Positions 1 through 64,000 of a DNA stretch of 64,000 nt are shown here, piece by piece. A program made the translations under genes and the position numbers. This DNA comes from Bacteroidota bacterium (lineage in GTDB: Bacteria > Bacteroidota > Bacteroidia > 2-12-FULL-35-15). The number at the start of each line of letters is the position of its first letter. Positions within the stretch are counted from its first letter, which is position 1. Location: the NCBI GenBank assembly GCA_025963715.1, contig JAOQAG010000021.1, forward strand, positions 1 through 64,000. Direction: 5' to 3'. The notes under the pieces were generated by a model. That model had not been told where the DNA came from. It did no database searches and saw only the letters and a list, made by a program, of their open reading frames with translations.

Positions 1-11
1 CTTAATTGGCA

Positions 12-37
12 GATCCCGGGTCAAGCCCGGGATGACA
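12..37. repeat. Short dispersed palindrome (ATCCCGGG family)
   Basis: Perfect 8-bp inverted repeat ATCCCGGG / CCCGGGAT around the loop TCAAG, followed by GAC. The same core recurs at 8255-8275 and 30305-30325. A variant with a different stem (ATCCCGCAA) lies at 19822-19898. All copies are intergenic. The palindrome lies beyond the 3' end of the neighbouring leftward gene but has no U-tract, so I call it a repeat and not a terminator. Confidence 0.75.
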
Positions 38-194
38 GCTTAAGAAAGTATTTCTGTTTCCATAAACAATAATGTTCTGCAACATAACCATACAAAATAA
101 AAGCATTTGGTATAAACTTTCCGACAGTCAATTAAGATTAACATTGTTCCGACAATTATAACCCTCTACGAACTCCGAACAACCAACTCCCCAA

Positions 195-3100
195 CTAATC
201 CACGCCACCTGCATCCATAAAGCTTCCCGTAGCTTCATGCCATGGGAAATTATTATTCGATTTTGCATTTTCCCAATAGAACGGTGTGCGTTTAATATTA
301 TAATTCCCAATCTGGTTCATCGTTTCCGCATCAAACAAACGCCCGTTCACCATCACATATTTTATGCTTTCCGAATTGCGGATATTTTCCAGCGGATTTT
401 TATCCATCACAATTAAATCGGCCAATTTTCCTTTTTCAAGAGAACCGATCTGGTCGCCCATGCCAATGTATTGTGCGCCGTTTAAGGTAGCACAGCGGAT
501 CGCCTGTAACGGCGTCATGCCGCCCATCTGCAACATCCACAATTCCCAGTGCGCGCCAATTCCCTGGATCTGCCCGTGCGATCCCAAATTTACTTTTACA
601 CCTGCATCAGCTAATTTTTTACACGATTTGGATACCGCAATAAATCCATTCTCAAATTCATCATCCGGGCTCATCACACGGTGGCGCGAGCGCGCATCAA
701 TAATGGAACGCGGTGTAAAATTCAATAATTTTTTATTTTCCCATACATTTGTTTTCTGGTACCAGTAATCTTCCCCGCTCATAGCGCCGTATACCACAAT
801 CAAAGTTGGTGTGTAACCCGATTTACTGGCAGCCCATAATTTGATCACATCATCGCTTAAATTTTCTACCGGAATGTTGTGTTCAATTCCCGTGTGTCCG
901 TCCAGGATCTCCGTCATGTTATGGAAAAAAGTAGAGCCGCCTTCCGGAACCACCATCATTTGCAGGTCGCGTGCCGCTTTTATAATTTGTTGGCGCTGTT
1001 CCCTGCGCGGTTGGTTATAGCTTTTTACAGAAAAAGCACCGTATGCTTTTGTACGTGCAATGGCCGAACGTGCATCGTCTAAACTGTTGATCACCGCTTT
1101 AAAATCACCTTCCGCACCGTACAAAATAGTGCCGGTGGAAAAAATACGCGGCCCCACCATATAACCCGCTTTTACCATTTCCGATTGTGAAAAGCACATC
1201 TCGGAAGTGGAAGAAGGATCGTGTGAAGTGGTAACACCAAACGCTAAATTTGCATAGTAGCTCCATTGTTTTTGCGGACTAGGCCCCACGCGCCAGGTGT
1301 TCAAATGCGAATGCACATCCACCATTCCGGGCATGATCGTTTTACCGGCACAGTCAATAATTTTTGCATCGGCCGGAATTTGCACATCCTCCGCTTTACC
1401 AATTGCTTCAATTTTATTTTCGTTGATCACGATCGTTCCGTTCTCGATCACTTCATCGCCTTTCATGGTAATGATGCGCGCATTTTTTAATGCAAGTCGT
1501 CCTTTCGGCTTATCGAACGGAAGCTCTAAATTTATTTTAACGCCTACGGTGTCCATCGGTGCTGGCTTTTCGGGCGCGCCTTCTAAAAATGTAAAATGAC
1601 TTTTCAACTCGCTGGTAAAAAATTCATCGCTGTACGTCCAGTGGATTTTTTTACAATCGGCGCTCCAGCCCAGGTTCAATCCGGCATCTTTCGCAATCTG
1701 CGAAACAGGCACCGCGCCTGTTCCTCCGCTCAGGTCGATGGGTTTGCCCGTGTGCGGATATGCAGCCACGTAAGCTTTGAACAATTCAATAAATGCCACC
1801 CATTTTCCATCCGGGCTAGGCACTACCGATGTGGCGTACTTGGATGTAAAATCTGTCCGTACATCTTTTCCATCCACCGAAATGCTTTTGTACGTTTTAC
1901 CATCATCATCGCCGGAAGTCTGGAAAAAGATGCGGTCGTTGCCGATGAACATCGCATCAGATCCATCTTTACTTACTAATTTAGGCGTGGCGCCTGCTTT
2001 ATTTTCCATCACATAAATTCCGGGATTTACACAAAATGTAAAACCCATGTGATCGTTCCCGTCTTCTTTCTGATACACGATCCATTTGCCATCCGCCGAA
2101 AAACGCGGTGTGCGGTAAATTCCTTTTTCCGTCGAAACTTTTACCGGCTTTTTATCCTTCAGACTCATGGTGTAGATCGCACCCATGTTTTCATCATTCC
2201 AGGTGGTATAAACAATCTGATCTCCCTTCGCTGAAAACGAAGGCTCAAATTCAAAATCGTTTGTAGCGGTTAATCTCGCTGGTGTTCCGTTTGGCAAGTC
2301 TTTTTTCCACAGATAGCCCGCGGAATTAAATACCAGCGTTTTTTCATCTGCGGAAGCAGTGGCATTGCGGATCACTTTCACGGTAAATTTATCCGGCGCC
2401 ACTTCCTGGCGAAACCGTAAGGCATCCGTAATTTTGTGTTTTGCATGAACTGTAAAAGGGATCTCTGTCGCGGCAGATGTAGCAATATCCACATTCATGA
2501 TCTTGCCGTTTGCCCAGATAATAATGTGCGATGCATCCAGCCAGTTAAAATTGGTATACACGCCAAAAATCGCCCATGCTTCCTGTTGGTCCTTGCTTAA
2601 TTTATCATATACCGGCCATTCTTCGCCGGTTTCCATGTTGCGTAAATACAATACGGTAGCAGTGCGCACACGTTTTACGAATGCAAGTGTTTTGCCGTCT
2701 TTCGAGATCTGCGGACGGAAGGCGCCGCCCGGACCACCAGTAATTACGTCAGTTTCGCCAGTAGTACGGTCAAAGCGTTTGATCACATAGATCTGGCTGT
2801 TCGGATCTTTGTTATACTGGAAATATCCGCCCGGGTACATGTCCTCGCTGTAATACACATAACGTCCGTCCGGCGATACGCAAGGCTCTCCGGCATCCTG
2901 CTGTGCATTTTTTTTAACGGTCAGCTGTAATCCTTCGCCACCGCTGATGTGGTACATCCACATTTCACCGGCGCCCAGTGAGCGGGTGGAGGAGAAGTGC
3001 TTGCGCGCGATCAGGTATTGCCCGTCGGGCGTCCAAACGGCATTATTTAATAATCTGAAATTTTCTTTGGTCACTTGTTTGGCATTCGTTCCATCGGCAT

Positions 3101-3452
3101 TCATGGTCCAGATGTTATCGCCGCCGCCTGCATCGCTGGTAAAGGAAATTTTCTTTCCATCCGGACTAAACCGCGGTTGCACTTCGTACGGAAAACCGGT
3201 GCGTAGTGTTTTTGCTTCGCCGCCGGTAACGGGCATCGAATAAATATCGCCCAGCATATCAAACACAATGGTTTTCCCATCCGGACTTACATCCAAACCC
3301 ATCCAGGTGCCTTCGCTGGTGTTGATGTCCACTTCCGTGAACGTGCCTGTGGGATTGGAAACATCCCATTTTTTTTCTTTTTCTTTATCGTCCTGTGCAA
3401 ATGCGCTTACGCTGATGAGCGCAGCAGCAACAAATAATTTGTAGTGGTTCAT
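195..3452 (-). CDS. Secreted TolB-type beta-propeller / amidohydrolase fusion protein
   Basis: A 1085-residue exported protein. A Sec signal peptide (about residues 1-19, ending SAFAQ) is followed by many WD40-like PD40 blades of the type 'SPDGKxIxF', as in TolB, to about residue 640. A C-terminal amidohydrolase-superfamily domain follows. It shows the metal-binding HSH of 'DVHSHLN' near residue 711, later histidines in 'HTGIEHN' and 'LGSHGQ', and the closing 'GSLEKGKLADLIVMD' typical of imidazolonepropionase/dihydroorotase-like enzymes. It probably hydrolyses a cyclic amide or peptide-like substrate in the periplasm; the substrate cannot be read from sequence. It is monocistronic and transcribed leftward. 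The ATG start is supported by the signal peptide. Confidence 0.88.
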   Translation of the reverse strand: MNHYKLFVAAALISVSAFAQDDKEKEKKWDVSNPTGTFTEVDINTSEGTWMGLDVSPDGKTIVFDMLGDIYSMPVTGGEAKTLRTGFPYEVQPRFSPDGKKISFTSDAGGGDNIWTMNADGTNAKQVTKENFRLLNNAVWTPDGQYLIARKHFSSTRSLGAGEMWMYHISGGEGLQLTVKKNAQQDAGEPCVSPDGRYVYYSEDMYPGGYFQYNKDPNSQIYVIKRFDRTTGETDVITGGPGGAFRPQISKDGKTLAFVKRVRTATVLYLRNMETGEEWPVYDKLSKDQQEAWAIFGVYTNFNWLDASHIIIWANGKIMNVDIATSAATEIPFTVHAKHKITDALRFRQEVAPDKFTVKVIRNATASADEKTLVFNSAGYLWKKDLPNGTPARLTATNDFEFEPSFSAKGDQIVYTTWNDENMGAIYTMSLKDKKPVKVSTEKGIYRTPRFSADGKWIVYQKEDGNDHMGFTFCVNPGIYVMENKAGATPKLVSKDGSDAMFIGNDRIFFQTSGDDDGKTYKSISVDGKDVRTDFTSKYATSVVPSPDGKWVAFIELFKAYVAAYPHTGKPIDLSGGTGAVPVSQIAKDAGLNLGWSADCKKIHWTYSDEFFTSELKSHFTFLEGAPEKPAPMDTVGVKINLELPFDKPKGRLALKNARIITMKGDEVIENGTIVINENKIEAIGKAEDVQIPADAKIIDCAGKTIMPGMVDVHSHLNTWRVGPSPQKQWSYYANLAFGVTTSHDPSSTSEMCFSQSEMVKAGYMVGPRIFSTGTILYGAEGDFKAVINSLDDARSAIARTKAYGAFSVKSYNQPRREQRQQIIKAARDLQMMVVPEGGSTFFHNMTEILDGHTGIEHNIPVENLSDDVIKLWAASKSGYTPTLIVVYGAMSGEDYWYQKTNVWENKKLLNFTPRSIIDARSRHRVMSPDDEFENGFIAVSKSCKKLADAGVKVNLGSHGQIQGIGAHWELWMLQMGGMTPLQAIRCATLNGAQYIGMGDQIGSLEKGKLADLIVMDKNPLENIRNSESIKYVMVNGRLFDAETMNQIGNYNIKRTPFYWENAKSNNNFPWHEATGSFMDAGGVD

Positions 3453-3524
3453 ATCTGTAAATTTGAAAGACTAAATAAGCAATAAAAAATGAGAAATGGA
3501 TGAAAAAAGGATGAACGGCTTGCA

Positions 3525-3783
3525 GGATGTTGGATATTAGATTTTAGATGTTGGAAGGGAAGACGAAAGAAGTCAAAAGAGGTAAGTCAAAATTCAAAAG
3601 AAGGGAAAAAGAAGTAGGCAATAGACAGTAGGCAATAGGCAAAATAAAAAGAATAAAAAAATCATTGGTTAGCCATATTTTCAATTGTAATTATGTGTGA
3701 CCAGCATTTACATGAGCAGGATCATTTTTAAATTTATAGCCCTCAGCGCCTTCTTTGCGCCTCTGCGCCTTTGCTGTAAAATC
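3525..3783. repeat. Intergenic phrase repeats and a degenerate fold-back arm
   Basis: The 339-bp gap upstream of the amidohydrolase holds no gene. It contains the phrase GATGTTGGATATTAG (3525-3540; compare 51417-51475 and 53437-53520) and a phrase built of GTAGGCAATAGACAG (3614-3640; compare 56720-56755). At 3690-3783 it carries TGTGTGACCAGCATTT followed by the CTTTGCGCC/TCTGCGCC words. Both words also occur, in the same order, inside the fold-back element at 40821-41021, so this looks like a decayed half-copy of that element. Confidence 0.55.
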
Positions 3784-3791
3784 GGGTGGGG

Positions 3792-3938
3792 TTAGTCCAG
3801 CGCGTTAGTGGTTACCCAGTATTTATACCCTACAATTGCCATTTCCCATTTTTTGAGGCCTTTTAGGTCGCGTTTGTAATATTTGGGTAAAACGGCTTTG
3901 TTGATGCGGGCCAGGAGCTTAAAAACTACTTTTTTCAT
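3792..3938 (-). CDS. Conserved small basic protein of Bacteroidota, function unknown
   Basis: A 48-residue reading frame starting MKKVVFKLLARINKAVLP and ending KYWVTTNALD. It has a basic, amphipathic N-terminus and a tryptophan-containing C-terminal 'VGYKYWVTTNALD'. From memory, very similar 45-50 residue proteins with the same 'INK..LP' and 'TNALD' ends occur across Bacteroidota, where they are usually hypothetical or mislabelled as SsrA-binding protein. It stands alone and is transcribed leftward. No signal peptide or clear membrane segment is visible. The conserved ends argue that it is a real gene despite its length. Confidence 0.7.
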   Translation of the reverse strand: MKKVVFKLLARINKAVLPKYYKRDLKGLKKWEMAIVGYKYWVTTNALD

Positions 3939-4117
3939 GGGTCAAATATACTAAAAGGTAAAAACAATGGACTTTTTTATAACGATCCATAAAAAAATCA
4001 GGCCATCAGCATATAAGAAAAATACTATTTTTGCACCGGATCAGCAGTAAAAGATGAGTTTTAAAGTGGGTAACACAACTTTAAACTTTGAACTTTGAAC
4101 TTTTTTACTAAAAAATA

Positions 4118-4147
4118 TTGCAGGTTTAATTCAAATAACTATCTTTG
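4118..4147 (+). promoter_or_regulatory. Bacteroidota sigma-A promoter of rpmE2
   Basis: TTG at 4118-4120, a 19-nt spacer, then TATCTTTG at 4140-4147. This matches the TTG-N19-TAnnTTTG consensus exactly. The ATG of rpmE2 lies 26 nt downstream of the box. A second, orphan box (TATTTTTG, 4026-4033) lies upstream and precedes only a 14-codon frame. Confidence 0.8.
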
Positions 4148-4173
4148 CAGTCCGAAATTAAAAATTAAGAAGA

Positions 4174-4422
4174 ATGAAACCAGGAATACACCCAGAAAAT
4201 TACCGTTTAGTGGTATTTAAAGATATGAGTAATGAATACTCTTTTTTAACGAAATCATGCGTTGAAACAAAAGAAACCATCGTATTTGAAGATGGGAAAG
4301 AGTATCCTGTAGTAAAATTGGAGATCTCTCACATGAGTCACCCTTTTTATACCGGTAAAGTTAAATTGGTAGATACAGCAGGTCGCGTTGATAAATTCCG
4401 TACCCGTTACGCTAAAAAATAA
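4174..4422 (+). CDS. rpmE2: 50S ribosomal protein L31 type B
   Basis: An 82-residue large-subunit ribosomal protein. It starts [17 protein letters not shown] and carries the L31 signature '[13 protein letters not shown]' followed by '[13 protein letters not shown]'. It lacks the CxxC zinc ribbon of the A-type protein, so it is the zinc-independent form, longer than A-type L31. It is preceded by a consensus promoter and followed by a strong terminator, so it is probably monocistronic. Zinc-independent L31 is often a zinc-limitation paralogue, but in many Bacteroidota it is the only copy; the window cannot decide this. Confidence 0.96.
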
Positions 4423-4440
4423 GTTCATTCGAACTTTCCA

Positions 4441-4477
4441 AAAAATCCTTCAACATTCAGTGTTGAGGGATTTTTTT
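4441..4477 (+). terminator. Rho-independent terminator after rpmE2
   Basis: Inverted repeat AAAATCCTTCAACA / TGTTGAGGGATTTTTTT with a short TTCAG loop and one G-T pairing. It begins about 20 nt after the rpmE2 stop and ends in a run of T. Confidence 0.85.
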
Positions 4478-4501
4478 ATTTCAAATTTTGTCCACAAGTA
4501 T

Positions 4502-4531
4502 TTGTATTCACCAATAAAAAACATACTTTTG
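4502..4531 (+). promoter_or_regulatory. Bacteroidota sigma-A promoter of sucC
   Basis: TTG at 4502-4504, a 19-nt spacer, and TACTTTTG at 4524-4531, an exact consensus match. The sucC start codon lies 30 nt beyond the box. Confidence 0.8.
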
Positions 4532-4561
4532 GAACTCTTAAATTAAAAACACACAAACATT

Positions 4562-5773
4562 ATGAATATACACGAATATCAAGGTAAAGCCATTCTGAAA
4601 AGTTTTGGAGTTGCCATTCAGGAAGGTATTGTTGCCGATACACCGGAGCAGGCAGTAGAAGCTGCAAAAGAATTGCAAAAAACAACCGGAACCGGTTGGT
4701 GGGTTGTAAAATCACAGATTCATGCAGGTGGCCGCGGTAAAGGAAGTATCAAAGGAACGGAACAGCGCGGTGTTGCTTTGGCAAAATCATTGGACGATGT
4801 AAAAACAATTTCCAAAAATATTTTGGGAAATATCCTTATTACTGCACAAACAGGCGAAAAAGGAAAAAAAGTAAATAAAGTATTGATCGCACAGGATGTT
4901 TATTATCCGGGTGAAACCCCTACAAAAGAATTTTATGTAGGTGTATTATTAGATCGCGCAAAAGGCAGAAATACCATCATGTATTCTACCGAAGGCGGAA
5001 TGGACATTGAAACCGTCGCACACGATACGCCGCACCTGATCTTCAAAGAAGAGATTGATCCGCGCGTTGGATTACGTGATTTCCAGTGCCGTAAAATTGC
5101 GTTCAACCTGGGTTTATCCGGTGAAGCTTTCAAAGGAATGACAAAATTCATTGCATCGCTTTACAAAGCATACGATGCAACAGATTCATCCATGTTTGAG
5201 ATCAACCCGGTTTTAAAAACCTCTGATAATAAAATTATCGCTGTAGATTCAAAAGTAACATTTGATGGCAACGGTTTGTTCCGTCACCCTGATTATGCTG
5301 CATTGCGCGATACATCCGAAGAAGATCCTACGGAAGTAGAAGCAGGCGAGCACGGTTTAAATTATGTGAAACTGGATGGTAACGTAGGTTGTATGGTAAA
5401 CGGCGCCGGTTTGGCAATGGCTACTATGGACATTATTAAACTTTCGGGTGGTGAGCCTGCAAACTTCCTGGATGTGGGAGGTACGGCAAATGCTGCACGC
5501 GTGGAGCAGGCATTCCGCATTATTTTAAAAGACCCTAAAGTAAAAGCAATTTTAGTGAATATTTTCGGTGGTATTGTTCGTTGCGACCGTGTTGCACAAG
5601 GCATCGTGGATGCTTACAAAAACATGGGTACGATCAACGTGCCGATCATTATCCGCTTACAGGGAACAAACGCTGTAGAAGCGAAAAAGATCATTGACGA
5701 ATCAGGATTAAAAGTATATTCTGCAATTGCATTGCAGGAAGCAGCTGACCTTGTAAAAAAAGTGTTGAGCTAA
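4562..5773 (+). CDS. sucC: Succinate-CoA ligase (ADP/GDP-forming), beta subunit
   Basis: A 403-residue TCA-cycle enzyme subunit. With the alpha subunit (SucD, not in this window) it interconverts succinyl-CoA and succinate with nucleotide triphosphate synthesis. It starts with the ATP-grasp entry 'MNIHEYQGKAILKSFGV', contains the nucleotide-binding 'KSQIHAGGRGKG', 'FEINPVL', and the CoA-ligase domain motif 'ILVNIFGGIVRCDRVAQGI' near residue 335. Full length for the family. It is flanked by its own promoter and terminator. Separation from sucD is common in Bacteroidota. Confidence 0.97.
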   Translation: MNIHEYQGKAILKSFGVAIQEGIVADTPEQAVEAAKELQKTTGTGWWVVKSQIHAGGRGKGSIKGTEQRGVALAKSLDDVKTISKNILGNILITAQTGEKGKKVNKVLIAQDVYYPGETPTKEFYVGVLLDRAKGRNTIMYSTEGGMDIETVAHDTPHLIFKEEIDPRVGLRDFQCRKIAFNLGLSGEAFKGMTKFIASLYKAYDATDSSMFEINPVLKTSDNKIIAVDSKVTFDGNGLFRHPDYAALRDTSEEDPTEVEAGEHGLNYVKLDGNVGCMVNGAGLAMATMDIIKLSGGEPANFLDVGGTANAARVEQAFRIILKDPKVKAILVNIFGGIVRCDRVAQGIVDAYKNMGTINVPIIIRLQGTNAVEAKKIIDESGLKVYSAIALQEAADLVKKVLS

Positions 5774-5791
5774 TCCGTTATTTATAAAAAC

Positions 5792-5827
5792 AAAAAGCGC
5801 CATTCGTAAACCGGGTGGCGCTTTTTT
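5792..5827 (+). terminator. Rho-independent terminator after sucC
   Basis: Perfect 11-bp stem AAAAAGCGCCA / TGGCGCTTTTT with a 13-nt loop, about 20 nt after the sucC stop and ending in T. It is symmetric enough to work in both directions. Confidence 0.88.
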
Positions 5828-5872
5828 ATTGCGGAAAGAGAAGTGTTTTCAAATAAAACATCAGGTTTTTCT

Positions 5873-6142
5873 ACCACATAAGGTACAAAGAAACGCATAA
5901 GGCGTGGTGTGTAAAAAAACAAAAAGGGATTCACCACAAAAGAAAACAAAAGAAAAACAAAAGGAGGAAGATGGTAAACTGCGTGTAAAAATAACAAATG
6001 ATAATATTGCACGTTGGTATGTTACGTTTGCCTTATGTTTTTCTTTTGTTTTCTTTTGTTTTCTTTTGTGGTTCAAAAACACGGCGAGTACACGTTGGAA
6101 AGTCACAGCTTGCCTTATGTGTTTCTTTGTGCCTTATGTGGT
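5873..6142. repeat. Nested fold-back element FB1 (ACCAC...GTGGT)
   Basis: A 270-bp non-coding element with two nested inverted repeats. Outer arms: ACCACATAAGGTACAAAG (from 5873) and its near-complement ending CTTTGTGCCTTATGTGGT at 6142. Inner arms: ACCACAAAAGAAAACAAAAG (from 5933) and the complementary CTTTTGTTTTCTTTTGTGGT ending at 6072. The same architecture recurs at 20746-20965, 22303-22490, 40821-41021 and 51831-51920. Reading frames across it are artefacts of the repeat. No protein gene is supported between sucC and 6268. Confidence 0.8.
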
Positions 6143-6206
6143 TTAATTTTTTTTACGATTGGGAAGCAAAGAAATTTTATTGATAGCATGCATCCTGCTG
6201 GTATGG

Positions 6207-6232
6207 GATTGCTTCGTTCCTCGCAATGACGT
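6207..6232. repeat. Dispersed palindrome (ATTGC...GCAATGACG family)
   Basis: ATTGCTTCGTTCCTCGCAATGACG. The ends ATTGC/GCAAT pair around a TTCGTTCCTC loop. Larger relatives of this repeat lie at 17633-17711 and 22378-22460. It sits just downstream of the 3' end of the response regulator. Confidence 0.7.
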
Positions 6233-6267
6233 ACTGTATTAAGTCAGAAATAATATTTGATTGATTT

Positions 6268-6705
6268 TTAAGCGGTAAAGCCGCCGATCTCCTTCATCAG
6301 TTCCCCGATCTTTTCAAAAGCCTGGTCATTTTTCCGAAGATAACTGCAGTGGTATTTCTCGATCGCTTCCAGCATTACATCTACATCGCTTTGCGCGCTT
6401 AACACAATAATGTTCATTTCCGGCTTTTGCGCCCTGATCGTTTTAATGGTTTCCAAACCGGTTTCTGCATCGTGGTAACGGCTGTTCAAAAAGTAATCCA
6501 TGATGATCAGGTCAGGGTTGCGGTGCAGCTCATCCAACGCTGTTTCTCCTACCGGGAAGATCTTTACTTCTTTTACATTTTTGAAATTATTTTTGATGTA
6601 AAAATCCAGCAACTTCGCATAAGCTGCATTATCTTCCACAATAAAAACAATACCTGTGTTTGCTGTTTTAGAGCTGAATAATTTTTTTAGAAAGTTGTTA
6701 GCCAT
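6268..6705 (-). CDS. Stand-alone response-regulator receiver protein (CheY-like)
   Basis: A 145-residue single receiver domain after a short basic leader. The acidic pair is E24-D25 ('FIVEDN'), the phospho-acceptor is D70 ('LIIMDYFL'), the switch serine is S103 ('VLSAQS') and the conserved lysine is K125 ('YLRKND'), so the phosphorylation site is intact. There is no output domain, so it should act by protein-protein contact or in a phosphorelay. No histidine kinase is adjacent. The SpoIIE phosphatase on the other strand (7066) is the nearest signalling gene. Confidence 0.9.
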   Translation of the reverse strand: MANNFLKKLFSSKTANTGIVFIVEDNAAYAKLLDFYIKNNFKNVKEVKIFPVGETALDELHRNPDLIIMDYFLNSRYHDAETGLETIKTIRAQKPEMNIIVLSAQSDVDVMLEAIEKYHCSYLRKNDQAFEKIGELMKEIGGFTA

Positions 6706-6862
6706 GTTGCAGGACCTTTGAAGATGAATATTCTTTTCGTTCGTACTTTACAATTAATGGTTAGTTTTCTACATTGTAAAAATACAAGATTTTAAGGTTG
6801 TGTTTTTATTTTTTTTCAGTTCCGATTAAAATAATGTTACATTTGCAGCGATCAATACAACA

Positions 6863-6976
6863 ATGACACACACATTATACATCATTTCCACGATTATTAT
6901 CCCGGTGATCTCCATCACGGGAATGTGTTATTGTATGCTTCACATGCGATTTATTCGTATTCATAATTGCAGATAA
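6863..6976 (+). CDS. Possible 37-residue membrane microprotein
   Basis: A short frame starting MTHTLYIISTIIIPVISI, with one predicted hydrophobic helix and a Cys/His/Arg-rich end. It lies 17 nt after a perfect -7 box TACATTTG (6838-6845), which is the main support; no -33 TTG is evident. Small single-helix proteins are common, but I recognise no family, and chance is possible in this 360-bp gap. The remainder of the gap (6706-6862 and 6977-7065) shows nothing else. Confidence 0.28.
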   Translation: MTHTLYIISTIIIPVISITGMCYCMLHMRFIRIHNCR

Positions 6977-7065
6977 TACCTGCCGCTTTTTAAGAAAGCT
7001 TCCCTTTTAAAATTTTTCTGTTTTTATAATCAAAAGATCCCTGATTTTTTACAATTTATTTTTTT

Positions 7066-8223
7066 ATGTCACTCGTAACCGAAAGCATACTTGAAAAGCT
7101 CAACAGCCTGATCGTGGTTGTGAACAAATTTGGTAAAGTCGAATATGTAAGCCCTTCCGCCAAGCGGATCCTGGGTTTTGAGCCCGAACAGCTGATGGGC
7201 GAAGGCTGGTGGGATCTTACACGGATCGACGATGATGAACGTGCAGACATCAAAGCGTTAACATTCCGGCAGATCCAGCAGGATTCGCTTGCAGAAGCGT
7301 TACCCTACGAACGTTTGCTAAAGACCGCTACGGGCGCTGATCGCTGGATCTTGTGGAATACATCCAAAGGCCCGCTGAACACGTTGGTGGGTATTGGCCA
7401 TGATATTACCGACCGGAAAAAAACGGAGCAGCAACTGTTGCAAAAAAACAAAGAGCTGGAGCAGCACAACAAGGATATGGTGGACAGCATCCAGTACGCC
7501 AGCCGTATCCAGGAGGCGATTTTACCGGATGTGCAGAAAATAAAAAGCGCGTTTAAAGATGCATTTGTGTTGTATCAGCCAAAAGATGTGGTGAGCGGCG
7601 ATTATTATTTCTTTTACCAAAAGCAAAATAAAATATTTGTTGCAGCTGTGGATTGTACCGGTCACGGTGTTCCCGGAGCATTAATGAGCATCATCGCCAA
7701 TGGAATCTTAAAGGAAGTGATCATCAAAAAAGGAATTGAGGAACCATCCGAGATTTTATATGCGCTGGATGAAGAATTATACCTGGCGCTGAACAAACAA
7801 AACAATGAAGCTACCAACGATGGAATGGATGTGGCGCTGGGTGTGTTTGACCTGGAAAAAAATACGATCACGTATTCCGGTGCGTTCCGCCCGATGCTGC
7901 TGTTACGGGATAACGAATTTATTGAGTTTGAGCCCAACCGTTTTCCGATAGGTTTTTATGGCGACGTGGAAAAAACATTTGTATCCCGGGAACTGGAACT
8001 GAAAGAAGACGATACCTTTTATTTTTTTACGGATGGTTATTGCGATCAGTTTGGCGGAGAGCAAAAAAAGAAATTCAATCGTAAACGGTTCAGGGAATTG
8101 TTGCTATCGGCAAATTCCATGGAAATGGAGGAGCAGGAATCGTTTTTGCAATATGCATTTTTAAACTGGCGGCAGGAAGAGCCGCAGGTGGATGATGTGT
8201 GCATTATTGGCCTGAGAATCTGA
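7066..8223 (+). CDS. PAS domain / SpoIIE-type PP2C serine phosphatase
   Basis: A 385-residue cytoplasmic signalling protein. A PAS sensor domain (about residues 8-125, 'VSPSAKRILGFEPEQLMGEGWW') is followed by a short coiled linker and then a SpoIIE/PP2C phosphatase domain (about 150-385). The linker-phosphatase junction 'SIQYASRIQEAILP' is typical of Bacteroidota SpoIIE proteins. Metal-binding acids are present in 'AAVDCTGHGVPGALMS', 'FFTDGYCDQFGG' and 'QVDDVCII'. It should dephosphorylate a phospho-serine STAS protein in a partner-switching circuit; a STAS protein lies at 37874 in this window. The PAS ligand is unknown. Confidence 0.9.
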   Translation: MSLVTESILEKLNSLIVVVNKFGKVEYVSPSAKRILGFEPEQLMGEGWWDLTRIDDDERADIKALTFRQIQQDSLAEALPYERLLKTATGADRWILWNTSKGPLNTLVGIGHDITDRKKTEQQLLQKNKELEQHNKDMVDSIQYASRIQEAILPDVQKIKSAFKDAFVLYQPKDVVSGDYYFFYQKQNKIFVAAVDCTGHGVPGALMSIIANGILKEVIIKKGIEEPSEILYALDEELYLALNKQNNEATNDGMDVALGVFDLEKNTITYSGAFRPMLLLRDNEFIEFEPNRFPIGFYGDVEKTFVSRELELKEDDTFYFFTDGYCDQFGGEQKKKFNRKRFRELLLSANSMEMEEQESFLQYAFLNWRQEEPQVDDVCIIGLRI

Positions 8224-8529
8224 CGAAGTCAGAGAACGAAGGTCTGATAATGCCATCCCGGGCTTGACCCGGGATCTCATGAATGTTTGCAGGAATTAAG
8301 TTCAAGGTTCAAAGTTGGAAAGTTTAAAGTTTGCTGTACGCAGAGAAGGAGTTCAAGGTTCAAAGTTTGTCGTGCGCTGATTCTGTGTATTTTTTCACCA
8401 CAAAAGGAACAAAAGAAAACATAAGGCGTAGCGTGAAGGATTGAGGTGATTTTTGCAGAATATTTTCTGATCAATCTTTTTGTGTTCTTTAGGAGAGAAA
8501 CACATACAGCGTGTGTACGCAAAACAAAC
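8224..8529. repeat. Intergenic repeat mosaic after the SpoIIE phosphatase gene
   Basis: No gene. From left to right: palindrome ATCCCGGG-CTTGA-CCCGGGAT (8255-8275) followed by CTCATGAATGTTTGCAGGA, which matches the flank of the copy at 30305; AAGTTCAAGGTTCAAAGTT phrases; and an ACCACAAAAGGAACAAAAG arm (from 8399) like the left ends of the fold-back elements, with only a degenerate right arm near 8480-8495. Confidence 0.6.
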
Positions 8530-8796
8530 TTAAGTTTCGGTTTTTTTCATAAGCGCCGATAAGACCGAGTAGCAAAACGTGATGCAGATTATTAAAGAAC
8601 CGAAAAAAGTAATATAACTAATCGTATAAGTAATATAATAGTGGGATGTAGCGGGGCCGGAATATTCCTTAAAGTAATTCCAATTATAAAAAAGATTAAC
8701 GATGAAAATGAACACAAGAATTGTACCCAGGATACTTTGAATAACTATTGATTTAATACCCGACAAGTCAAATTTTTGTTTTTTATTTTCTGGCAT
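8530..8796 (-). CDS. Small two-helix membrane protein, function unknown
   Basis: An 88-residue protein with a lysine-rich cytoplasmic start and two hydrophobic stretches ('SILGTILVFIFIVNLFYNW', about 21-40, and 'YITFFGSLIICITFCYSVLS', about 61-80). It ends in a charged KKTET tail. I do not recognise a family. It is flanked by repeat-rich DNA on both sides. Coding status rests on length and a plausible two-helix topology only. Confidence 0.5.
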   Translation of the reverse strand: MPENKKQKFDLSGIKSIVIQSILGTILVFIFIVNLFYNWNYFKEYSGPATSHYYITYTISYITFFGSLIICITFCYSVLSALMKKTET

Positions 8797-8968
8797 TTTT
8801 TTGCAGGATTATATTTTAAAACAAATTATAATTTTTAATTAATAGATCCAGGGGCGGCGCCAGAATGGCAATTTTAGAGAAAGAGTTGATTTCTTTTTTA
8901 GCAAACATAGCAAACTTTGAACCTTGAACTTTAAACTTTTTTAACCAACCTTGCAACTTTAAAACTTT

Positions 8969-9556
8969 TTAACTTTCCAACTGAAGCAGTTCTTCATAAA
9001 GCTCCCTTACCGGTAAGCCCATCACATTAAAATAAGATCCTTCGATCTTTTCAACGGCAATGTAACCGATCCATTCCTGCGCGCCGTACGCACCAGCTTT
9101 ATCGTACGGATTGTAATTGCGGATGTAATAATCGATCTCGTAATCGGAGAGCGTTTTAAAATAAACGTTGGTAAGCGAGTAAAATGATTTTGTTTTGTTT
9201 TTGGAACGGATGCAAACACCGGTGTATACCTCGTGCATTTTGCCGGAAAGCAGTTTTAACATGCGAACGGCATCGTCGTAATTTTCAGGCTTGTTCAATA
9301 CCTGCCCGTTTACCCACACAATGGTATCTGCCGTGATCACAATCGTGTTATCGTGTAATTCCTGATCGAATGCCGCTGCTTTTTTTTCGCACAAATAAAG
9401 TGGGATCTCTGCTGCTTGCAAGTGTTCCGGAAAACTTTCGTCCACATCTTTGGTATGCACTTCAAAATCGATCCCGAGATCTTTCAATAAAAATTGCCTG
9501 CGCGGCGATTTGGATGCCAGGATGAACCGGTATTTTTTTAATTCTTCAAACGTCAT
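8969..9556 (-). CDS. maf: Maf-family nucleotide pyrophosphatase (Maf/YhdE/YceF type)
   Basis: A 195-residue nucleoside-triphosphate pyrophosphatase that probably cleans non-canonical or modified pyrimidine nucleotides. It has the N-terminal Maf signature 'FILASKSPRRQFLLKDLG', the acidic metal-binding 'KDVDESF', the central 'ADTIVWVNGQVLNKP' and the C-terminal 'YDKAGAYGAQEWIG'. A longer start upstream is open, but it would overlap the ubiA-like gene and add non-homologous residues, so I choose the ATG at 9556. It is the last gene of a leftward cluster and lies 5 nt after the upstream gene. Confidence 0.93.
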   Translation of the reverse strand: MTFEELKKYRFILASKSPRRQFLLKDLGIDFEVHTKDVDESFPEHLQAAEIPLYLCEKKAAAFDQELHDNTIVITADTIVWVNGQVLNKPENYDDAVRMLKLLSGKMHEVYTGVCIRSKNKTKSFYSLTNVYFKTLSDYEIDYYIRNYNPYDKAGAYGAQEWIGYIAVEKIEGSYFNVMGLPVRELYEELLQLES

Positions 9557-9561
9557 ACGGA

Positions 9562-10491
9562 TCAGGAGGAAAAAGCGATGATGAATAAATAGCAAACGCC
9601 CATCAGCATTATAAATTTAGCAGTGTTACCGGCCAGGCGGAATTCCTTTTTTGTTTTCGCTGTAAGCGTTTTATAGATGAGGAACACAAAAGGCAATTGC
9701 AATGCAATGAGAAAATAATACACCGAGATCCTGCTTTTTGCAAGTATTTCCAGCTGAACATAAGCAAGAATAGCCATTGTAGCCAAGGCCAGCACTGCAA
9801 CGATCACCTGTGCGGTTTTAATTCCCAAAACGATCGGTAAGGTTTTGCAACCGTATTCTTTATCGCCTTCGTAATCTTCAATGTCCTTGATGATCTCGCG
9901 CAGCAGCGTAGTGATAAAAGCGAAGAATGAAAGTCCCGCGATCCAGTACCAGGCAATGTTTTTAAAATTAACGGTAGCAATGTTCCATTTGTAACAGGCC
10001 CACAATTCATACACGCCTACAATGAACGGTACCATGGCTGTAAATAATGCGATTACCAGGTTGCCGATAAAAAACATGCGTTTGAAATTGGTGGAATACA
10101 ACCACAATCCACCAGTGCATAAAATATGGATGAATACCAGTTTCCATGCGCCCACAGCCCAGGAAACATAAAAGCCGATCAGTACCGCTAAAATATTAAT
10201 GATGGTGTGCGCGCCCATCGCTACGCGGCGCTTCACACCTTTGTCGATCACCATGCGCTCAGGTTTGTTGACCTTATCGATGCGTACATCAAAATAATCG
10301 TTGATGATGTATCCTGCAGCGGCTATCATTACTGTGGAAAGCGACAATAAGAAAAAATGGAAATTGCTCATCTGCAATTCATAACCGCTTAGCTTAAAAA
10401 TAGGGTAGAGGATGCACCAACGCACCATGTATTGGGTAAATGCGATGATCAGTAAATTCTGAACCCTGATTAATTTTAAGAAAGATCTCAT
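9562..10491 (-). CDS. UbiA-family prenyltransferase (geranylgeranylglycerol-phosphate geranylgeranyltransferase-like)
   Basis: A 309-residue polytopic membrane prenyltransferase. The two Asp-rich metal/pyrophosphate sites are visible: 'NDYFDVRIDKVNKPERMV' near residue 65, and 'DIEDYEGDKEYGCKTLP' near residue 205. In Bacteroidota this branch is usually annotated as the archaeal-like (di)geranylgeranylglyceryl-phosphate synthase and sits beside Maf and a KdsC-like phosphatase, as here. The product could also be a quinone precursor; sequence alone does not settle the acceptor. It probably shares a transcript with the flanking genes. Confidence 0.85.
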   Translation of the reverse strand: MRSFLKLIRVQNLLIIAFTQYMVRWCILYPIFKLSGYELQMSNFHFFLLSLSTVMIAAAGYIINDYFDVRIDKVNKPERMVIDKGVKRRVAMGAHTIINILAVLIGFYVSWAVGAWKLVFIHILCTGGLWLYSTNFKRMFFIGNLVIALFTAMVPFIVGVYELWACYKWNIATVNFKNIAWYWIAGLSFFAFITTLLREIIKDIEDYEGDKEYGCKTLPIVLGIKTAQVIVAVLALATMAILAYVQLEILAKSRISVYYFLIALQLPFVFLIYKTLTAKTKKEFRLAGNTAKFIMLMGVCYLFIIAFSS

Positions 10492-10550
10492 TTTAGTAAT
10501 TAGTCGTTAGTAATTTAGTATTTAGACTGTGTGTGAAAGTTGGTCAGACT

Positions 10551-10714
10551 TTTCTGCGGTTCGCAAAACTCAAAACAGTAAACTCAAAACATTTTTTTCT
10601 GCGGCTAGCCAACTTTAAACCTTGAACTTTTTTTTCTGCGGTTCGCAAAACTCAAAACAGTAAACTCAAAACATTTTTTTCTGCGGCTGGCAAAACTTTA
10701 AACTTTAAACTTTT
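10551..10714. repeat. Two tandem 82-bp repeats plus AACTTTAAAC phrases
   Basis: TTTCTGCGGTTCGCAAAACT starts at 10551 and again at 10633, giving a period of 82 bp. Each unit contains AAACTCAAAACA and a second TTTTTTTCTGCGGCT word. The stretch to 10738 is made of TTTAAACTT/TTGAACT phrases. The repeat separates kdsC from the ubiA-like gene and encodes nothing. Confidence 0.85.
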
Positions 10715-10738
10715 AAACTTTAAACTTTGAACTCCCTT

Positions 10739-11260
10739 CTACCACACAAACCCATCTCCATGCGTCCATTTCCCCTGCACTTTCATTACCTGCTCAATTA
10801 CATCGCGCACAGCGCCTCTGCCGCCATTGTGATGGGAAACGTAAATACTGATACCTTTTATTTCCTGCACGGCATCGGCCGGACAAGTAGGCACGCCAAT
10901 TTGTTTCATCACTTCGTAATCGGGAAGATCATCACCCATGTACAGCACTTCATCCGGGTTAACGTTATAAATCTCTAAATATTCTTTGTAAGTATCCAAT
11001 TTTGCATGCGCTCCCAAATACACATCCGTAATTCCCAGGCCGTTCAGGCGCTTGCGCACCATTTCCGATTTTCCACCCGAAATAATCACTACCCGGTAGC
11101 CTTGTTTTACTGCTAATTGCAGCGCGTAACCGTCCTTGATGTTCATGGTGCGCACCTGTTCGCCATCCGGCATTAGTGTAACTGAGCCATCGGTAAGCAC
11201 GCCGTCCACGTCAAAAATAAAAGTAGTAATGCGGTTGAGTTTGATTTTGAAATTCTCCAT
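10739..11260 (-). CDS. kdsC: KDO-8-phosphate phosphatase-like HAD hydrolase (KdsC family)
   Basis: A 173-residue C0-type HAD phosphatase that should release KDO from KDO-8-phosphate for lipopolysaccharide core synthesis. Nucleophile and acid are D17 and D19 in 'FIFDVDGVLTDG'. The later motifs are 'VIISGGKSEMVRKR' and 'LYMGDDLPDYEVMKQIG'. Length and motifs fit KdsC, which works as a tetramer without a cap domain. Its pathway partner kdsA is also in this window at 55769. It is part of the leftward DUF2520/ICMT/KdsC/UbiA/Maf cluster. Confidence 0.92.
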   Translation of the reverse strand: MENFKIKLNRITTFIFDVDGVLTDGSVTLMPDGEQVRTMNIKDGYALQLAVKQGYRVVIISGGKSEMVRKRLNGLGITDVYLGAHAKLDTYKEYLEIYNVNPDEVLYMGDDLPDYEVMKQIGVPTCPADAVQEIKGISIYVSHHNGGRGAVRDVIEQVMKVQGKWTHGDGFVW

Positions 11261-11312
11261 AAGTATTTAAAAGCGTTGTAAAAATAGGATAAAGTTTAGT
11301 GCGCTGCACAAA

Positions 11313-11888
11313 TCAATAAACGAAGGGCAGCAAACGATGGCTTCTTTTCATGTAATTGCGATACTCATCGCCAAATTGTTCCTGCAGCAATTTTTCCTCG
11401 ACGTTCATACGGTAAATAAAAGAGATCAGCACCGGCACAAAAATAACGGGTATGCTCAGCCAGTTATTGAGCGCAACTCCTAACCCTAAAAACGATATCA
11501 ACGATGCGCTGTAAGATGGATGGCGCAAATATTTATACATTCCGGAAGTATTCAGCGCGTGATCCTTGCGGATGGTTACATCCACCGTAAACATTTTACC
11601 CAGCCTGCTGATAGCCATAAAACGCAGCTGTACGCCCAGCACAATCAGGAACAGCCCGGTTATGCGCACTGGTTTAAAATCGCCGATACGGAAAGAAGTG
11701 GTGCTTGCCAGGTAAAAACCGGCAGCAATGGCAATACTCAGCGTGATCCAGATCATCCGCATGGAATTTTTATCCATGTCCCGTTTGTCAGTGTCTTTCG
11801 AGCGCAATTTTATAACGAGTGATACTTCCGTAATCATCCAGTACATATACACCAGGAGGGATACATAATTAAGATTGTTTGTGGTCAT
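11313..11888 (-). CDS. Isoprenylcysteine/phospholipid methyltransferase-like membrane protein
   Basis: A 191-residue membrane protein with about five hydrophobic segments. The C-terminal half has the ICMT/PEMT SAM-binding signature 'YLRHPSYSASLISFLG' and, near the end, 'EEKLLQEQFGDEYRNYMKR', which is typical of these integral membrane methyltransferases. The substrate is unknown; in bacteria such proteins may methylate lipids or isoprenoid groups. The start overlaps the end of the DUF2520 gene by 20 bp, so the two are translationally linked. Its position beside a prenyltransferase suggests, but does not prove, a lipid substrate. Confidence 0.8.
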   Translation of the reverse strand: MTTNNLNYVSLLVYMYWMITEVSLVIKLRSKDTDKRDMDKNSMRMIWITLSIAIAAGFYLASTTSFRIGDFKPVRITGLFLIVLGVQLRFMAISRLGKMFTVDVTIRKDHALNTSGMYKYLRHPSYSASLISFLGLGVALNNWLSIPVIFVPVLISFIYRMNVEEKLLQEQFGDEYRNYMKRSHRLLPFVY

Positions 11889-12657
11889 TTTTTAGAGTTT
11901 GAATGATTCCTTTACTGATAAGCTGATAGATCTTTTTGTTATCCGCATCTGCAATTAATTTCAGGTGCGCTTTCATTGTCTTTTTATCGCCGCGCGCTGC
12001 CGGACCGGTTTGCATTTTTACAGGCGAATTATTTTTGATCTTTGCCGCCGTTTCTTCGATCAGTGGCTGCAATAAATCCAGCGATAATTTATCTTTCTTT
12101 AAAATTCCTTCCGCCACAGCGTACATGTGATTGCTGAAATTACAGGCAAACACAGCCGCTAAGTGAATGGTTTTGCGTTGCCCGGATGATACCTGCTGCA
12201 CATTACCGCTAAAGCTTTTTGCAAAATATTGTAAGGTGGTGGATGTAGGTTTGTTATTGGCTTCAATGCAAACGGGCGTGGTTTTCAGATCCACCGCTTT
12301 TTCTTTCGAAAAAGTTTGAAGCGGGTAGAGCACGCCATAATTTTTTGATGTTTTTTTGAGCACGTCGATGGGTACCGTACCCGATGTATGCACCACGATC
12401 TGGTTTTTGAAATGCAGTTGTTTGGCAACCGTTTCAATGGCGTCGTCCTTTACGGCGATGATGTAAATAATTGAATTGGAATGTAATTTTTTGAGGTCGG
12501 TAATGGCAGCCGCGTTTACTTTTTTTGCCAGCGCTTCTGCCGATTTTTTTGTAGGGCTGTATACCTGCGAGATGGCATATCCCTGTTCCCGCAATGCGAT
12601 CCCGAGCTGTGTAGCCACGTTTCCTGCACCAATTAACGTTATTGTAGTTGCCTGCAT
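11869..12657 (-). CDS. Rossmann-fold / DUF2520 oxidoreductase-like protein
   Basis: A 262-residue protein. The N-terminus has a dinucleotide-binding fold with 'LIGAGNVATQLGIALREQG' (a GxGxxA-type loop). A DUF2520 domain follows, with 'VVHTSGTVPIDVLKK', 'YPLQTFSKEKAVDLKTTPVCIEA' in separate blocks and the helical 'HLAAVFACNFSNHMYAVAEG'. The architecture resembles 6-phosphogluconate- or pyrroline-5-carboxylate-reductase-like enzymes, with unknown substrate. In Bacteroidota it commonly precedes the KdsC-like phosphatase, as in this cluster, where it is the first gene. Confidence 0.9.
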   Translation of the reverse strand: MQATTITLIGAGNVATQLGIALREQGYAISQVYSPTKKSAEALAKKVNAAAITDLKKLHSNSIIYIIAVKDDAIETVAKQLHFKNQIVVHTSGTVPIDVLKKTSKNYGVLYPLQTFSKEKAVDLKTTPVCIEANNKPTSTTLQYFAKSFSGNVQQVSSGQRKTIHLAAVFACNFSNHMYAVAEGILKKDKLSLDLLQPLIEETAAKIKNNSPVKMQTGPAARGDKKTMKAHLKLIADADNKKIYQLISKGIIQTLKNDHKQS

Positions 12658-12684
12658 AGAATAAGATCTGTATTGATTAAAACA

Positions 12685-15309
12685 TTACGCTGCTCTCCGG
12701 ATCCGCGCCCAGATTGCCAAAAATGTACCAATGGCCATGATGATGCAGCCCATCCATAAAATGTTGATGTACGGGAAGATCATGGCTTTCATAACAATGT
12801 AATCGCGGATGTTTGATTTCTTTTCCTGAACGGAAAAATCTACTTTCCCGTCTTCCGGGTTGATCTTCCAGAACATGAACTGTAATCCTAAATTATCCAC
12901 TTTGGAAGCAATCGGTTGTACCGAATTATTATGGATGATATACACAGGAGTGGCCTGGTATTTTTTATTTACATCGAGCACGCTGATGTGTGCCATCACT
13001 GCAATATCGTCTTTCTCCAGGTGATAGGATGTTTTGTCAAATTGCGTGGAAAGCGAATCGAAAATAATAATAGCATTGGAAGAAAAGATCGTATCGCCTT
13101 TTGCCATTGTTACATTTTTTGCAGCAGCGTATTCATCTTTGCTTTCTTCTTTTTTTCCTGTTGCTTTCAGATCGGGAAGATGATCATAAAAAGTAATGTG
13201 CGTATATACATCAAACGTTAAAAAGTGGCGCGTATCCGGCTCTGCAGCATTTCCAAATTGTGGATTGGGATTTTGCTGGATCAATGGAGATAAGCGGAAT
13301 TGTTTGTCGTATTTTCCGGCTGCATTCTTTAAAAAATAATCCACATCGAAATAAGTATTGAAACCTTCTGTGTGGTTGCCTGTGTAAGCCACATAATATT
13401 TTCCCATTGGCAATGTATCGCCTTGTGTCAATAAAATATTGTCGCGGTCCGAATAATCTTTGCCAATGCTTTCTACACTTTTTCCCGATGTGTTTTGTGA
13501 GATCACATCTTTCTTGGAAGTGGAAATTAACGCACCCAGTAATACCAGCGCAAAACCAACGTGCGCAATGGATGCTCCCGCTTTTTTTATTTTTCCGCCG
13601 AATACCTGGATCATATAAGCGGCATTTGCAAATGCGGCAAACAAAGCAGAAAATAATAATAAAATATACAGCGGGTTGCTGTAATGCAGTCCGTATGAGA
13701 TCAGCGCTGTGGCAATGGCAGCAATAAGCAACGATAAACCGATCTTTTTAAAGAATTCCTTAATGTTGGTATCCTTGTATTTAAAATATTGACCGATAGC
13801 GATCAGGAACGTCGTTAAAAATGCAAAGGGTAATTGCCATGCATTGTAAAATTGTTTTACATCGGTTGGCGGCGCTTTGTGTAAACCGAATAATTTATTC
13901 CATACCGGTAACGAGGTATTGAACATGATCTGGAAAGACGAAACCAGTAAAATAATAGCGCCCACAAACATCCAGAATTCGCGGGAATAAATACTTTCTT
14001 CTTTACCGGATTCCGATTGAGGAAGGAATTTAGTGGAACTTTTTACAAACGCATAACCTGTATAAATGATCCAGCAAAATAATGCGACAATACGAAATGG
14101 AATATCGGCATCAACAGTAAACATTTTCAGATGAAAGGAACTTGAGCCTAAAATGTAAATCAGAATTATAAATAGTGTACTGGCAATGGCGTACTGGATC
14201 TTAATTTTTTTATCGATGAGCAATAAAAAGATCCCAAGGAATAAAAAAGCAAATAAATAGATCAGTAATTGTCCCGACATACCCAGATCGGTAAATGCAT
14301 GCACGGATGTTTCACCTAAAATTCCGCTTCGTGTAAGGAAAGTGGAGTAGAGAATGAGGATAAATGTAAGGATGGCTAAACCAAAAGCGGTAAACAGCGA
14401 TTGTCCTTTATTTTTATTAATGAGCATTAAATGTCCGGCACCTACCAATGTGAGCCATGGCACCAATGATGCGTTTTCTACCGGATCCCATGCCCAAAAA
14501 CCGCCAAAGCTTAATGCTTCATACGCCCATGCACCACCCATTAAAATCCCTACACCCAACACGGCTATTCCTAAAAACGTCCATGGTAATGCAGGTTTTA
14601 ACCATTCGGTATATTTCTTTTTCCAAAGCCCGGCAATCGCAAAAGCAAAAGGAACAACAGTTAATGCAAAACCTAAAAAGAGAGTAGGAGGATGGATGGT
14701 CATCCAGTAATTTTGCAATAATGGATTTAATCCGTGGCCATCCAGGTTTTGAAGGTAATTTGGATTGGTAAATAAAGGAATGTTGTAAAAATCGGGGTGG
14801 TTGCGCAGTAACACAGTAAACGGGTTGCTGCCGATCTTGATCGGATGGTCGGAACCAATATACAATCCCAGCAACATGGATGTTAAAAACGTTTGTACCA
14901 GCGCAATGACTGATAAAACCGGTGCTTCCCATTCTTTTGCTTTGCGCTGAAGTATAAAACCGATCACCACATGCCAGAAGGTCCATAATAAAAAACTGCC
15001 TTCCTGTCCTTCCCAAAAACAGGATAAAATATAGCGCATCTGCATGGTTTTGCTGCTGTGGTGCCATACGTATTCGTATTCAAAATAATGGTTGTACAGC
15101 ATCACAAAAAGTGTGGCCACAATTCCGAATACGGAAATACCATGGATGCGGAACGACCAGCGGGCGATACGTTTCCAGGAAAGCGCCTGCTCATTGTCGC
15201 GTGCTGCAAAAAAATAGGAGATGCTTGCCAGTAAGGCAAAAACAAAAGAAAGAATTACGAATACATTGCCAATCTCCCCAATATAAGTGTGTTCCCCTGT
15301 GTATTCCAT
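12685..15309 (-). CDS. ccmF: Cytochrome c maturation heme lyase subunit CcmF/CcsA-type
   Basis: An 874-residue multi-pass membrane protein that should transfer heme from holo-CcmE to apocytochrome c in the periplasm. About a dozen or more hydrophobic segments are visible. The heme-binding WWD motif is clear as 'WAYEALSFGGFWAWDPVENA', followed by 'SLVPWLTLVGAGH'. A large soluble domain precedes the last membrane helix. It is longer than the E. coli protein because of this C-terminal region. It is the last gene of the ccmBCDEF cluster. The exported di-heme oxidoreductase at 49958 is an obvious client. Confidence 0.95.
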   Translation of the reverse strand: MEYTGEHTYIGEIGNVFVILSFVFALLASISYFFAARDNEQALSWKRIARWSFRIHGISVFGIVATLFVMLYNHYFEYEYVWHHSSKTMQMRYILSCFWEGQEGSFLLWTFWHVVIGFILQRKAKEWEAPVLSVIALVQTFLTSMLLGLYIGSDHPIKIGSNPFTVLLRNHPDFYNIPLFTNPNYLQNLDGHGLNPLLQNYWMTIHPPTLFLGFALTVVPFAFAIAGLWKKKYTEWLKPALPWTFLGIAVLGVGILMGGAWAYEALSFGGFWAWDPVENASLVPWLTLVGAGHLMLINKNKGQSLFTAFGLAILTFILILYSTFLTRSGILGETSVHAFTDLGMSGQLLIYLFAFLFLGIFLLLIDKKIKIQYAIASTLFIILIYILGSSSFHLKMFTVDADIPFRIVALFCWIIYTGYAFVKSSTKFLPQSESGKEESIYSREFWMFVGAIILLVSSFQIMFNTSLPVWNKLFGLHKAPPTDVKQFYNAWQLPFAFLTTFLIAIGQYFKYKDTNIKEFFKKIGLSLLIAAIATALISYGLHYSNPLYILLLFSALFAAFANAAYMIQVFGGKIKKAGASIAHVGFALVLLGALISTSKKDVISQNTSGKSVESIGKDYSDRDNILLTQGDTLPMGKYYVAYTGNHTEGFNTYFDVDYFLKNAAGKYDKQFRLSPLIQQNPNPQFGNAAEPDTRHFLTFDVYTHITFYDHLPDLKATGKKEESKDEYAAAKNVTMAKGDTIFSSNAIIIFDSLSTQFDKTSYHLEKDDIAVMAHISVLDVNKKYQATPVYIIHNNSVQPIASKVDNLGLQFMFWKINPEDGKVDFSVQEKKSNIRDYIVMKAMIFPYINILWMGCIIMAIGTFLAIWARIRRAA

Positions 15310-15457
15310 GAAATTCTACTAAATACTAATTATTACTAATATACTAATCTGTGTTTTGAACCAACGAAAAACGAAAATTTGCGAAATGAACGAAACTGTG
15401 TTTAACGTACTACAATCACACAGCAAACTTTAAACTTTCTAACTTTAAACTTTGAAC

Positions 15458-15853
15458 TTATTTTGTAGCCGTTTCCTGCGGTTTGCCGTCATTGTATTTC
15501 GACGGGCATTTCATCAGGATATCGGAAGCATGAAACTCTTCTCCTTCAATTCTTCCGATCAGTACAATTTGTTCGGAGCGTTCAAAATCCTGCGGTTTAT
15601 TTTTGTGCAGGATCACTTTCCTTTCCACGCCGTCATTGTCTTTCATGTAAAATGTAAACATGTTGGCATCCAGTTTCGGATCGTACACCATTTCTTTTTG
15701 AGTATCCAGTTTACCTACCACGTGAAATTCGCTATCCGGGGATTTTGCTGCTTCCGTAAAATTGGCGTATGTGCTGGTGCTGTTCAGTGTTGTTAAAATG
15801 GCACCGATCGCTACTGCGATGATGATGATGCCGATGATGTGAATCTTTTTCAT
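15458..15853 (-). CDS. ccmE: Cytochrome c maturation heme chaperone CcmE, CxxxY type
   Basis: A 131-residue membrane-anchored heme chaperone. An N-terminal signal anchor (about residues 4-22) is followed by an OB-fold domain ('VVGKLD', 'VLIGRIEGEEFHASDILMKC'). The heme-attachment residue is not the usual histidine: the motif reads C116-P-S-K-Y120, the CxxxY form reported for archaeal and some deltaproteobacterial CcmE, instead of HxxxY. It lies between ccmD and ccmF and should take heme delivered by CcmC. Confidence 0.93.
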   Translation of the reverse strand: MKKIHIIGIIIIAVAIGAILTTLNSTSTYANFTEAAKSPDSEFHVVGKLDTQKEMVYDPKLDANMFTFYMKDNDGVERKVILHKNKPQDFERSEQIVLIGRIEGEEFHASDILMKCPSKYNDGKPQETATK

Positions 15854-15963
15854 TGTGATCTACTATTACTAAATACCAATTTATACCAATATACTAATCT
15901 GTATGTGTTACAGTTTTGTCTTTTCTTTTTGTTTACTTTTTTTGTTTGTCTATTGTCAACTGT

Positions 15964-16215
15964 CTACTTATTTTCAATTTCTTTCTCCAGCTTGCTGATC
16001 TTGCGATCAAGCATTGTTAAGTACCCGATGATCCCAATCAGGATCACTGCTACTACAATCACCACTACGTAAATTTTTCCGGATTGATACAATCCTGTTG
16101 CCATTTCAACCGGAGCATTGTTTGTTGCAGTTTGTGCTGCATCCTGTGCAAATCCGCTGGTAGCAATAAATATCAGCGCAAGCGATACGCCTGCTTTTTT
16201 TAATAAGTTAATCAT
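15964..16215 (-). CDS. ccmD: CcmD-family protein
   Basis: An 83-residue protein with an N-terminal signal-like segment ending near 'SGFAQDA', then a single strong membrane helix ('VVVIVVAVILIGIIGYLTML') and a short basic coiled tail 'DRKISKLEKEIENK'. It matches the Bacteroidota CcmD family in position and layout: it overlaps the 3' end of ccmC by 8 bp and precedes ccmE. CcmD is thought to help release holo-CcmE from CcmC. Sequence similarity to E. coli CcmD is weak, so the name rests partly on context. Confidence 0.78.
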   Translation of the reverse strand: MINLLKKAGVSLALIFIATSGFAQDAAQTATNNAPVEMATGLYQSGKIYVVVIVVAVILIGIIGYLTMLDRKISKLEKEIENK

Positions 16216-16873
16216 TGATAAATGTTTTTCTTTTTAATTTTTCAATCCTGATTTTAATGGTCATCATCCACACGCCCAACAGGATCCATCCGATCACAGC
16301 CGGATAAAAAACCATGCGCATGGTGGAATCAAGATCGTATTTGCTAAAGCCGGGATTTCCGCCGTTACCGGGATGTAATGAATCGTTCAAACGGGGCAGG
16401 ATCAACAGGAACACGATCAGCATTACATACGCAAAAATGTTGTACACCGCCGAAATGCGTGCACGTTTTTGTTCTTCATCCAGGGAACCTCTCAAAATAA
16501 AATACGCCATGTAGATCAGCAAAGTAATGGCCGCGCCGTTCAGCTTAGTATCGGCCACCCACCATGCACCCCAGGTGTAACGCGCCCAGATGGAGCCGGT
16601 AATGATTCCCAGTACACCCATGAACATACCGGTATGCGCAGCTTGCGAAGCGATGATATCGCTCTGGATATTGGAATTGCTTAAATATTTAATGCTGTGC
16701 CACAGGGATACAAACAGGATCGTCATCATGCCAAACCACATGGGAACGTGAAAATACAGGTTACGAATGGTTTCGTGAAGGATAGGCTGTGCGGGAACTT
16801 TAAAAAGGAAACCGGCAATGACTGTGTACAGAACACAAAGAGCTGCAAATATTTTCCACCAATTTTTTATCAT
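16208..16873 (-). CDS. ccmC: Cytochrome c maturation heme-handling protein CcmC
   Basis: A 221-residue, six-helix member of the heme-handling family. It presents heme at the periplasmic face and loads it onto CcmE. The tryptophan-rich motif reads 'RYTWGAWWVADTKLNGAAI', and the first periplasmic histidine lies in 'NLYFHVPMWFGMM'. A TTG codon four codons upstream is open, but the ATG at 16873 gives the natural N-terminus MIKNWWKIFA. It lies between ccmB and ccmD. Confidence 0.94.
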   Translation of the reverse strand: MIKNWWKIFAALCVLYTVIAGFLFKVPAQPILHETIRNLYFHVPMWFGMMTILFVSLWHSIKYLSNSNIQSDIIASQAAHTGMFMGVLGIITGSIWARYTWGAWWVADTKLNGAAITLLIYMAYFILRGSLDEEQKRARISAVYNIFAYVMLIVFLLILPRLNDSLHPGNGGNPGFSKYDLDSTMRMVFYPAVIGWILLGVWMMTIKIRIEKLKRKTFIND

Positions 16874-16942
16874 TTCAAAAACCAAATGCCTTTTTAATAT
16901 TCCCTCTTTTAAAGGGGATCAGGGATGATTTTGCCCCTCCAT

Positions 16943-17599
16943 TTAGTCACGCCAAAGGTAGCGAAATAATAGATAGGAAAGTGCAATAATTATCACATTT
17001 ATAAACATTAAAACCAGTAAATAATTGAAATCCCAATGTTCCAATCCATCCAACGCATTTTTCGATAATTTTAACAAAACCATCAGCAAAGGCATCATGA
17101 TCGGAAAACTCAGGATCGCCATGAGCGTAAAATTGTTGCTGGTTTTGGAAGCGATCGCCGAAACCATGGTGAGTAAAGACGAAAAGCCAAAACTACCCAA
17201 TAAAAGTGTGAGTAAAAATAAGGGAAGATCCTGGATAAGATTCCCGATAAAAAGTGAATATACCAGCAAACACAGCAGGGAGATCACGAGCAGTAAAAGC
17301 GAGTTATAAATAATTTTTGATAAGATCACGGCCTGCGGACTCACCAGTGTATATAAGTAGAGCAGGCGTCCGCGCGTTTCGCTGATAAAGCTTTTTGCAA
17401 CGCCGTTGATGGAGGCAAACAGCAAAATGATCCAGAAAAGCGCATTCCAGGTTGGCGGATTAATGATCTGTTTGAACGATAAATAACTCACAAATACCGT
17501 GGAAACCACATATAGTAGAATGCCGCCCAATGCATATTTATTACGCATTTCCAGCTTTATTTCCTTCGCTATCAGGTATCGGATCTGTTTGGCTAACAT
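16943..17599 (-). CDS. ccmB: Heme exporter / cytochrome c maturation ABC permease CcmB
   Basis: A 218-residue, six-helix permease, first gene of the leftward ccmB-C-D-E-F cluster. Typical CcmB features are the N-terminal 'KEIKLEMRNKYALGGILLYV', 'FWIILLFASINGVAKSFISE' and 'RGRLLYLYTLVSPQAV'. With the ATPase CcmA (absent from this window, so encoded elsewhere) it powers release of holo-CcmE from CcmC. Length is normal for the family. Confidence 0.93.
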   Translation of the reverse strand: MLAKQIRYLIAKEIKLEMRNKYALGGILLYVVSTVFVSYLSFKQIINPPTWNALFWIILLFASINGVAKSFISETRGRLLYLYTLVSPQAVILSKIIYNSLLLLVISLLCLLVYSLFIGNLIQDLPLFLLTLLLGSFGFSSLLTMVSAIASKTSNNFTLMAILSFPIMMPLLMVLLKLSKNALDGLEHWDFNYLLVLMFINVIIIALSYLLFRYLWRD

Positions 17600-17632
17600 A
17601 GAGTAACTTTTATTGAAAAATCTTAACTAATG

Positions 17633-17711
17633 CGTCATTGCGAGGACTTTTCGCCCGAAGCAATGACGTTCTTAAAATAATTTGGTCTAAAATTCAGGGT
17701 ATTCATTAAAT
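17633..17711. repeat. Dispersed palindrome with 40-bp conserved flank
   Basis: CGTCATTGCGAGG ... CAATGACG forms the palindrome (17633-17668). The flank GTTCTTAAAATAATTT and then AAATTC-GG-TA-TCA words continue to about 17711. An inverted-orientation copy with the same flank is at 22378-22460, so the repeated unit is about 75-80 bp, longer than the palindrome. It lies between ccmB and the beta-CASP hydrolase. Confidence 0.78.
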
Positions 17712-17713
17712 AA

Positions 17714-19117
17714 TTAATCTGCCTGTATGATCTGGCCCTGTTCGGGGATGGCAATGTGTTTAAAACCCGCAGCTTCCAGTTTTTCTTTGTAATTCAATTG
17801 TACTTCGTATTCGCCGTGTACCAAAAACAGCTGCTTTACTTTAGCAGGATCCTGGCAGCTTAAATACCTGATCATTTCCTGGTAATCGCCATGCGCACTG
17901 TACGAATCCATGATCACCACATTGGCATTTACGTCGTGATCGGTGCCAAATATCGTTACATTTTTTTGACCTGCGCGCAGTTTTCCGGCAAGGGAATGCG
18001 GCTCGGCGTAACCAACGAGCAAAACGGTATTGTTGGGATTGGAAACATTATTGGCCAGATGATGTTTGATCCTTCCGGCTTCTGCCATTCCGGATGCCGA
18101 AATAATGATGCAGGGCTCGGGAAGCTCATTCAGGTGCTTGGAATCTTCCACATCCTGGATGTAGATCAGGTTGGAAAAACCGAAAGGATTGGGATCGGTT
18201 TTCATATATTCCAGGATCTCTTCATTAAAACACTCCGGGTGATCGCGCATGATATTGGTAGCGTTGATCGACAACGGACTATCCACATACACATTGATGC
18301 GCGGCAGCATTTTTTTTGTTTCCAGCTTATCGAGTGCATATACCAGCTCCTGCGTGCGCCCAAGGCTGAATGCGGGAATAATCAGCTTTCCTTTTTTTGT
18401 GATGCAGGTATCAAATACCACATTAAAAAGCTCCTGTTCGCCATACATGGCATCTCCGTGCAAACGGTCGCCATAGGTAGATTCCGCAATAATGTAATCA
18501 GCCTGCGGAAAGGGTTCCGGATCCTTCAGGATGGATCCGTTGTAACGGCCAATATCGCCGGTAAAGCATAGCTTTTTTGTTTTTCCGTTCTCGGTGATCT
18601 CCAGGTTAACGGCTGCACTTCCCAGGATATGCCCGGAATCGGTAAAATGCACGGTAACGCCTTCGCACACCGTGTGTTTTTGACCGTATCTTACTTTTAC
18701 GAATAACTCATTACAATTGTCCACATCATTAATAGTGTATAAAGGCTTTAAGGGTTTTTCGCCGCGTTTCATCCGGCGCTTGTTCAAAAAGCGCATGTCG
18801 GCTTCCTGGATGTGAGCACTGTCGGCCAGCATTATTTTGCACAGGTCGGCAGTAGGATTCGTACAAATAATAGGACCTGTAAAACCCTGTTTTACAAGAT
18901 TGGGAATATTCCCGGAATGATCGATGTGTGCATGCGAAAGGATCAGGTAATCAATGTCCGCAGGCGTAAAATTGAACGTGCGGTTCATTCCATCTGTTTC
19001 AGCTCCTTTTCCCTGAAAAAATCCGCAATCCAGTAATATTTTTTTGCCACTTTCGGTGATGATGAGATGCTTGCTGCCGGTAACCGTTCGCGCTGCTCCT
19101 AGAAATTGAATCTGCAT
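17714..19117 (-). CDS. Beta-CASP metallo-beta-lactamase-fold hydrolase (CPSF/Ysh1-like)
   Basis: A 467-residue metallo-hydrolase. The MBL signature is H62-x-H64-x-D66-H67 in 'LSHAHIDHSG'. The beta-CASP part shows 'AESTYGDRLHG', 'IIPAFSLGRTQELVY', 'IISASGMAEAGRIKHHL' and the C-terminal 'MDSYSAHGDYQEM' histidine motif plus 'LVHGE'. These are the metal ligands and A/B/C motifs of the RNA-processing beta-CASP family, so a ribonuclease role is likely but unproven. It is distinct from RNase J by length. It stands alone on the minus strand, downstream of the divergent glutathione peroxidase promoter region. Confidence 0.93.
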   Translation of the reverse strand: MQIQFLGAARTVTGSKHLIITESGKKILLDCGFFQGKGAETDGMNRTFNFTPADIDYLILSHAHIDHSGNIPNLVKQGFTGPIICTNPTADLCKIMLADSAHIQEADMRFLNKRRMKRGEKPLKPLYTINDVDNCNELFVKVRYGQKHTVCEGVTVHFTDSGHILGSAAVNLEITENGKTKKLCFTGDIGRYNGSILKDPEPFPQADYIIAESTYGDRLHGDAMYGEQELFNVVFDTCITKKGKLIIPAFSLGRTQELVYALDKLETKKMLPRINVYVDSPLSINATNIMRDHPECFNEEILEYMKTDPNPFGFSNLIYIQDVEDSKHLNELPEPCIIISASGMAEAGRIKHHLANNVSNPNNTVLLVGYAEPHSLAGKLRAGQKNVTIFGTDHDVNANVVIMDSYSAHGDYQEMIRYLSCQDPAKVKQLFLVHGEYEVQLNYKEKLEAAGFKHIAIPEQGQIIQAD

Positions 19118-19208
19118 AAATTTGTTTTATAATGTTCAAAGATACGCTTCGTATAAATAAGTCGCCCGAATTATTTTCCTCTCCCAATCTTATACAATAT
19201 TGTTTTCG

Positions 19209-19216
19209 TACATTTG
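19209..19216 (+). promoter_or_regulatory. -7 box of the glutathione peroxidase gene
   Basis: TACATTTG, a perfect TAnnTTTG match ending 23 nt before the ATG. No TTG sits at the usual 19-20 nt upstream. Confidence 0.6.
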
Positions 19217-19239
19217 CTTATATCTAAACCCTTAAACTT

Positions 19240-19788
19240 ATGAAAACAAAAATTACCACCTTTTTTACTGCTCTGATCGTATTACTGAGCATTTCTGTAA
19301 ACGCACAAACATTTTATGACCTGAAAGCGAAAACCATCGATGGTAAAGACTTTGATTTTTCCTCCTTAAAAGGAAAAAAAGTACTGCTTGTAAATACCGC
19401 TTCCAAATGTGGAAATACACCGCAATATGAAGATCTGGAGAAATTGTACAACCAATATAAAGATAAGAACCTCGTGATCATTGGTTTTCCTGCCAATAAT
19501 TTTATGCACCAGGAACCGGGTACAAACGGCGAGATCCAGGAATTTTGTACTAAAAACTACGGCGTTACTTTTCAAATGATGCAAAAAATCTCTGTAAAAG
19601 GCGATGATATGGACCCGATTTACCACTGGCTGACTGAAAAAGCAAAAAACGGAAAAATGGATTCATCAGTAAAATGGAATTTCCAGAAATACATGATCGA
19701 TGAGAAAGGGAATTTGGTGGATGTGATCGCACCCGGAGATAAGCCATACGACAGCAAAGTGTTAATGGATTGGTTGAACGGAAAATAG
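19240..19788 (+). CDS. Exported glutathione-peroxidase-family thiol peroxidase
   Basis: A 182-residue protein with a Sec signal peptide (about residues 1-22, ending VNAQ), so it acts in the periplasm. The peroxidatic cysteine is C57 in 'NTASKCGNTPQY'. The usual 'FPCNQFG' block reads 'FPANNFMHQEPG', so the usual Gln position is N87. W146-N147 in 'VKWNFQKY' complete the active site. C103 in 'EIQEFCTKNYGVTF' aligns with the resolving cysteine of thioredoxin-dependent (2-Cys) members. It is therefore probably a thioredoxin-dependent lipid or alkyl hydroperoxide reductase that does not need glutathione. Confidence 0.92.
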   Translation: MKTKITTFFTALIVLLSISVNAQTFYDLKAKTIDGKDFDFSSLKGKKVLLVNTASKCGNTPQYEDLEKLYNQYKDKNLVIIGFPANNFMHQEPGTNGEIQEFCTKNYGVTFQMMQKISVKGDDMDPIYHWLTEKAKNGKMDSSVKWNFQKYMIDEKGNLVDVIAPGDKPYDSKVLMDWLNGK

Positions 19789-19821
19789 GATTTTTATCGT
19801 TTTCTAAATCTAAATTTATAT

Positions 19822-19898
19822 GTCATCCCGCAATGTTGCGGGATCCTGTAAATGTTTGCAGTATTTAATTAACCGATCCCGCAACATTGCGGGATGAC
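19822..19898. repeat. Long inverted repeat between gpx and bshB1
   Basis: Perfect 24-bp inverted repeat, GTCATCCCGCAATG... (19822-19845) against ...CATTGCGGGATGAC (19875-19898). Each arm is itself a palindrome (ATCCCGCAA-TG-TTGCGGGAT). The 29-nt spacer contains CTGTAAATGTTTGCAG, matching the flanks of the palindromes at 8255 and 30305. It could terminate transcription between the genes, but it has no T-run. Confidence 0.85.
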
Positions 19899-19931
19899 GA
19901 TCAAAGAAAGATCGATTTTCAAAATATCCAC

Positions 19932-20648
19932 ATGAAATTAGATATTCTTGCCATTGGCGTTCATCCGGATGATGTGGAGCTTTCTGCTTCGGGCACATTA
20001 TTAAAGCACATTGCGCTGGGTAAAAAGTGCGGGATTTTAGACTTAACATCCGGCGAGCTGGGTACCCGCGGAAGCGGTCCGCTTCGGTTGGTTGAAGCTG
20101 CCGAAGCTGCAAAAATACTTGGTTTGAGCGTACGCGATAACCTGGGAATGGCGGATGGTTTTTTTGTGAACGATAAAGAACACCAGCTTGCCATTATCAA
20201 AAAAATAAGAGAATATCAGCCGGAAATTGTTCTGTGCAATGCCGTTTCCGACCGGCATCCCGATCACGGTAGGGCGGCACAATTGGTTTCTGAGGCTTGT
20301 TTTTACAGCGGCTTGCGCAGGGTGGAAACCGAATTGAACGGAACACCTCAACAGGCGTGGCGACCAAAAGCGGTGTATCACTACATCCAGGACCGGCACT
20401 TAAAACCCGATTTTGTAGTGGATGTAACACCGTATGTGGAGAAAAAAATGGAAGCGATCCGGGCTTTTAAATCACAATTTTACGATCCCGGTTCCAAAGA
20501 GCCGGAATCGCCAATTTCGGTAAAAAATTTCTTTGAAGTAGTGAGCGGCAAGATGAGCGTTTTTGGGCGTGATGCCGGTTACAACTTTGCAGAAGGGTTT
20601 AATGTGGAACGCACGATCGGTGTCAATAATCTGTTTGATATTAAATAG
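19932..20648 (+). CDS. bshB1: Bacillithiol biosynthesis deacetylase BshB1
   Basis: A 238-residue zinc-dependent LmbE-fold deacetylase. It removes acetate from GlcNAc-malate in bacillithiol synthesis. Zinc ligands are in 'IGVHPDDVELSASGTL' (H11, D14) and 'AVSDRHPDHGRAA'. The family-specific 'TSGELGTRGSGPLRLVEA' and 'MAFKSQF'-like 'RAFKSQFYDPGSKEPESP' are present. A longer open frame extends upstream into the inverted repeat; the ATG at 19932 is the homologous start. bshA and bshC are not in the window. Confidence 0.95.
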   Translation: MKLDILAIGVHPDDVELSASGTLLKHIALGKKCGILDLTSGELGTRGSGPLRLVEAAEAAKILGLSVRDNLGMADGFFVNDKEHQLAIIKKIREYQPEIVLCNAVSDRHPDHGRAAQLVSEACFYSGLRRVETELNGTPQQAWRPKAVYHYIQDRHLKPDFVVDVTPYVEKKMEAIRAFKSQFYDPGSKEPESPISVKNFFEVVSGKMSVFGRDAGYNFAEGFNVERTIGVNNLFDIK

Positions 20649-20745
20649 TAGATTACTGATTTCTGATGTGCAGATTTCTGATGTACTGAGTGGAAAGAGT
20701 AATAGGAAACCTTGACTCTTATCAGGAGAATTAGCCCCCCTTTCT

Positions 20746-20965
20746 ACCACATAAGGCACAAAGAAACACATAAGACATGCTGTGAATGCGAACGTGCGCC
20801 CCGACCTTTTGAACCACAAAAAGAAAACAAAAGGGACAAAAAGGCAATGTAATATGCAGTGTGTAAAACATTTTTCACACCCAAATCTTTTGCTTTCTTT
20901 TGTTCCTTTTGTGGTAAATCTTTTTTTACACCTCCGCCTTATGTTTTCTTTTGTGCCTTTGTGGT
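20746..20965. repeat. Nested fold-back element FB2 (ACCAC...GTGGT)
   Basis: A 220-bp element. Outer arms: ACCACATAAGGCACAAAG (20746) and CTTTTGTGCCTTTGTGGT (to 20965). Inner arms: ACCACAAAAAGAAAACAAAA (20813) and TTTCTTTTGTTCCTTTTGTGGT words to 20915. The centre is a GTGTG...CACAC hairpin (20859-20880). The 461-bp gap between bshB1 and the methyltransferase holds this element and no gene. Confidence 0.8.
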
Positions 20966-21079
20966 GGTTTTTATTTTCTTTTTTTGTGCGGTTAACTAAA
21001 TTTTATTTTTTTACACCGGAAATAAAGCTCTATTTCCACAAAATAATACTTTCCATTCTCTATTTTAAGATTCAAATCC

Positions 21080-21087
21080 TATCTTTG
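21080..21087 (+). promoter_or_regulatory. -7 box of the methyltransferase gene
   Basis: TATCTTTG, an exact TAnnTTTG match ending 22 nt before the ATG. Confidence 0.65.
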
Positions 21088-21109
21088 GCAAAACTAGAAA
21101 AACACAAGA

Positions 21110-22180
21110 ATGGATTTTTTTAAAAAAGAAAAACGTACGGCTTTAGAAGCGATAGAATATGCTCAGTGGATTGCCCATGCACCAATGGTGTTTCAGGCAA
21201 CACGCGTGATGCGCGACAACGGAATTTTAAAAGCGATCCAGGACGCCGGTAAAAAAGGGATCACGCTGGAAGAAGTAGTGGAAAAAACAAAAGTGCCGCA
21301 TTACGGTGCGCGTGTATTGCTGGAATCGGGCTTAGGCATTGGATTGGTAGTGGAAAACGATCATAAATACACATTGACCAAAACGGCTCATTTTATTTTA
21401 AACGACCGCATGACCCGTGTCAACATGGATTTTGTGCAGGATGTATGCTACGAAGGTTTATTCAACCTGGAAGATTCCATCAACAACGAAAAACCGGAAG
21501 GATTAAAGGTTTTCGGCGGTTGGAACACTGTTTACGAAGCATTATCACTATTGCCGGAGAATGTTCAGAAATCATGGTTTAGCTTTGATCATTATTATTC
21601 TGACGATGCTTTTCCATTGGTATTGCCGCTGGTATTTAAAAATAATCCGAAAAAGATCCTTGATATTGGTGGAAACACCGGTAAATGGTCGATTGCATGC
21701 GCTAAATACAACCCGGAAGTACACATGACAATTGTGGATCTGCCCGGACAGGTGAACATGGCGATGGCAAATATTGAAAAGCACGGTTTATTGGATCGTT
21801 TGTCGTTTCACGGCGCTAATATCTTAGATGAAAATCAAAAATTACCGAAAGGACATGATGCCATTTGGATGAGCCAGTTCTTGGATTGTTTTTCTGAAAA
21901 AGAAATTATTTCGATCTTAAACCGTTGTTACGAAGCTGTTAACGACGATGGATTTGTATTTATCCTGGAGCCTTTCTGGGATCGCCAGCGTTTTGAAGCA
22001 GCGGCATTTTCGTTGCAGCAAACCTCCTTGTATTTTACGGCTATTGCGAATGGAAACAGCCAAATGTATGATTCCAGGGTGTTTATGAAATGTGTGGAAG
22101 CCGCTAATTTTGAAGTGGTGGAGCAGATCGACCAGATCGGTGTGAGCCAGAGCCTGCTGAAATGCAGAAAGAAGAAATAA
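21110..22180 (+). CDS. SAM-dependent class I O-methyltransferase-like protein
   Basis: A 356-residue protein with the two-part layout of plant-type/acetylserotonin O-methyltransferases. An N-terminal winged-helix dimerisation part ('ATRVMRDNGILKAIQDAGKKG...LEEVVEKTKVP') is followed by a Rossmann methyltransferase domain with the SAM-binding 'ILDIGGNTGKWSIACAKYNP', the acidic 'VDLPGQ' and the late 'AIWMSQFLDCFSEKEI'. The acceptor substrate is unknown. It stands alone behind its own promoter, between two fold-back elements, with no visible pathway partner. Confidence 0.82.
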   Translation: MDFFKKEKRTALEAIEYAQWIAHAPMVFQATRVMRDNGILKAIQDAGKKGITLEEVVEKTKVPHYGARVLLESGLGIGLVVENDHKYTLTKTAHFILNDRMTRVNMDFVQDVCYEGLFNLEDSINNEKPEGLKVFGGWNTVYEALSLLPENVQKSWFSFDHYYSDDAFPLVLPLVFKNNPKKILDIGGNTGKWSIACAKYNPEVHMTIVDLPGQVNMAMANIEKHGLLDRLSFHGANILDENQKLPKGHDAIWMSQFLDCFSEKEIISILNRCYEAVNDDGFVFILEPFWDRQRFEAAAFSLQQTSLYFTAIANGNSQMYDSRVFMKCVEAANFEVVEQIDQIGVSQSLLKCRKKK

Positions 22181-22302
22181 GTACGGATAACGCCCGCCTG
22201 AACGATTCGGGCAGGAACAAAAACGAATTTTACGAATCTGTGTGTGGGTGATCCTGCACGCAGATTTTTATTTTATCACCAATAAAAAATTCAAAAAATT
22301 TC

Positions 22303-22490
22303 ACCACAAAAGGCACAAAAGAAAACATAAGACGTAACCCGGTTACGGTGTTTCATTCTGGTTCATAATCTGGTGTGAGATTGCTTCGGGCGAAAAGCCC
22401 TCGCAATGACGTTCTTAAAATAATTTTTTTTATGGTGCAAAATTCCGGATACTCAATAATCTTTTATTCCCTTTTGTTTTCTTTTGTGGT
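22303..22490. repeat. Fold-back element FB3 carrying a nested palindromic repeat
   Basis: ACCACAAAAGGCACAAAAG (22303) pairs with CTTTTGTTTTCTTTTGTGGT (22471-22490). Inside lies the ATTGC...GCAATGACG repeat with its GTTCTTAAAATAATTT flank (22378-22460), homologous to 17633-17711 in inverted orientation. The gap from 22181 to 22591 holds no gene. Confidence 0.75.
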
Positions 22491-22529
22491 TCAAAAAACA
22501 CGTAGCACATACAGATTAGTATATTGGTA

Positions 22530-22567
22530 TTGATTCGTATTTAGTAGCTATAAATTTGTTAAATTTG
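22530..22567 (+). promoter_or_regulatory. Promoter region of ffh
   Basis: TTG at 22530-22532, an 18-nt spacer and TAAATTTG at 22551-22558. A second, overlapping-register TAAATTTG lies at 22560-22567. The ffh ATG is 24 nt beyond the second box. Confidence 0.65.
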
Positions 22568-22591
22568 CATTCTTAAAAAAACAATAAAATC

Positions 22592-23941
22592 ATGTTCGAT
22601 AATTTAAGCGATAAGCTGGAAAGAGCCTTTAAACTGCTGAAAGGCCAGGGTAAAATTACTGAGATCAATATATCGGAAACAGTGAAGGAAATTAGAAAAG
22701 CCTTGCTGGATGCCGATGTGAACTATAAAGTTGCCAAACAATTTACCGACAATGTAAAAGAAAAAGCGCTGGGACAAAATGTATTAACGTCTATTTCCCC
22801 GGGCCAGCTAATGATCAAGATCACGCAGGAAGAGCTGACAGCATTGATGGGTGGCAATACGTCCGACATTAAGCTGGGCGGAAATCCAACCGTGATCTTA
22901 ATGAGCGGTTTGCAGGGTTCCGGTAAAACTACCTTTTCGGGAAAACTGGCGAACTACCTGAAAACAAAACGTGGTAAAAAGCCATTATTGGTAGCTGCAG
23001 ATATTTACCGTCCGGCTGCGATCGACCAGTTGCATGTATTGGGAGAGCAGATTGGTGTGGATGTATTTTCCGACCGCGAAAATAAAGATGCGGTTTCCAT
23101 CGCTCAAAAGGCGATCAAATTTGCAAAAGAAAATGGTAATTCTGTTGTAATTATCGATACTGCCGGTCGTTTAGCGATTGATGAGGAGATGATGAACGAG
23201 ATCGCGGCCGTAAAAGCAGCGGTAAATCCGGATGAGATCCTGTTTGTGGTGGATGCCATGACTGGTCAGGATGCGGTAAATACAGCAAAAGCATTTAATG
23301 AAAAACTGAATTTCGATGGTGTTGTTCTTACTAAATTAGACGGTGATACCCGTGGCGGAGCAGCGCTTTCCATCAAATCGATCGTTGATAAGCCGATCAA
23401 GTTTGTAGGTACCGGCGAAAAAATGGATGCGATCGATGTGTTCCATCCCAATCGTATGGCCGACCGGATCCTCGGAATGGGCGATGTGGTAACATTGGTA
23501 GAGCGCGCACAGGAACAATACGATGCCGAAGAAGCAAAAAAATTACAAAAGAAGATCGCGAAAAACCAGTTTAGTTTTAACGACTTTTTGTCCCAGCTGC
23601 AGCAGATCAAAAAAATGGGAAATATTAAAGACCTTGTTGGAATGATCCCGGGTGTGGGTAAAGCATTGAAAGGTGTGGACATCGATGAAAATGCATTTAA
23701 AAGTATTGAAGCGATCATTGGTTCCATGACGCCTGCAGAACGTGAAAACCCGGAATTACTGAATGGTAAGCGCAAGGACCGCATCGCCAAAGGAAGCGGC
23801 ACCAATGTGCAGGAAGTAAACCGCCTGATCAAACAATTTGACGATACCCGCAAAATGATGCGCATGATGGGTGATAAAAAACAAATGGCGAAGATGATGA
23901 GCCAGATGAAGAACATGCCGGGCATGAGTGGGAAAATGTAG
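22592..23941 (+). CDS. ffh: Signal recognition particle protein Ffh (SRP54)
   Basis: A 449-residue SRP GTPase that targets nascent membrane and secretory proteins to the translocon with FtsY and 4.5S RNA. An N-terminal four-helix bundle is followed by the G domain (P-loop 'GLQGSGKTT' near residue 107, 'DTAGR', 'TKLDGDTRGG') and the C-terminal methionine-rich M domain with 'MIPGVGK' and the end 'MKNMPGMSGKM', which holds the signal peptide and 4.5S RNA. Complete and typical. Confidence 0.97.
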   Translation: MFDNLSDKLERAFKLLKGQGKITEINISETVKEIRKALLDADVNYKVAKQFTDNVKEKALGQNVLTSISPGQLMIKITQEELTALMGGNTSDIKLGGNPTVILMSGLQGSGKTTFSGKLANYLKTKRGKKPLLVAADIYRPAAIDQLHVLGEQIGVDVFSDRENKDAVSIAQKAIKFAKENGNSVVIIDTAGRLAIDEEMMNEIAAVKAAVNPDEILFVVDAMTGQDAVNTAKAFNEKLNFDGVVLTKLDGDTRGGAALSIKSIVDKPIKFVGTGEKMDAIDVFHPNRMADRILGMGDVVTLVERAQEQYDAEEAKKLQKKIAKNQFSFNDFLSQLQQIKKMGNIKDLVGMIPGVGKALKGVDIDENAFKSIEAIIGSMTPAERENPELLNGKRKDRIAKGSGTNVQEVNRLIKQFDDTRKMMRMMGDKKQMAKMMSQMKNMPGMSGKM

Positions 23942-24100
23942 GTGGTTGATTCGTTCACTTGTTCATTGGTTAATTAGTTAATTAGTGTGCTGTGTTTAAA
24001 GCCGTGTGAAAATTTTAATTACAAGCAGAATCAAATTCCCCTCTTGAGAGGGGTTAGGGGTGTGTAAAACACAAAAGCATAAATAAATCTCTCAAAATAT

Positions 24101-24982
24101 ATGGCAATCATCGACGGCAAGTTAATTTCATTACAAATCCAGGACGAGATCGCGTTGGAAGTAAATGCAATTAAAGAAAAAGGAGGCAAAGTGCCTCATT
24201 TGGCTGCTGTTATTGTTGGAAACGATGGTGCCAGCGAAACGTATGTAGGCGCAAAAGTAAAAGCCTGTGATAAGATCGGGTTTAAATCCACGCTGGTAAA
24301 GCTGGAAGAAAATACCACTGAACAGGAATTGCTGCACATTGTAGAAGGACTGAACAAGGATGCCGATATTGATGGATACATTGTACAATTACCTTTACCA
24401 AAGCATATCAACGAACAAAAAATTGTAGAGGCGATCGATCCGAAAAAAGATGTGGATGGTTTTCATCCGCAGAATGTAGGACGCATGGCTTTGAATTTAC
24501 CAGCTTATTTACCGGCAACTCCATACGGGATCATGCAATTGCTGGAGCGATACAAGATCGATACAGCAGGTAAAAACTGTGTGGTCATCGGCCGCAGCCA
24601 CATTGTAGGTTCGCCTATGAGCATTTTAATGGCGCGCAATACCGTTCCCGGAAATTGTACCGTTACGATGTGTCACAGCCGCACAAAAAACCTGAAAGAA
24701 TTTACACTCAACGCCGATATTGTGATTGTTGCATTGGGTAAGCCCGAATTTGTAACAGCCGATATGCTGAAAGATGGAGTAGTAGTGATCGATGTGGGAA
24801 TTACACGTGTACCTTCCGACCAAACCAAAAGTGGTTTTAAATTGCTGGGCGACGTAAAATATGATGAAGTGGCAGCCAAAGCGTCTTACATTACGCCGGT
24901 TCCGGGTGGTGTAGGGCCAATGACCATTGCATCTTTATTGATGAATACGCTGAAAGCAAGCAAGAAAGAAATTTATTTGTAA
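24101..24982 (+). CDS. folD: Bifunctional methylene-THF dehydrogenase / methenyl-THF cyclohydrolase
   Basis: A 293-residue one-carbon enzyme that oxidises 5,10-methylene-THF with NADP and hydrolyses methenyl-THF to 10-formyl-THF. Visible signatures are '[16 protein letters not shown]' (with the catalytic-type Tyr-x3-Lys), '[12 protein letters not shown]', '[14 protein letters not shown]', '[14 protein letters not shown]' and '[11 protein letters not shown]'. Full length. Its 3' end overlaps the convergent lipoprotein gene by 10 bp, and no terminator hairpin is visible between them. Confidence 0.97.
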
Positions 24983-25665
24983 TCGTAGATTTCTTTTTTC
25001 AGTACGCGGATACTGTCTTTTTTCAATAACGAAATTTCTCCTGTACGTTTTATCTGGTAAGTGCTTGCTATTGAATCAATAGTGTAGGACCGATTGTGGA
25101 TATTATTAATGTAAGTAACATAGTTTACATTAAAAACAGAGTCATTTACAAAAGAAGAAAATTTTTCATGGGTCAAAACTATAACCGAATCTTCATCAGC
25201 ATCAAATGTGGAATCAGGGCCACCTTCTTCGCCACCCGCTATATCAAGATGTGAGATTAATTTGCCATTTGAATTAAGGCATAACAGGGAAAGAGAATTG
25301 TAATCATCGGAAGAAGCTTCAATCACAATTGGTAAAATACTACCTACTGCATGTTGTTTTGAATAAAAAGTAGCGCCGTAAAACAAATCTTTAAGTGTGC
25401 CGAAATATTTAATTTCGTAATTCCATGCATTTTTTTGAATTGCTGTAAGTGTATCCGGAGATTTGCAGATACCATTGCTGCTGTCCGGATCACGCAAATA
25501 ATAAGAATTATTGAAGATTTGTTTATTGGAAAATTTAAATTTTAAACTATCTAAAAAAGTAGGAATGCTATCTTTTGAAATTATAGCTGTGTTTTTTTCA
25601 TTCGCCTGCTGACAAGCAAATAACGCAACCAATAAAAACAAAAATATATAAACGCTGCTTTTCAA
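24973..25665 (-). CDS. Putative lipoprotein, function unknown
   Basis: A 230-residue protein with a type II signal peptide: hydrophobic '[15 protein letters not shown]' ends in the lipobox LFAC with Cys near residue 18. The mature part is Asp/Ser-rich, with '[20 protein letters not shown]', and I recognise no domain. The only in-frame start before the signal peptide is TTG, since an upstream stop follows shortly. It converges on folD with a 10-bp overlap and is downstream of the SET-domain gene, possibly co-transcribed. Confidence 0.65.
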
Positions 25666-25686
25666 TGGAATAAGGCTTTTGAATGA

Positions 25687-26175
25687 TTATTTCTTTTTCG
25701 CCGTTTTTGCTTTTTTTACAACTTTCTTCACTTTTTTTGCCGCCGCTTTTTCAGCAGCACGCTCGGCATCCAGCTTAATGTTGTATTTAATATCTCTCCA
25801 GTATTCGTGGCCGTAGCTCACAAAGATCTCATCACCGGCTTTGATGTTTTTTTCAGCTTTGATCCAGCCGCGGTTTTTCCAGATCTCGTAACTGCAATTA
25901 TTGTTCAGTCCCGGAATGCGGGTAATTCCTTTTGCATCGTTTGCATAACGCGCCAGTTCGTCGGGCGTGTAATACGCATCCACACATTTTTTTTTGCTGA
26001 TATAAAACGCATAACCGTAAATATCCTTTTCCGCTCTGATATCCAGTTCGGCTTCCGTGATCACTTCGCCAAGATATTCAACAATGCGTTCACCTTTTTT
26101 TACATCACGTTTTGTAAATAAGCCTTTTCCGGAGTTGGGAATGGTTGATTTTTTTACTGCCAGGTCGTCGTTCAT
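25687..26175 (-). CDS. SET-domain protein with lysine/alanine-rich tail
   Basis: A 162-residue putative protein-lysine methyltransferase. The SET core runs from about residue 8 to 125: 'IPNSGKGLFTKRDVKKGE' at the start, 'VEYLGEVI', the pseudoknot-forming 'INNNC'-type block 'RIPGLNNNCSYE' and 'IKAGDEIFVSYGHEYW' in place of the eukaryotic 'GEELTYDY'. Residues about 135-162 form a histone-H1-like tail rich in KK and AA ('VKKVVKKAKTAKKK'), which could bind DNA or be a substrate. Family members are common in Bacteroidota; targets are unknown. Confidence 0.85.
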   Translation of the reverse strand: MNDDLAVKKSTIPNSGKGLFTKRDVKKGERIVEYLGEVITEAELDIRAEKDIYGYAFYISKKKCVDAYYTPDELARYANDAKGITRIPGLNNNCSYEIWKNRGWIKAEKNIKAGDEIFVSYGHEYWRDIKYNIKLDAERAAEKAAAKKVKKVVKKAKTAKKK

Positions 26176-26220
26176 AGATTAGTTTTAAGAAGGCGCAAAT
26201 ATAACAGAATATTATGCTTT

Positions 26221-27132
26221 TCAGCTTTCCGGATCCATCTTTATTTGAGCAATGTGTTGTGGCAGATCGTAGTTGGCGCAAAGCTCCTTCATCTTTTTTG
26301 AAAGCGCGCCGGAGTAGTACGCCGGAAGCCCGTTTGATTGTGCAAACAAGCGCTGATATTTTTCTACCAGCTGCGGATAATGTTTTTCGATGGCACGGAA
26401 TACCAATGTTTTGCTGTCGGATGGTCCGTTGCCAAACAACGTGATCCCGGCAGGAAAAATATAGCCTGCGCCTGCTTCCTTAAATGTAGCAACCATTTTC
26501 TCCAGGTGTTCCCCTGTATCCGAAATATAAGGGATCAGCGGCATCAGGCTTACACCGCTCAAAAAACCGGATTGGATCACCGTTCTCATTGTTTCCAGTC
26601 GTGTGGATGGTGGAGGAGCGCCGGGTTCAAAAATATGCGCAATGTGATCGTCAATAGTAGAAAACGAAAACGTAATAATAGCTTTCTGCGATAATACCGG
26701 AGCCAGGTCCGCAGGCAGGATCGCCTGTTCATTGATCTGTTGCAGCAAGTCAAGATCCCGCAATACCAGGTCCGATTTAGTGATCACGTGAATGGGAAAA
26801 CGGTGTTTTAAAATTACGCCAAGTAATTGTCGTGTCAGCTCCGTTTCTTTTTCAAATTGCAAATACGGATCGGTGGCCGAGGATAACACAATGATCCCGA
26901 ATTGTCCTTTTTTTGCGCGGTTAAACAATTGTTTATCCAGCAATTCCACCGCATTGGCTTTTACCGAAAGCTTTTGCTCCATGTGTTCGCCGTACCTGCT
27001 TCCGCGGATGTAGCAGTACAAACAATTGAAGGAACAGCCGCTGTAGGGATTAACGGTGTAATCGTCGAGGAACCAGGGATCCCGGCGCTTTGTTTTATTC
27101 AGGATCGTTTTAACCTGTATATTTTCCGGCAT
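26221..27132 (-). CDS. Radical SAM protein related to spore photoproduct lyase / PA0069 family
   Basis: A 303-residue radical SAM enzyme. The 4Fe-4S cluster cysteines are C33, C37 and C40 in 'NPYSGCSFNCLYCYIRG' (CxxxCxxC). The family-typical 'VLSSATDPYLQFEKE', 'LTRQLLGVILKHRFPIHVIT' and 'ITFSFSTIDD' follow. This group is often labelled DNA repair photolyase-like, but the actual substrate is not established. Its start (ATG 27132; a TTG six codons upstream is less likely) overlaps the HEAT-repeat/AlkD-like gene by 23 bp, so the two are translated together. Confidence 0.88.
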   Translation of the reverse strand: MPENIQVKTILNKTKRRDPWFLDDYTVNPYSGCSFNCLYCYIRGSRYGEHMEQKLSVKANAVELLDKQLFNRAKKGQFGIIVLSSATDPYLQFEKETELTRQLLGVILKHRFPIHVITKSDLVLRDLDLLQQINEQAILPADLAPVLSQKAIITFSFSTIDDHIAHIFEPGAPPPSTRLETMRTVIQSGFLSGVSLMPLIPYISDTGEHLEKMVATFKEAGAGYIFPAGITLFGNGPSDSKTLVFRAIEKHYPQLVEKYQRLFAQSNGLPAYYSGALSKKMKELCANYDLPQHIAQIKMDPES

Positions 27133-27841
27133 ATTTGGAGGTACGGCCAAGGCCGATCTTTATTTTAGTTTTGAACCATTGTTTTACCTGCGGATCGGTT
27201 TCCAGCTGTTGCTGATGTGCGGCAATAAGATCCGGATAAAATTTTGCCGTAGTTTTTGCCGCCCAGCCAATTCCTTTTTTTGTATGAAATTCAGTGCTGT
27301 TGCTCAGCGACAGTAAAAGCGTAAATACTTGTTGCACATATTGTTTTTTCAAACCTTTTTTTATGGCGTAATGTGCGGCAACGCCAATACAGCGGACAAT
27401 CCATTTGTTTTCGTGTGTGCTCATTTTGTGCAGCACTGCAATTGTTTTTTCCGGCTGTGTGAGCAATGCAAATCCCAGTACCCGTTCGCCGATGATATCG
27501 CATACAAACCATTCATCGCCATCAATTATGTATTTTATTGCGTGCTCCACCGACGATTGAAAATGGCCGTTCAGCCGTAGCTGCAACATAATTCCTGAAA
27601 GCACATTGCCGCCCAGCTCGTGCAATTCGATGATTTTATCGGTAACGGTTAATTGTTCGTTTATCGGAATTGTTTTATAAAGTTCAGCCGCAGCGTATTC
27701 GAGTAATGGGAATTTTATTTTCTTTTTGAGGATGCCGGCCTGGAGTTGTTTTACAAATTCGTCGTTTTTTTGCGGAGTGTAATTTTGAATAATGGGGTCC
27801 AGCAAATTTTTGACGGTGGCTTTTGACGTAATTATTTCCAT
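27110..27841 (-). CDS. HEAT-repeat protein, probable DNA alkylation repair (AlkD-like) family
   Basis: A 243-residue all-helical protein. Paired helices such as 'FPLLEYAAAELYKTIPINE' and 'KWIVRCIGVAAHYAIKKG', and 'TKKGIGWAAKTTAKFYPDL' near the C-terminus, match the AlkD/DNA-alkylation-repair pattern of HEAT-like repeats. AlkD-type proteins bind alkylated DNA by an electropositive concave face. I cannot confirm the catalytic Trp/Asp residues by eye. It is first in a two-gene unit with the radical SAM protein, and a joint role in nucleic-acid repair is inferred from that. Confidence 0.68.
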   Translation of the reverse strand: MEIITSKATVKNLLDPIIQNYTPQKNDEFVKQLQAGILKKKIKFPLLEYAAAELYKTIPINEQLTVTDKIIELHELGGNVLSGIMLQLRLNGHFQSSVEHAIKYIIDGDEWFVCDIIGERVLGFALLTQPEKTIAVLHKMSTHENKWIVRCIGVAAHYAIKKGLKKQYVQQVFTLLLSLSNSTEFHTKKGIGWAAKTTAKFYPDLIAAHQQQLETDPQVKQWFKTKIKIGLGRTSKYAGKYTG

Positions 27842-28087
27842 TTCCGGATTCTGATTTTTTGCTGGATTTTCTACCGGTAAAGATACTTTTTTATTTAAAA
27901 ATCTGGCCGTGTCAAAACTGGCCGAGCGTAATTATAAATTGTTTAATAACAGGCTGATAGCATTTTTTATATTTAATAATAAATTTGTATAATTAATTGA
28001 TTTTGTTTTAGTTATGTCATTTATATAAACTTTATTAATAAATAAATTAAATAATTGTCTTCCGGATAAAAAAGTCGGAAAAATCCC

Positions 28088-28117
28088 TTGCCGTAACAAA
28101 AAAATGTCGTATATTTG
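28088..28117 (+). promoter_or_regulatory. Bacteroidota sigma-A promoter of rpsA
   Basis: TTG at 28088-28090, a 19-nt spacer and TATATTTG at 28110-28117, an exact consensus. Upstream (27842-28087) the DNA is very A+T-rich with no gene. Confidence 0.85.
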
Positions 28118-28254
28118 CATCCCTTTTAATCAAAAAGGAATTTAAATAATCAATAGTATTAACCCTCTTCAATTACCTAAAAAACAAGTAATTGGATACA
28201 AAAAATCAAGAATATTCCCTGCAAAGGGATTATTTTAGAAAGAAAAAAACAAAG
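28118..28254 (+). promoter_or_regulatory. Leader of rpsA with two small hairpins
   Basis: The 5' untranslated region is about 130 nt, long for this window. It contains CCTTTT/AAAAGG (28122-28138) and TCCCT-GCAA-AGGGA (28216-28229). Ribosomal protein S1 commonly regulates its own mRNA in other bacteria, so an autoregulatory site here is plausible but not shown. Confidence 0.4.
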
Positions 28255-30072
28255 ATGTCTGAAACATTATCAGCTCCTGTGGAGCTAGAAGCATTCGACT
28301 GGAACGCAGTTGGAAAAAAAGGTGAAGGTTATTCAAAAGATGAGCGCGAACAATTGGAAGCGATCTATGAGAAAACCTTAAAATCAGTAGCCGCAAACGA
28401 AATTATCGACGGAAAAGTTGTTTCTAAAAACAGCAAAGAAGTAGTGGTGAACATCGGTTACAAATCCGACGGTGTAGTTCAGTTAACAGAATTCCGTTAC
28501 AATCCTGATCTGAAAGTTGGCGATACTGTAGAAGTATACGTAGAAAGCCAGGAAGATAAAAGCGGTCAGTTGATCCTTTCTCACAAAACGGCTCGTGCCA
28601 TGAAATCGTGGGATCGTGTTAACCAGGCGCTTAACAATGACGAAATTATCAAAGGATACGTTAAATGCCGTACAAAAGGCGGTCTTATCGCTGATGTATT
28701 TGGTATTGAAGCATTCTTACCGGGATCACAAATTGATGTGAAACCAATCCGTGATTACGATGTGTATGTAGGTAAAACAATGGAATTCAAAGTTGTGAAA
28801 ATCAACAACGAATTTAAAAACGTTGTGGTTTCCCACAAAGCACTGATCGAAGCGGAATTAGAGCAACAGAAAAAAGAGATCATCTCCAAATTGGAAAAAG
28901 GACAAGTATTGGAAGGTACTGTTAAAAATATCACTTCTTACGGTGTGTTCATCGATTTAGGTGGTGTTGATGGTTTGATCCACATTACTGATTTATCATG
29001 GGGACGTATCAACCACCCGGAAGAAATTGTTAAATTAGATCAGAAAATCAACGTGGTAATCCTTGATTTCGATAACGAGAAAAAACGTATCGCATTAGGA
29101 TTAAAACAACTTTCCGCTCATCCCTGGGATGCATTGAAAGCTGATTTAGCTGTAGGTGATAAAGTAAAAGGAAAAGTAGTTGTGATCGCTGATTACGGTG
29201 CTTTTGTTGAGATCGCACCAGGAGTAGAAGGTTTGATCCACGTATCAGAAATGAGCTGGAGCCAGCATTTACGTACTGCACACGATTTCTTAAAAGTAGG
29301 TGATGAAGTAGAAGCTGTTGTATTGACATTAGACCGTGAAGAGCGCAAAATGTCATTGGGTATTAAACAATTGATGCCTGATCCCTGGAATGGCGTTATT
29401 GAAAAATATGCAAAAGGCACGAAACACGCTGCAACTGTTCGCAACTTTACCAACTTCGGTATTTTTGTTGAGTTAGAAGAAGGTGTTGATGGTTTGATCC
29501 ACATTTCTGACTTATCATGGTCTAAAAAAATCAAACATCCATCAGAATTCACTAAAATCGGTGATAAAATTGATGTAGTTGTTTTAGAGATCGATGGTGA
29601 AAACCGCAGATTGAGCTTAGGCCACAAACAATTGGAAGAAAATCCATGGGATGTATTTGAAACAGTGTTCACACTGGATTCAATCCACCAGGGAACGATC
29701 ATCAACATCATGGATAAAGGTGCTATCATCTCTATGCCATACGGTGTTGAAGCATTTGCTCCAACACGCCACCTGATCAAAGCGGATGGTACATCTGCGA
29801 AAGTGGAAGAAGTGTTGGATTTCAAAGTGATCGAATTCAATAAAGAAAACAAAAAAATCATTGTATCTCATAGCAAAATCAACGAAGAAGTAGCTCACAA
29901 CGAAAGAGTAGCTGTTTCTGACGCGAAAAAAGCAGAGAAAGATGAAACAGAGAAAGCTGTTAAAAAAGTAAAAAGCAGTGTTGAGAAATCAACATTAGGT
30001 GATTTGGATGTTCTTTCTAATCTGAAAGCAGATATGGAAGAAACAGAAAAAAAATCTAAAAAATCTGAGTAA
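28255..30072 (+). CDS. rpsA: 30S ribosomal protein S1
   Basis: A 605-residue RNA-binding protein with six S1/OB-fold repeats. Examples are 'GTVKNITSYGVFIDLGGVDG', 'GKVVVIADYGAFVEI' and 'ATVRNFTNFGIFVELEEGVD', each followed by 'GLIHISDLSW'-type strands. A charged C-terminal tail begins near residue 545. I choose the ATG giving MSETLSAPVELEAF; a TTG 21 codons upstream is in frame but would put translated sequence through the leader hairpin. In Bacteroidota, where Shine-Dalgarno sequences are rare, S1 is expected to matter strongly for initiation. Confidence 0.96.
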   Translation: MSETLSAPVELEAFDWNAVGKKGEGYSKDEREQLEAIYEKTLKSVAANEIIDGKVVSKNSKEVVVNIGYKSDGVVQLTEFRYNPDLKVGDTVEVYVESQEDKSGQLILSHKTARAMKSWDRVNQALNNDEIIKGYVKCRTKGGLIADVFGIEAFLPGSQIDVKPIRDYDVYVGKTMEFKVVKINNEFKNVVVSHKALIEAELEQQKKEIISKLEKGQVLEGTVKNITSYGVFIDLGGVDGLIHITDLSWGRINHPEEIVKLDQKINVVILDFDNEKKRIALGLKQLSAHPWDALKADLAVGDKVKGKVVVIADYGAFVEIAPGVEGLIHVSEMSWSQHLRTAHDFLKVGDEVEAVVLTLDREERKMSLGIKQLMPDPWNGVIEKYAKGTKHAATVRNFTNFGIFVELEEGVDGLIHISDLSWSKKIKHPSEFTKIGDKIDVVVLEIDGENRRLSLGHKQLEENPWDVFETVFTLDSIHQGTIINIMDKGAIISMPYGVEAFAPTRHLIKADGTSAKVEEVLDFKVIEFNKENKKIIVSHSKINEEVAHNERVAVSDAKKAEKDETEKAVKKVKSSVEKSTLGDLDVLSNLKADMEETEKKSKKSE

Positions 30073-30141
30073 TACTTAAATACATTTTATGATTGCATAC
30101 ACGCATCATAGAATCTGAAAATCACGCCATGGTTTTTGGAG

Positions 30142-30175
30142 AAAATGCCCCGAGAGATCGGGGCATTTTTATTTT
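30142..30175 (+). terminator. Rho-independent terminator after rpsA
   Basis: Perfect 12-bp stem AAAATGCCCCGA / TCGGGGCATTTT with a GAGA loop, followed by T-rich sequence, about 70 nt after the rpsA stop. Confidence 0.92.
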
Positions 30176-30486
30176 AACACAGAGTTAGGAGAGAAGACAG
30201 AGTTGCACAGAGAAGGCTAGAGGTTGTTGTATTTACCGCAAAGGCGCAAAGAAGACGCAGAGTTCGCGGAGGAGGTATGTACTTAACACAGAAAAAAGCT
30301 TGTCATCCCGGGCCTGACCCGGGATCTCACAAATGTTTTCAGGATGCGATGGCCCTGCTGCTGGCTTGTATTCATAAAAGCCACAGGTTCACAGATAAAA
30401 TCGCAAAGCAATTTTTGATAATCAGCGAAATCCATTGTCATTTTTTAATCTGTGAATCTGTGGCAAAAAAAGGTATCAATTTACTC
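30176..30486. repeat. Intergenic repeat mosaic between rpsA and a T9SS cargo gene
   Basis: No gene. It holds ACCGCAAAGGCGCAAAGAAG and CGCAGAGTTCGCGGAG words (30236-30272; the same words recur at 31574-31610 and 56632-56672). Palindrome ATCCCGGG-CCTGA-CCCGGGAT (30305-30325) has a flank like 8276-8294. A loose CACAGGTTCACAGATAAAAT / AATCTGTGAATCTGTGG inverted pair lies at 30382-30465. Confidence 0.6.
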
Positions 30487-31569
30487 TTAGTGATTAACCA
30501 CTACCCGCTTTACAACAGCGCTGTTACCATCCGAGATTTTTACCATATACACGCCATTGCTAATGCCGTTCACAGGTATCAGCAATTTGTTGGCGCCAAC
30601 CGGGTATGTTTCATCCGATCCATAAACCGAAGCGCCCAATACATTTACAATTGAAATGTTTAGAGGCTGCTCAGCTGTGGTATAAAATTCAAGAGTGATG
30701 TTATCGCTTGCCGGATTAGGATAGGCCGTTAATTCGTTTACAGCTGCGTTTTGTTCATTGATCCCTAATAATATTACAGGTACACAATCGGATGTATCCG
30801 CGCAACCGTTCAGGCTTACAACTACTGCATAATTGTAGGTTACATTCCCAACCGTAGGCACCACATCGGGTAAAGTATCTCCCGGAACAGCAGCAAAACC
30901 ATTATTGCAATCAATCCATTGATAAGAAATGTTTTGAGCATAATAGTGAGTGGAAGAGCCATAAATGCCGCAACTACATGTAGATATATTTTGGAAAGCA
31001 TCAATCAGTGTGGAGCCCAGTACATCAATATGCGTTGTTACCAGGCTGTCGCAGCCATATCTGAATGTCGCCAGCGTATCAATGTGAGCTCCATTTGTAG
31101 AATAAAAATGGTTGCCTACGGCAAAGCTATCGCCGGGACAAATGGAAATGTATTGATCGTGATAGAGGCTCGAAATATAATATTGAAGATGGGTGTGTAC
31201 AATACTGTCGCAACCGCTTGCAGCAACAAGTGTATCGTGATAGAAACCATTTGTAGTGTGTACATGCGTTCCTACTGTTATGTGTACACTCATTGAACAG
31301 GGAGCAAATCCCTGGGTCGTTTGTATCGGTGCGCGTACGGTAAGATTGGTGGTTACAATACTATCGCAGCCGCTTACCGCGGTTAATGTATCGGAATACG
31401 TGCTGCTTGTATTGTATGTATGCGTTCCTACGATAATATTATCGCCAAAACACACAGTAAGCGATTGCGTATAGGTAAGCACACATCCGCGGGATGATTG
31501 CGCTTTGGACGCTATAGGAAGCATACCTGCAATAATAAAAATGAAGAATGGGAGTAGTTGTTTTTTCAT
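30487..31569 (-). CDS. T9SS-secreted repeat protein
   Basis: A 360-residue exported protein with a Sec signal peptide (ending SKAQ near residue 24). It has four imperfect repeats of about 55-60 residues marked by 'GCDSIVTTxL' and 'CxGDxxxVGxHxYxTxxxYxDTL', a pattern seen in many Bacteroidota surface proteins. It ends in a type A T9SS sorting domain ('TAYPNPASDNITLEF' to 'KISDGNSAVVKRVVVNH'). It should be displayed or released at the outer surface. Several cysteines probably form disulfides. Binding partner unknown. Confidence 0.85.
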   Translation of the reverse strand: MKKQLLPFFIFIIAGMLPIASKAQSSRGCVLTYTQSLTVCFGDNIIVGTHTYNTSSTYSDTLTAVSGCDSIVTTNLTVRAPIQTTQGFAPCSMSVHITVGTHVHTTNGFYHDTLVAASGCDSIVHTHLQYYISSLYHDQYISICPGDSFAVGNHFYSTNGAHIDTLATFRYGCDSLVTTHIDVLGSTLIDAFQNISTCSCGIYGSSTHYYAQNISYQWIDCNNGFAAVPGDTLPDVVPTVGNVTYNYAVVVSLNGCADTSDCVPVILLGINEQNAAVNELTAYPNPASDNITLEFYTTAEQPLNISIVNVLGASVYGSDETYPVGANKLLIPVNGISNGVYMVKISDGNSAVVKRVVVNH

Positions 31570-31660
31570 AAGCAGTTGATTTTACCGCAGAGAACGCAAA
31601 GAAAGCGCAGGGGCCGCGAAGGTTTTTTTATTTTATTTTTTATTGTTTACTTTTTTTAAT

Positions 31661-31702
<42 letters not shown>

Positions 31703-31708
31703 TGTCCA

Positions 31709-33811
31709 CTATTTATTAACGATCATTCGTTTTGAAATTCCGTTTTTTTCATCGGCAATCCGCACAATGTATACACCGTTGCTGAGGTTTTTAGTATCTA
31801 ATAACATGCTGTTTTCTCCCTGTGGATATATTGTTTTCCCATAATCAGCAACCGTTTCGCCCAGCACATTTAAGATGGAAATTGTTAATGGTTTCACTGA
31901 GTTATTGGTGAAATGCAGCGTTAACGGATCTGCAGCGGGATTCGGATAAAGGTTCAGTTCTGAGATCAGCTCATTCAGATCGGTAATGCCGGAAGTCAGG
32001 TCGATGTTGATATCATCCAGGTAGATATTGTTACCGCCGTTGGATGTAAACACAAATTTAAAGCGGAACCCGGAAGTTAGATAGGTTGCAGGAATGCTCA
32101 CCGTACCTTGCTGCCACTGACTGGCAAGTGTGGGTGTAAAGGGCGTGCTTTGCAGCGGCGAGGTTTCAAGCGCTGCGCCCACCAGGTTCAAACGCTGGAT
32201 CCAGGTATTGTTGCAATCTTTGGTAATGTATACCTGCAGCTGATCGGCATTTGCCGAATCTTTGCGCGCAAAGGCATATTTGAACCGAAAGCTCAGGGTG
32301 CCTGCACCGCTTAGATTGATGATCGGGCTGATCAGCTCATCCCTGGTATTCATTGAATTGCTGAAATTATCGAGCATCACAGATTTGGCGCCGCTGCAGG
32401 CTGCTGCCGATGTTAATTGCCAATCGTTGATGGTATCAAAGCTGTTGGCAAACCAATCCGGGCCATTTAAAGATGCTGTTGATTCATAACCTTCCGTAAA
32501 CGGATATGCGGCACCGGAATTTGGAAGCACCGAAATCAGGTTTGTTTTGGTAATGCTCGCCGAATCGGTGCCGTTTACCACTTTTAAGGTAACCGGGTAC
32601 ACGCCGGGGCTTGCATAAATAATGGTTGGCGAAGCTGCCGTGGAGCTTGCTGGCGTTCCGCCCGGGAATAACCATTGCACCGATGTGAACGTACCGTTGT
32701 AGGAAGTATTGGTAAACAGGACCTGGTTGCTGCCTGCGGTCTGGCACACCACCGTTTTGTTGCTGGTAAAATCCGCACTGCACAGCGGCCCCGGTGTGGT
32801 ATAAACGCCTGTTGCAATAAGGTTGGCGGTTTGCCATAAATTATTGCGGTGCGCAATGGTATCGTTCAGGCAGGCCAACATGCGCGCTTTTTGTCCGTAC
32901 GTGAACATGCGGTTGCAATAGGAATAATCCATTGTGTTTTGCACATTGTCCATCGTATTACCGCAAGAATGCCCGCTTAAATTGCAGGTAAGCCAGCCAA
33001 TGGTAGGCGGTGTATCGGCAACAAGGTCATCGATATTGCAATCTTTGGCAGTATCCGCGCAAGGGTAATAATAAAAATTTGGAACGTTGTTGCCGCCCCA
33101 GATGTGCTGTAAATTCAGGTAATGCCCGCACTCATGCGCCAGCGCCACCGATTGTGTATAGGTGGAAGTACCGATGCTCCCCATGTAACTGGAAGTAAGC
33201 ACAATGCCGTCCCAGGCCGGGATGGAATCTGCGTCGGCAGGCCACACACAATGCCCGGCCAGCCCCGCTGCATTTTGTACAATGTAAATGTTCAGGTATT
33301 TTTCGGGCGGCCAGTGGATCAGCGCTTTTACTGCATGATCGCCGGTATACGTGAGGGTAGAAGCGGTACGGGTAATGCCGCTGGTGCAATTCCCGTTCGG
33401 ATCTAATTGCGCCAGCCGGAACTCAATACCGCAATCCGCGTGCAGGGGCTTAAATACAGATACAATGGAAGCCGTATCGGCTAATTGTTTCCGGAATGTT
33501 TTGTTCAAAATATCGATGCCGTCTTTGATCTGCGCATCCGAAATATTTTCGGAGCCGTAATTATGGATCACGTGAACCACTACAGGAATAATATAAGTAG
33601 GAGGAGTGCTGCGGTTCTGGTAAAAGTCGTCCACGTATTTTTTTGTGAAAATTTCCAATAGTGAATCGCGTTTGATCACCGCCTGCGCGATCTTCGGATT
33701 GGCTTTTAAAGTGGCAATGCGCATTTCATCGGCACCACAGTGCAAATATTCCTGCGCAGAAACAATGGTTGCGAAAAGGGAGAAGGCGAAGAGGAGTAAA
33801 TTCTTTTTCAT
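31709..33811 (-). CDS. Secreted M43-family zinc metalloprotease with PKD and T9SS domains
   Basis: A 700-residue extracellular protease. A signal peptide (ending VSAQ) is followed by the M43 (pappalysin-type) domain with the zinc site 'ALAHECGHYLNLQHIWGG' (HExxHxxxxxH) near residue 230 and a following 'DLVADTPP'. A PKD domain follows ('FPGGTPASSTAASPTIIYAS', 'GVYPVTLKVVNGTDS', about 375-430). A jelly-roll-like domain ('IINLSGAGTLSFRFKYAF', about 500-600) leads to a type A sorting domain ('LYPNPAADPLTLHF' to 'KRMIVNK'). It is a typical nutrient-scavenging or surface-remodelling enzyme. Confidence 0.92.
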   Translation of the reverse strand: MKKNLLLFAFSLFATIVSAQEYLHCGADEMRIATLKANPKIAQAVIKRDSLLEIFTKKYVDDFYQNRSTPPTYIIPVVVHVIHNYGSENISDAQIKDGIDILNKTFRKQLADTASIVSVFKPLHADCGIEFRLAQLDPNGNCTSGITRTASTLTYTGDHAVKALIHWPPEKYLNIYIVQNAAGLAGHCVWPADADSIPAWDGIVLTSSYMGSIGTSTYTQSVALAHECGHYLNLQHIWGGNNVPNFYYYPCADTAKDCNIDDLVADTPPTIGWLTCNLSGHSCGNTMDNVQNTMDYSYCNRMFTYGQKARMLACLNDTIAHRNNLWQTANLIATGVYTTPGPLCSADFTSNKTVVCQTAGSNQVLFTNTSYNGTFTSVQWLFPGGTPASSTAASPTIIYASPGVYPVTLKVVNGTDSASITKTNLISVLPNSGAAYPFTEGYESTASLNGPDWFANSFDTINDWQLTSAAACSGAKSVMLDNFSNSMNTRDELISPIINLSGAGTLSFRFKYAFARKDSANADQLQVYITKDCNNTWIQRLNLVGAALETSPLQSTPFTPTLASQWQQGTVSIPATYLTSGFRFKFVFTSNGGNNIYLDDINIDLTSGITDLNELISELNLYPNPAADPLTLHFTNNSVKPLTISILNVLGETVADYGKTIYPQGENSMLLDTKNLSNGVYIVRIADEKNGISKRMIVNK

Positions 33812-33893
33812 GCTTTAAAATATTTGTATTAAAAATAAGTTTATTTTGCGAATGAATGGATGCGGATCGGGAATAAAAAATCAGATTTTAAAA

Positions 33894-34190
33894 ATGAAGA
33901 AAATCTTTAATATTTATATCGTATTTACGCTGGTGTATGTGGGGGTAGCCATAGCGCTGTTTTACGCCGGAAGTTCCGGATATAGCGTTTGTTTTTCACT
34001 GGAAGGAGTGTTCGTTGCATTTCCGCTCCTTGTGCTGGCTGGCCTGATTTTGTTGATCACGCTTATTGTTCAGAGGCTCAGAAAAGAAATGGAAAGTGCC
34101 CTGTTCCGGAAATATGCTTTGTTATTACTACTAAGCATAGCTGCTCCCTTTATTTTCCTGGTTATCCTTTTGTCCCAGTTGAGTTGTTAA
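33894..34190 (+). CDS. Small three-helix membrane protein, function unknown
   Basis: A 98-residue protein starting MKKIFNIYIVFTLVYVGVAI. Three hydrophobic stretches (about residues 4-26, 36-58 and 72-95) are separated by a basic loop 'QRLRKEMESALFRK'. A longer TTG-started frame begins 16 codons upstream, but the ATG before KKIF fits a membrane protein better. No family is recognised. It is divergent from the M43 protease gene and precedes pyrR by about 200 nt. Confidence 0.55.
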   Translation: MKKIFNIYIVFTLVYVGVAIALFYAGSSGYSVCFSLEGVFVAFPLLVLAGLILLITLIVQRLRKEMESALFRKYALLLLLSIAAPFIFLVILLSQLSC

Positions 34191-34331
34191 TTCCTGCAAA
34201 TTTCTATTCGCAGCAATGCAAGGACTTAAAAACGGGCACAATGGAAACTATATTTTAGAACAAACAGCTAAAGTATCCGCTATCGTTCTTTATTAAACCA
34301 GCCGTTCATTAAAAAAATGTAAATAAAACAG

Positions 34332-34393
34332 TAGGGAGCGAAGAGAAAATTAATTTATAAATTTCAGTAAATTTAAACTATATTTGCTCCCTA
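34332..34393 (+). promoter_or_regulatory. Promoter and flanking inverted repeat upstream of pyrR
   Basis: The -7 box TATATTTG (34379-34386) ends only 9 nt before the ATG at 34396. An 8-bp inverted repeat, TAGGGAGC (34332-34339) and GCTCCCTA (34386-34393), brackets the promoter. One arm overlaps the probable start of transcription and the start-codon region, so pairing or protein binding there could control pyrR-pyrB. Confidence 0.45.
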
Positions 34394-34395
34394 GT

Positions 34396-34935
34396 ATGAT
34401 GAAGCCAAGGATCATTTTAGACAGTACCCACTTTGAAATTACCGTTACCCGGCTTTGTTATCAATTGATTGAAGTTCACAACGATTTCTCGAATACCGTG
34501 ATCATCGGACTTCAGCCCCGCGGGATCTTCCTCGCAAAACGGGTCCAGAAAAAACTCCAGGAAATTTTAAAGAAAAAAGACATCAAATGCGGAAGCCTTG
34601 ATACCACTTTTTACCGCGATGATTTCCGTAAAAAAGAGCTGGTTCCCAACCGTACCGAAATTGATTTTATCATTGAAGATAAAAATGTGATCATGGTGGA
34701 TGACGTGCTGTTTACAGGACGCACCATCCGCGCCGGACTGGATGCCATGCTTGCATTTGGCAGGCCAAACGATGTGGAGCTGCTGGTGCTGATCGACAGA
34801 AGGCTGAGCAGGCATTTGCCGATCCAGGCAAAATATATCGGCAAAACCATTGATTCCATTGCATCCGAACGGGTAGTGGTGGAATGGAGCGAAACCGACG
34901 GAAAAGATAAAGTAACATTGCTCTCTAACGCTTAA
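34396..34935 (+). CDS. pyrR: Bifunctional pyrimidine regulator / uracil phosphoribosyltransferase PyrR
   Basis: A 179-residue type I phosphoribosyltransferase-fold protein. The PRPP-binding loop is 'VIMVDDVLFTGRTIRAGLDA', with 'IIGLQPRGIFLAKR' and 'LIDRRLSRHLPIQAKYIGK' typical of PyrR. It binds UMP and controls pyrimidine genes in Firmicutes by mRNA attenuation; in Bacteroidota the regulatory role is less clear. A longer TTG-started frame adds four codons; I choose the ATG at 34396. Only 12 nt separate it from pyrB, so they form an operon. Confidence 0.95.
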   Translation: MMKPRIILDSTHFEITVTRLCYQLIEVHNDFSNTVIIGLQPRGIFLAKRVQKKLQEILKKKDIKCGSLDTTFYRDDFRKKELVPNRTEIDFIIEDKNVIMVDDVLFTGRTIRAGLDAMLAFGRPNDVELLVLIDRRLSRHLPIQAKYIGKTIDSIASERVVVEWSETDGKDKVTLLSNA

Positions 34936-34947
34936 TGATTGTAAGGA

Positions 34948-35871
34948 ATGAATAACTTAAGTACAAAGCACTTACTCGGAATAAAAGACCTTACGGCAGA
35001 TGATATTCATTTAATTTTAAATACCGCTGCCAGCTTTAAAGAAGTCATTAACCGCCCCATTAAAAAAGTTCCTTCCTTACGGGACATTACCATAGCCAAT
35101 TTATTTTTCGAAAATTCTACCCGCACCAAGCTTTCTTTTGAACTGGCGGAAAAACGACTGAGTGCTGATGTGATCAATTTTGCAGCATCCTCTTCCTCCG
35201 TTACCAAAGGCGAAACGCTGATCGATACGGTAAATAATATTTTAGCCATGAAAGTGGACATGGTAGTGATGCGCCATCCGAATCCCGGAGCGGCGCTATT
35301 CCTGTCGAAACACGTGGATGCTAAAATTGTGAATGCAGGCGATGGTGCGCACGAGCACCCGACACAGGCTTTGCTGGATGCATTTTCTATCCGCGAAAAA
35401 TTAGGAAATCTGAAAGGCAAAAAGATCGCGATCATTGGCGATATTTTACACTCAAGAGTGGCATTGTCCAATATCTTCTGCCTGCAAAAATGCGGTGCAG
35501 AAGTGATGGTGTGCGGCCCTACCACGCTGATGCCGAAATACATTCAGAGCCTTGGAGTAAAAGTAGAACATGATCTGCGTAAAGCGCTGGAATGGTGCGA
35601 CGTAGCAAACATGTTGCGCATTCAATTGGAGCGCCAGGACATTAAATATTTTCCTTCCCTGCGTGAGTACACCATGCTGTTTGGCTTGAACAAAGAGCTG
35701 CTGGATTCGCTTTCTAAAAAAATTGTGATCATGCACCCAGGCCCGATCAACCGCGGTGTGGAAATTACCAGCGATGTTGCCGATGGCGATCAGAGCATTA
35801 TTCTTGAACAGGTAGAAAATGGCGTTGCTGTGAGAATGGCGGTGTTGTTTTTACTGGCAGGAAGAGCGTAG
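34948..35871 (+). CDS. pyrB: Aspartate carbamoyltransferase catalytic subunit
   Basis: A 307-residue enzyme for the second step of UMP synthesis, joining carbamoyl phosphate and aspartate. Carbamoyl-phosphate binding is shown by 'FFENSTRTKLSFELAEKRL' and 'HPTQALLDAF'. Also present are 'GDILHSRVALSN', the aspartate-loop region 'LRIQLERQD' and 'MHPGPINRGVEI'. Full length for the catalytic chain; no regulatory PyrI is adjacent. Co-transcribed with pyrR. Confidence 0.97.
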   Translation: MNNLSTKHLLGIKDLTADDIHLILNTAASFKEVINRPIKKVPSLRDITIANLFFENSTRTKLSFELAEKRLSADVINFAASSSSVTKGETLIDTVNNILAMKVDMVVMRHPNPGAALFLSKHVDAKIVNAGDGAHEHPTQALLDAFSIREKLGNLKGKKIAIIGDILHSRVALSNIFCLQKCGAEVMVCGPTTLMPKYIQSLGVKVEHDLRKALEWCDVANMLRIQLERQDIKYFPSLREYTMLFGLNKELLDSLSKKIVIMHPGPINRGVEITSDVADGDQSIILEQVENGVAVRMAVLFLLAGRA

Positions 35872-35880
35872 AAGTTAATT

Positions 35881-36738
35881 TTAATGCCGGATGATTACCT
35901 TTTTATTTACAACTCCCTTATCGTTTTGTATTTTTAAAAAATAAGCTCCATCAGGTAATCCCGAAACATTAAATTCTGTGAGTTCATTCTCACTTTTTAC
36001 TGCAGCAATTACTTGTTTGCCAACTATATCAAATAATTCCAGTTCTATTGAGTTGTTAGCAACGGATCTTATATAGATTTTATCCGAAGCGGGATTGGGG
36101 TAAACAACAACTTTCAGTGATGAAAGCTCTTCGACATTTAGTGTGAGCGCATTAAAGGAATAATCTTTTACCGTGCAGCCATATGTCTGGCAATTCACCC
36201 TGATCCAACCGAAAATACTATCTGTAGCACTTTGATATTTTACACCAATGTATTGATCGGTAGAAGTTGACCAATCTGAAACAGATAAAGAAGTGCCCCC
36301 AACAAAATAACTATCTGTTAAGTAAAGATTATTATGATCCCATATTGCCTGTGACGAATTGATTGTATCTCCATAATTGAGTGGTTTTGCTACTCTGGCG
36401 GTTACCCAACCAGCGGAAGAAGGATTATAAGCCGAATCGATCTTTCCAAAGCTAATATACGAATTTGAGTTCAAAGGATTTATAGAAATATAAGCACTCA
36501 TAAAAGAAGCTGAATGAACATAGGAAGCATGCAATTCTAAATCATTGATAAAATCGCCATTAAGGTCAAAATAATAACTTTCGTTCGGATTAAGATAAGA
36601 GCAATTGATTAGTGTATCCGGGTTTACATCAACATAGGTAGAAAGGAGAGTACCGGCTGTATACACCTGCGCCTGTAAACTAAAAGCGGTAAAAAATGAA
36701 CCTGTAGCCAGTATAAATTTGATTATTACATGCTTCAT
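35881..36738 (-). CDS. T9SS-secreted protein, tandem paralogue B
   Basis: A 285-residue exported protein: signal peptide ending LQAQ near residue 24, a beta-rich domain of about 200 residues with 'VDVNPDTLINCSYLNPNESY', 'GDFINDLELHASY', 'AKPLNYGDTINSSQAIWDH' and 'GWIRVNCQTYGCTVKDYSFN', then a type A sorting domain from 'VVVYPNPASDKIYI'. The preceding gene encodes a near-copy of the mature domain. The two overlap by 4 bp (ATGA). The 'DLNGDFINDLEL' pattern resembles a calcium-binding loop. Function unknown. Confidence 0.82.
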   Translation of the reverse strand: MKHVIIKFILATGSFFTAFSLQAQVYTAGTLLSTYVDVNPDTLINCSYLNPNESYYFDLNGDFINDLELHASYVHSASFMSAYISINPLNSNSYISFGKIDSAYNPSSAGWVTARVAKPLNYGDTINSSQAIWDHNNLYLTDSYFVGGTSLSVSDWSTSTDQYIGVKYQSATDSIFGWIRVNCQTYGCTVKDYSFNALTLNVEELSSLKVVVYPNPASDKIYIRSVANNSIELELFDIVGKQVIAAVKSENELTEFNVSGLPDGAYFLKIQNDKGVVNKKVIIRH

Positions 36739-37589
36739 CTCTGCACAATTATTTTCTTAGTGAAGATACCATTTTTTGTTTTTACACTCACAAAATAAAT
36801 CCCGTTTGACAGGTCGCTTACATCCATTTCAGCGTTTTCTATGCTAGCATTTTTTTGTTTGACGATGCTACCGATCACATCTGTGATTTGTATTTGAGAA
36901 TAAGCGCTTGCCGATTCGATATGGATGAAAGTACTGGCAGGGTTAGGGTAAACAACAACTTTCGCTGATGAAAATTCTTCAACATTTAATGGGAGTGCAT
37001 TAAAAGAATAATCTTTTACAGTACAACCAGCTCCATGGCAATTTACCCTGATCCAACCGAAAATAGTATCTGCAACGTTTTGATATTTAACGCCGATGTA
37101 TCGATCTGTTGTTAAAGTTGACCAATCTGTAACGGATAAAGTGGAGCCTGCAACATAATAACTATCTGTTAAAAAAAGATGGCTATGGTCCCATATTGCC
37201 TGTGGCGAATTGATTGTATCGCCATAATTAAGCGGTTTTGCCACCCTGTCGGTCATCCAGCCGGCTAAATAAGTATTGTAGGAAGAATCAATCTTTCCAA
37301 AACTAATAGAGGAATTAGAATCCAAAGGATTTATTGAAATATAGGAACTTGTAAAACCGGGTGAGTTACTAAACGAAGCTTCTAATTCTAAATCATTTAT
37401 AAAATCACCGTTAATATCAAAATAATAGCTTTCGTGCGGATAAAAATAAGAGTCATTAATCAGTGTATCAGGATTTATATCGACATACGTAGAAAGAGGA
37501 GCGCCTGCGGTGTACACCTGTGCCTGCGTACTAAAACCGGCATGCAATAAAAAGGCTGCCAATATTAATTTGATTGTTAAATGCTTCAT
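36735..37589 (-). CDS. T9SS-secreted protein, tandem paralogue A
   Basis: A 284-residue exported protein, first of the tandem pair. Signal peptide ends TQAQ; the mature domain shares long identical blocks with its neighbour ('AKPLNYGDTINS', 'AIWDH', 'FGWIRVNC', 'GCTVKDYSFNAL', 'KVVVYPNPAS'). After YPNPAS the two sequences part: this one continues 'TFIHIESASAYSQIQITDV' and ends 'IFTKKIIVQR'. Both cargo domains should go to the same place while using different sorting tails. Upstream, 37590-37824 holds no gene. Confidence 0.82.
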   Translation of the reverse strand: MKHLTIKLILAAFLLHAGFSTQAQVYTAGAPLSTYVDINPDTLINDSYFYPHESYYFDINGDFINDLELEASFSNSPGFTSSYISINPLDSNSSISFGKIDSSYNTYLAGWMTDRVAKPLNYGDTINSPQAIWDHSHLFLTDSYYVAGSTLSVTDWSTLTTDRYIGVKYQNVADTIFGWIRVNCHGAGCTVKDYSFNALPLNVEEFSSAKVVVYPNPASTFIHIESASAYSQIQITDVIGSIVKQKNASIENAEMDVSDLSNGIYFVSVKTKNGIFTKKIIVQR

Positions 37590-37824
37590 CTTTAAATAAT
37601 TATTTTCTTAGTAAAGATACATTTTTGTTTTTTGTACTTGCACAATAAGAGCGTGTTCAGCAGGTCGTAAAGGTGAGATTGAAATTTTTTATTGTTATAA
37701 TGTAACAAATGAACAGTTTAAACAAATTTAAGATTAAGTATCAAACAGGGGCAAAGTTTACTTAAAATTCTCATACAAGTTCCTTGTACCTGTTATAATT
37801 GCTGAAAATTTATAAAACACACGC

Positions 37825-37855
37825 TTGTTTTGTACCGCAAATTTTTTTACATTTG
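37825..37855 (+). promoter_or_regulatory. Promoter of the STAS-cargo-rnz operon
   Basis: TTG at 37825-37827, a 20-nt spacer and TACATTTG at 37848-37855. The STAS start codon is 18 nt beyond. Confidence 0.75.
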
Positions 37856-37873
37856 TTAAAATATTAATAGGTT

Positions 37874-38221
37874 ATGAGTTTCCAGGTAGAAAAGACAGAC
37901 AAGTACACGGTGATCAAACTCCAGGTTGAAAAACTGGACAGCAGTGTTGCGCCTGCATTAAAATCAGAGCTGGTGGTGTTAAACACCGATGGCATCAAAG
38001 GCATTATCATTGACCTGACCAATACTCGTTATTGTGATTCATCCGGCCTGAGCGCTATTTTGGTGGCTAACCGCCTGTGCAAAAACAGCAGCGGCTTGTT
38101 TGTACTAACCGGCTTACAGGAACCTGTAAAAAAACTGATCTCTATTTCACAATTGGATACTATCTTAAATATAACCAACACGCTGGAGGAAGCAAGCGAA
38201 TTGTTTTCTGTTAAAGCGTAA
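37874..38221 (+). CDS. STAS-domain anti-anti-sigma factor-like protein
   Basis: A 115-residue single STAS domain (SpoIIAA/RsbV type). The phosphorylatable serine region is 'RYCDSSGLSAILVANRL' with D55, S56 and S57 as in SpoIIAA. It is a candidate substrate of the SpoIIE phosphatase encoded at 7066. No anti-sigma kinase is present in the window, so the partner that would phosphorylate it is unknown. It is first in a probable operon with a T9SS cargo gene and rnz. Confidence 0.9.
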   Translation: MSFQVEKTDKYTVIKLQVEKLDSSVAPALKSELVVLNTDGIKGIIIDLTNTRYCDSSGLSAILVANRLCKNSSGLFVLTGLQEPVKKLISISQLDTILNITNTLEEASELFSVKA

Positions 38222-38253
38222 TTCTCTAAAACTAAACCACATACTCTAAACAC

Positions 38254-39012
38254 ATGATGAAAAAACTACTTACTATTATTCTGATCTCTGCGGCCGGTGT
38301 TACCGGATCTTATGCACAATGTACTCCTGATATTTCCTGTATTCCTTCTGGGACCACTTATGGTATTTGCCCTGATAGTGCAACAGGGATGGCAATGGGA
38401 ACGGTTGGCGTTGCTTATAACCAGGTAATGAGCATGAAAGTGCCATCAACTTCGGCTGGTTTTAGTACTGGTTTACCTTTTGCTGTACCAGTTACTTCCA
38501 TTAAGGTGGATAGCGTAACTGGCCTTGCGCCGGGATTATCCTATGTTTGCTCTCCGGCTGGCTGTACATTCCCCGGTGGTACTAACGGCTGTATCTTAAT
38601 TTCAGGTACTCCTACAGCTGTTTGGAATCAACAGGTAACTGTTTATGCTACAGCAACAGTTTCTTTGGCTGGGCCGCAGCTGGTGCCTCAAACAAATAGC
38701 CAGTATAGAAGCATTGTAAATGCTCCGGCAGGTATTGAAATGCTGGACATGTCGAAATTTGATGTAAAACAAAACATGCCAAATCCTTTTTCCAGCAGCA
38801 CCGAAATTCAATTTTCTTCTGTAACTCCTGAAACAGTTGAATTCAGTGTATTCAATATGTTGGGATCAGTAGTGTATTCAAAAACGATCAAAGCAGAAAA
38901 AGGAGCAAATACCATCACATTGGATGCGTCTGTATTTCCTGAAGGCATTTACATGTATTCACTTAAAAATGGCAGCAAAACGATCACAAAACGTATGATC
39001 GTTACTAAATAA
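38254..39012 (+). CDS. T9SS-secreted protein within the STAS-rnz operon
   Basis: A 252-residue exported protein. Signal peptide ends SYAQ near residue 22. A mature domain of about 140 residues has several cysteines ('CTPDISCIPSGTTYGICPD', 'CSPAGCTFPGGTNGC') and ends with a T9SS type A domain 'KQNMPNPFSSSTEIQF' to 'ITKRMIVTK'. A few proteins with similar 'GVAYNQ..MSMKVP' mature parts occur in Bacteroidota with unknown role. Its TAA stop shares one base with the ATG of rnz (TAATG), so translation is coupled. Confidence 0.85.
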   Translation: MMKKLLTIILISAAGVTGSYAQCTPDISCIPSGTTYGICPDSATGMAMGTVGVAYNQVMSMKVPSTSAGFSTGLPFAVPVTSIKVDSVTGLAPGLSYVCSPAGCTFPGGTNGCILISGTPTAVWNQQVTVYATATVSLAGPQLVPQTNSQYRSIVNAPAGIEMLDMSKFDVKQNMPNPFSSSTEIQFSSVTPETVEFSVFNMLGSVVYSKTIKAEKGANTITLDASVFPEGIYMYSLKNGSKTITKRMIVTK

Positions 39013-39932
39013 TGCAGCATTTCGAATTGACAATTTTAGGTTGCAGCAGTGCAACTCCTACATCGAACAGAAACCCAACCGCTCAGCTGTTAAACATAGC
39101 TGAGCGGTTTTTTTTGATCGATTGCGGAGAAGGGACGCAAATGCAGCTGCGTAAATTCAAATTCAAATTTCAGCGCATCAACCATATTTTTATCAGCCAT
39201 TTGCACGGCGATCATTACCTGGGTTTGCTGGGCTTGCTTTCCAGCATGCATTTGCTGGGGCGCAAAGACGATCTGCATTTGTATTGTCCCGGCGAATTGC
39301 AGGAGATCCTGGAAGTGCAGAACAAACATTCACAAACATTCTTTAATTACCAGATCATTTACCATCCGCATACGTATGAGAATGGAAAACTGATCATGCA
39401 AGACAATAAAGTGGAGGTAAGGACCATTGTGCTGAACCATCGCATTCCCTGCTGCGGCTTTGTTTTTACCGAAAAGCAGGTTCCGGGAAACATTTTGCCG
39501 GAAATGATCAGCAAATATAACCTGACAGTGGAGGAGATCATGCATTTAAAACGCGGTTCCGATCTTACAACCAGCGATGGAACGGTAGTCCCCAATGCAG
39601 AGATCATCAGCAATTTAAAAACACCGCGCACGTATGCTTATTGCTCGGATACGCTGTACGACGAAGGTTTGATCCCGTATATAAAAGGCGCCGATCTGCT
39701 GTACCACGAATCCACATTTTTGCACGGCATGCTCGACCGGGCAAAACAAACCCATCACACCACAGCTTTACAGGCAGGAACGATCGCTAAAATGGCGGAA
39801 GTGAAAAAGCTCATGATCGGGCATTACTCGGCACGCTACAAAGACCTGGAACCATTGCTGGAAGAAGCAAAATCGGTTTTTGAAAATACCGTGCTGGCTA
39901 TAGAAGGCGAAACAACTGAAGTTGGCCAATAG
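39012..39932 (+). CDS. rnz: Ribonuclease Z (tRNA 3' endonuclease)
   Basis: A 306-residue metallo-beta-lactamase-fold nuclease that trims tRNA 3' ends. It starts 'FELTILGCSSATPTSNRNPT' and carries the metal motif 'ISHLHGDHYLGL' (H63, H65, D67, H68), the 'LNHRIPCCGFVF' histidine region, 'YCSDTLYDE' with 'HESTFL', and 'IGHYSARY'. All catalytic histidines appear present. Long-form features are absent, as expected for the bacterial short form. Translationally coupled to the upstream cargo gene. Confidence 0.96.
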   Translation: MQHFELTILGCSSATPTSNRNPTAQLLNIAERFFLIDCGEGTQMQLRKFKFKFQRINHIFISHLHGDHYLGLLGLLSSMHLLGRKDDLHLYCPGELQEILEVQNKHSQTFFNYQIIYHPHTYENGKLIMQDNKVEVRTIVLNHRIPCCGFVFTEKQVPGNILPEMISKYNLTVEEIMHLKRGSDLTTSDGTVVPNAEIISNLKTPRTYAYCSDTLYDEGLIPYIKGADLLYHESTFLHGMLDRAKQTHHTTALQAGTIAKMAEVKKLMIGHYSARYKDLEPLLEEAKSVFENTVLAIEGETTEVGQ

Positions 39933-40018
39933 AGCCGGGGGTATAAAGAACTCGTGTTAAATAACTCAAAGAGTGATGGATGGCATTGGTCATATTTCGA
40001 ATTTTTTTTCTAAAAAGG

Positions 40019-40049
40019 TTGGTAAAAATCATTTCAATCCGTACATTTG
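40019..40049 (+). promoter_or_regulatory. Promoter of the LuxR-type response regulator
   Basis: TTG at 40019-40021, a 20-nt spacer and TACATTTG at 40042-40049. The GTG start is 32 nt downstream. Confidence 0.75.
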
Positions 40050-40080
40050 AGCACTATTTAAATTAAATCTAAATAAGAAA

Positions 40081-40752
40081 GTGCCAAAAATCAAGATCAC
40101 CATTGCCGACAGTCATTTTTTAAGCCGCAAAGGGCTTGCCGTATTGCTGCAGGAAAATGTTGATTTTGTGTTGCTTTCAGAAGCTTTGAGTTCTTCCGAC
40201 CTGGTGAACCAGGCAAAATTTTACCAGCCCGATGTGATCATCATTGATTACACTTCCGCTAATTTTACACAAGAAAGCTTACAGCAGATCGTAAAAAAAT
40301 ACCCGGATTCTAAATTATTAGCGATCACCGATATCCAAAGTAATATTTCCATCGCGAAAGCAATGAACTCGGGCGTTACGAGCCATTTGTTAAAAGACTG
40401 CGACCAGGACGAAATTGTGGAAGCCATTTACAAAACGGCAAAAGGCGAAGCATTTATGTGTGGTAAAATTGCCAGCGCAGTGCTGGAAGACAAATCATCG
40501 TCGTTTACCGAATATACCTGCGAAGGATTGAACATCAGCGACCGCGAAATGGAGATCATCAAGCTGATCGCAGAAGGACTTTCCAACAAAGAAGTGGCTG
40601 ATAAATTATTTTTGAGCACACATACCGTTACTACACACCGCAAAAATATCATGAATAAACTGGGGCTGAACAATACAGCCGGATTGGTTTTATTCGCGGT
40701 TCGTGAAAATCTGATCTCCCCGAATCATTTCCTTTTTTCTGCTACTAATTAG
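40081..40752 (+). CDS. NarL/LuxR-family response regulator
   Basis: A 223-residue two-domain regulator. The receiver domain has phospho-acceptor D56 in 'DVIIIDYTSA' and the early acid D10 in 'ITIADSH'. The switch Thr region 'LLAITD' and 'HLLKDCDQDE' lysine are visible. The C-terminal LuxR helix-turn-helix is clear: 'LNISDREMEIIKLIAEGLSN', 'KEVADKLFLSTHTVTTHRKN'. It starts with GTG; no upstream ATG is in frame. No histidine kinase is adjacent. It could regulate the heme/iron island to its right, but nothing in the sequence shows this. Confidence 0.93.
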   Translation: MPKIKITIADSHFLSRKGLAVLLQENVDFVLLSEALSSSDLVNQAKFYQPDVIIIDYTSANFTQESLQQIVKKYPDSKLLAITDIQSNISIAKAMNSGVTSHLLKDCDQDEIVEAIYKTAKGEAFMCGKIASAVLEDKSSSFTEYTCEGLNISDREMEIIKLIAEGLSNKEVADKLFLSTHTVTTHRKNIMNKLGLNNTAGLVLFAVRENLISPNHFLFSATN

Positions 40753-40820
40753 TTCAAAGTTTAAAAGTTTAAAGTTCAAAGTTCAAAGTTTGCTGTGGGA
40801 ATCGCTTGCGCGATTATTTT

Positions 40821-41021
40821 TTACCACGAAGACGCAAAGACGCAAAGAAATTGTAAATCACTTTTGATTCAATAATTTCTGGTCACTCAAATTTATATTT
40901 TCCAATCCTTTTGAAACATATTGTGCTGCAAAAAAGCTTCTAAACATTAATTTGTGTGACCAAATATAATTAGCACCAATTATCTATAACCTTTCTTTGC
41001 GCCTTTGCGTCTTCGTGGTAA
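40821..41021. repeat. Fold-back element FB4 with 30-bp terminal inverted repeats
   Basis: The first 30 bp, TTACCACGAAGACGCAAAG..., match the complement of the last 30 bp, ...CTTTGCGTCTTCGTGGTAA, with one mismatch. A second inverted pair lies inside: GGTCACTCAAATT and AATTTGTGTGACC (one mismatch). The whole 201 bp can fold on itself. A decayed relative is at 3690-3783. It fills the gap between the response regulator and the HmuY-like lipoprotein, together with AAAGTTCAAAGTT phrases at 40753-40790. Confidence 0.88.
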
Positions 41022-41072
41022 GATCCACACCAGCCTAATAAACCAATGAACTACTGAACCAATCAACCTTTT

Positions 41073-42053
41073 TTACAGCTTCTTGTATTCAAATTCTGGA
41101 TATCCTTTTACACCCGATGAATTATAAAAATCGATAAAATGCAATTTGTAATAAAAACCTCTGCTATCGCTGATGATATAACATTTTGTGACATCCACCG
41201 TGTATACATTTGTCGCAATATCATACGTTTTCCAGTCGTAGCCGATGGCATTTTGTGCAGCCGAAAAAGTTTTGTTCAATGTATCATTGATCGTGATCGC
41301 GTTAAAGGTTTTGTCCGGAATGCCGATGACTCTGGTATTATAGCGGTTGATCAACACTCCCGTTACTAAATAATACTGGAAAGGCGAATAAAAAACATGG
41401 GTATATTGTGTAAAGCACAGGTCAAAATCGGTTTTCGCCGGTTCGGTAATTACTTCCAAATTTGATCCCAATGAAAAAGTTACAAAACTCTTATCTGCAT
41501 CTTTTGTAATGGTAGCAGTGTTTGTACCGCTCGTTCCATAAATATCGGCATATTCAATACTGAATGTAGTAGCGCTCATGCCGGTAATTTTCAATTTGTA
41601 ATATCCCTGTTGCTGCGCCAGTTCATTATATCCGCGGTTAACAACGTACACAGTATTGTTGCTTTGCCAATCGCCGGTAGCAGTGGAATCCAAGCTGCCG
41701 CTTGGGTTATCGCTGGTGCCGTGTACGCCCAAACCCACAGTATCATTTACCTGCGACAGATCAGTAAAATTTGTTTTGTAAATGCGCATGGATTTGGAAG
41801 TGTTCAGCAATACATGCGTACCGCTTGCACTGCACTCAAAAGCCAGGTCCCAGGCCGATTTTAAATTGGTGTACACCACCATGTGATCGTTCAGCCGGAA
41901 CCAAACCTGGTTCTTATAACTGGACGTCATTTCCACGGTGGCTGTAATGGCATCACCGCGATCATAAGCCGGTACAGGCGTTTCCTTCTTTTCGCAGGAG
42001 AATAAAAACAGGCTGCAAATAAAAACGAAAAATAATTTTAGTGTTCTTTCCAT
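41073..42053 (-). CDS. HmuY-like heme-binding lipoprotein
   Basis: A 326-residue lipoprotein with a type II signal peptide ending 'LFLFSC' near residue 20. The mature part fits the HmuY family: 'YKNQVWFRLNDHMVV', 'NLKSAWDLAFECSASG', 'DFDLCFTQYTHVF' and the late 'AIGYDWKTYDIATNVYTVD'. HmuY-type proteins sit on the cell surface, capture heme and pass it to a TonB receptor. Its start overlaps the end of the TonB receptor gene by 16 bp, so both are made from one mRNA. Heme ligands cannot be assigned by eye. Confidence 0.82.
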   Translation of the reverse strand: MERTLKLFFVFICSLFLFSCEKKETPVPAYDRGDAITATVEMTSSYKNQVWFRLNDHMVVYTNLKSAWDLAFECSASGTHVLLNTSKSMRIYKTNFTDLSQVNDTVGLGVHGTSDNPSGSLDSTATGDWQSNNTVYVVNRGYNELAQQQGYYKLKITGMSATTFSIEYADIYGTSGTNTATITKDADKSFVTFSLGSNLEVITEPAKTDFDLCFTQYTHVFYSPFQYYLVTGVLINRYNTRVIGIPDKTFNAITINDTLNKTFSAAQNAIGYDWKTYDIATNVYTVDVTKCYIISDSRGFYYKLHFIDFYNSSGVKGYPEFEYKKL

Positions 42054-44305
42054 AATTTCAAAGTCAGTTTGATAAAATAATTTCTTCCGGTGGCAAACGC
42101 TACCGACGATGCCGAACCGGAATGCACACCGGCCGCATAATTAGCGCTGATATTTTTTACATCCATGATGTTTTTACAACCCATCACAATGCTCAGCCTT
42201 TCTTTCCAGATATTTTTAGAAACCGATGCATCCAGCAACTGGTAATCGCCAATGTATGTTTGCGTTACCACATTATCCGTAAGCGCATATCCCGGTAATT
42301 TACCGTTGTACTTATAAAAAAACGAAATGCTGGTTTTTAGCTTTGAAAAGAAATATATTGCGGAGGCATTCACTTCCGGACTGTAGGAATAAGGGTATAC
42401 GTTTTCAGTTTCCGAAAGCTGGTTGTACCGGCCGCTGTATAAAATTCCGGCAGTGATCCTCAAATTTTTTACCGTTACATTTTCATTGATCCCACCGCCC
42501 AATGTGCGGTAATGCCCGATGTTGATATAGGAATATTGTACTGCATTGATCTGCGCCAGCGTGATCAGGTTAAAAATATCGTTGTAAAAAACAGAAGCAT
42601 CGGTGCGGAATGTAGCATTACGGATCTCTTTTTTATTGGCATAGCTGATCGAATAATTATTGGATTGCTCGGCTTTCAGATCCGGGTTACCGATAATATC
42701 GTGATTGATATCTACAAAATAAAAATACAATTCCTTTAGATCCGGTGCGCGGAAACCCCTGGCATAACTGGCGCGCAGTGTGTTGTTTTTATTGATCTCG
42801 TATTTTACGCTGAGTGATGGCGTGAGCGGCGATCTGTAAGAAGTGTTGTAGGTGTAACGCAAGCCCGGCTTAACGATCAATCGATCGAAAGGTTTGTATT
42901 CTGCCGTAGCAAAAACGGCAAAATCGCCCATGTACCGGATGTTGTTGCTGATGCGCTGGCCCAATGCCGATTCGTAATTAATGTCGTAACCGAATTCGTA
43001 ATTGAGCTTTGCGCTGTCGTTGGTGTGTGAAAATGTACTGCGCGACATGATCAGCGAATAGGCGCTCGTATCCTGGTCGGAAGGCGTACCCGTAAGCACT
43101 TCATTTAAATTCGTAAGATCTTTGTAAAACGTATTTTTTATACGCTTGTAATAATTGTAAGCATTGCTGCTGTTGATGTACCAATGACCGGCTAATTTTC
43201 CGGTCAATGAAATTGAATTATCAAAACGCGTGGTGTAATAATGATCGTCGAAAGCAGTTTCATAATACGGTGCACGCGGCATTCCGCGATTGATGATCTT
43301 TTCGTTAAAATAAGTGCCGCTGTAACCCAGCTGCACATTTTTTAAACGGTACGTGTAACCGATCGTTCCCTGGTATTGCTCTTTGCTTTTCCACTGCTGC
43401 ACACGGGTGGTATCGGCAGGATGTGTGCGCTCGTAAGTAAATAATTTATCGCCGGGATTCCAGCCGTCAAAATAATTGCGGCTAAGGGAAACGCTCAGGC
43501 TCGATTTTTTGAAAGACGCATCGGCAGCAGCCCTGAGATTATACGTGCCAATGCTTTCGTAATACGGACTGATGCTGATATCGTATTTATTTTTAAATGT
43601 TTTTTTTGTAATTAAATTGATGGTGCCCGCAAGTGCATTGGTGCCATATTGTACCGAAAGCGGGCCTTCTACAATTTCGATCCGCTCGATGTTATTAAGG
43701 TTGATCTGCGAAAGGTCGATGTTGCCATTCATCCTGCCGATCACCGGAACGCCATCGATCAGGATCTTTACATTTTCGCCACCAATGCATTCCATTTCCA
43801 TGCCCGCGCCTAAAATATTATCCTGCGAAAGGCGGATGTTCATTTCGTTGCTCAGCACATCTTTTAAATTGGTAGCGCCCATCGCTTCGATTTTTTTCGC
43901 ATCGATCACTTTTATTTTCTGTACCGATTTTTCGGCAAGAGTAGGCGTGTACTGCGCTGTAACAACTACTTCGCCAAGCTTTACATGATCAGGCGTTAAA
44001 TAAATGAGGTTGATTTTTTTTAATTCCTTTCCACTTAATTTTTTTAAAAACGAATGAAAACCAATCGATTTCATTTCTGCAATGTATTGTGCCGAATCGT
44101 ACAATACCGCATCCGAAAGATTTACCTGCCCGATGTCATCTGTCTGGAATTGTTGCACCTGTGCGGTGATCACATTTTTAATGCTCAAGAAAGAATACGA
44201 AACAGGCAATTTGTTTTCTTCGTTGATCACCGTGATCGTTTGCCCGAAAGCACCAACAACACAGAGAAATAAGATAATAAAAGCGGGGAGTAATTTTTTA
44301 TTCAT
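42038..44305 (-). CDS. TonB-dependent outer-membrane receptor, probable heme/iron type
   Basis: A 755-residue receptor. After the signal peptide (ending AFGQ) comes a carboxypeptidase-like beta-sandwich. A plug domain starts 'LGEVVVTAQYTPTLAEKSVQ' and contains 'ILIDGVPVIGRMNGNIDLSQ' and 'IERIEIVEGPLSVQYGTNAL'. The 22-strand barrel carries 'NKNNTLRASYARGFRAPDLK' and a TonB-dependent C-terminal 'FIKLTLKLW'. Between two HmuY-like genes it is a good HmuR-type heme receptor candidate. Its ATG overlaps the stop of the 33-residue frame just upstream (ATGA). Confidence 0.92.
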   Translation of the reverse strand: MNKKLLPAFIILFLCVVGAFGQTITVINEENKLPVSYSFLSIKNVITAQVQQFQTDDIGQVNLSDAVLYDSAQYIAEMKSIGFHSFLKKLSGKELKKINLIYLTPDHVKLGEVVVTAQYTPTLAEKSVQKIKVIDAKKIEAMGATNLKDVLSNEMNIRLSQDNILGAGMEMECIGGENVKILIDGVPVIGRMNGNIDLSQINLNNIERIEIVEGPLSVQYGTNALAGTINLITKKTFKNKYDISISPYYESIGTYNLRAAADASFKKSSLSVSLSRNYFDGWNPGDKLFTYERTHPADTTRVQQWKSKEQYQGTIGYTYRLKNVQLGYSGTYFNEKIINRGMPRAPYYETAFDDHYYTTRFDNSISLTGKLAGHWYINSSNAYNYYKRIKNTFYKDLTNLNEVLTGTPSDQDTSAYSLIMSRSTFSHTNDSAKLNYEFGYDINYESALGQRISNNIRYMGDFAVFATAEYKPFDRLIVKPGLRYTYNTSYRSPLTPSLSVKYEINKNNTLRASYARGFRAPDLKELYFYFVDINHDIIGNPDLKAEQSNNYSISYANKKEIRNATFRTDASVFYNDIFNLITLAQINAVQYSYINIGHYRTLGGGINENVTVKNLRITAGILYSGRYNQLSETENVYPYSYSPEVNASAIYFFSKLKTSISFFYKYNGKLPGYALTDNVVTQTYIGDYQLLDASVSKNIWKERLSIVMGCKNIMDVKNISANYAAGVHSGSASSVAFATGRNYFIKLTLKLWKEH

Positions 44306-44403
44306 CTGTTTATAAAGTTGTACAACAGTATCATGATCCCGATGGAAATGACAATAATGCTGAAGTAAAAAAAGAATTCTTTTATTTTTTCCTTATAGCT
44401 CAT
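44302..44403 (-). CDS. 33-residue single-helix membrane microprotein upstream of the TonB receptor
   Basis: A frame of MSYKEKIKEFFFYF followed by a 17-residue hydrophobic helix (SIIVISIGIMILLYNF) and a basic end INR. Its TGA stop overlaps the ATG of the TonB receptor as ATGA, the classical sign of translational coupling. The positively charged N-terminus followed by one helix predicts an inner-membrane protein with N-in topology. It is too short for default gene finders. I recognise no family. Confidence 0.55.
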   Translation of the reverse strand: MSYKEKIKEFFFYFSIIVISIGIMILLYNFINR

Positions 44404-44744
44404 ACACAGATGTTGGATGTTAGAGTATTAGATATTAGACTGTGTGTGAAATGAGATATTAGATATTAGATGTTGGATTTTAGATATTGGACTGTGTGTG
44501 CGTTAATTTGTTTTTTAGTATGTCTGTTTTCGACTCTCGGCTGGCGCGAGCGTCCCGCTCGTGCCGTTTTATTTTATGGCGTCCCGCCATTTTGTTTTTT
44601 AGCCAGTCTTTCTCGACTCCGCTCGAAATGACATTCGGAGATCGTCGCTCAAATTGTCATTTCGAGCGGAGTCGAGAAATAGGCATTGGTTTATGTACAT
44701 TTTAAATACAGTCCAACATCTAACATCCAATATCCAGCATCCGT
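44404..44744. repeat. Intergenic repeats with a 25-bp perfect inverted repeat
   Basis: TTAGATATTAGATGTTGGA and GACTGTGTGTG phrases fill 44410-44500. GGCGCGAGCGTCCCGCTCGT lies near 44538-44560 and also occurs three times at 51491-51761. The arms TTTCTCGACTCCGCTCGAAA... (44609-44633) and ...TTTCGAGCGGAGTCGAGAAA (44655-44679) are perfect 25-bp complements around a 21-nt loop. No gene. Confidence 0.85.
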
Positions 44745-45719
44745 TTAACTGTTTTTCAAAAACGATTCGATCACACTTTTAATTTCCGGTGTAGCCGTTC
44801 CCTGCACGTAATCAGTACCTTTGCAGGATCTTACACCCAGCTCGAATAATTTTTCATGCAATTTTTTATTGTCCACTTTCGGGCTGATCTTCAAATCTTT
44901 TTGAGATCCGTACACATCGGCCCATACTTTACGAACGTCCGCCCAGTAATTTTGCTGCTTTTGCCAGTATTTAATAGCCGGTACGGCATCGTAATTTCCT
45001 TTCGTGAATTTTTCAATTCCTTTTTCCCAACACAGTAATTTATCCACACCGTCGTTGCGTACGATCTTTTCATTGTCCTGTTCCTGCAACCAGCCATCAT
45101 TGGTAACAATCACGCGGGCATGGCGGCGCATCACATTGTAATCGCTGCGTTTTGTATATTCCCTGCGTGGAAGCGGCGCATCGGCATCGCCTTCCCAGTA
45201 ATTTTTCCCATCCACATGGATCCAGGTGCCGTAGCTTTCGTAACGCGGACTGTCATCTACCGAAAATACTTTTTGTGTCCAGGTACCTTTTGCCTGCTCC
45301 GGTGTAATGTCCTTACGGATCCACTCATCATTTTTGTAATAGCCGTACAGTTCGGTATTTTCATACACCCAATCCTGGCGCCAGTGTTTCACAATAATGC
45401 TGTCGTTCACAATCAGCAAATGTTGCAGCGCAATGCGGTTTGCTGTTTCCTCTACCAAAAACACATACTCAATTCCGGTTTCGTGGTAGCGGTTATGGAA
45501 TTTGTAAGCGGTATCCGGACTAAATGTTTCCGCAAAATCAAACGTTACTTTATAGATCCCGCAAAGGCTTTTAATAGATGCTTTGTCCAGTTCCAGTTTG
45601 GAGTTTGTTTCTGCAACAACCGGTGTTTTGCTTGCTGCGGGAGCTTTTGCAACCGGTTTTGTTTGTGCTATTGCGCAGATAGAGGTAAGCGCCAATGCAA
45701 ACGCAATTATTTTTTTCAT
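44745..45719 (-). CDS. DUF6607-family exported protein
   Basis: A 324-residue protein with a signal peptide ending AIAQ. The mature part matches, from memory, the DUF6607 family: 'IKSLCGIYKVTFDFAETFSP', 'YRYHETGIEYVFLVEE'-type strands, 'IVKHWRQDWVYENTELYGYY', 'TWTQKVFSVDDSPRYESYGT' and 'RREYTKRSDYNVMRRHARVI'. The function of the family is unknown. It lies between a HmuY-like gene and the TonB receptor gene, so a role in heme or metal handling in the periplasm is inferred from context. Confidence 0.7.
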   Translation of the reverse strand: MKKIIAFALALTSICAIAQTKPVAKAPAASKTPVVAETNSKLELDKASIKSLCGIYKVTFDFAETFSPDTAYKFHNRYHETGIEYVFLVEETANRIALQHLLIVNDSIIVKHWRQDWVYENTELYGYYKNDEWIRKDITPEQAKGTWTQKVFSVDDSPRYESYGTWIHVDGKNYWEGDADAPLPRREYTKRSDYNVMRRHARVIVTNDGWLQEQDNEKIVRNDGVDKLLCWEKGIEKFTKGNYDAVPAIKYWQKQQNYWADVRKVWADVYGSQKDLKISPKVDNKKLHEKLFELGVRSCKGTDYVQGTATPEIKSVIESFLKNS

Positions 45720-45753
45720 GTCTTTGTTATTTGTTTTTATGATGAATGTGTGA

Positions 45754-47013
45754 TTATTGTTTTACAAATTTCTGAACGTTTGTGAATCCCGGTGCGGATA
45801 AGCGGATCATGTAAATACCGCTGCTCAGCTCATCTACGGAAGTAGAATACGTATTAAAACCTGCTGTTAAATTCATTGTTTGCGCAGAAATGATTTTGCC
45901 GGTAATGTCCATGATGGTAAGCGTTACATCGTTCACTTCTTTCTCAGAAGAAAATAAAACATGCAGCTCGCCATTGGAAACCGGGTTTGGATACAAGGAG
46001 AATTTAGAGATCGTATTTCCTGCCACATCTTCAATTCCGGTGGTAGACAGCAGTGTTTTTCCAAACATAAAATCACCATTCGCACTTCCGCCAAAACCTG
46101 TAAAACGCAGCTTCCAGATGTCGCCGTTAGCGGTTTGTATAAAATAGCAGGTGTCGTGGGAAACATTGTAAGCGCCGGTGCTCATGTTAAACGATTTCCA
46201 GTCGTAGCCGATCTCGTTCATGGGCGTGTTAAAAGTAGCACCCGAATAATTGTTATACGTTTCTACCGAAGGCACATTGTCTGCTTCCGCTACCTTCAGG
46301 CCTTTATTGCTCAAAATGCCCGTTACGCCGTAAGCGGATGGAATAAACGTGGTGTATTTTACAAAAGTCAGATCCCAATTCGCAGTCGCCGGTTCGCGGT
46401 CAATCTCTGTATTGTTTGTCAGGTCATAATAACCGAAATTTTTGTTCGGATACGTTGCTTTTGCAAGTGCATGCGTTTGCAGGCTACTTCCGTCGATGTT
46501 GGCGTAAGTGAAATTATAAATGCCGTTTCCGAGATTATCAATTTTAAATTTTTTATAAGATGCTGCCGATAATTTGATCACAAAGCAGGAATCACCGTTC
46601 ACAAAATGAGTTCCCATATCGTAAATTCCCCAGCCAAGGTCAAACGGGTCGCTGGTAATGCCTTTATTAAAAGCGCCTATGCTCCAGGTAGTGTCGGAAT
46701 TAAAAACGGTTGGCCAGCCTGCAATGCCCGCTGTATCCAGTGTGTTAAAATTGCCGATGCTGAATGGTGTTTTGTACACCATAAAGCTGGCTTTTTGCGT
46801 GTTCGCGATGATGGAAGCCGAAAAGCCGGTGATCTCAAATCCCAGGTCCCAATTATCTTTTGATTGCGCTGTTCCCTGTTCATCATTTGCTAAGCTGTAC
46901 CATTTTTGGTTGGCATATCCGGCGCTTAAAGATACCGTATCGGTAATTTCTGTTTGAGCAAAAGTGCTGATGCCCAGTGCCATGCTTAAAAGTGTGGTTG
47001 TAATTTTTTTCAT
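45754..47013 (-). CDS. HmuY-like domain protein with T9SS sorting domain
   Basis: A 419-residue protein: signal peptide ending TFAQ, a HmuY-like domain ('SLSAGYANQKWYSLANDEQG', 'SKDNWDLGFEITGF', 'NEIGYDWKSFNMSTGAYNVS', 'FMFGKTLLSTTGIED') and a type A sorting domain ('FSLYPNPVSNGELHVLF' to 'NVQKFVKQ'). It shares its internal pattern with the HmuY-like lipoprotein at 41073 but leaves the cell by type IX secretion instead of being lipid-anchored from the periplasm. It is the first gene of the leftward operon. It could act as a released hemophore. Confidence 0.82.
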   Translation of the reverse strand: MKKITTTLLSMALGISTFAQTEITDTVSLSAGYANQKWYSLANDEQGTAQSKDNWDLGFEITGFSASIIANTQKASFMVYKTPFSIGNFNTLDTAGIAGWPTVFNSDTTWSIGAFNKGITSDPFDLGWGIYDMGTHFVNGDSCFVIKLSAASYKKFKIDNLGNGIYNFTYANIDGSSLQTHALAKATYPNKNFGYYDLTNNTEIDREPATANWDLTFVKYTTFIPSAYGVTGILSNKGLKVAEADNVPSVETYNNYSGATFNTPMNEIGYDWKSFNMSTGAYNVSHDTCYFIQTANGDIWKLRFTGFGGSANGDFMFGKTLLSTTGIEDVAGNTISKFSLYPNPVSNGELHVLFSSEKEVNDVTLTIMDITGKIISAQTMNLTAGFNTYSTSVDELSSGIYMIRLSAPGFTNVQKFVKQ

Positions 47014-47050
47014 ATATTATTTTTATTTGGATTAATTATAAATAACGGCA

Positions 47051-47081
47051 CAAAAGTGCGTCCTGATTGCTTTCCATGCAA
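47051..47081 (-). promoter_or_regulatory. Leftward promoter of the HmuY/TonB operon
   Basis: Read on the minus strand: TTG (47079-47081), a 20-nt spacer and CACTTTTG (47051-47058), one base off TAnnTTTG. The TTG lies inside the palindrome at 47079-47100. The gene start is about 38 nt downstream of the box. Confidence 0.6.
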
Positions 47082-47100
47082 TACCTAATTCAAGGTATTG
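47079..47100. promoter_or_regulatory. Candidate operator 1 (CAATACCT-N6-AGGTATTG)
   Basis: Perfect 8-bp inverted repeat with a 6-nt spacer. It shares both arms, the spacer length and AA at both spacer-arm junctions with the site at 47117. It covers the -33 element of the leftward promoter, the place for a repressor. Confidence 0.7.
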
Positions 47101-47116
47101 ATACATTTTAGCGAAA

Positions 47117-47136
47117 AATACCTAAAAGAAGGTATT
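47117..47136. promoter_or_regulatory. Candidate operator 2 (AATACCT-N6-AGGTATT)
   Basis: Perfect 7-bp inverted repeat, 37 bp centre-to-centre from operator 1. Its right edge overlaps the -33 TTG (47135-47137) of the rightward promoter. Confidence 0.7.
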
Positions 47137-47164
47137 GGGGGCGGGGGCTGAAAAGTTAATTTTG
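47135..47164 (+). promoter_or_regulatory. Rightward promoter of the porin/Rieske/imelysin operon
   Basis: TTG at 47135-47137, a 19-nt spacer and TAATTTTG at 47157-47164: an exact consensus match. The porin ATG lies 33 nt beyond. Confidence 0.8.
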
Positions 47165-47197
47165 TGCTGTTATTTAAAATTAGTCTAAACAATTTTT

Positions 47198-48412
47198 ATG
47201 AAAAAATTACTCCTGCTTTCGCTTTCGGTTTTAAACCTTTTATCGGCGCAAGCGCAAGTACTAACCAAAGAAGATTCATTAAATGCCGGTTTGATCGCAC
47301 GTAATACCTCCACCGTTGTATCCGGATACGGAAGTTTAAAATACCAATACGAAACCCGCCCGAAAGTAGCACGCGCCAATCTGGACCGCGCTGTGATTTT
47401 CCTGGGACATAAGTTCAATAATAAGATCTCTTTTTTCTCGGAACTGGAAGTGGAAGACGCCAAAGTAACCGGCGGTGAAGTAGGAGGGGAAGTAGCCTTG
47501 GAACAAGCGTTTCTGAAATTCCAGGCCACAAAAAACATGTACATCACGGCAGGGTTATTCATTCCGCGCATCGGCATCATCAACGAAAATCACTTGCCTA
47601 CTACTTTTAACGGAAACGACCGTCCGTTTGTGGAAACCTTTATTATTCCTTCCACCTGGCGCGAGATCGGGATTGGATTGTATGGAAACCTGAATGCTGT
47701 ACCCGGATTAAATTATTCACTGGCATTGGTAAACGGTTTAAGCTCTGCTGATTTTAAAAGTGGCAGCGGCATCCGCGAAGGACGCTTTGAAGGTCGCGAC
47801 GCTAACGCATCTGCACTGGCCGTTACCGGATCTTTATTGTACTACATTAAACATTTCCGTTTGCAGGCTTCCGCTTATTACGGTGGCAGTGCGGGGCTTA
47901 CAAAAAATCAGGGCGACAGCCTGCAATTATCCTACGGCAGTTTTGGTACGCCGGTATTATTGACCGAAGGCGATGCGCAATACCTGAACAAAGGATTGAC
48001 CGTGAAAGCATTGTTCACCATGGTAAACATTTCCGATGCGCAAGCTATTAATCGCGCTTACGCGAACAACACACCGGAAGCCATGATGGGCTATTACGGT
48101 GAGATCGGTTACAATATTTTACAGCTTACAAAATGGAAAGAAAAAAACTTAACCGTTTTTGCGCGTTATGAAAGCCTGGATATGAATTACAAATTACCTT
48201 CGAACGGTATTGTGGACGGTACACTCAATCAGCAATACATCATTGGCGGTTTAACGTTTCAGCCGCTCAAAGGTGTAACGGTAAAAGCCGATTATGTATT
48301 CAAACAGACCGGAGATAAGAACCCGGCATTGGTAACCACACCGTTTCCGGTAGGTATTCCGTATTACAAAACACAGGGATTTTTTAACCTCGGTGTTGGA
48401 TACAGCTTTTAA
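47198..48412 (+). CDS. Outer-membrane porin-like beta-barrel protein
   Basis: A 404-residue protein with a signal peptide ending AQAQ. It has alternating beta strands, 'GYGSLKYQYETRPKVARANL' and 'ISFFSELEVEDAKVTGGEVG' at the start and the C-terminal 'GFFNLGVGYSF' ending in aromatic Phe, as for barrel proteins of the porin/phosphate-selective type. It is the first gene of the rightward operon with a Rieske protein, an imelysin and a di-heme oxidoreductase. It may carry metal complexes or a reductant across the outer membrane; the substrate is not readable. Confidence 0.82.
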   Translation: MKKLLLLSLSVLNLLSAQAQVLTKEDSLNAGLIARNTSTVVSGYGSLKYQYETRPKVARANLDRAVIFLGHKFNNKISFFSELEVEDAKVTGGEVGGEVALEQAFLKFQATKNMYITAGLFIPRIGIINENHLPTTFNGNDRPFVETFIIPSTWREIGIGLYGNLNAVPGLNYSLALVNGLSSADFKSGSGIREGRFEGRDANASALAVTGSLLYYIKHFRLQASAYYGGSAGLTKNQGDSLQLSYGSFGTPVLLTEGDAQYLNKGLTVKALFTMVNISDAQAINRAYANNTPEAMMGYYGEIGYNILQLTKWKEKNLTVFARYESLDMNYKLPSNGIVDGTLNQQYIIGGLTFQPLKGVTVKADYVFKQTGDKNPALVTTPFPVGIPYYKTQGFFNLGVGYSF

Positions 48413-48422
48413 CAAATTGAAA

Positions 48423-48857
48423 ATGCAGAACAGAAGGGATTTTATAAAACAGTCGTGCACGTTGTGTGTTGGTTTGGTTGGGCTTGGTGCTCTTGCCACG
48501 CAGCTGAGCAGCTGTGCGCCTTTACCAGTTTTAAAAGGCGAATCGAAAGACGGCATCATCACTGTTCCCATTATTTCCTTTACCGAAAAAAGCAATGTAA
48601 TGATCGTGCGTAATGCACAGCTTGATTTTGATATTGCACTGGTAAAAAACTCTGATTCGGATTACACGGCGCTGCTCATGAAATGCACGCACCAGGACAA
48701 TCCCTTATCACTTACAAAAAACGGTTTGTATTGCGCCTCTCACGGCAGTGCATTCGACCTGAAAGGTAATGTAACGCAGGAGCCTGCATTGACGCCTTTA
48801 AAAAAATTCACAACAGAAATTACTAATTCATCTATCCTAATAAATACAAAATCATAA
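48423..48857 (+). CDS. Tat-exported Rieske 2Fe-2S protein
   Basis: A 144-residue Rieske protein. The N-terminus has a twin-arginine signal 'MQNRRDFIKQSCTLCVGL' followed by a lipobox-like 'LSSCAPLP', so it is probably a Tat-exported lipoprotein. The cluster ligands are C-T-H in 'MKCTHQDNPL' and C-A-S-H in 'LYCASHGSAFDLKG'. I choose the ATG that gives the Tat signal; a TTG ten codons upstream would disrupt it. It could pass electrons between the di-heme oxidoreductase and another periplasmic donor. Confidence 0.92.
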   Translation: MQNRRDFIKQSCTLCVGLVGLGALATQLSSCAPLPVLKGESKDGIITVPIISFTEKSNVMIVRNAQLDFDIALVKNSDSDYTALLMKCTHQDNPLSLTKNGLYCASHGSAFDLKGNVTQEPALTPLKKFTTEITNSSILINTKS

Positions 48858-48863
48858 GCACTC

Positions 48864-49949
48864 ATGAAAAAAATTAATTTACTTTATGCAGCAGCATTGG
48901 TTGCAACCATCACAACTATTGGATGTAAAAAAGAACCGGATGCAGAACCAACACAACCGGCAACTACCACATCGGATTTAAATGCAGATGTATTATCGGC
49001 TTTTACAGTAAACGTAACGCAGGCTACTTACAATGATTTGTCAACCAAAGCATTGAATTTATCTACCAGCGTACAAACATTTAACAGCGCTACTACGGAC
49101 GATAATTTAACCCAGTGCAAGCAATTGTGGCGCGATTGCCGTTATTCATGGGAACAATCGGAAGGCTTTTTATTCGGGCCTGCTGCAACGCAAAGCATCG
49201 ATCCGCGCATTGATACATGGCCGGTGGATTACGTAGCACTGGATTCTATTTTGAGCAGCTCCGCTACTTTTTCAGAATCGTATGTAAACGGGTTGGATGA
49301 TGCATTGCGCGGTTTTCACCCGATCGAATATTTATTGTTCGGGACAAACGGAAACAAAACCGCATCTCAATTCACTACACGTGAAAAAGATTTCCTGATC
49401 GCGTTAACAACCAATTTGTCAAACTTAACTTCGCAATTATCGCAAAGCTGGAACCCTTCTGTTTCCGGGAATTATTCGGTGCAGGTAAGCACTGCCGGAT
49501 CAAGCGGAAGCGTGTATGCAACCAAACGTGCGGCATTTGAAGAAATGGTAAATGCCATGGCCGATATTTGTAACGAAGTTGCAAACGAAAAGATTGAAAC
49601 ACCTTTTGTAGCGCAGGACCCAAACCTGGAAGAATCGCCTTTCTCGTTCAATTCCATTGCCGATTTTACGAACAACATCCGCAGTGTACAGAATGTATAT
49701 TTAGGAAAATATGCAACGGATGGAAAAGGATTGGAAGATCTTGTTCGCGCCAATAACTTATCATTGGATGGAACCATCAAATCAAAAATAAATTCAGCGA
49801 TCGCTTCGCTTAACGCCATTACTGTGCCTTTCGGACAAGCGATCATTTCACAACAAGTACAGGTGGCCAACGCACAAACTGCCATCAATAATTTGAAATC
49901 TGTGATTGAAAATGATTTGATGACCTACGTGCAAACTTATACTCACTAA
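48864..49949 (+). CDS. Imelysin-family (peptidase M75-like) lipoprotein
   Basis: A 361-residue lipoprotein ('TTIGCKKEPD' lipobox). The imelysin signature GxHxxE appears as 'LRGFHPIEYLLFG' near residue 155, with 'WRDCRYSWEQSEGFLFGPA' earlier and 'EEMVNAMADICNEVANEKIE' later. The fold is an all-helical bundle duplicated in the chain. Members (ICMP, IrpA, EfeO-related) act in iron uptake and are often iron-regulated. It is 6 nt after the Rieske gene and 8 nt before the di-heme gene, a tight operon. Confidence 0.92.
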   Translation: MKKINLLYAAALVATITTIGCKKEPDAEPTQPATTTSDLNADVLSAFTVNVTQATYNDLSTKALNLSTSVQTFNSATTDDNLTQCKQLWRDCRYSWEQSEGFLFGPAATQSIDPRIDTWPVDYVALDSILSSSATFSESYVNGLDDALRGFHPIEYLLFGTNGNKTASQFTTREKDFLIALTTNLSNLTSQLSQSWNPSVSGNYSVQVSTAGSSGSVYATKRAAFEEMVNAMADICNEVANEKIETPFVAQDPNLEESPFSFNSIADFTNNIRSVQNVYLGKYATDGKGLEDLVRANNLSLDGTIKSKINSAIASLNAITVPFGQAIISQQVQVANAQTAINNLKSVIENDLMTYVQTYTH

Positions 49950-49957
49950 GATCAGGA

Positions 49958-51340
49958 ATGAAAAAGTACGTTGTCTATTTAGGAATTATTTCCATTGCTG
50001 CTATCCTGTTGGCTGAATCCTGCCGCAAGCCGGAAGAGCTTACTGACGACCAGTATAACGAATGGCTTTCGGGCGGTTCGCAAACGGTTTTTAATACGGG
50101 TTCCGGTGCATTTGGATCACAGTTTGCCGGGATGTCGGCAAGAGGAAATTTTAACCACGAAGTAGGTGATGCAGCTTTTGGTTCCACCTTTGTAAGTGCC
50201 CCGGCGCCTGTACACCAGGGTTTAGGCCCGGTATTCAACAGTGTTTCGTGTTCTTCCTGTCATGTTTCCGACGGTAGAGGAAAACCTCCGGGGCCGGGAG
50301 AACAAATGGTATCCATGCTTTTCAGGGTAAGCATTCCTGGCGAAGATGAACACGGCGGGCCAATGCCTGCACCGGGTTTTGGCGGACAGCTGCAACAACG
50401 CGCTATTGCCGGATCAACACCCGAAGCAACCATTGGGATTACTTATACTTATCAAACGTACTTTTTTCCGGACGGGCAATCCTACGAGTTGAGAACGCCA
50501 ACGTATATGCTTCAGACACCTTATTGCCCTGTCCCTGCCGGGATGATGCTCTCGCCACGCGTAGCACCGCCGGTATTTGGATTGGGCCTGCTGGAAGCTA
50601 TTCCTGAATGGGCCTTGCTGGCACACCAGGATGTGAACGATGCCGATCACGATGGTATTTCCGGAAAAGCAAATTATGTGTGGAATGTATTGAAAAACGA
50701 TAAATCCATCGGGCGCTTTGGCTGGAAAGCCGGAAACCCAACACTGTTACAACAATCTGCAGGTGCGTACAACCAGGACATGGGGATCACCAATTTTATT
50801 TTCAATAAAGAAAGCTGCGAAGGCCAAACGCAATATCAAAACCTGGACGATGAACCGGAAGTATCCGACAGCTTGTTATACGCTGTTGCTTTTTACATGC
50901 AAACACTTTCGGTTCCCGGAAGAAGGATGGCGGATGATGCAGAAGTAAAACGCGGTAAACAAATTTTTACGCAGGCAAAATGCAGCTCCTGTCACGTACC
51001 GATGTACAAAACAGATGTGAATGTGGCATTCCGCGAAGTATCCAATCAAACTATTTTTCCATACACGGATCTATTGTTGCACGATATGGGAGCAGGCCTG
51101 GCAGATAACCGCCCTGATAACCTTGCGGATGGTAATGAGTGGAAAACACCGCCATTGTGGGGAATCGGACTTACGCAGGTGGTGAACGGGCACAATAATT
51201 TTTTACACGATGGCCGTGCGCGTTCGTTTATTGAAGCCATTATGTGGCATGGAGGAGAAGCTGCACCGTCGGCACAATTTGTTGCTAATTTATCTACCGA
51301 CGATAGAAATGCATTATTGAAATTTCTGGGATCGTTATAA
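49958..51340 (+). CDS. Di-heme oxidoreductase-like c-type cytochrome (DUF1111 family)
   Basis: A 460-residue exported protein (signal/lipobox 'LLAESC' near residue 22). Two heme-binding CxxCH motifs are present: 'NSVSCSSCHVSDGRG' near residue 100 and 'TQAKCSSCHVPMYK' near residue 345. 'DLLLHDMGAGLADNRPD', 'WKTPPLWGIGL' and the end 'FLHDGRARSFIEAIMWHGGE' are typical of this thiol oxidoreductase-like/MauG-CcpA-related group. Co-occurrence with imelysin is well known in Proteobacteria. It needs the Ccm system encoded at 12.7-17.6 kb for heme attachment. Confidence 0.93.
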   Translation: MKKYVVYLGIISIAAILLAESCRKPEELTDDQYNEWLSGGSQTVFNTGSGAFGSQFAGMSARGNFNHEVGDAAFGSTFVSAPAPVHQGLGPVFNSVSCSSCHVSDGRGKPPGPGEQMVSMLFRVSIPGEDEHGGPMPAPGFGGQLQQRAIAGSTPEATIGITYTYQTYFFPDGQSYELRTPTYMLQTPYCPVPAGMMLSPRVAPPVFGLGLLEAIPEWALLAHQDVNDADHDGISGKANYVWNVLKNDKSIGRFGWKAGNPTLLQQSAGAYNQDMGITNFIFNKESCEGQTQYQNLDDEPEVSDSLLYAVAFYMQTLSVPGRRMADDAEVKRGKQIFTQAKCSSCHVPMYKTDVNVAFREVSNQTIFPYTDLLLHDMGAGLADNRPDNLADGNEWKTPPLWGIGLTQVVNGHNNFLHDGRARSFIEAIMWHGGEAAPSAQFVANLSTDDRNALLKFLGSL

Positions 51341-51365
51341 TTTAATATTTCATTTTTTGATTAGC

Positions 51366-51400
51366 TCGCCGGTAATATAATGTTACCGGCGATTTTTTTA
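51366..51400 (+). terminator. Rho-independent terminator of the iron operon
   Basis: Perfect 10-bp stem TCGCCGGTAA / TTACCGGCGA with loop TATAATG, followed by seven T, 25 nt after the di-heme gene stop. Confidence 0.92.
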
Positions 51401-51416
51401 TCAGATTTATCAGGAT

Positions 51417-51480
51417 GCTGGATATTAGATATTAGATATTAGATATTGGATGTTAGATGTTGGATGTTAGACTGTGTGTG
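51417..51480. repeat. GGATATTAGATATTAGATGTTGG phrase block
   Basis: About 60 bp made of repeated ATTAGAT, GTTGGAT and GTTAGACTGTGTGTG words. Equivalent blocks are at 3525-3560, 44410-44500, and in reverse orientation at 53437-53520. No coding content. Confidence 0.7.
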
Positions 51481-51490
51481 TTAAAATTTT

Positions 51491-51861
51491 TTCGCAGGCG
51501 CGAGCGTCCCGCTCGTGCCATTTTATTTAATGGCATCTTGCCATTATTATCCGATCACAATTAATTTACTTCCATTTTTTCCACCACATAAGGCACAAAA
51601 GAACTGCATAAAATTCGCAGGCGCGAGCGTCCCGCTCGTTCCATTTTATTTAATGACATCTTGCCATTATTGTCCGATCACAATTAATTTCACTTACAAT
51701 TTTTCCACCACAGAAGGCACAAAAGAACCGTATAAACTTCGCAGGCGCGAGCGTCCCGCTCGTGCCATTTTATTTAATGGCATCTTGCCATTAATTATCC
51801 GATTACAATTAATTTACTTCCATTTTTCCCACCACATAAGGCACAAAAGAACTGCATAAAC
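51491..51861. repeat. Three tandem 123-124 bp repeats
   Basis: Units start with TTCGCAGGCGCGAGCGTCCC at 51491, 51614 and 51738. Each contains a GCGAGCG...CGCTCG palindrome, AATGGCATCTTGCCATT-type dyad, a CGATCACAATTAATTTAC word and an ACCACATAAGGCACAAAAG arm. Units differ by a few substitutions. A frame can be read through all three, but the protein is a copy of the repeat and has no start context, so I reject it as a gene. Confidence 0.92.
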
Positions 51862-51920
51862 ATTACGTTTAATTTACAGACCTTTTAACCTAATCTTAGT
51901 GTTCTTAGTGCCTTAGTGGT
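51831..51920. repeat. Fold-back element FB5 (ACCAC...GTGGT)
   Basis: ACCACATAAGGCACAAAAGAAC (in two words, from 51831) pairs with GTTCTTAGTGCCTTAGTGGT ending at 51920, enclosing about 45 bp. The left arm is the end of the third tandem unit, so the tandem array seems to have grown from a fold-back end. The right end stops 12 nt before the -7 box of the next gene. Confidence 0.7.
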
Positions 51921-51931
51921 AAAAAATAACT

Positions 51932-51939
51932 TAAATTTG
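51932..51939 (+). promoter_or_regulatory. -7 box abutting the start codon of the BadF-type kinase
   Basis: TAAATTTG ends only 3 nt before the ATG at 51943. If transcription begins 4-8 nt after the box, the mRNA is leaderless. Confidence 0.55.
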
Positions 51940-51942
51940 TCC

Positions 51943-52797
51943 ATGATTTTAATCGCGGATAGTGGTTCCACTAAAACAGACTGGAGATTGATCGATGAGC
52001 ATCAAAAGATCCATCAATGTGCCACACAAGGCATCAATCCATATTTTCAAACATCCGTACAAATTTCGGAGATCATCCGTTCGGAGTTGTTTTTACAACC
52101 GGCCCTCAATATTCCAACGCAGGAATTACAGGTGTTTTTTTACGGCGCAGGCTGCCGGGTGGAAGATAAAAAACAAATAGTGAGGTTGGCGCTGGAGGAA
52201 AATTTTCCGGATGCCGTGATAGAGATCAATACTGATATCCTGGGCGCAGCGCATGCGTTATGCGGGCATCATGCGGGCATTGCCGCCATCCTGGGAACAG
52301 GCGCCAATACGTGTTATTACGATGGCGAAAAGATCACAGAGAACCGCACATCTACCGGTTATATACTGGGCGACGAAGGAAGCGGGGCGCACATTGGCAA
52401 AACGTTTATACAGGCATTTTTAAATGATGAATTGCCTGCCGAGCTTTCAAAACGTTTTTACGATCGTTTTAAATTAAGCAAGGATGAGATCATTGATGCC
52501 GTTTACCGCCAACCGATGCCGAATCGTTTTTTAGCATCGTTCAGTAAATTCATTTATCAGAATTTAAAAGAACAATTTGTTATTGATCTTGTCAGCAATT
52601 GTTTTAACCAGTTTTTTGAAAAACACATTTGCCGTTATCCCAGATACAAGGAAGTGAAACTCAGCTGCGTGGGATCGGTAGCGTTTTATTACAGCAATAT
52701 CCTGCGTTCCGTTGCCGAAAACCACGGCGTAAACATCGAAACGATCATCGAAACCCCAATCGCCGGATTAACCCTGTATCACTTAGAAGATGAATAA
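51943..52797 (+). CDS. BadF/BadG/BcrA-type ATPase, probable N-acetylglucosamine kinase
   Basis: A 284-residue ASKHA-fold kinase. Phosphate-1 loop 'LIADSGSTKTDWRLID', phosphate-2 region 'GIAAILGTGANTCYYDG' and 'GYILGDEGSGAHIGKTF' are those of the N-acetylglucosamine kinase/BadF group. The C-terminal 'SCVGSVAFYYSNIL' adenosine motif is present. It should phosphorylate amino sugars recovered from peptidoglycan or chitin. A longer TTG frame begins nine codons upstream, inside the repeat; the ATG at 51943 is right at the conserved N-terminus. Confidence 0.88.
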   Translation: MILIADSGSTKTDWRLIDEHQKIHQCATQGINPYFQTSVQISEIIRSELFLQPALNIPTQELQVFFYGAGCRVEDKKQIVRLALEENFPDAVIEINTDILGAAHALCGHHAGIAAILGTGANTCYYDGEKITENRTSTGYILGDEGSGAHIGKTFIQAFLNDELPAELSKRFYDRFKLSKDEIIDAVYRQPMPNRFLASFSKFIYQNLKEQFVIDLVSNCFNQFFEKHICRYPRYKEVKLSCVGSVAFYYSNILRSVAENHGVNIETIIETPIAGLTLYHLEDE

Positions 52798-52813
52798 AAA
52801 AATTTGCATAAGT

Positions 52814-53292
52814 AAAATGTAGGTTTTTGTTTGAATATTTAGAATTATAAGGTCGAATGTGGCTTCATTTTATCTTCTTTTCTTTTTGTCTTGAAACAAA
52901 AAGAAACAATCCCGCACCTGCGGGACAAGAACAATCCACCGCGTCCCCGCTACTTGTTCCGGCTACCGCGCTCTTCTGAATTTATTTTTCTTACTCCCTC
53001 CGGATCGGGACGATCGTCTTAAATAATTAAAATTGTACTCCGCTTCTCAAACAGTCTGCTGCCACTATGTAAAAACAATGGAATGCTCATTCTGCAGACT
53101 CTTTCGGCCTGTTCAGTAATAGTGGGAATGAGCGGCAGAAAAATTAAAGCTTCGAAGCGCTCAACCGTATACGCGAAATTAACCGCGGTTTTCCTGTAGC
53201 GCCAGCGGAAGGAAAAATTACCTTACAGGCAGAAAAGGTTTTTGTTACTTTTTGCCTTCAAAAAGTAAAAGACATAGTAAAACCTACATTTT
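52814..53292. mobile_element. Candidate miniature inverted-repeat element (479 bp)
   Basis: Perfect 14-bp terminal inverted repeats AAAATGTAGGTTTT (52814-52827) and AAAACCTACATTTT (53279-53292). Inside are ordered hairpins: CTTTTTGT/ACAAAAAG (52882-52903), TCCCGCA/TGCGGGA (52910-52925), GACGATCGTC near 53010, and TTACTTTTTG/CAAAAAGTAA (53245-53268). No long reading frame is present and no target-site duplication is obvious. I recall very similar TTTTTGTCTTGAAACAAAAAG elements from other Bacteroidota genomes. It could instead be a structured non-coding RNA. Confidence 0.55.
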
Positions 53293-53331
53293 TCTAATAC
53301 AAGACCAGTGAAAAAGAAACAGAAAAGCAAT

Positions 53332-53364
53332 AAAAAAAGCACGGAACCAATCCGTGCTTTTTTT
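53332..53364. terminator. Bidirectional Rho-independent terminator
   Basis: Stem AAAAAAAGCACGGA / TCCGTGCTTTTTTT with loop ACCAA, near-perfect and symmetric, with A and T runs on both sides. It can end transcripts from the yebC side (leftward) and from the kinase/element side (rightward). Confidence 0.88.
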
Positions 53365-53436
53365 ATTGCAAAATTATTTTTTGTGTTTTTATTCCGGAAT
53401 GTCAATTAGTACTTTAACAAACGCTGCCTAACATCC

Positions 53437-53520
53437 AGCTTCACACCCAGTCTAATATCCAACATCCAGCATCTCTTTAACACACACAGCGTCTAATATC
53501 TAATATCTCACATCTAAAAT
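53437..53520. repeat. Reverse-orientation phrase block beside yebC
   Basis: CCAACATCCAGCATC, CTAATATCTAATATC and ACACACAGC words, the complement of the ATTAGAT/GTTGGAT blocks at 44410-44500 and 51417-51480. Confidence 0.7.
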
Positions 53521-54228
53521 CTACTTCATGTTGTGATACACATTCTGCACATCATCATCTTCCTCTAATTTCTCTACCAGCGCCATCACTTCAGCTACCT
53601 GTTCTTCCGTTAATTCAATGGTAGAAGTAGGGATGCGTTCCAGCTCCGAGCTTACAATATTGAATTTTTTCGCTTCCAGCGCTTTCTGCATATTTCCGAA
53701 ATCGGTAAAGGCAGCATAAATTACGATCTCATTTTCATCTCCTTCAATTTCATCCAGTCCGGCATCAATTAATTCCAATTCCAGGTCTTCCAGGTTCAAT
53801 CCTTCATTCTTGATCGTGAAAACACTTTTACGAACGAACAAATAATCAAGAGAGCCTGTTTTTCCCAATTCGCCGCCATTGCGGTTAAAATTCATACGCA
53901 CATTTGCAACGGTCCGTGTTGGATTATCCGTAGCAGTTTCAATTAAAATTCCAACGCCGTATGGTCCTTTTCCTTCGTATACAACTTCTTCCAGCCCTTT
54001 TGAATCTTTTGATGCCGCACGGTTCACCGCCGCATCAATACGGTCTTTCGGCATGTTGATCCCTTTCGCATTCTGGATCGCTACACGTAAGCGCGAATTT
54101 CCCTGCGGATCGGCGCCGCCTAATTTTACAGCAATGGCAATCTCTTTACCTGCACGTGTGAAGCCTTTCGCCATACGATCGTAGCGGGCAAACATTTTAT
54201 ACTTTCTTTTTTCAAATACGCGTCCCAT
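53521..54228 (-). CDS. yebC: YebC/PmpR/TACO1-family protein
   Basis: A 235-residue protein of the YebC family. It begins 'MGRVFEKRKYKMFARYDRMA', a Bacteroidota-style variant of the usual 'MAGHSKWANIK' start, then 'GKEIAIAVKLGGADPQGNSR', 'AIQNAKGINMPKDRIDAAV', 'YEGKGPYGVGILIETATDN', 'TVANVRMNFNRNGGELGKTG' and 'TDFGNMQKALEA'. Members have been described as transcriptional regulators and, more recently, as ribosome-associated translation factors that relieve stalling. The changed N-terminus is typical of one of two paralogous subgroups. Confidence 0.93.
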   Translation of the reverse strand: MGRVFEKRKYKMFARYDRMAKGFTRAGKEIAIAVKLGGADPQGNSRLRVAIQNAKGINMPKDRIDAAVNRAASKDSKGLEEVVYEGKGPYGVGILIETATDNPTRTVANVRMNFNRNGGELGKTGSLDYLFVRKSVFTIKNEGLNLEDLELELIDAGLDEIEGDENEIVIYAAFTDFGNMQKALEAKKFNIVSSELERIPTSTIELTEEQVAEVMALVEKLEEDDDVQNVYHNMK

Positions 54229-54277
54229 AGTGTTTTTTAAATTTTATAGGTTACAAATTTAGTTTTTTATTGATTCG

Positions 54278-55756
54278 TTAATGATGTACAATTAATTTTT
54301 GTGTGGAGCTGAACTCCTTGTTCCGCAGCGTAATATAATACATGCCGCTTGCCAGATCTGTAGTGTTTACAGCCGGAGTAGCCGGGCCTGTCATAAACGA
54401 ACGCACTTCTTTTCCCAGCACATCCGTGATCAGAACTTCGTATTCATCGGCTGCTTTTGGATTGCTGATGCTGATCTGCACATCGCCGTTGGCCGGATTC
54501 GGGAATACCGTAAATTTATTATTTTCAGCAGCAGCCTGCTCCTGGATTCCGCTCAGGATCACCACTTCGCTCGTTGAGCAAAACCCCATCGTATCTGTTT
54601 TTACAAGATAAATATCATCCAGGTGATTGGTATAACTGTTGGTCACACCACACAATACAAAACTTCTGTCGCTGGTATGATCAATCGAATAAGCGCCGTC
54701 AAACTCAAGCGAACCAAAAGTAGTGGCATTAAAAAAGTTCCAGTTACTATCCACAATGATCAGGAACATTTCGCCGTTAATTCCCAGGCTTTTCGAAATA
54801 CCCGCCAGTGCAATTTTGCCGTCACTGCCCTGTGTTATGGAAGTAAACGAATCATCGCCGGGAGTAAGCCCGTCCAGCTCTACATAAGTAACCGTTCCTG
54901 TTGCCGACATTCTAAGTGCAACAGCATTTGAATAAACTCCCGGGTTGCCGGAACCGTTGGTTTCGCCCGCTACTGCAATTTCTCCGGATAATGTTTCAAT
55001 TACATCGTTCCCATAATCAGCACGACTGCTATCACCGTTGTATCTGTTGGTCCAGATGGTATCTCCGTTTGTACCCGAAATTTTTAGTGTGTAAATATCG
55101 CCCAGTGAATCGCCCATGCTTTTGGTGGTACCGGTTAAAACAAAATTGCTATCAGCAGTTTGTATGATCGATTTCGCGATGTCCTCGCCGGTACCGCCGT
55201 ATGTTTTTGTCCACATGGTATCGCCTGTGGCAGTTGTTTTCACCACATAATAATCCTGGTCGCCTTTGCCGTAGCTGTAAGTTGATCCGCAAAGAATAAA
55301 ACCGCCCTCAACCGTTTGTTTTACAGAATAGGCAAAATCCCAGTCCGCACCGCCGTATGTTTTTGTCCACACTGTTGTTAATGTTGAATCCAATTTTGCA
55401 AGGAACATATCGTATCCGCCCACACCGTAGCTATTGGTATAACCCGCCAGAATGTATCCGTGATCGGTAGTTTCCTTTATAGAATACCCCCGGTCGATGT
55501 TAATACCGCCCACGGTTTTATGAAGTATTGGAATACCCATCGAATCGGTTTTTACCGCATACATATCCGTGCTGCCATCGCCAAAGCTGCTGGTAGCGCC
55601 GCCAATAATGTATCCTTTATCGTGCGTTTGCTGTACGGAATAACCTTCGTCGTAACCGGCATTACCAATTACTTTCCTGAATTTTACAGGCGTTTGCGCT
55701 GTTGCAGCCATTTGCAAACAAACCAACAAAATCCCGATAGCTTTAATTTTTTTCAT
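54278..55756 (-). CDS. T9SS-secreted beta-propeller-like repeat protein
   Basis: A 492-residue exported protein. After the signal peptide (ending ATAQ) there are about seven imperfect repeats of roughly 50 residues: 'GYSVQQTHDKGYIIGGATSS', 'FGDGSTDMYAVKTDSMG' and similar. The blades 'GYSI..T.D.GYILAG.T.S' suggest a propeller. It ends in a type A sorting domain ('FTVFPNPANGDVQISI' to 'STQKLIVHH'). Repeats near the N-terminus are most alike, as if recently expanded. Ligand unknown. It lies 12 nt downstream of kdsA on the same strand. Confidence 0.86.
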   Translation of the reverse strand: MKKIKAIGILLVCLQMAATAQTPVKFRKVIGNAGYDEGYSVQQTHDKGYIIGGATSSFGDGSTDMYAVKTDSMGIPILHKTVGGINIDRGYSIKETTDHGYILAGYTNSYGVGGYDMFLAKLDSTLTTVWTKTYGGADWDFAYSVKQTVEGGFILCGSTYSYGKGDQDYYVVKTTATGDTMWTKTYGGTGEDIAKSIIQTADSNFVLTGTTKSMGDSLGDIYTLKISGTNGDTIWTNRYNGDSSRADYGNDVIETLSGEIAVAGETNGSGNPGVYSNAVALRMSATGTVTYVELDGLTPGDDSFTSITQGSDGKIALAGISKSLGINGEMFLIIVDSNWNFFNATTFGSLEFDGAYSIDHTSDRSFVLCGVTNSYTNHLDDIYLVKTDTMGFCSTSEVVILSGIQEQAAAENNKFTVFPNPANGDVQISISNPKAADEYEVLITDVLGKEVRSFMTGPATPAVNTTDLASGMYYITLRNKEFSSTQKLIVHH

Positions 55757-55768
55757 GTGCTTTTGTTT

Positions 55769-56581
55769 TTACATGATCGCCTTCCTGATCTTCACCAGGT
55801 CGGTCATTAATTTTTCAAAATGATCGAGGTGCAGCATGTTAGCGCCATCCGATTTTGCTTTTGCAGGATTGGGATGTGTTTCCAGGAAGATCCCATCTGC
55901 GCCCACAGCAATTGCCGCTTTCGCAATGGTACCGATCAGATCCGGACGGCCGCCTGTAACACCACTGGTTTGATTCGGCTGCTGTAGTGAATGCGTAATG
56001 TCCATGATCACCGGCACGTTGTTCTTTTGCATTTCTGGGATGCCGCGGTAATCCACCACTAGATCCTGGTAACCCAAAAACGTTCCGCGTTCGGTCAGCA
56101 TTACATTTTCGTTGCCCGATTCACGTACTTTATCCACTGCAAACTTCATCGATTCTGCGGATAAAAATTGTCCTTTTTTAATGTTCACGTGTTTGCCGGT
56201 CATGGCTGCAGCTACCAGTAAATCCGTTTGACGGCAGAGGAAAGCCGGGATCTGCAATACATCTGCATATTCAGCCGCCATTGCCGCTTCTTCATGCGCA
56301 TGAATATCGGTAACGGTAGGCACATTAAAATGTTTGCCCACTTTGGCAAGGATTTTTAATCCCTCAATATCGCCAATACCGGTAAAGGAATCCAGGCGTG
56401 AACGGTTGGCTTTGCGGTACGATGCTTTAAAGATCCAGGGAATCCCCAGCTTATCGGTCACTGTTTTTATTTTTTCTGCGATCTCAAAACAGATCTCTTC
56501 GCTTTCTACCACACATGGCCCGGCCAGTAAAAAAAAATTGCCTTTGTCTAAGTGTTTGATGTTTGGTATATTTTGTAACAT
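55769..56581 (-). CDS. kdsA: 3-deoxy-8-phosphooctulonate synthase (KDO-8-P synthase)
   Basis: A 270-residue TIM-barrel enzyme joining phosphoenolpyruvate and arabinose-5-phosphate. Key blocks are 'FFLLAGPCVVESEEICFEIA', 'WIFKASYRKANRSRLDSFTG', 'TDIHAHEEAAMAAEYADVLQ', 'ITHSLQQPNQTSGVTGGRPD' and 'IFLETHPNPAKAKSDG'. The 'AGPC' cysteine-type first block and the later HPNP site suggest inspection for the metal-dependent class. Its product is the substrate-precursor for KdsC (10739). The T9SS cargo gene behind it is probably co-transcribed. Confidence 0.97.
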   Translation of the reverse strand: MLQNIPNIKHLDKGNFFLLAGPCVVESEEICFEIAEKIKTVTDKLGIPWIFKASYRKANRSRLDSFTGIGDIEGLKILAKVGKHFNVPTVTDIHAHEEAAMAAEYADVLQIPAFLCRQTDLLVAAAMTGKHVNIKKGQFLSAESMKFAVDKVRESGNENVMLTERGTFLGYQDLVVDYRGIPEMQKNNVPVIMDITHSLQQPNQTSGVTGGRPDLIGTIAKAAIAVGADGIFLETHPNPAKAKSDGANMLHLDHFEKLMTDLVKIRKAIM

Positions 56582-56780
56582 AATATAGTATGGAGTCTTT
56601 AGTCGTTAGTAATTAGTGCTGTGTGTTATTTAACCGCAAAGAGCGCAAAGAAGGCGCAGAGTTCGCGGAGTTAATTGTTTGATTTTTCTTTTTTATTTGT
56701 TAATTGTTTTATTTTTTATTTTGTCTATTGCCAACTGCCTTTTGCCTATTCCCTGTTCTTTCTGCAATTCTCAAATGTCC
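56582..56780. repeat. Phrase repeats upstream of kdsA
   Basis: No gene. ACCGCAAAGAGCGCAAAGAA and CGCAGAGTTCGCGGAG (56632-56672) repeat the words at 30236-30272. GTCTATTGCCAACTGCCTTT and GCCTATTCCCTG (56722-56757) echo the complement of 3614-3640. Confidence 0.6.
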
Positions 56781-58043
56781 TTATTTAAAATTCTTGATCA
56801 GAGAAAAATACGCTCCCTGCGCCGTGGTTTTTTTCGGAACAATATACCCTTCCACATTGTTGGTGCCTGCGTACACAATAAATCCTTTACCAAAATTGGC
56901 AAATACGCCAACCCCGTAATTGAAAGTACTGTATCCGCCGTAGCTCAGTGTGGCCGAAAGCATAAATTTACGGTTGAAATAAAAATTACCTTTTACATAA
57001 TACAGCAAATTGTAATTGGCATTAAAAACGTAATGGATCCCTTCCGACAATTCAAAGTATTTGCTGAATTTGGTTTCAAACGACAGGTTTAAAATAGCAG
57101 GTAATGTTGCGGTAACCGTGCGTTTTTTGAACGGTGCAATTCCTTTGATGATGCTATCCTGCGATGTTCTGCCGATGGTGGAATCCTGCAGGTCGTAAAT
57201 GCTGCTGATCTGAAAGCCGGTAAAATGGAAAAGCGAATCCTGGTTGAGATACAGCGTTTTTTGATTGTACTGGATCAAACCCACATCGGAAACAGATACT
57301 TTAATTTTGGAATCGCCGAATTTGGTTTTAAAAGGCGCTTCAAAATAAATATCCACGCTGGCGCCGTAACCGTTAAAGGCGCCATAGCCTTTGTGTGCCG
57401 TATCGGATTGTGCAACTGCCAGCGAAGTATTAAAGTCAATGTACTGGCCGTCGTCGCTGGTAAATAATTCGGCTTTTTTTGCATAAATAGAAGCGTATTG
57501 TTCGCCTTTTAAAAACGAAACACCAATTCCCCAGCGTGCCGCACTGTCGTATTTGGCAGAAAATAACCCGATCTCAAATTGCTGGTAACGCAGTAAATTC
57601 ATGTTGAAACCATTAAAATCAGCTGTTTTTCCGGCATAGGCCGCATTGCCGTAAAATCCAACTTTATAAAGGTCTTTTGAAAAACCGGCATCAAAATGTT
57701 CACGGTCTTTTACTGCGAAAAAAATGCTCAGGTTTTTTTTGTGGCAAAGCGAATCCAGTTTAAAAGCACCGTAAATGCCGCCGTTGATATCGGCACCGAT
57801 CCTGTTCTTGTTTTTGCTGCGGCTCAGCACTTCATCTTTTAATTCCGAACCGATGTAACCGCCGGTATAAAATTTTTCGATGAAAGCATTTGTCAGGTTG
57901 TTGGAACCAATTCCATAATCAGCAAAAATACCAATCCTTGTTTTTGCCGAATCCGGAAATTCATCTGCAAAAATATTCGCGATCTGCGCATGAGCATTTA
58001 TAAAATGGAAGAGTAGAAGGAAAAATGTAAGTTTTAATTTCAC
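56781..58043 (-). CDS. DUF5723-family outer-membrane barrel-like protein
   Basis: A 420-residue exported protein starting at GTG, with a signal peptide ending AHAQ. The rest is beta-strand rich with alternating aromatic residues ('RIGIFADYGIGSNNLTNAFI', 'RIGADINGGIYGAFKLDSLC', 'KFMLSATLSYGGYSTFNYGV', ending 'GAYFSLIKNFK'). This fits the DUF5723 family of predicted outer-membrane beta-barrels in Bacteroidota; function unknown. It lies 17 nt after the lipoprotein gene at 58061, in the same operon. Confidence 0.78.
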   Translation of the reverse strand: MKLKLTFFLLLFHFINAHAQIANIFADEFPDSAKTRIGIFADYGIGSNNLTNAFIEKFYTGGYIGSELKDEVLSRSKNKNRIGADINGGIYGAFKLDSLCHKKNLSIFFAVKDREHFDAGFSKDLYKVGFYGNAAYAGKTADFNGFNMNLLRYQQFEIGLFSAKYDSAARWGIGVSFLKGEQYASIYAKKAELFTSDDGQYIDFNTSLAVAQSDTAHKGYGAFNGYGASVDIYFEAPFKTKFGDSKIKVSVSDVGLIQYNQKTLYLNQDSLFHFTGFQISSIYDLQDSTIGRTSQDSIIKGIAPFKKRTVTATLPAILNLSFETKFSKYFELSEGIHYVFNANYNLLYYVKGNFYFNRKFMLSATLSYGGYSTFNYGVGVFANFGKGFIVYAGTNNVEGYIVPKKTTAQGAYFSLIKNFK

Positions 58044-58060
58044 AACAATCGCTTTGTTTA

Positions 58061-59653
58061 TTAATTTAAATGAATAGTATAATTAACATCCCCGATAAGT
58101 TTCACATCAATCGCATAATCGCTGTAAATTTTAATGTACTGCGACTGGCTGGCTGTATTGAATTTCACTTTCAGCTTCACTCTTTTTGTATTGTATAACA
58201 GGTTCATTTTAGCTTCGCTTACCGGCGCTACCAGTTTAGTGGCTTTTTTACCGGTAACCCGCAGGGCGGCATTGATCGGAGCCTGGTCAATGGTATTGGT
58301 GTTGGTGTAAAGCGAGTCGGTTATCCTATTATCATTATCCAGCATGTACAGTTGAATGGAAGCATCAAACGGAAAACCATTGTCGGCCAGCAATGTAATT
58401 GTTCCGCTGTGAATGTTTTGCCCGTTGCCGCCAATATTCAGGTCAAATGTATCCACCAGCGTTAAATTGGTTGCGATCAGCGAAAGCGGGATCTCCATTC
58501 TCATTTTGGCTTTCAGGAGCTGATCAGAATAAATAAAATCATTGGAACCCGATACATTTCCAAGCGGGTTGGTCGTGATCTGCAATGCATAACCGAACTG
58601 ATCCGGCAAATTTTCGATCATGGGTTTGATGTTCGAATTGCTGGTGGTAAGCGGGTAACTGGCATATGTAGGATACACGATACCTGCGCTTTCCGACGCC
58701 CGGTTAATGTTGATCGGGGCACCCACAATGGAATTTACAAGATTAATGCTGTTGCCTGTGCGGTTATTGATGGAGCTCAGGTTGTTGATGTATATACGTG
58801 CATCCAGCCCGATCGGATTTTCGAGATTGAGGCTGAAATTTACATCCTCCAGGCGGAGAGTGCCATCTACAATGCGGTTGAACATGGTAAAATTAGTATG
58901 ATCGGGCCCCACATTCAATGTATTGGTGCCAAAATAACCTTTTGCATAATATGGGAACAGTCCGTAAAATTCGTTTTCAATGATCAGGCTGTCGGCAGGG
59001 TTTATTATGACTGTTGGCGAAACATCATCGCTTACCGATGCAGTAAAAGAAGTATAAAGCGTATTTACTTTGTTGTGCGCAATTCCGGTAAGGTCGATGT
59101 TGTATCCCGACAGGTCAAATATTTGGTTATACACACCCGGAGTGCTGCCTACGGCGGCGGGAACGTTTACATCTACAGTAAACGCAACACCATAAAGCGT
59201 AGCGCTGGGGATCTTATAAATGAAATGTGTTTTTTCCTGGATCTTGCTTTTGATCGTATAACGTACAAAGCCGCGCTTTACGGTAACGCTGCGCAATGCC
59301 ACGCCATTGCTAAGCGGGTAAGTGGTTTCCGATAAGCTGTTGCTGATAATGTTGGTGCTTGCGGGAAAATTCCAGGGAGCCGGAATATTGTAGCTGCTGC
59401 TCAGCGTAGTATCCGGGATATTAAAAAGCGTATCCATGGAAATGTTGTAGATATTGCCTTCGTACACAATTTTTAAGGAACTGTCGGCATTGGCTTGCAG
59501 GATAGAGTCGGGGAGGATATTATTGATATTAAGGGATGCATTTACCAGCGGGGCCAGTATTTCGGTATCCCAAAAAGGTTTTTCCATTTCCTTGCGGCAG
59601 GAAACGTAAAATACCGTAAAAGAAATAAAAACGGCAAGGAGTGTTTTTTTCAT
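58061..59653 (-). CDS. Large putative lipoprotein, function unknown
   Basis: A 530-residue lipoprotein with a type II signal peptide ending 'FYVSC' near residue 19. The mature part is rich in beta strands and Asn/Ser/Thr, begins 'KEMEKPFWDTEILAPLVNAS' and has no known catalytic motif. The 'FWDTEILAPLVNASLNINNI' opening is shared by Bacteroidota-specific lipoproteins I have seen paired with DUF5723 proteins. Both probably work together at the outer membrane. Confidence 0.7.
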   Translation of the reverse strand: MKKTLLAVFISFTVFYVSCRKEMEKPFWDTEILAPLVNASLNINNILPDSILQANADSSLKIVYEGNIYNISMDTLFNIPDTTLSSSYNIPAPWNFPASTNIISNSLSETTYPLSNGVALRSVTVKRGFVRYTIKSKIQEKTHFIYKIPSATLYGVAFTVDVNVPAAVGSTPGVYNQIFDLSGYNIDLTGIAHNKVNTLYTSFTASVSDDVSPTVIINPADSLIIENEFYGLFPYYAKGYFGTNTLNVGPDHTNFTMFNRIVDGTLRLEDVNFSLNLENPIGLDARIYINNLSSINNRTGNSINLVNSIVGAPININRASESAGIVYPTYASYPLTTSNSNIKPMIENLPDQFGYALQITTNPLGNVSGSNDFIYSDQLLKAKMRMEIPLSLIATNLTLVDTFDLNIGGNGQNIHSGTITLLADNGFPFDASIQLYMLDNDNRITDSLYTNTNTIDQAPINAALRVTGKKATKLVAPVSEAKMNLLYNTKRVKLKVKFNTASQSQYIKIYSDYAIDVKLIGDVNYTIHLN

Positions 59654-59767
59654 TGTAAAATGCCTTTTGTTACTGTTACATCAAAGGTTTAAAGGTAGTA
59701 ATTTATATTTGATCCAAAAAGCATTGTTAAAAAAGGCTTTAAAACCATGTTGATAAAATAAAATCCG

Positions 59768-59775
59768 TATTTTTG
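59768..59775 (+). promoter_or_regulatory. -7 box of the gene at 59793
   Basis: TATTTTTG, an exact TAnnTTTG match, 17 nt before the ATG. It is divergent from the lipoprotein gene. Confidence 0.6.
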
Positions 59776-59792
59776 CAGTATTAAATCTGCTT

Positions 59793-60236
59793 ATGAGTTC
59801 TATGCCAACAAAACGTTTTTTTATCTCCTGCATCGCATCTTCCATTGTAATGTTTGTATTGTCGTATGTGTGGCATGGCGTAGTGTTAACTGACTTTTCA
59901 AGGCTTTCTTATTCCAGGCATTTATTCCTTTTTTTCGCAGCCATTGTGTATGTGATCATCGGTTTTGTGGTTTCCAAATCCATCGAATTTAAGATCCTGG
60001 AACAAAGGTTCAAGCGCAAGCCCATTATCAGGGGAGCAATTTCTGGCGCCCTCTGCGGCATTTGTTTTTTCCTGATCACTACTGTTTTAGGCGTTTCTTT
60101 CAGCACCGGCCCAAAGCTGGAAAATATGCTGCTGGACCTTTCCTGGCAAACGGTTGAACAATGCATTGGCGGGATCGTAGTAGGGCTTACCTATATTTTT
60201 GTATACGATCCGGTGATCCACAATACCGAAGAATAA
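59793..60236 (+). CDS. Four-helix membrane protein, function unknown
   Basis: A 147-residue protein with about four hydrophobic segments (about residues 8-28, 40-62, 78-98 and 118-138). Short motifs include 'SYVWHGVVLTDFSRL' and 'RGAISGALCGICFFLITTVL'. The 'YVWHGVVLTDF' block resembles small DUF1761-like membrane proteins, but I cannot assign the family with confidence. It is followed 39 nt later by a secreted protein gene. Confidence 0.65.
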   Translation: MSSMPTKRFFISCIASSIVMFVLSYVWHGVVLTDFSRLSYSRHLFLFFAAIVYVIIGFVVSKSIEFKILEQRFKRKPIIRGAISGALCGICFFLITTVLGVSFSTGPKLENMLLDLSWQTVEQCIGGIVVGLTYIFVYDPVIHNTEE

Positions 60237-60275
60237 GATTTTCCACATCCCCCCGTTACTTAATATTTTTTTAAA

Positions 60276-60857
60276 ATGAAACGTAACAAGGCTTCCTTTT
60301 TCATGTTTTTATTGTTTATTTCTGTTTCCTCGTTCGCACAATCCACGCGGGAAACAGCGCAATCTCAAATTGTGGAATTAAAAACAGGCGTATTGCTGGT
60401 GCGCTTAAAAACATCGGAAAACTACATCAATACGCTGTTACGGCAGGGCGATAAAAAAGGTGCGGAAGAAGCAAGGCTGCAGCAGGAAAAAGAGAACAAG
60501 GAAATTGTGGCCGCTTTCCGCGATAACTTTACATTTTGTAAAGTGTACTTTTTTTATTCCCGGTATTCCGATAAAATAAAAGCAGGAAAAGTGAAAGGTT
60601 ATATTATGAATGCTAATTTTGAAAAAGATACGCTATACAACGGTACCGATTACCTGATCGGTGATTTCGGCGAAAGCGAAACCACCAAGCTACAGGGATT
60701 TATCATGAAAAATAAAAATTCGGAGCAGCTGAAATCACCTTTTCCGTTTTTAATAAAGCTGAATAGGAACGGTGTTATAGAGCGCTCAAAGCCAGAAATA
60801 GTGCAGGCTTTGAACAAAGAGTTATTTTCGTTTTACACCCATGTAACCGGAAAATAA
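60276..60857 (+). CDS. Exported protein, function unknown
   Basis: A 193-residue protein with a signal peptide ending SFAQ. The mature part has a helical segment with many charged residues ('LRQGDKKGAEEARLQQEKEN') followed by 'FTFCKVYFFYSRYSDKIKAG' and a beta-rich end 'PFPFLIKLNRNGVIERSKPE'. I recognise no family. It may be co-transcribed with the membrane protein before it. Confidence 0.62.
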   Translation: MKRNKASFFMFLLFISVSSFAQSTRETAQSQIVELKTGVLLVRLKTSENYINTLLRQGDKKGAEEARLQQEKENKEIVAAFRDNFTFCKVYFFYSRYSDKIKAGKVKGYIMNANFEKDTLYNGTDYLIGDFGESETTKLQGFIMKNKNSEQLKSPFPFLIKLNRNGVIERSKPEIVQALNKELFSFYTHVTGK

Positions 60858-60889
60858 TATTTAAATAGCGCTAATTCAATTAATTATAT

Positions 60890-61072
60890 TATCTTTGCAC
60901 CGGTTTTAGTCAAAATAGGATTTTGCTGAGACGAATTTACAACTGGTAATTTAATGCCGAAAACAACCCCAATGCACCTGATGGCGGGGTTCCTGAACTA
61001 CAGTTGTCTGATTCAACTCACCTACACTTCCTCGTAAGTTGACAACTGTAATATTAACTTAATAAACATTCA
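60890..61072 (+). promoter_or_regulatory. Promoter and structured leader of the DEAD-box helicase gene
   Basis: The -7 box TATCTTTG (60890-60897) is followed by about 170 nt of untranslated leader, the longest in the window. Three hairpins: CAAAAT-AGG-ATTTTG (60911-60925); AACCCC...GGGGTT (60965-60991); and ACAGTTGTC...GACAACTGT (61000-61049), 9 bp perfect. Long leaders on cold-shock DEAD-box helicase genes are known to control expression in other bacteria. This could be an RNA thermometer or autoregulatory site. Confidence 0.55.
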
Positions 61073-63031
61073 ATGAACAAATTTGAAGCGTTAGGGCTTA
61101 GCGATGCTATCGTTAAAGCTGTAACAGAATTGGGGTTTGAAACTCCGACACCTATCCAGGAAAAAGTAATTCCTGCATTATTAACAGGTAATACCGACCT
61201 TGTTGCTTTGGCACAAACAGGTACAGGAAAAACGGCAGCATTCGGTTTGCCTTTAACTTCCTTAATTGATTTCACATCACGTGATACACAAGCAGTGATC
61301 ATTTGTCCTACACGCGAATTGTGTATGCAGATCACCCGCGATTTACAGAGCTACACTAAATACATCAAGGATGCAAACATCGTTGCTATTTATGGTGGGG
61401 CAAGTATTGATACGCAAACACGCGAAATTAAAAGAGGAGCACAGATCGTTGTTGCAACTCCGGGCCGCTTGAATGATATGATCGATCGCCGTCGTGTAAA
61501 CTTAAACAACGTGCGTTTTGCAGTGTTGGATGAAGCGGATGAAATGCTGAACATGGGTTTTAAAGAAGATTTGGACACTATTTTATCCGAAACTCCTGAA
61601 GAAAAAAATACATGGTTATTTTCTGCAACAATGCCGGATGAAGTATTGCGCATCTCTAAAAATTACATGAGCAATCCGCTGGAACTTACTGCCGGTGTTA
61701 AAAACCAGGGTAATGATAATATTGAACACATTTATTATGTAGTTCAGGCGCGTGATAAATACGCTGCATTAAAACGCATCGCGGATAGCAATCCTGATAT
61801 TTTTGCGATCGTATTTTGCCGTACCCGTATTGAAACACAGGAAATCGCTGATGCTTTGATCAAAGATGGTTACGGCGCAGATGCACTGCACGGTGATTTG
61901 TCACAATCGCAACGCGATCACGTGATGAAACGCTACCGTTCACGTTCTTTACAAATGCTGGTTGCTACCGATGTGGCAGCACGCGGTATCGATGTAAATG
62001 ATGTAACACACGTTATCAATTACAATTTACCTGATGAGATCGAGAATTATACTCACCGTTCCGGACGTACTGCACGTGCAGGAAAACAAGGTGTTTCGAT
62101 TGCGATCATCAACATGAAAGAAGTGGGTAAGATCAAAATTATTGAGCGCATCATTAAAAAGAAATTTACACAAGGTACGATCCCAACAGGATTTGAAGCG
62201 TGTGAAAAACAATTGTTCAGCTTAGTGAAAAAGATCCACAACGTGGAAGTAAACGAAGTGGCGATTGAAGCATACATGCCGAAAATTTACGATGAGCTGA
62301 AAGAACTGAGCAAGGAAGATATCATCAAACGTTTTGTTTCTACCGAGTTCAACCGCTTTTTGGATTATTACAAAAATGCTCCGGATTTAAATGCAAACAT
62401 GAGCAGAGAACGCGAGCGTTCTTCATCAGCGCCGGGCATTACCAAATTATTCATCAACTTAGGTGAAATGGATAAACTGGATAATACAACCATGAAAGAA
62501 TACATTACGGAAGTATCCGGCGTTGCTGCCAACCTGATCACCGGTGTGGAAGTAAAAAGCAGCTTTTCTTTTATTGAAGTAAAATCAGAAGCAGCAGAGA
62601 TCATTACCGGTACATTTAAAAATGTACGTTTCAACGATCGTAATGTACGTATTGAATCCCGTGGCGCAGCTACAGGTGGAGGAGAAGGACGTTACAACGA
62701 CCGTGGTAGCCGTGGCGGATATGGTGGCGGTGGCGACAGACGCTCATCTTCATCTTACGGCGGTGGAAATCGTGGCGGAGAACGCAGAAGCAGCTATGGT
62801 GGCGGAAGCGACCGTAAAAGTAGCTACGGTGGCGACAGAAAAAGCGGAAGCGATAGCGGAAAAAGTTTTGGTGAGCGTAAAAGCTACGGAAACAATTCAT
62901 CTACCGGCGAACGTAAATCTTTCAGTGATCGCAGCGACCGTTCGGAAAGAAGTTTTTCCAAAAGCTCGGATAACGGTGGCGAAAGAAAAAGTAATTTTTC
63001 AAGAGAAAAACGCCCTCGCAAACAATTATAA
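61073..63031 (+). CDS. DEAD-box RNA helicase (DeaD/CsdA-like) with Arg/Gly/Ser-rich tail
   Basis: A 652-residue ATP-dependent RNA helicase. Q motif 'TPTPIQEKVIPALLTG', motif I 'AQTGTGKT' (about residues 47-54), Ia 'PTRELCMQI', II 'DEAD' near 155, III 'SAT', V 'ATDVAARGIDV' and VI 'HRSGRTARAGK' are all present. A DbpA-type RNA-binding domain covers about 455-535. The tail (about 540-652) is low-complexity with repeated YGGG, RSS and DRKS. It should remodel rRNA or mRNA, often in the cold. Confidence 0.95.
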   Translation: MNKFEALGLSDAIVKAVTELGFETPTPIQEKVIPALLTGNTDLVALAQTGTGKTAAFGLPLTSLIDFTSRDTQAVIICPTRELCMQITRDLQSYTKYIKDANIVAIYGGASIDTQTREIKRGAQIVVATPGRLNDMIDRRRVNLNNVRFAVLDEADEMLNMGFKEDLDTILSETPEEKNTWLFSATMPDEVLRISKNYMSNPLELTAGVKNQGNDNIEHIYYVVQARDKYAALKRIADSNPDIFAIVFCRTRIETQEIADALIKDGYGADALHGDLSQSQRDHVMKRYRSRSLQMLVATDVAARGIDVNDVTHVINYNLPDEIENYTHRSGRTARAGKQGVSIAIINMKEVGKIKIIERIIKKKFTQGTIPTGFEACEKQLFSLVKKIHNVEVNEVAIEAYMPKIYDELKELSKEDIIKRFVSTEFNRFLDYYKNAPDLNANMSRERERSSSAPGITKLFINLGEMDKLDNTTMKEYITEVSGVAANLITGVEVKSSFSFIEVKSEAAEIITGTFKNVRFNDRNVRIESRGAATGGGEGRYNDRGSRGGYGGGGDRRSSSSYGGGNRGGERRSSYGGGSDRKSSYGGDRKSGSDSGKSFGERKSYGNNSSTGERKSFSDRSDRSERSFSKSSDNGGERKSNFSREKRPRKQL

Positions 63032-63060
63032 GCAATAAGAGGTTATTGAATTATTTAAAA

Positions 63061-63093
63061 GCAGCGTCTTCGTGAGAAGGCGCTGCTTTTTTT
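63061..63093 (+). terminator. Rho-independent terminator after the helicase gene
   Basis: GCAGCG-T-CTTC-GTGA-GAAG-G-CGCTGC followed by TTTTTTT: a strong hairpin with two stacked stems, 30 nt after the stop. Confidence 0.93.
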
Positions 63094-63266
63094 AGTTTAA
63101 AGTTGGAAAATTTATCATGTTCCTTTTTGCAGAAAATATGCATTGATGAGGTTTTCCAGTTAAAAGTTAAAGCGTTTTTAAGGCGAAAGCCCCATTTTAT
63201 GAGCATTGTGAATTTGATTGTTTATAATCTTTGATTTTCGTTAAAAAATCTTGCTGTTTTTTTCTT

Positions 63267-63274
63267 ATATTTGC
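63267..63274 (+). promoter_or_regulatory. -7 box abutting the dinD start codon
   Basis: TATATTTG ends 4 nt before the ATG, so the message may be leaderless. No SOS box of the LexA type is visible between 63094 and 63280. Confidence 0.5.
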
Positions 63275-63278
63275 TTTA

Positions 63279-64000
63279 TGTCTGACATAACAACTCCTGA
63301 CGTTTCCTTTGAAGATTTCAGCCACGAAAACGGCATAACCTACTGGTTAGCGACTGAATTTATGGGTATGCTGGGATATCCCAATATGGCATCTTTTGCA
63401 AAGCCACTGAAAAGGGCTATGCAAGCCTGCTTAGCTGTTAATATCGATACTCAAGATAACTTCAATAAGATTGAACGTATGCTTGAAGATGCCAGTACCA
63501 TTACTGACTACAAGCTTACGAGATTTGCCTGTTATATGATAGCCATGAATGGTGACTCGAAAAAGCCGGAAATAGCAAAGGCTCAAACTTACTTTGCCAG
63601 CCAAGCGGAAAAGATACATTTAATGCTGGTAGGAACTGGAGATATTGACCGAGTTATTACGAGAGCTGATATTCTGGAAGGTAACAAGGCACTGCAATCT
63701 GCTGCTGCTGGTTCCGGAGTAACTAAATTTGGTTTGTTCCATGATGCAGGGTATCGAGGACTATATAACTCCAGCTTGAGTGATATCAAGAAGAAAAAAG
63801 GGCTGAAGCAGACTGACAACTTGATGGATTTTATTGGAAGAACAGAACTGGCAGCCAACCTCTTCAGAATTACATTAACCGAAGAGAACTTAAAGAACGC
63901 CAAAGTTGTAAATGAAAAACATGCGAGCAGCATCCATAACCAAGTAGGTAAGGATGTTCGAGCAATGGTAATAAAGAACACTGGCGTGGCTCCTGAGAAT
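63279..64000 (+). CDS. dinD: DinD-family DNA-damage-inducible protein, 3' end beyond the window
   Basis: An open frame of 240 codons that runs off the right edge, so it is partial. It aligns along its length with E. coli DinD: 'YWLATEFMGMLGYPN' (BRO-N-like start), 'RFACYMIAMNGDSKKPEIAKA', split as 'QTYFASQAEK', then 'FGLFHDAGYRGLYNSSLSD', 'RTELAANLFRITLTEENLK' and 'VGKDVRAMVI'. E. coli DinD disrupts RecA filaments. Arg codons include AGA, AGG and CGA more than in neighbouring genes, so it may be a recent arrival. Confidence 0.88.

Follow-up and report, generated by a model that had tools for sequence, protein, structure and literature searches.

Two divergent iron-linked operons of known kinds in an uncommon pairing in a Bacteroidota genome, with a candidate iron operator

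Described systems and the layout of the locus

The RhuH-RhuR-RhuA system of Riemerella anatipestifer (8XJC) consists of the haemophore RhuH, a TonB receptor and an HmuY-type protein. According to the available part of its report, the RhuH pocket is made up of the haem ligand His96 and five propionate-contact residues, and recombinant RhuH alone takes haem out of haemoglobin (PMC11967795). In the HmuYRSTUV system of Porphyromonas gingivalis, the haemophore HmuY works with a TonB receptor, and the regulator PG1237 is implicated. The HfpR-DoxX-HfpY system of Flavobacterium psychrophilum also has a TonB receptor and an HmuY protein, and its operon is iron-repressed in the available account (PMC9331221). 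In PA4370-4373 of P. aeruginosa, and where EfeO has a DUF1111-type partner (PMC3143127), an imelysin adjoins a di-haem protein of the DUF1111 family. In the MliR regulon of Bizionia argentinensis, the available text reports that iron, Rieske, cytochrome c and imelysin genes were lowered when a non-Fur activator was deleted (PMC9478572).

The window analyzed here (the whole stretch of 64,000 nucleotides) contains a left operon on the reverse strand (41073-47013) and a right operon on the forward strand (47198-51340), which diverge from positions 47014-47197. The ORFs and coordinates in the preliminary description agree with the sequence, and its two divergent operons are borne out; they have one promoter region in common. 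The left operon resembles RhuH-RhuR-RhuA in having a RhuH with identical pocket residues, a TonB receptor and an HmuY-type protein, and adds a T9SS-exported HmuY head gene and a 33-aa ORF, with every gene on the same strand; in R. columbipharyngis (L057), unlike the window, the genes for DUF6607 and the TonB receptor point away from each other. In contrast to HmuYRSTUV, there are no hmuSTUV-like followers: 41073 is the end of the operon, and beyond it comes a regulator gene on the opposite strand; DUF6607 is present, and the two HmuY proteins (326 and 419 aa) are distantly like PDB 3H8T. The gene order differs from that of HfpR-DoxX-HfpY, for which the available part of the report mentions no porin-Rieske-imelysin-DHOR operon (PMC9331221). 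The right operon has one imelysin, whereas two flank the DUF1111 protein in PA4370-4373, and it adds a porin-like barrel and a Tat Rieske lipoprotein to the imelysin-DUF1111 arrangement. In comparison with the MliR regulon, for which the available text gives no binding site, short-DHOR promoters lack the palindrome found in the window. The earlier statement that no described system has this exact set therefore holds for the locus as a whole, but not for its left half, which corresponds to Rhu/Hmu. Rfam gave zero matches at gathering score in the window, and the next gene to the right of the right operon (51916-52797) has a weak BcrAD_BadFG match.

Genes of the two operons

Judged from its predicted proteins, the left operon is a Hmu/Rhu-type haem-uptake system, as had been proposed: HmuY, the TonB receptor and the RhuH family are all represented, and an HmuY-family gene adjoins the TonB receptor gene. 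The head gene (45754-47013, reverse strand) encodes an HmuY-family protein with a T9SS sorting tail (P0004; Pfam HmuY 3.2e-8, Por_Secre_tail 7.4e-14), which is a candidate secreted or surface haemophore; only one other HmuY match exists in the genome. The head gene is followed on the same strand by the DUF6607 gene (P0003; 44745-45719; Pfam 1.6e-106) and by a 33-aa ORF (44302-44403) with a putative hydrophobic stretch identified by eye. This ORF overlaps the TonB start by 4 nt, and none of the short ORFs that precede TonB in 14 related loci resembles it. The TonB-dependent receptor (P0002; 42038-44305, reverse strand; Pfam 2.8e-30) is in an HmuR/RhuR-like position, and the last gene encodes an HmuY-family lipoprotein in a RhuA-like position (P0001; 41073-42053, reverse strand; Pfam 9e-15), whose lipobox was read by eye from the translation. 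The haem-receptor motif FRAP-His-NPDL is present in P0002; among 47 homologues, only 8 have it in full, each of them including the His. The best PDB matches of the P0001 AF2 model were HmuY, BfrB, PinO and Tfo. The HmuY alignment contains no invariant His or Met pair (H219 in 10/16, M42 in 11/16 and M89 in 12/16).

The comparison of sequence and predicted structure indicates that P0003 belongs to the RhuH haemophore family. Its AF2 model (pLDDT 89) matched PDB 8XJC with a Foldseek E of 1e-32 and a VIA Z of 34.7, at 47% identity over 270 residues (identity 44-47%; phmmer 4e-75). Residues H112, R159, Y160, R186, R199 and Q214 correspond to RhuH H96, R143, Y144, R170, R183 and Q198, and these six pocket positions are invariant in 36/36 aligned sequences. 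This set includes Crocinitomicaceae and Cytophagales, beyond the two main carrier families given in the available part of the RhuH paper (PMC11967795). A DUF gene of this genome thereby receives a likely function, that of a RhuH haemophore, and we infer haem binding by the window proteins. The name DUF6607 was absent from the open-licence literature searched.

The right operon is a conserved, little-studied, iron-linked lipoprotein set, and no dedicated study of the four-gene iron-linked operon was found in the open-licence literature searched. The Rieske protein, imelysin and di-haem cytochrome of the earlier gene list were confirmed, but its porin fell below the Porin_O_P cut-off (19.7 vs 20.9 bits); the product of this gene (47198-48412, forward strand) is a porin-like outer-membrane beta-barrel, and such a barrel is the conserved first gene of this operon type. 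The second gene (48423-48857, forward strand) encodes a Tat-type Rieske [2Fe-2S] lipoprotein (P0006; Pfam Rieske 9e-10; NCBIfam TAT signal) with the motif CTH...CASH, and the CxH-N14-CxxH pattern is present in 40/40 homologues. Its twin Arg and lipobox were read by eye, which also made the ATG at 48423 the likelier start. The imelysin (M75) lipoprotein (P0007; 48864-49949, forward strand; Pfam 1.6e-64) has GxHxxE as GFHPIE, a motif found in 24/33 homologues, and its nearest PDB structures are 3n8u and 4ecg. The last gene (49958-51340, forward strand) encodes a DHOR/DUF1111 di-haem oxidoreductase lipoprotein of the long type (P0008; Pfam 1e-103) with two CxxCH haem sites at residues 98 and 342. 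The lipoboxes of P0007 and P0008 were likewise read by eye from the translations. A plasmid search with the DHOR returned only relatives of <60% identity; one Cytophagales plasmid carries imelysin-DHOR alone.

The promoter region and candidate binders of the palindrome

Two palindromes of the ATACCT-N6-AGGTAT type lie between the operons, ATACCTAATTCAAGGTAT at 47081-47098 and ATACCTAAAAGAAGGTAT at 47118-47135, 37 bp from the first. Based on the Bacteroidota -33/-7 consensus, the right operon has a candidate -7 box, TAATTTTG, at 47157-47164 (forward strand) with a -33 TTG at 47135-47137. Fur-like boxes are located at 47172-47190 for the right operon (forward strand, 2 mismatches) and at 47025-47043 for the left operon (reverse strand, 3 mismatches). 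The layout common to both promoters consists of the palindrome, -33, -7 and the Fur-like box. Taken alone, the Fur-like boxes in the window are not significant, as the 3 matches were equalled in 8 of 100 shuffles.

In the genome, the plain 16-base TACCT-N6-AGGTA is not enriched (7 sites, two of them inside genes, vs 10 for the reversed control), and the extended 18-base palindrome is enriched (5 sites vs 0). The remaining intergenic palindromes of this genome are upstream of feoAB, of the suf operon and of recJ/a Cys-rich ORF. Across 25 genomes of the genus, 30 palindrome sites were found vs 4 for the reversed control, those of G000 including suf and feoAB; some that fall within genes or between convergent ones (L094, L095, L096, L104) are likely due to chance. 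G004 has no exact site and none at sufA. Class-wide, the exact palindrome occurs in 117/295 genomes, but control matches are also many and no class-wide enrichment is claimed.

Promoters of related operons, with the window excluded, were compared with 556 control promoters, allowing <=2 mismatches for the palindrome and <=3 for the Fur-like box; these limits and the spacing ranges were set in the course of the analysis, after earlier scans. The palindrome was present in 9/15 HmuY_T9-led, 8/18 right-operon, 4/63 divergent TonB/DUF6607, 0/27 short-DHOR and 9/556 control promoters, and the Fur-like box in 12/15, 9/18, 43/63, 1/27 and 22/556, respectively. Each element is thus over-represented before operons of either type in other families (Fisher p 4e-8 to 1e-13), although 10 of the 18 right-operon promoters lack the palindrome, 9 lack the Fur-like box, and 6/556 control promoters carry both. 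Of 20 promoters selected for the palindrome, 10 had [TC]AnnTTTG 21-23 nt further along (vs 1.3% of random starts) and 9 had a Fur-like box at 35-38 nt (vs 3.0% of random starts), one of these boxes with 4 mismatches. Because only 4/63 divergent TonB/DUF6607 promoters carry it, the palindrome is not general for haem operons. The common promoter elements, together with the palindromes at feoAB and suf, point to co-control within an iron regulon, and both operons look iron-controlled, as was expected earlier, from these enriched elements in relatives' promoters.

The palindrome is a candidate element through which these bacteria could coordinate iron uptake with ferrous transport and Fe-S assembly; no description of it as an iron operator was found in the open-licence literature searched. 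A wider reading, which we offer tentatively and rate somewhat below an even chance, is that the class has a second iron switch beside Fur at ATACCT-N6-AGGTAT. At promoters for iron uptake, those of haem and imelysin-DHOR operons among them, this site would occupy an activator position immediately before -33; at suf it would fall between -33 and -7, a repressor position. A Fur-like box would commonly follow the -7 element. On this view, the window's divergent promoter would be a two-sided model target, and porin-Rieske-imelysin-DHOR would be an outer-membrane machine for iron redox or uptake, as yet unstudied, that answers to the same switch.

In terms of what might bind the palindrome, the NarL/LuxR-type regulator with conserved cysteines whose gene adjoins the left operon (40081-40752, forward strand) is a candidate only. 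The 7-2-7 inverted repeat of the palindrome resembles NarL sites. In 9/30 loci, window included, a gene of this subfamily neighbors one for HmuY, DUF6607, imelysin, porin, TonB or DUF4856 ('HmuY_T9' labels <200 aa, which are T9SS-tail matches, were uncounted), and in 6 further loci it neighbors a 277-aa barrel gene; C107 and C127 are invariant in 6 diverged members. A parallel is offered by PG1237, described in the available text as an activator of hmuY and hmuR in P. gingivalis (PMC3832793). However, the regulator, found at >300 bits in 19/25 genus genomes, does not track the palindrome. Three of the 4 regulator-less genomes with a readable promoter keep the sufA palindrome (G003, G017, G018), and G017 also has one at feoA. 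In regulator-bearing genomes the sufA palindrome was present in 9/15 and absent in 6/15 (p=1), a weak half of the test because 5 of these 6 have the palindrome elsewhere. Binding by this regulator is thus unlikely, and it was rejected as the binder. Rrf2 was also rejected: it has matches in 11/25 genus genomes, but several genomes that carry the palindrome lack one (G001, G002, G003, G009, G011, G017, G024). A search of 350 records (2.69 Mb, part of the genomes only) for an MliR-like ORF gave a weak negative.

Pairing of the operons and rival explanations

Within the class sample, 31 further genomes have a long DHOR (E <= 1e-80); 24 fetched loci and that of G022 gave 25 loci, with G235, G306, G313, G309, G244, G138 and G259 left out. 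The 29 short-DHOR loci are a selection, and the 45 DUF6607 loci comprise 27 from one search and 18/20 of another, leaving out the window and G232. Flanks were examined up to about 9 kb, some contigs being much shorter, and the loci share kinship (e.g. three Brumimicrobium), so that the counts below are not phylogenetically independent. The porin-Rieske-imelysin-DHOR order was found in 12/25 long-DHOR loci, and imelysin in 25/25 vs 0/29 short-DHOR loci. The order HmuY_T9-DUF6607-TonB-HmuYlipo was found in 9/45 DUF6607 loci, plus the window and G232, with TonB in 42/45 and HmuY in 41/45. HmuY genes flank only 3/25 long-DHOR loci, with none seen in 22/25, and the pairing is therefore recurrent but uncommon. 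In G232, HmuY_T9-DUF6607-TonB-HmuYlipo-imelysin-DHOR-imelysin lie on one strand, and HmuY/DHOR adjacency also occurs in G180 and G275. A DHOR was near 0/45 DUF6607 loci (2/47 once the window and G232 are counted). A long DHOR was found in 5/20 genomes with DUF6607 vs 27/275 without (p=0.05), and any DHOR in 7/20 (5.6 expected) vs 76/275 (p=0.45). The preliminary description had named a lack of co-conservation as evidence against its proposal; the modules are mostly apart and genome co-occurrence is weak, so co-conservation is in part lacking.

The locus probably combines two operons for iron starvation, each of a known kind, which stand back to back under one promoter layout and run in parallel. 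The operon types are known and their iron-type control sites match, which argues for parallel tools against iron shortage instead of one new machine. By analogy, the T9SS-exported HmuY protein and the RhuH-family haemophore would take extracellular haem, the HmuY lipoprotein would keep it on the cell surface, and import would fall to the TonB receptor. The right operon would most likely serve non-haem iron: the imelysin may bind or pass on iron, and the DHOR/Rieske pair may move electrons for iron redox, as is assumed for EfeO with a DUF1111-type partner (PMC3143127). Both operons would be repressed by Fur under ample iron. A second, putative factor would act at the palindrome on both, and an activator is suggested because the palindrome sits just upstream of -33. 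In Riemerella, the available data show hmuY, hmuR and an adjacent gene to be Fur-regulated and list an imelysin gene as such; the ~8-fold iron response that the first three genes keep without Fur fits a second factor (PMC5609570).

The preliminary description had instead coupled the operons, with the right-operon set carrying out surface oxidation or reduction of haem or iron complexes, the released product of which the left operon would take up. The single divergent promoter region with its common layout and the adjacency in G232, G180 and G275 favor this idea. A different redox gene, a PepSY_TM flavoreductase, is near 21/45 DUF6607 loci, and hfp of F. psychrophilum lies in a 19-kb region with putative iron/electron-transfer genes in the available account (PMC9331221). 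The separation of the modules in most loci counts against it, as does the ability of recombinant RhuH to extract haem from haemoglobin by itself; chemical freeing of haem iron to feed the left operon is thus unsupported and coupling improbable. We give equally little weight to a right operon that serves another metal or redox task, such as manganese, copper, peroxide defence or MauG-like cofactor maturation. The related short-DHOR-Rieske-porin operon is accompanied by a DtxR-type repressor in 18/29 loci and an NRAMP transporter in 6/29, a possible sign of Mn in addition to Fe. However, Fur-like boxes occur in half of the right promoters, the palindrome is common to the right operon, feoAB and suf, and imelysin is in every long-DHOR locus fetched. 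Rieske and cytochrome c genes also fall with iron-uptake genes in the iron-poor regulator mutant of Bizionia; in the available part of that report their locus tags are near-consecutive (PMC9478572).

It is quite possible, if short of evenly balanced, that the RNase Z-NarL-type regulator locus is a hot spot for iron cassettes, in which case position and common regulation would be the only link between the operons; this is compatible with the parallel-operon explanation. DUF6607 is found in 1/41 relatives and, among the 25 genus genomes, in this genome only. HmuY and DHOR are, however, neighbors in three other genomes, and the divergent promoter is symmetric. In relatives, DUF4856, the 277-aa barrel or a TonB receptor follows the regulator gene, often with the palindrome between. 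The 277-aa barrel is DUF6662-like, below the cut-off.

The haemophore family of the left operon

The gene positions assigned in the preliminary description to the left (41073-47013, minus strand) and right (47198-51340, plus strand) operons match the sequence, and its iron theme is also borne out. On the minus strand, profile searches identified an HmuY-family protein with a T9SS tail (HmuY_T9), DUF6607, a TonB receptor and an HmuY lipoprotein. On the plus strand they identified a Tat-type Rieske lipoprotein, an imelysin and a DHOR (DUF1111) protein; the porin of the right operon gave a profile match below the cut-off only. The two HmuY matches found in the whole genome by profile search are both at this locus. 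A 33-aa ORF is present before the TonB gene, as proposed for a membrane microprotein, but the short ORFs at the same position in 14 related loci bear no resemblance to it. At 35881-37589 the window also encodes two closely similar proteins in tandem, which by eye seem to have T9SS tails.

The AlphaFold model of the DUF6607 protein (P0003; mean pLDDT 89) had as its best structural match PDB 8XJC, titled 'a novel haemophore of Riemerella anatipestifer' (Foldseek E 1e-32, well clear of all others). Comparison by VIA gave a Z of 34.7 and 1.8 A over 270 residues with 47% identity, the runner-up having a Z of 10.8, and the sequence search concurred (E 4e-75). According to PMC11967795, the Riemerella haemophore RhuH binds haem with a Kd of 3.4e-11 M and takes it out of haemoglobin; its pocket, described partly from a model, binds the iron through His96 and the propionates through Arg143, Tyr144, Arg170, Arg183 and Gln198. 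All six residues are found in P0003 (H112, R159, Y160, R186, R199, Q214), and they are invariant in 36/36 aligned DUF6607 proteins. The neighbours of the Riemerella RhuH gene, B739_1416 and B739_1417, are a TonB receptor and an HmuY protein that go up together with it under iron limitation (PMC5429918), and the same two kinds of gene adjoin DUF6607 in the window. Judged from sequence and predicted structure, the left operon is of the Hmu/Rhu type, because P0003 matches RhuH and keeps its pocket and because the Riemerella neighbours correspond; this half is accounted for by homology to already published systems.

DUF6607 was present in one of 41 relatives searched and in 0/24 other sampled members of the genus. 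Among 45 DUF6607 loci, a TonB gene was nearby in 42 and an HmuY gene in 41, and the order HmuY_T9-DUF6607-TonB-HmuY lipoprotein occurred in nine, as well as in genome G232, which is not part of the 45. In the DUF6607 loci (L035-L061 and others) a PepSY_TM-flavodoxin reductase is often nearby (21 of the 45), with DUF2271 and ankyrin proteins, and makes a candidate haem/iron reductase module.

Between DUF6607 and the TonB gene lies a hairpin with a 25-bp stem (44612-44676; fold z -8.6 for 44500-44760), whose arm had no other occurrence in the window or the compared loci, save in copies of the same stretch. Its effect could be weaker expression of TonB than of the haemophores.

Two types of DHOR operon

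DHOR genes of the class split into two operon types, with a long (~460 aa) or a short (~400 aa) protein. Imelysin was present in 25/25 fetched long-DHOR loci, arranged as porin-Rieske-imelysin-DHOR (12), porin-imelysin-DHOR (2) or imelysin-DHOR, some with a second imelysin (10). The remaining locus, from G022 of the window's own genus, is interrupted by a contig end; palindrome, porin and Rieske lie on a separate G022 contig, and neither contig gave an HmuY match. Since the four-gene order recurs, the right operon of the window is an ordinary member of a conserved type. Short-DHOR loci read DHOR-Rieske-porin (L063, L064, L067, L069-L074, L203-L222; in L067 the Rieske ORF escaped detection), with imelysin in 0/29, a DtxR-type repressor in 18/29 and an NRAMP transporter in 6/29; the repressor has DtxR/FeoA domains. 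The short-DHOR operon is apparently a second, separately regulated DHOR module.

In the neighbourhood survey for joint operons, HmuY genes flanked 3/25 long-DHOR loci (G232, G180, G275) but 0/29 of the short type; in G232, imelysin-DHOR-imelysin comes after the left set on one strand. The preliminary description proposed that redox chemistry by the right operon could free haem or iron to feed the left one, and beyond adjacency and common control nothing was found for this coupling. In PMC3143127, imelysin and DUF1111 are taken to work together in iron uptake; we infer a role in non-haem iron handling for the right operon. Among imelysin-DUF1111 operons, this four-gene set is a conserved variant of which no study was found; together with the palindrome-plus-Fur promoter layout, it constitutes a modest, testable novelty.

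The palindrome and Fur-like boxes

In the 184-bp divergent region (47014-47197), ATACCT-N6-AGGTAT occurs twice (47081-47098 and 47118-47135), and so does a Fur-like box, at 47025-47043 with 3 mismatches and at 47172-47190 with 2. With a further match at 40056-40074 the window has three Fur-like sites; 8/100 shuffled windows reached the same number, so the boxes by themselves are non-significant in the window. Reading outwards, each operon has the palindrome, TTG, 19-20 nt, [TC]AnnTTTG, a Fur-like box and the ATG. The exact palindrome has five sites in this genome vs none for the control: two in the divergent region and one each upstream of feoAB, sufA-sufB and recJ/a Cys-rich ORF, with FeoA, FeoB, SufA-type, SufB-type and DHH/DHHA1 domains confirmed at the genes concerned. 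The last site (contig C12, 8863-8880; L114) has recJ on one side and, on the other, a 52-aa Cys-rich ORF that may be of the FeoB-associated type. The 25 genus genomes had 30 palindrome sites vs 4 for the control, preceding, among others, sufA, feoA, TonB receptors, DUF4856 lipoproteins, a 277-aa barrel and the G022 porin; part of these sites is probably due to chance.

The upstream 200 bp of related operons were searched with the window left out and 556 other promoters of the same loci as controls, using a palindrome motif derived from the window, mismatch limits set after first inspection of sites, and a Fur consensus based on boxes published for Riemerella (PMC5609570) and on general background. 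The palindrome (<=2 mismatches) was found in 9/15 HmuY_T9-led and 8/18 long-DHOR operons (control 9/556), and the Fur-like box (<=3 mismatches) in 12/15 and 9/18 (control 22/556), with Fisher p values of 4e-8 to 1e-13 for loci that share ancestry. Divergent TonB/DUF6607 promoters had the palindrome in 4/63 (p = 0.03) and the Fur-like box in 43/63, and short-DHOR operons in 0/27 and 1/27, respectively. In 20 promoters selected for the palindrome, including the window's two and L176, and with ranges picked after looking, the -7 box started 21-23 nt past the palindrome in 10 (vs 1.3% of random starts). A Fur-like box, in one case with 4 mismatches, lay 35-38 nt past it in 9 (vs 3.0%).

Candidate binders of the palindrome

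A NarL-type regulator (40081-40752) adjoining the left operon looked attractive as the binder. Two cysteines are invariant across six diverged members, iron-type neighbours occur in 9/30 of its loci and the 277-aa barrel in 6 more, and there is precedent in P. gingivalis, where PG1237 activates transcription of hmuY and hmuR (PMC3832793). However, of four genus members that lack this regulator, three retain the sufA palindrome, and G017 has one at feoA too. MliR of Bizionia is another candidate, an activator of genes for TonB-receptor, imelysin, FeoB-associated, Rieske and cytochrome c proteins (PMC9478572), but the palindrome is missing from short-DHOR promoters. Rrf2 was rejected, being absent from several genomes that carry the palindrome. 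In a Riemerella fur mutant, hmuY, hmuR and a neighbouring gene are still ~8-fold iron-responsive (PMC5609570, Table 4), which fits a second factor and hints at an iron regulator besides Fur in that organism.

The cysteines of the NarL-type regulators (L301-L330) lie in K[DE]C- and F[FYM]C-like motifs, and the REC acidic pair appears degenerate by eye. The gene belongs to a STAS/RNase Z/regulator locus with variable, often iron-type neighbours in several families.
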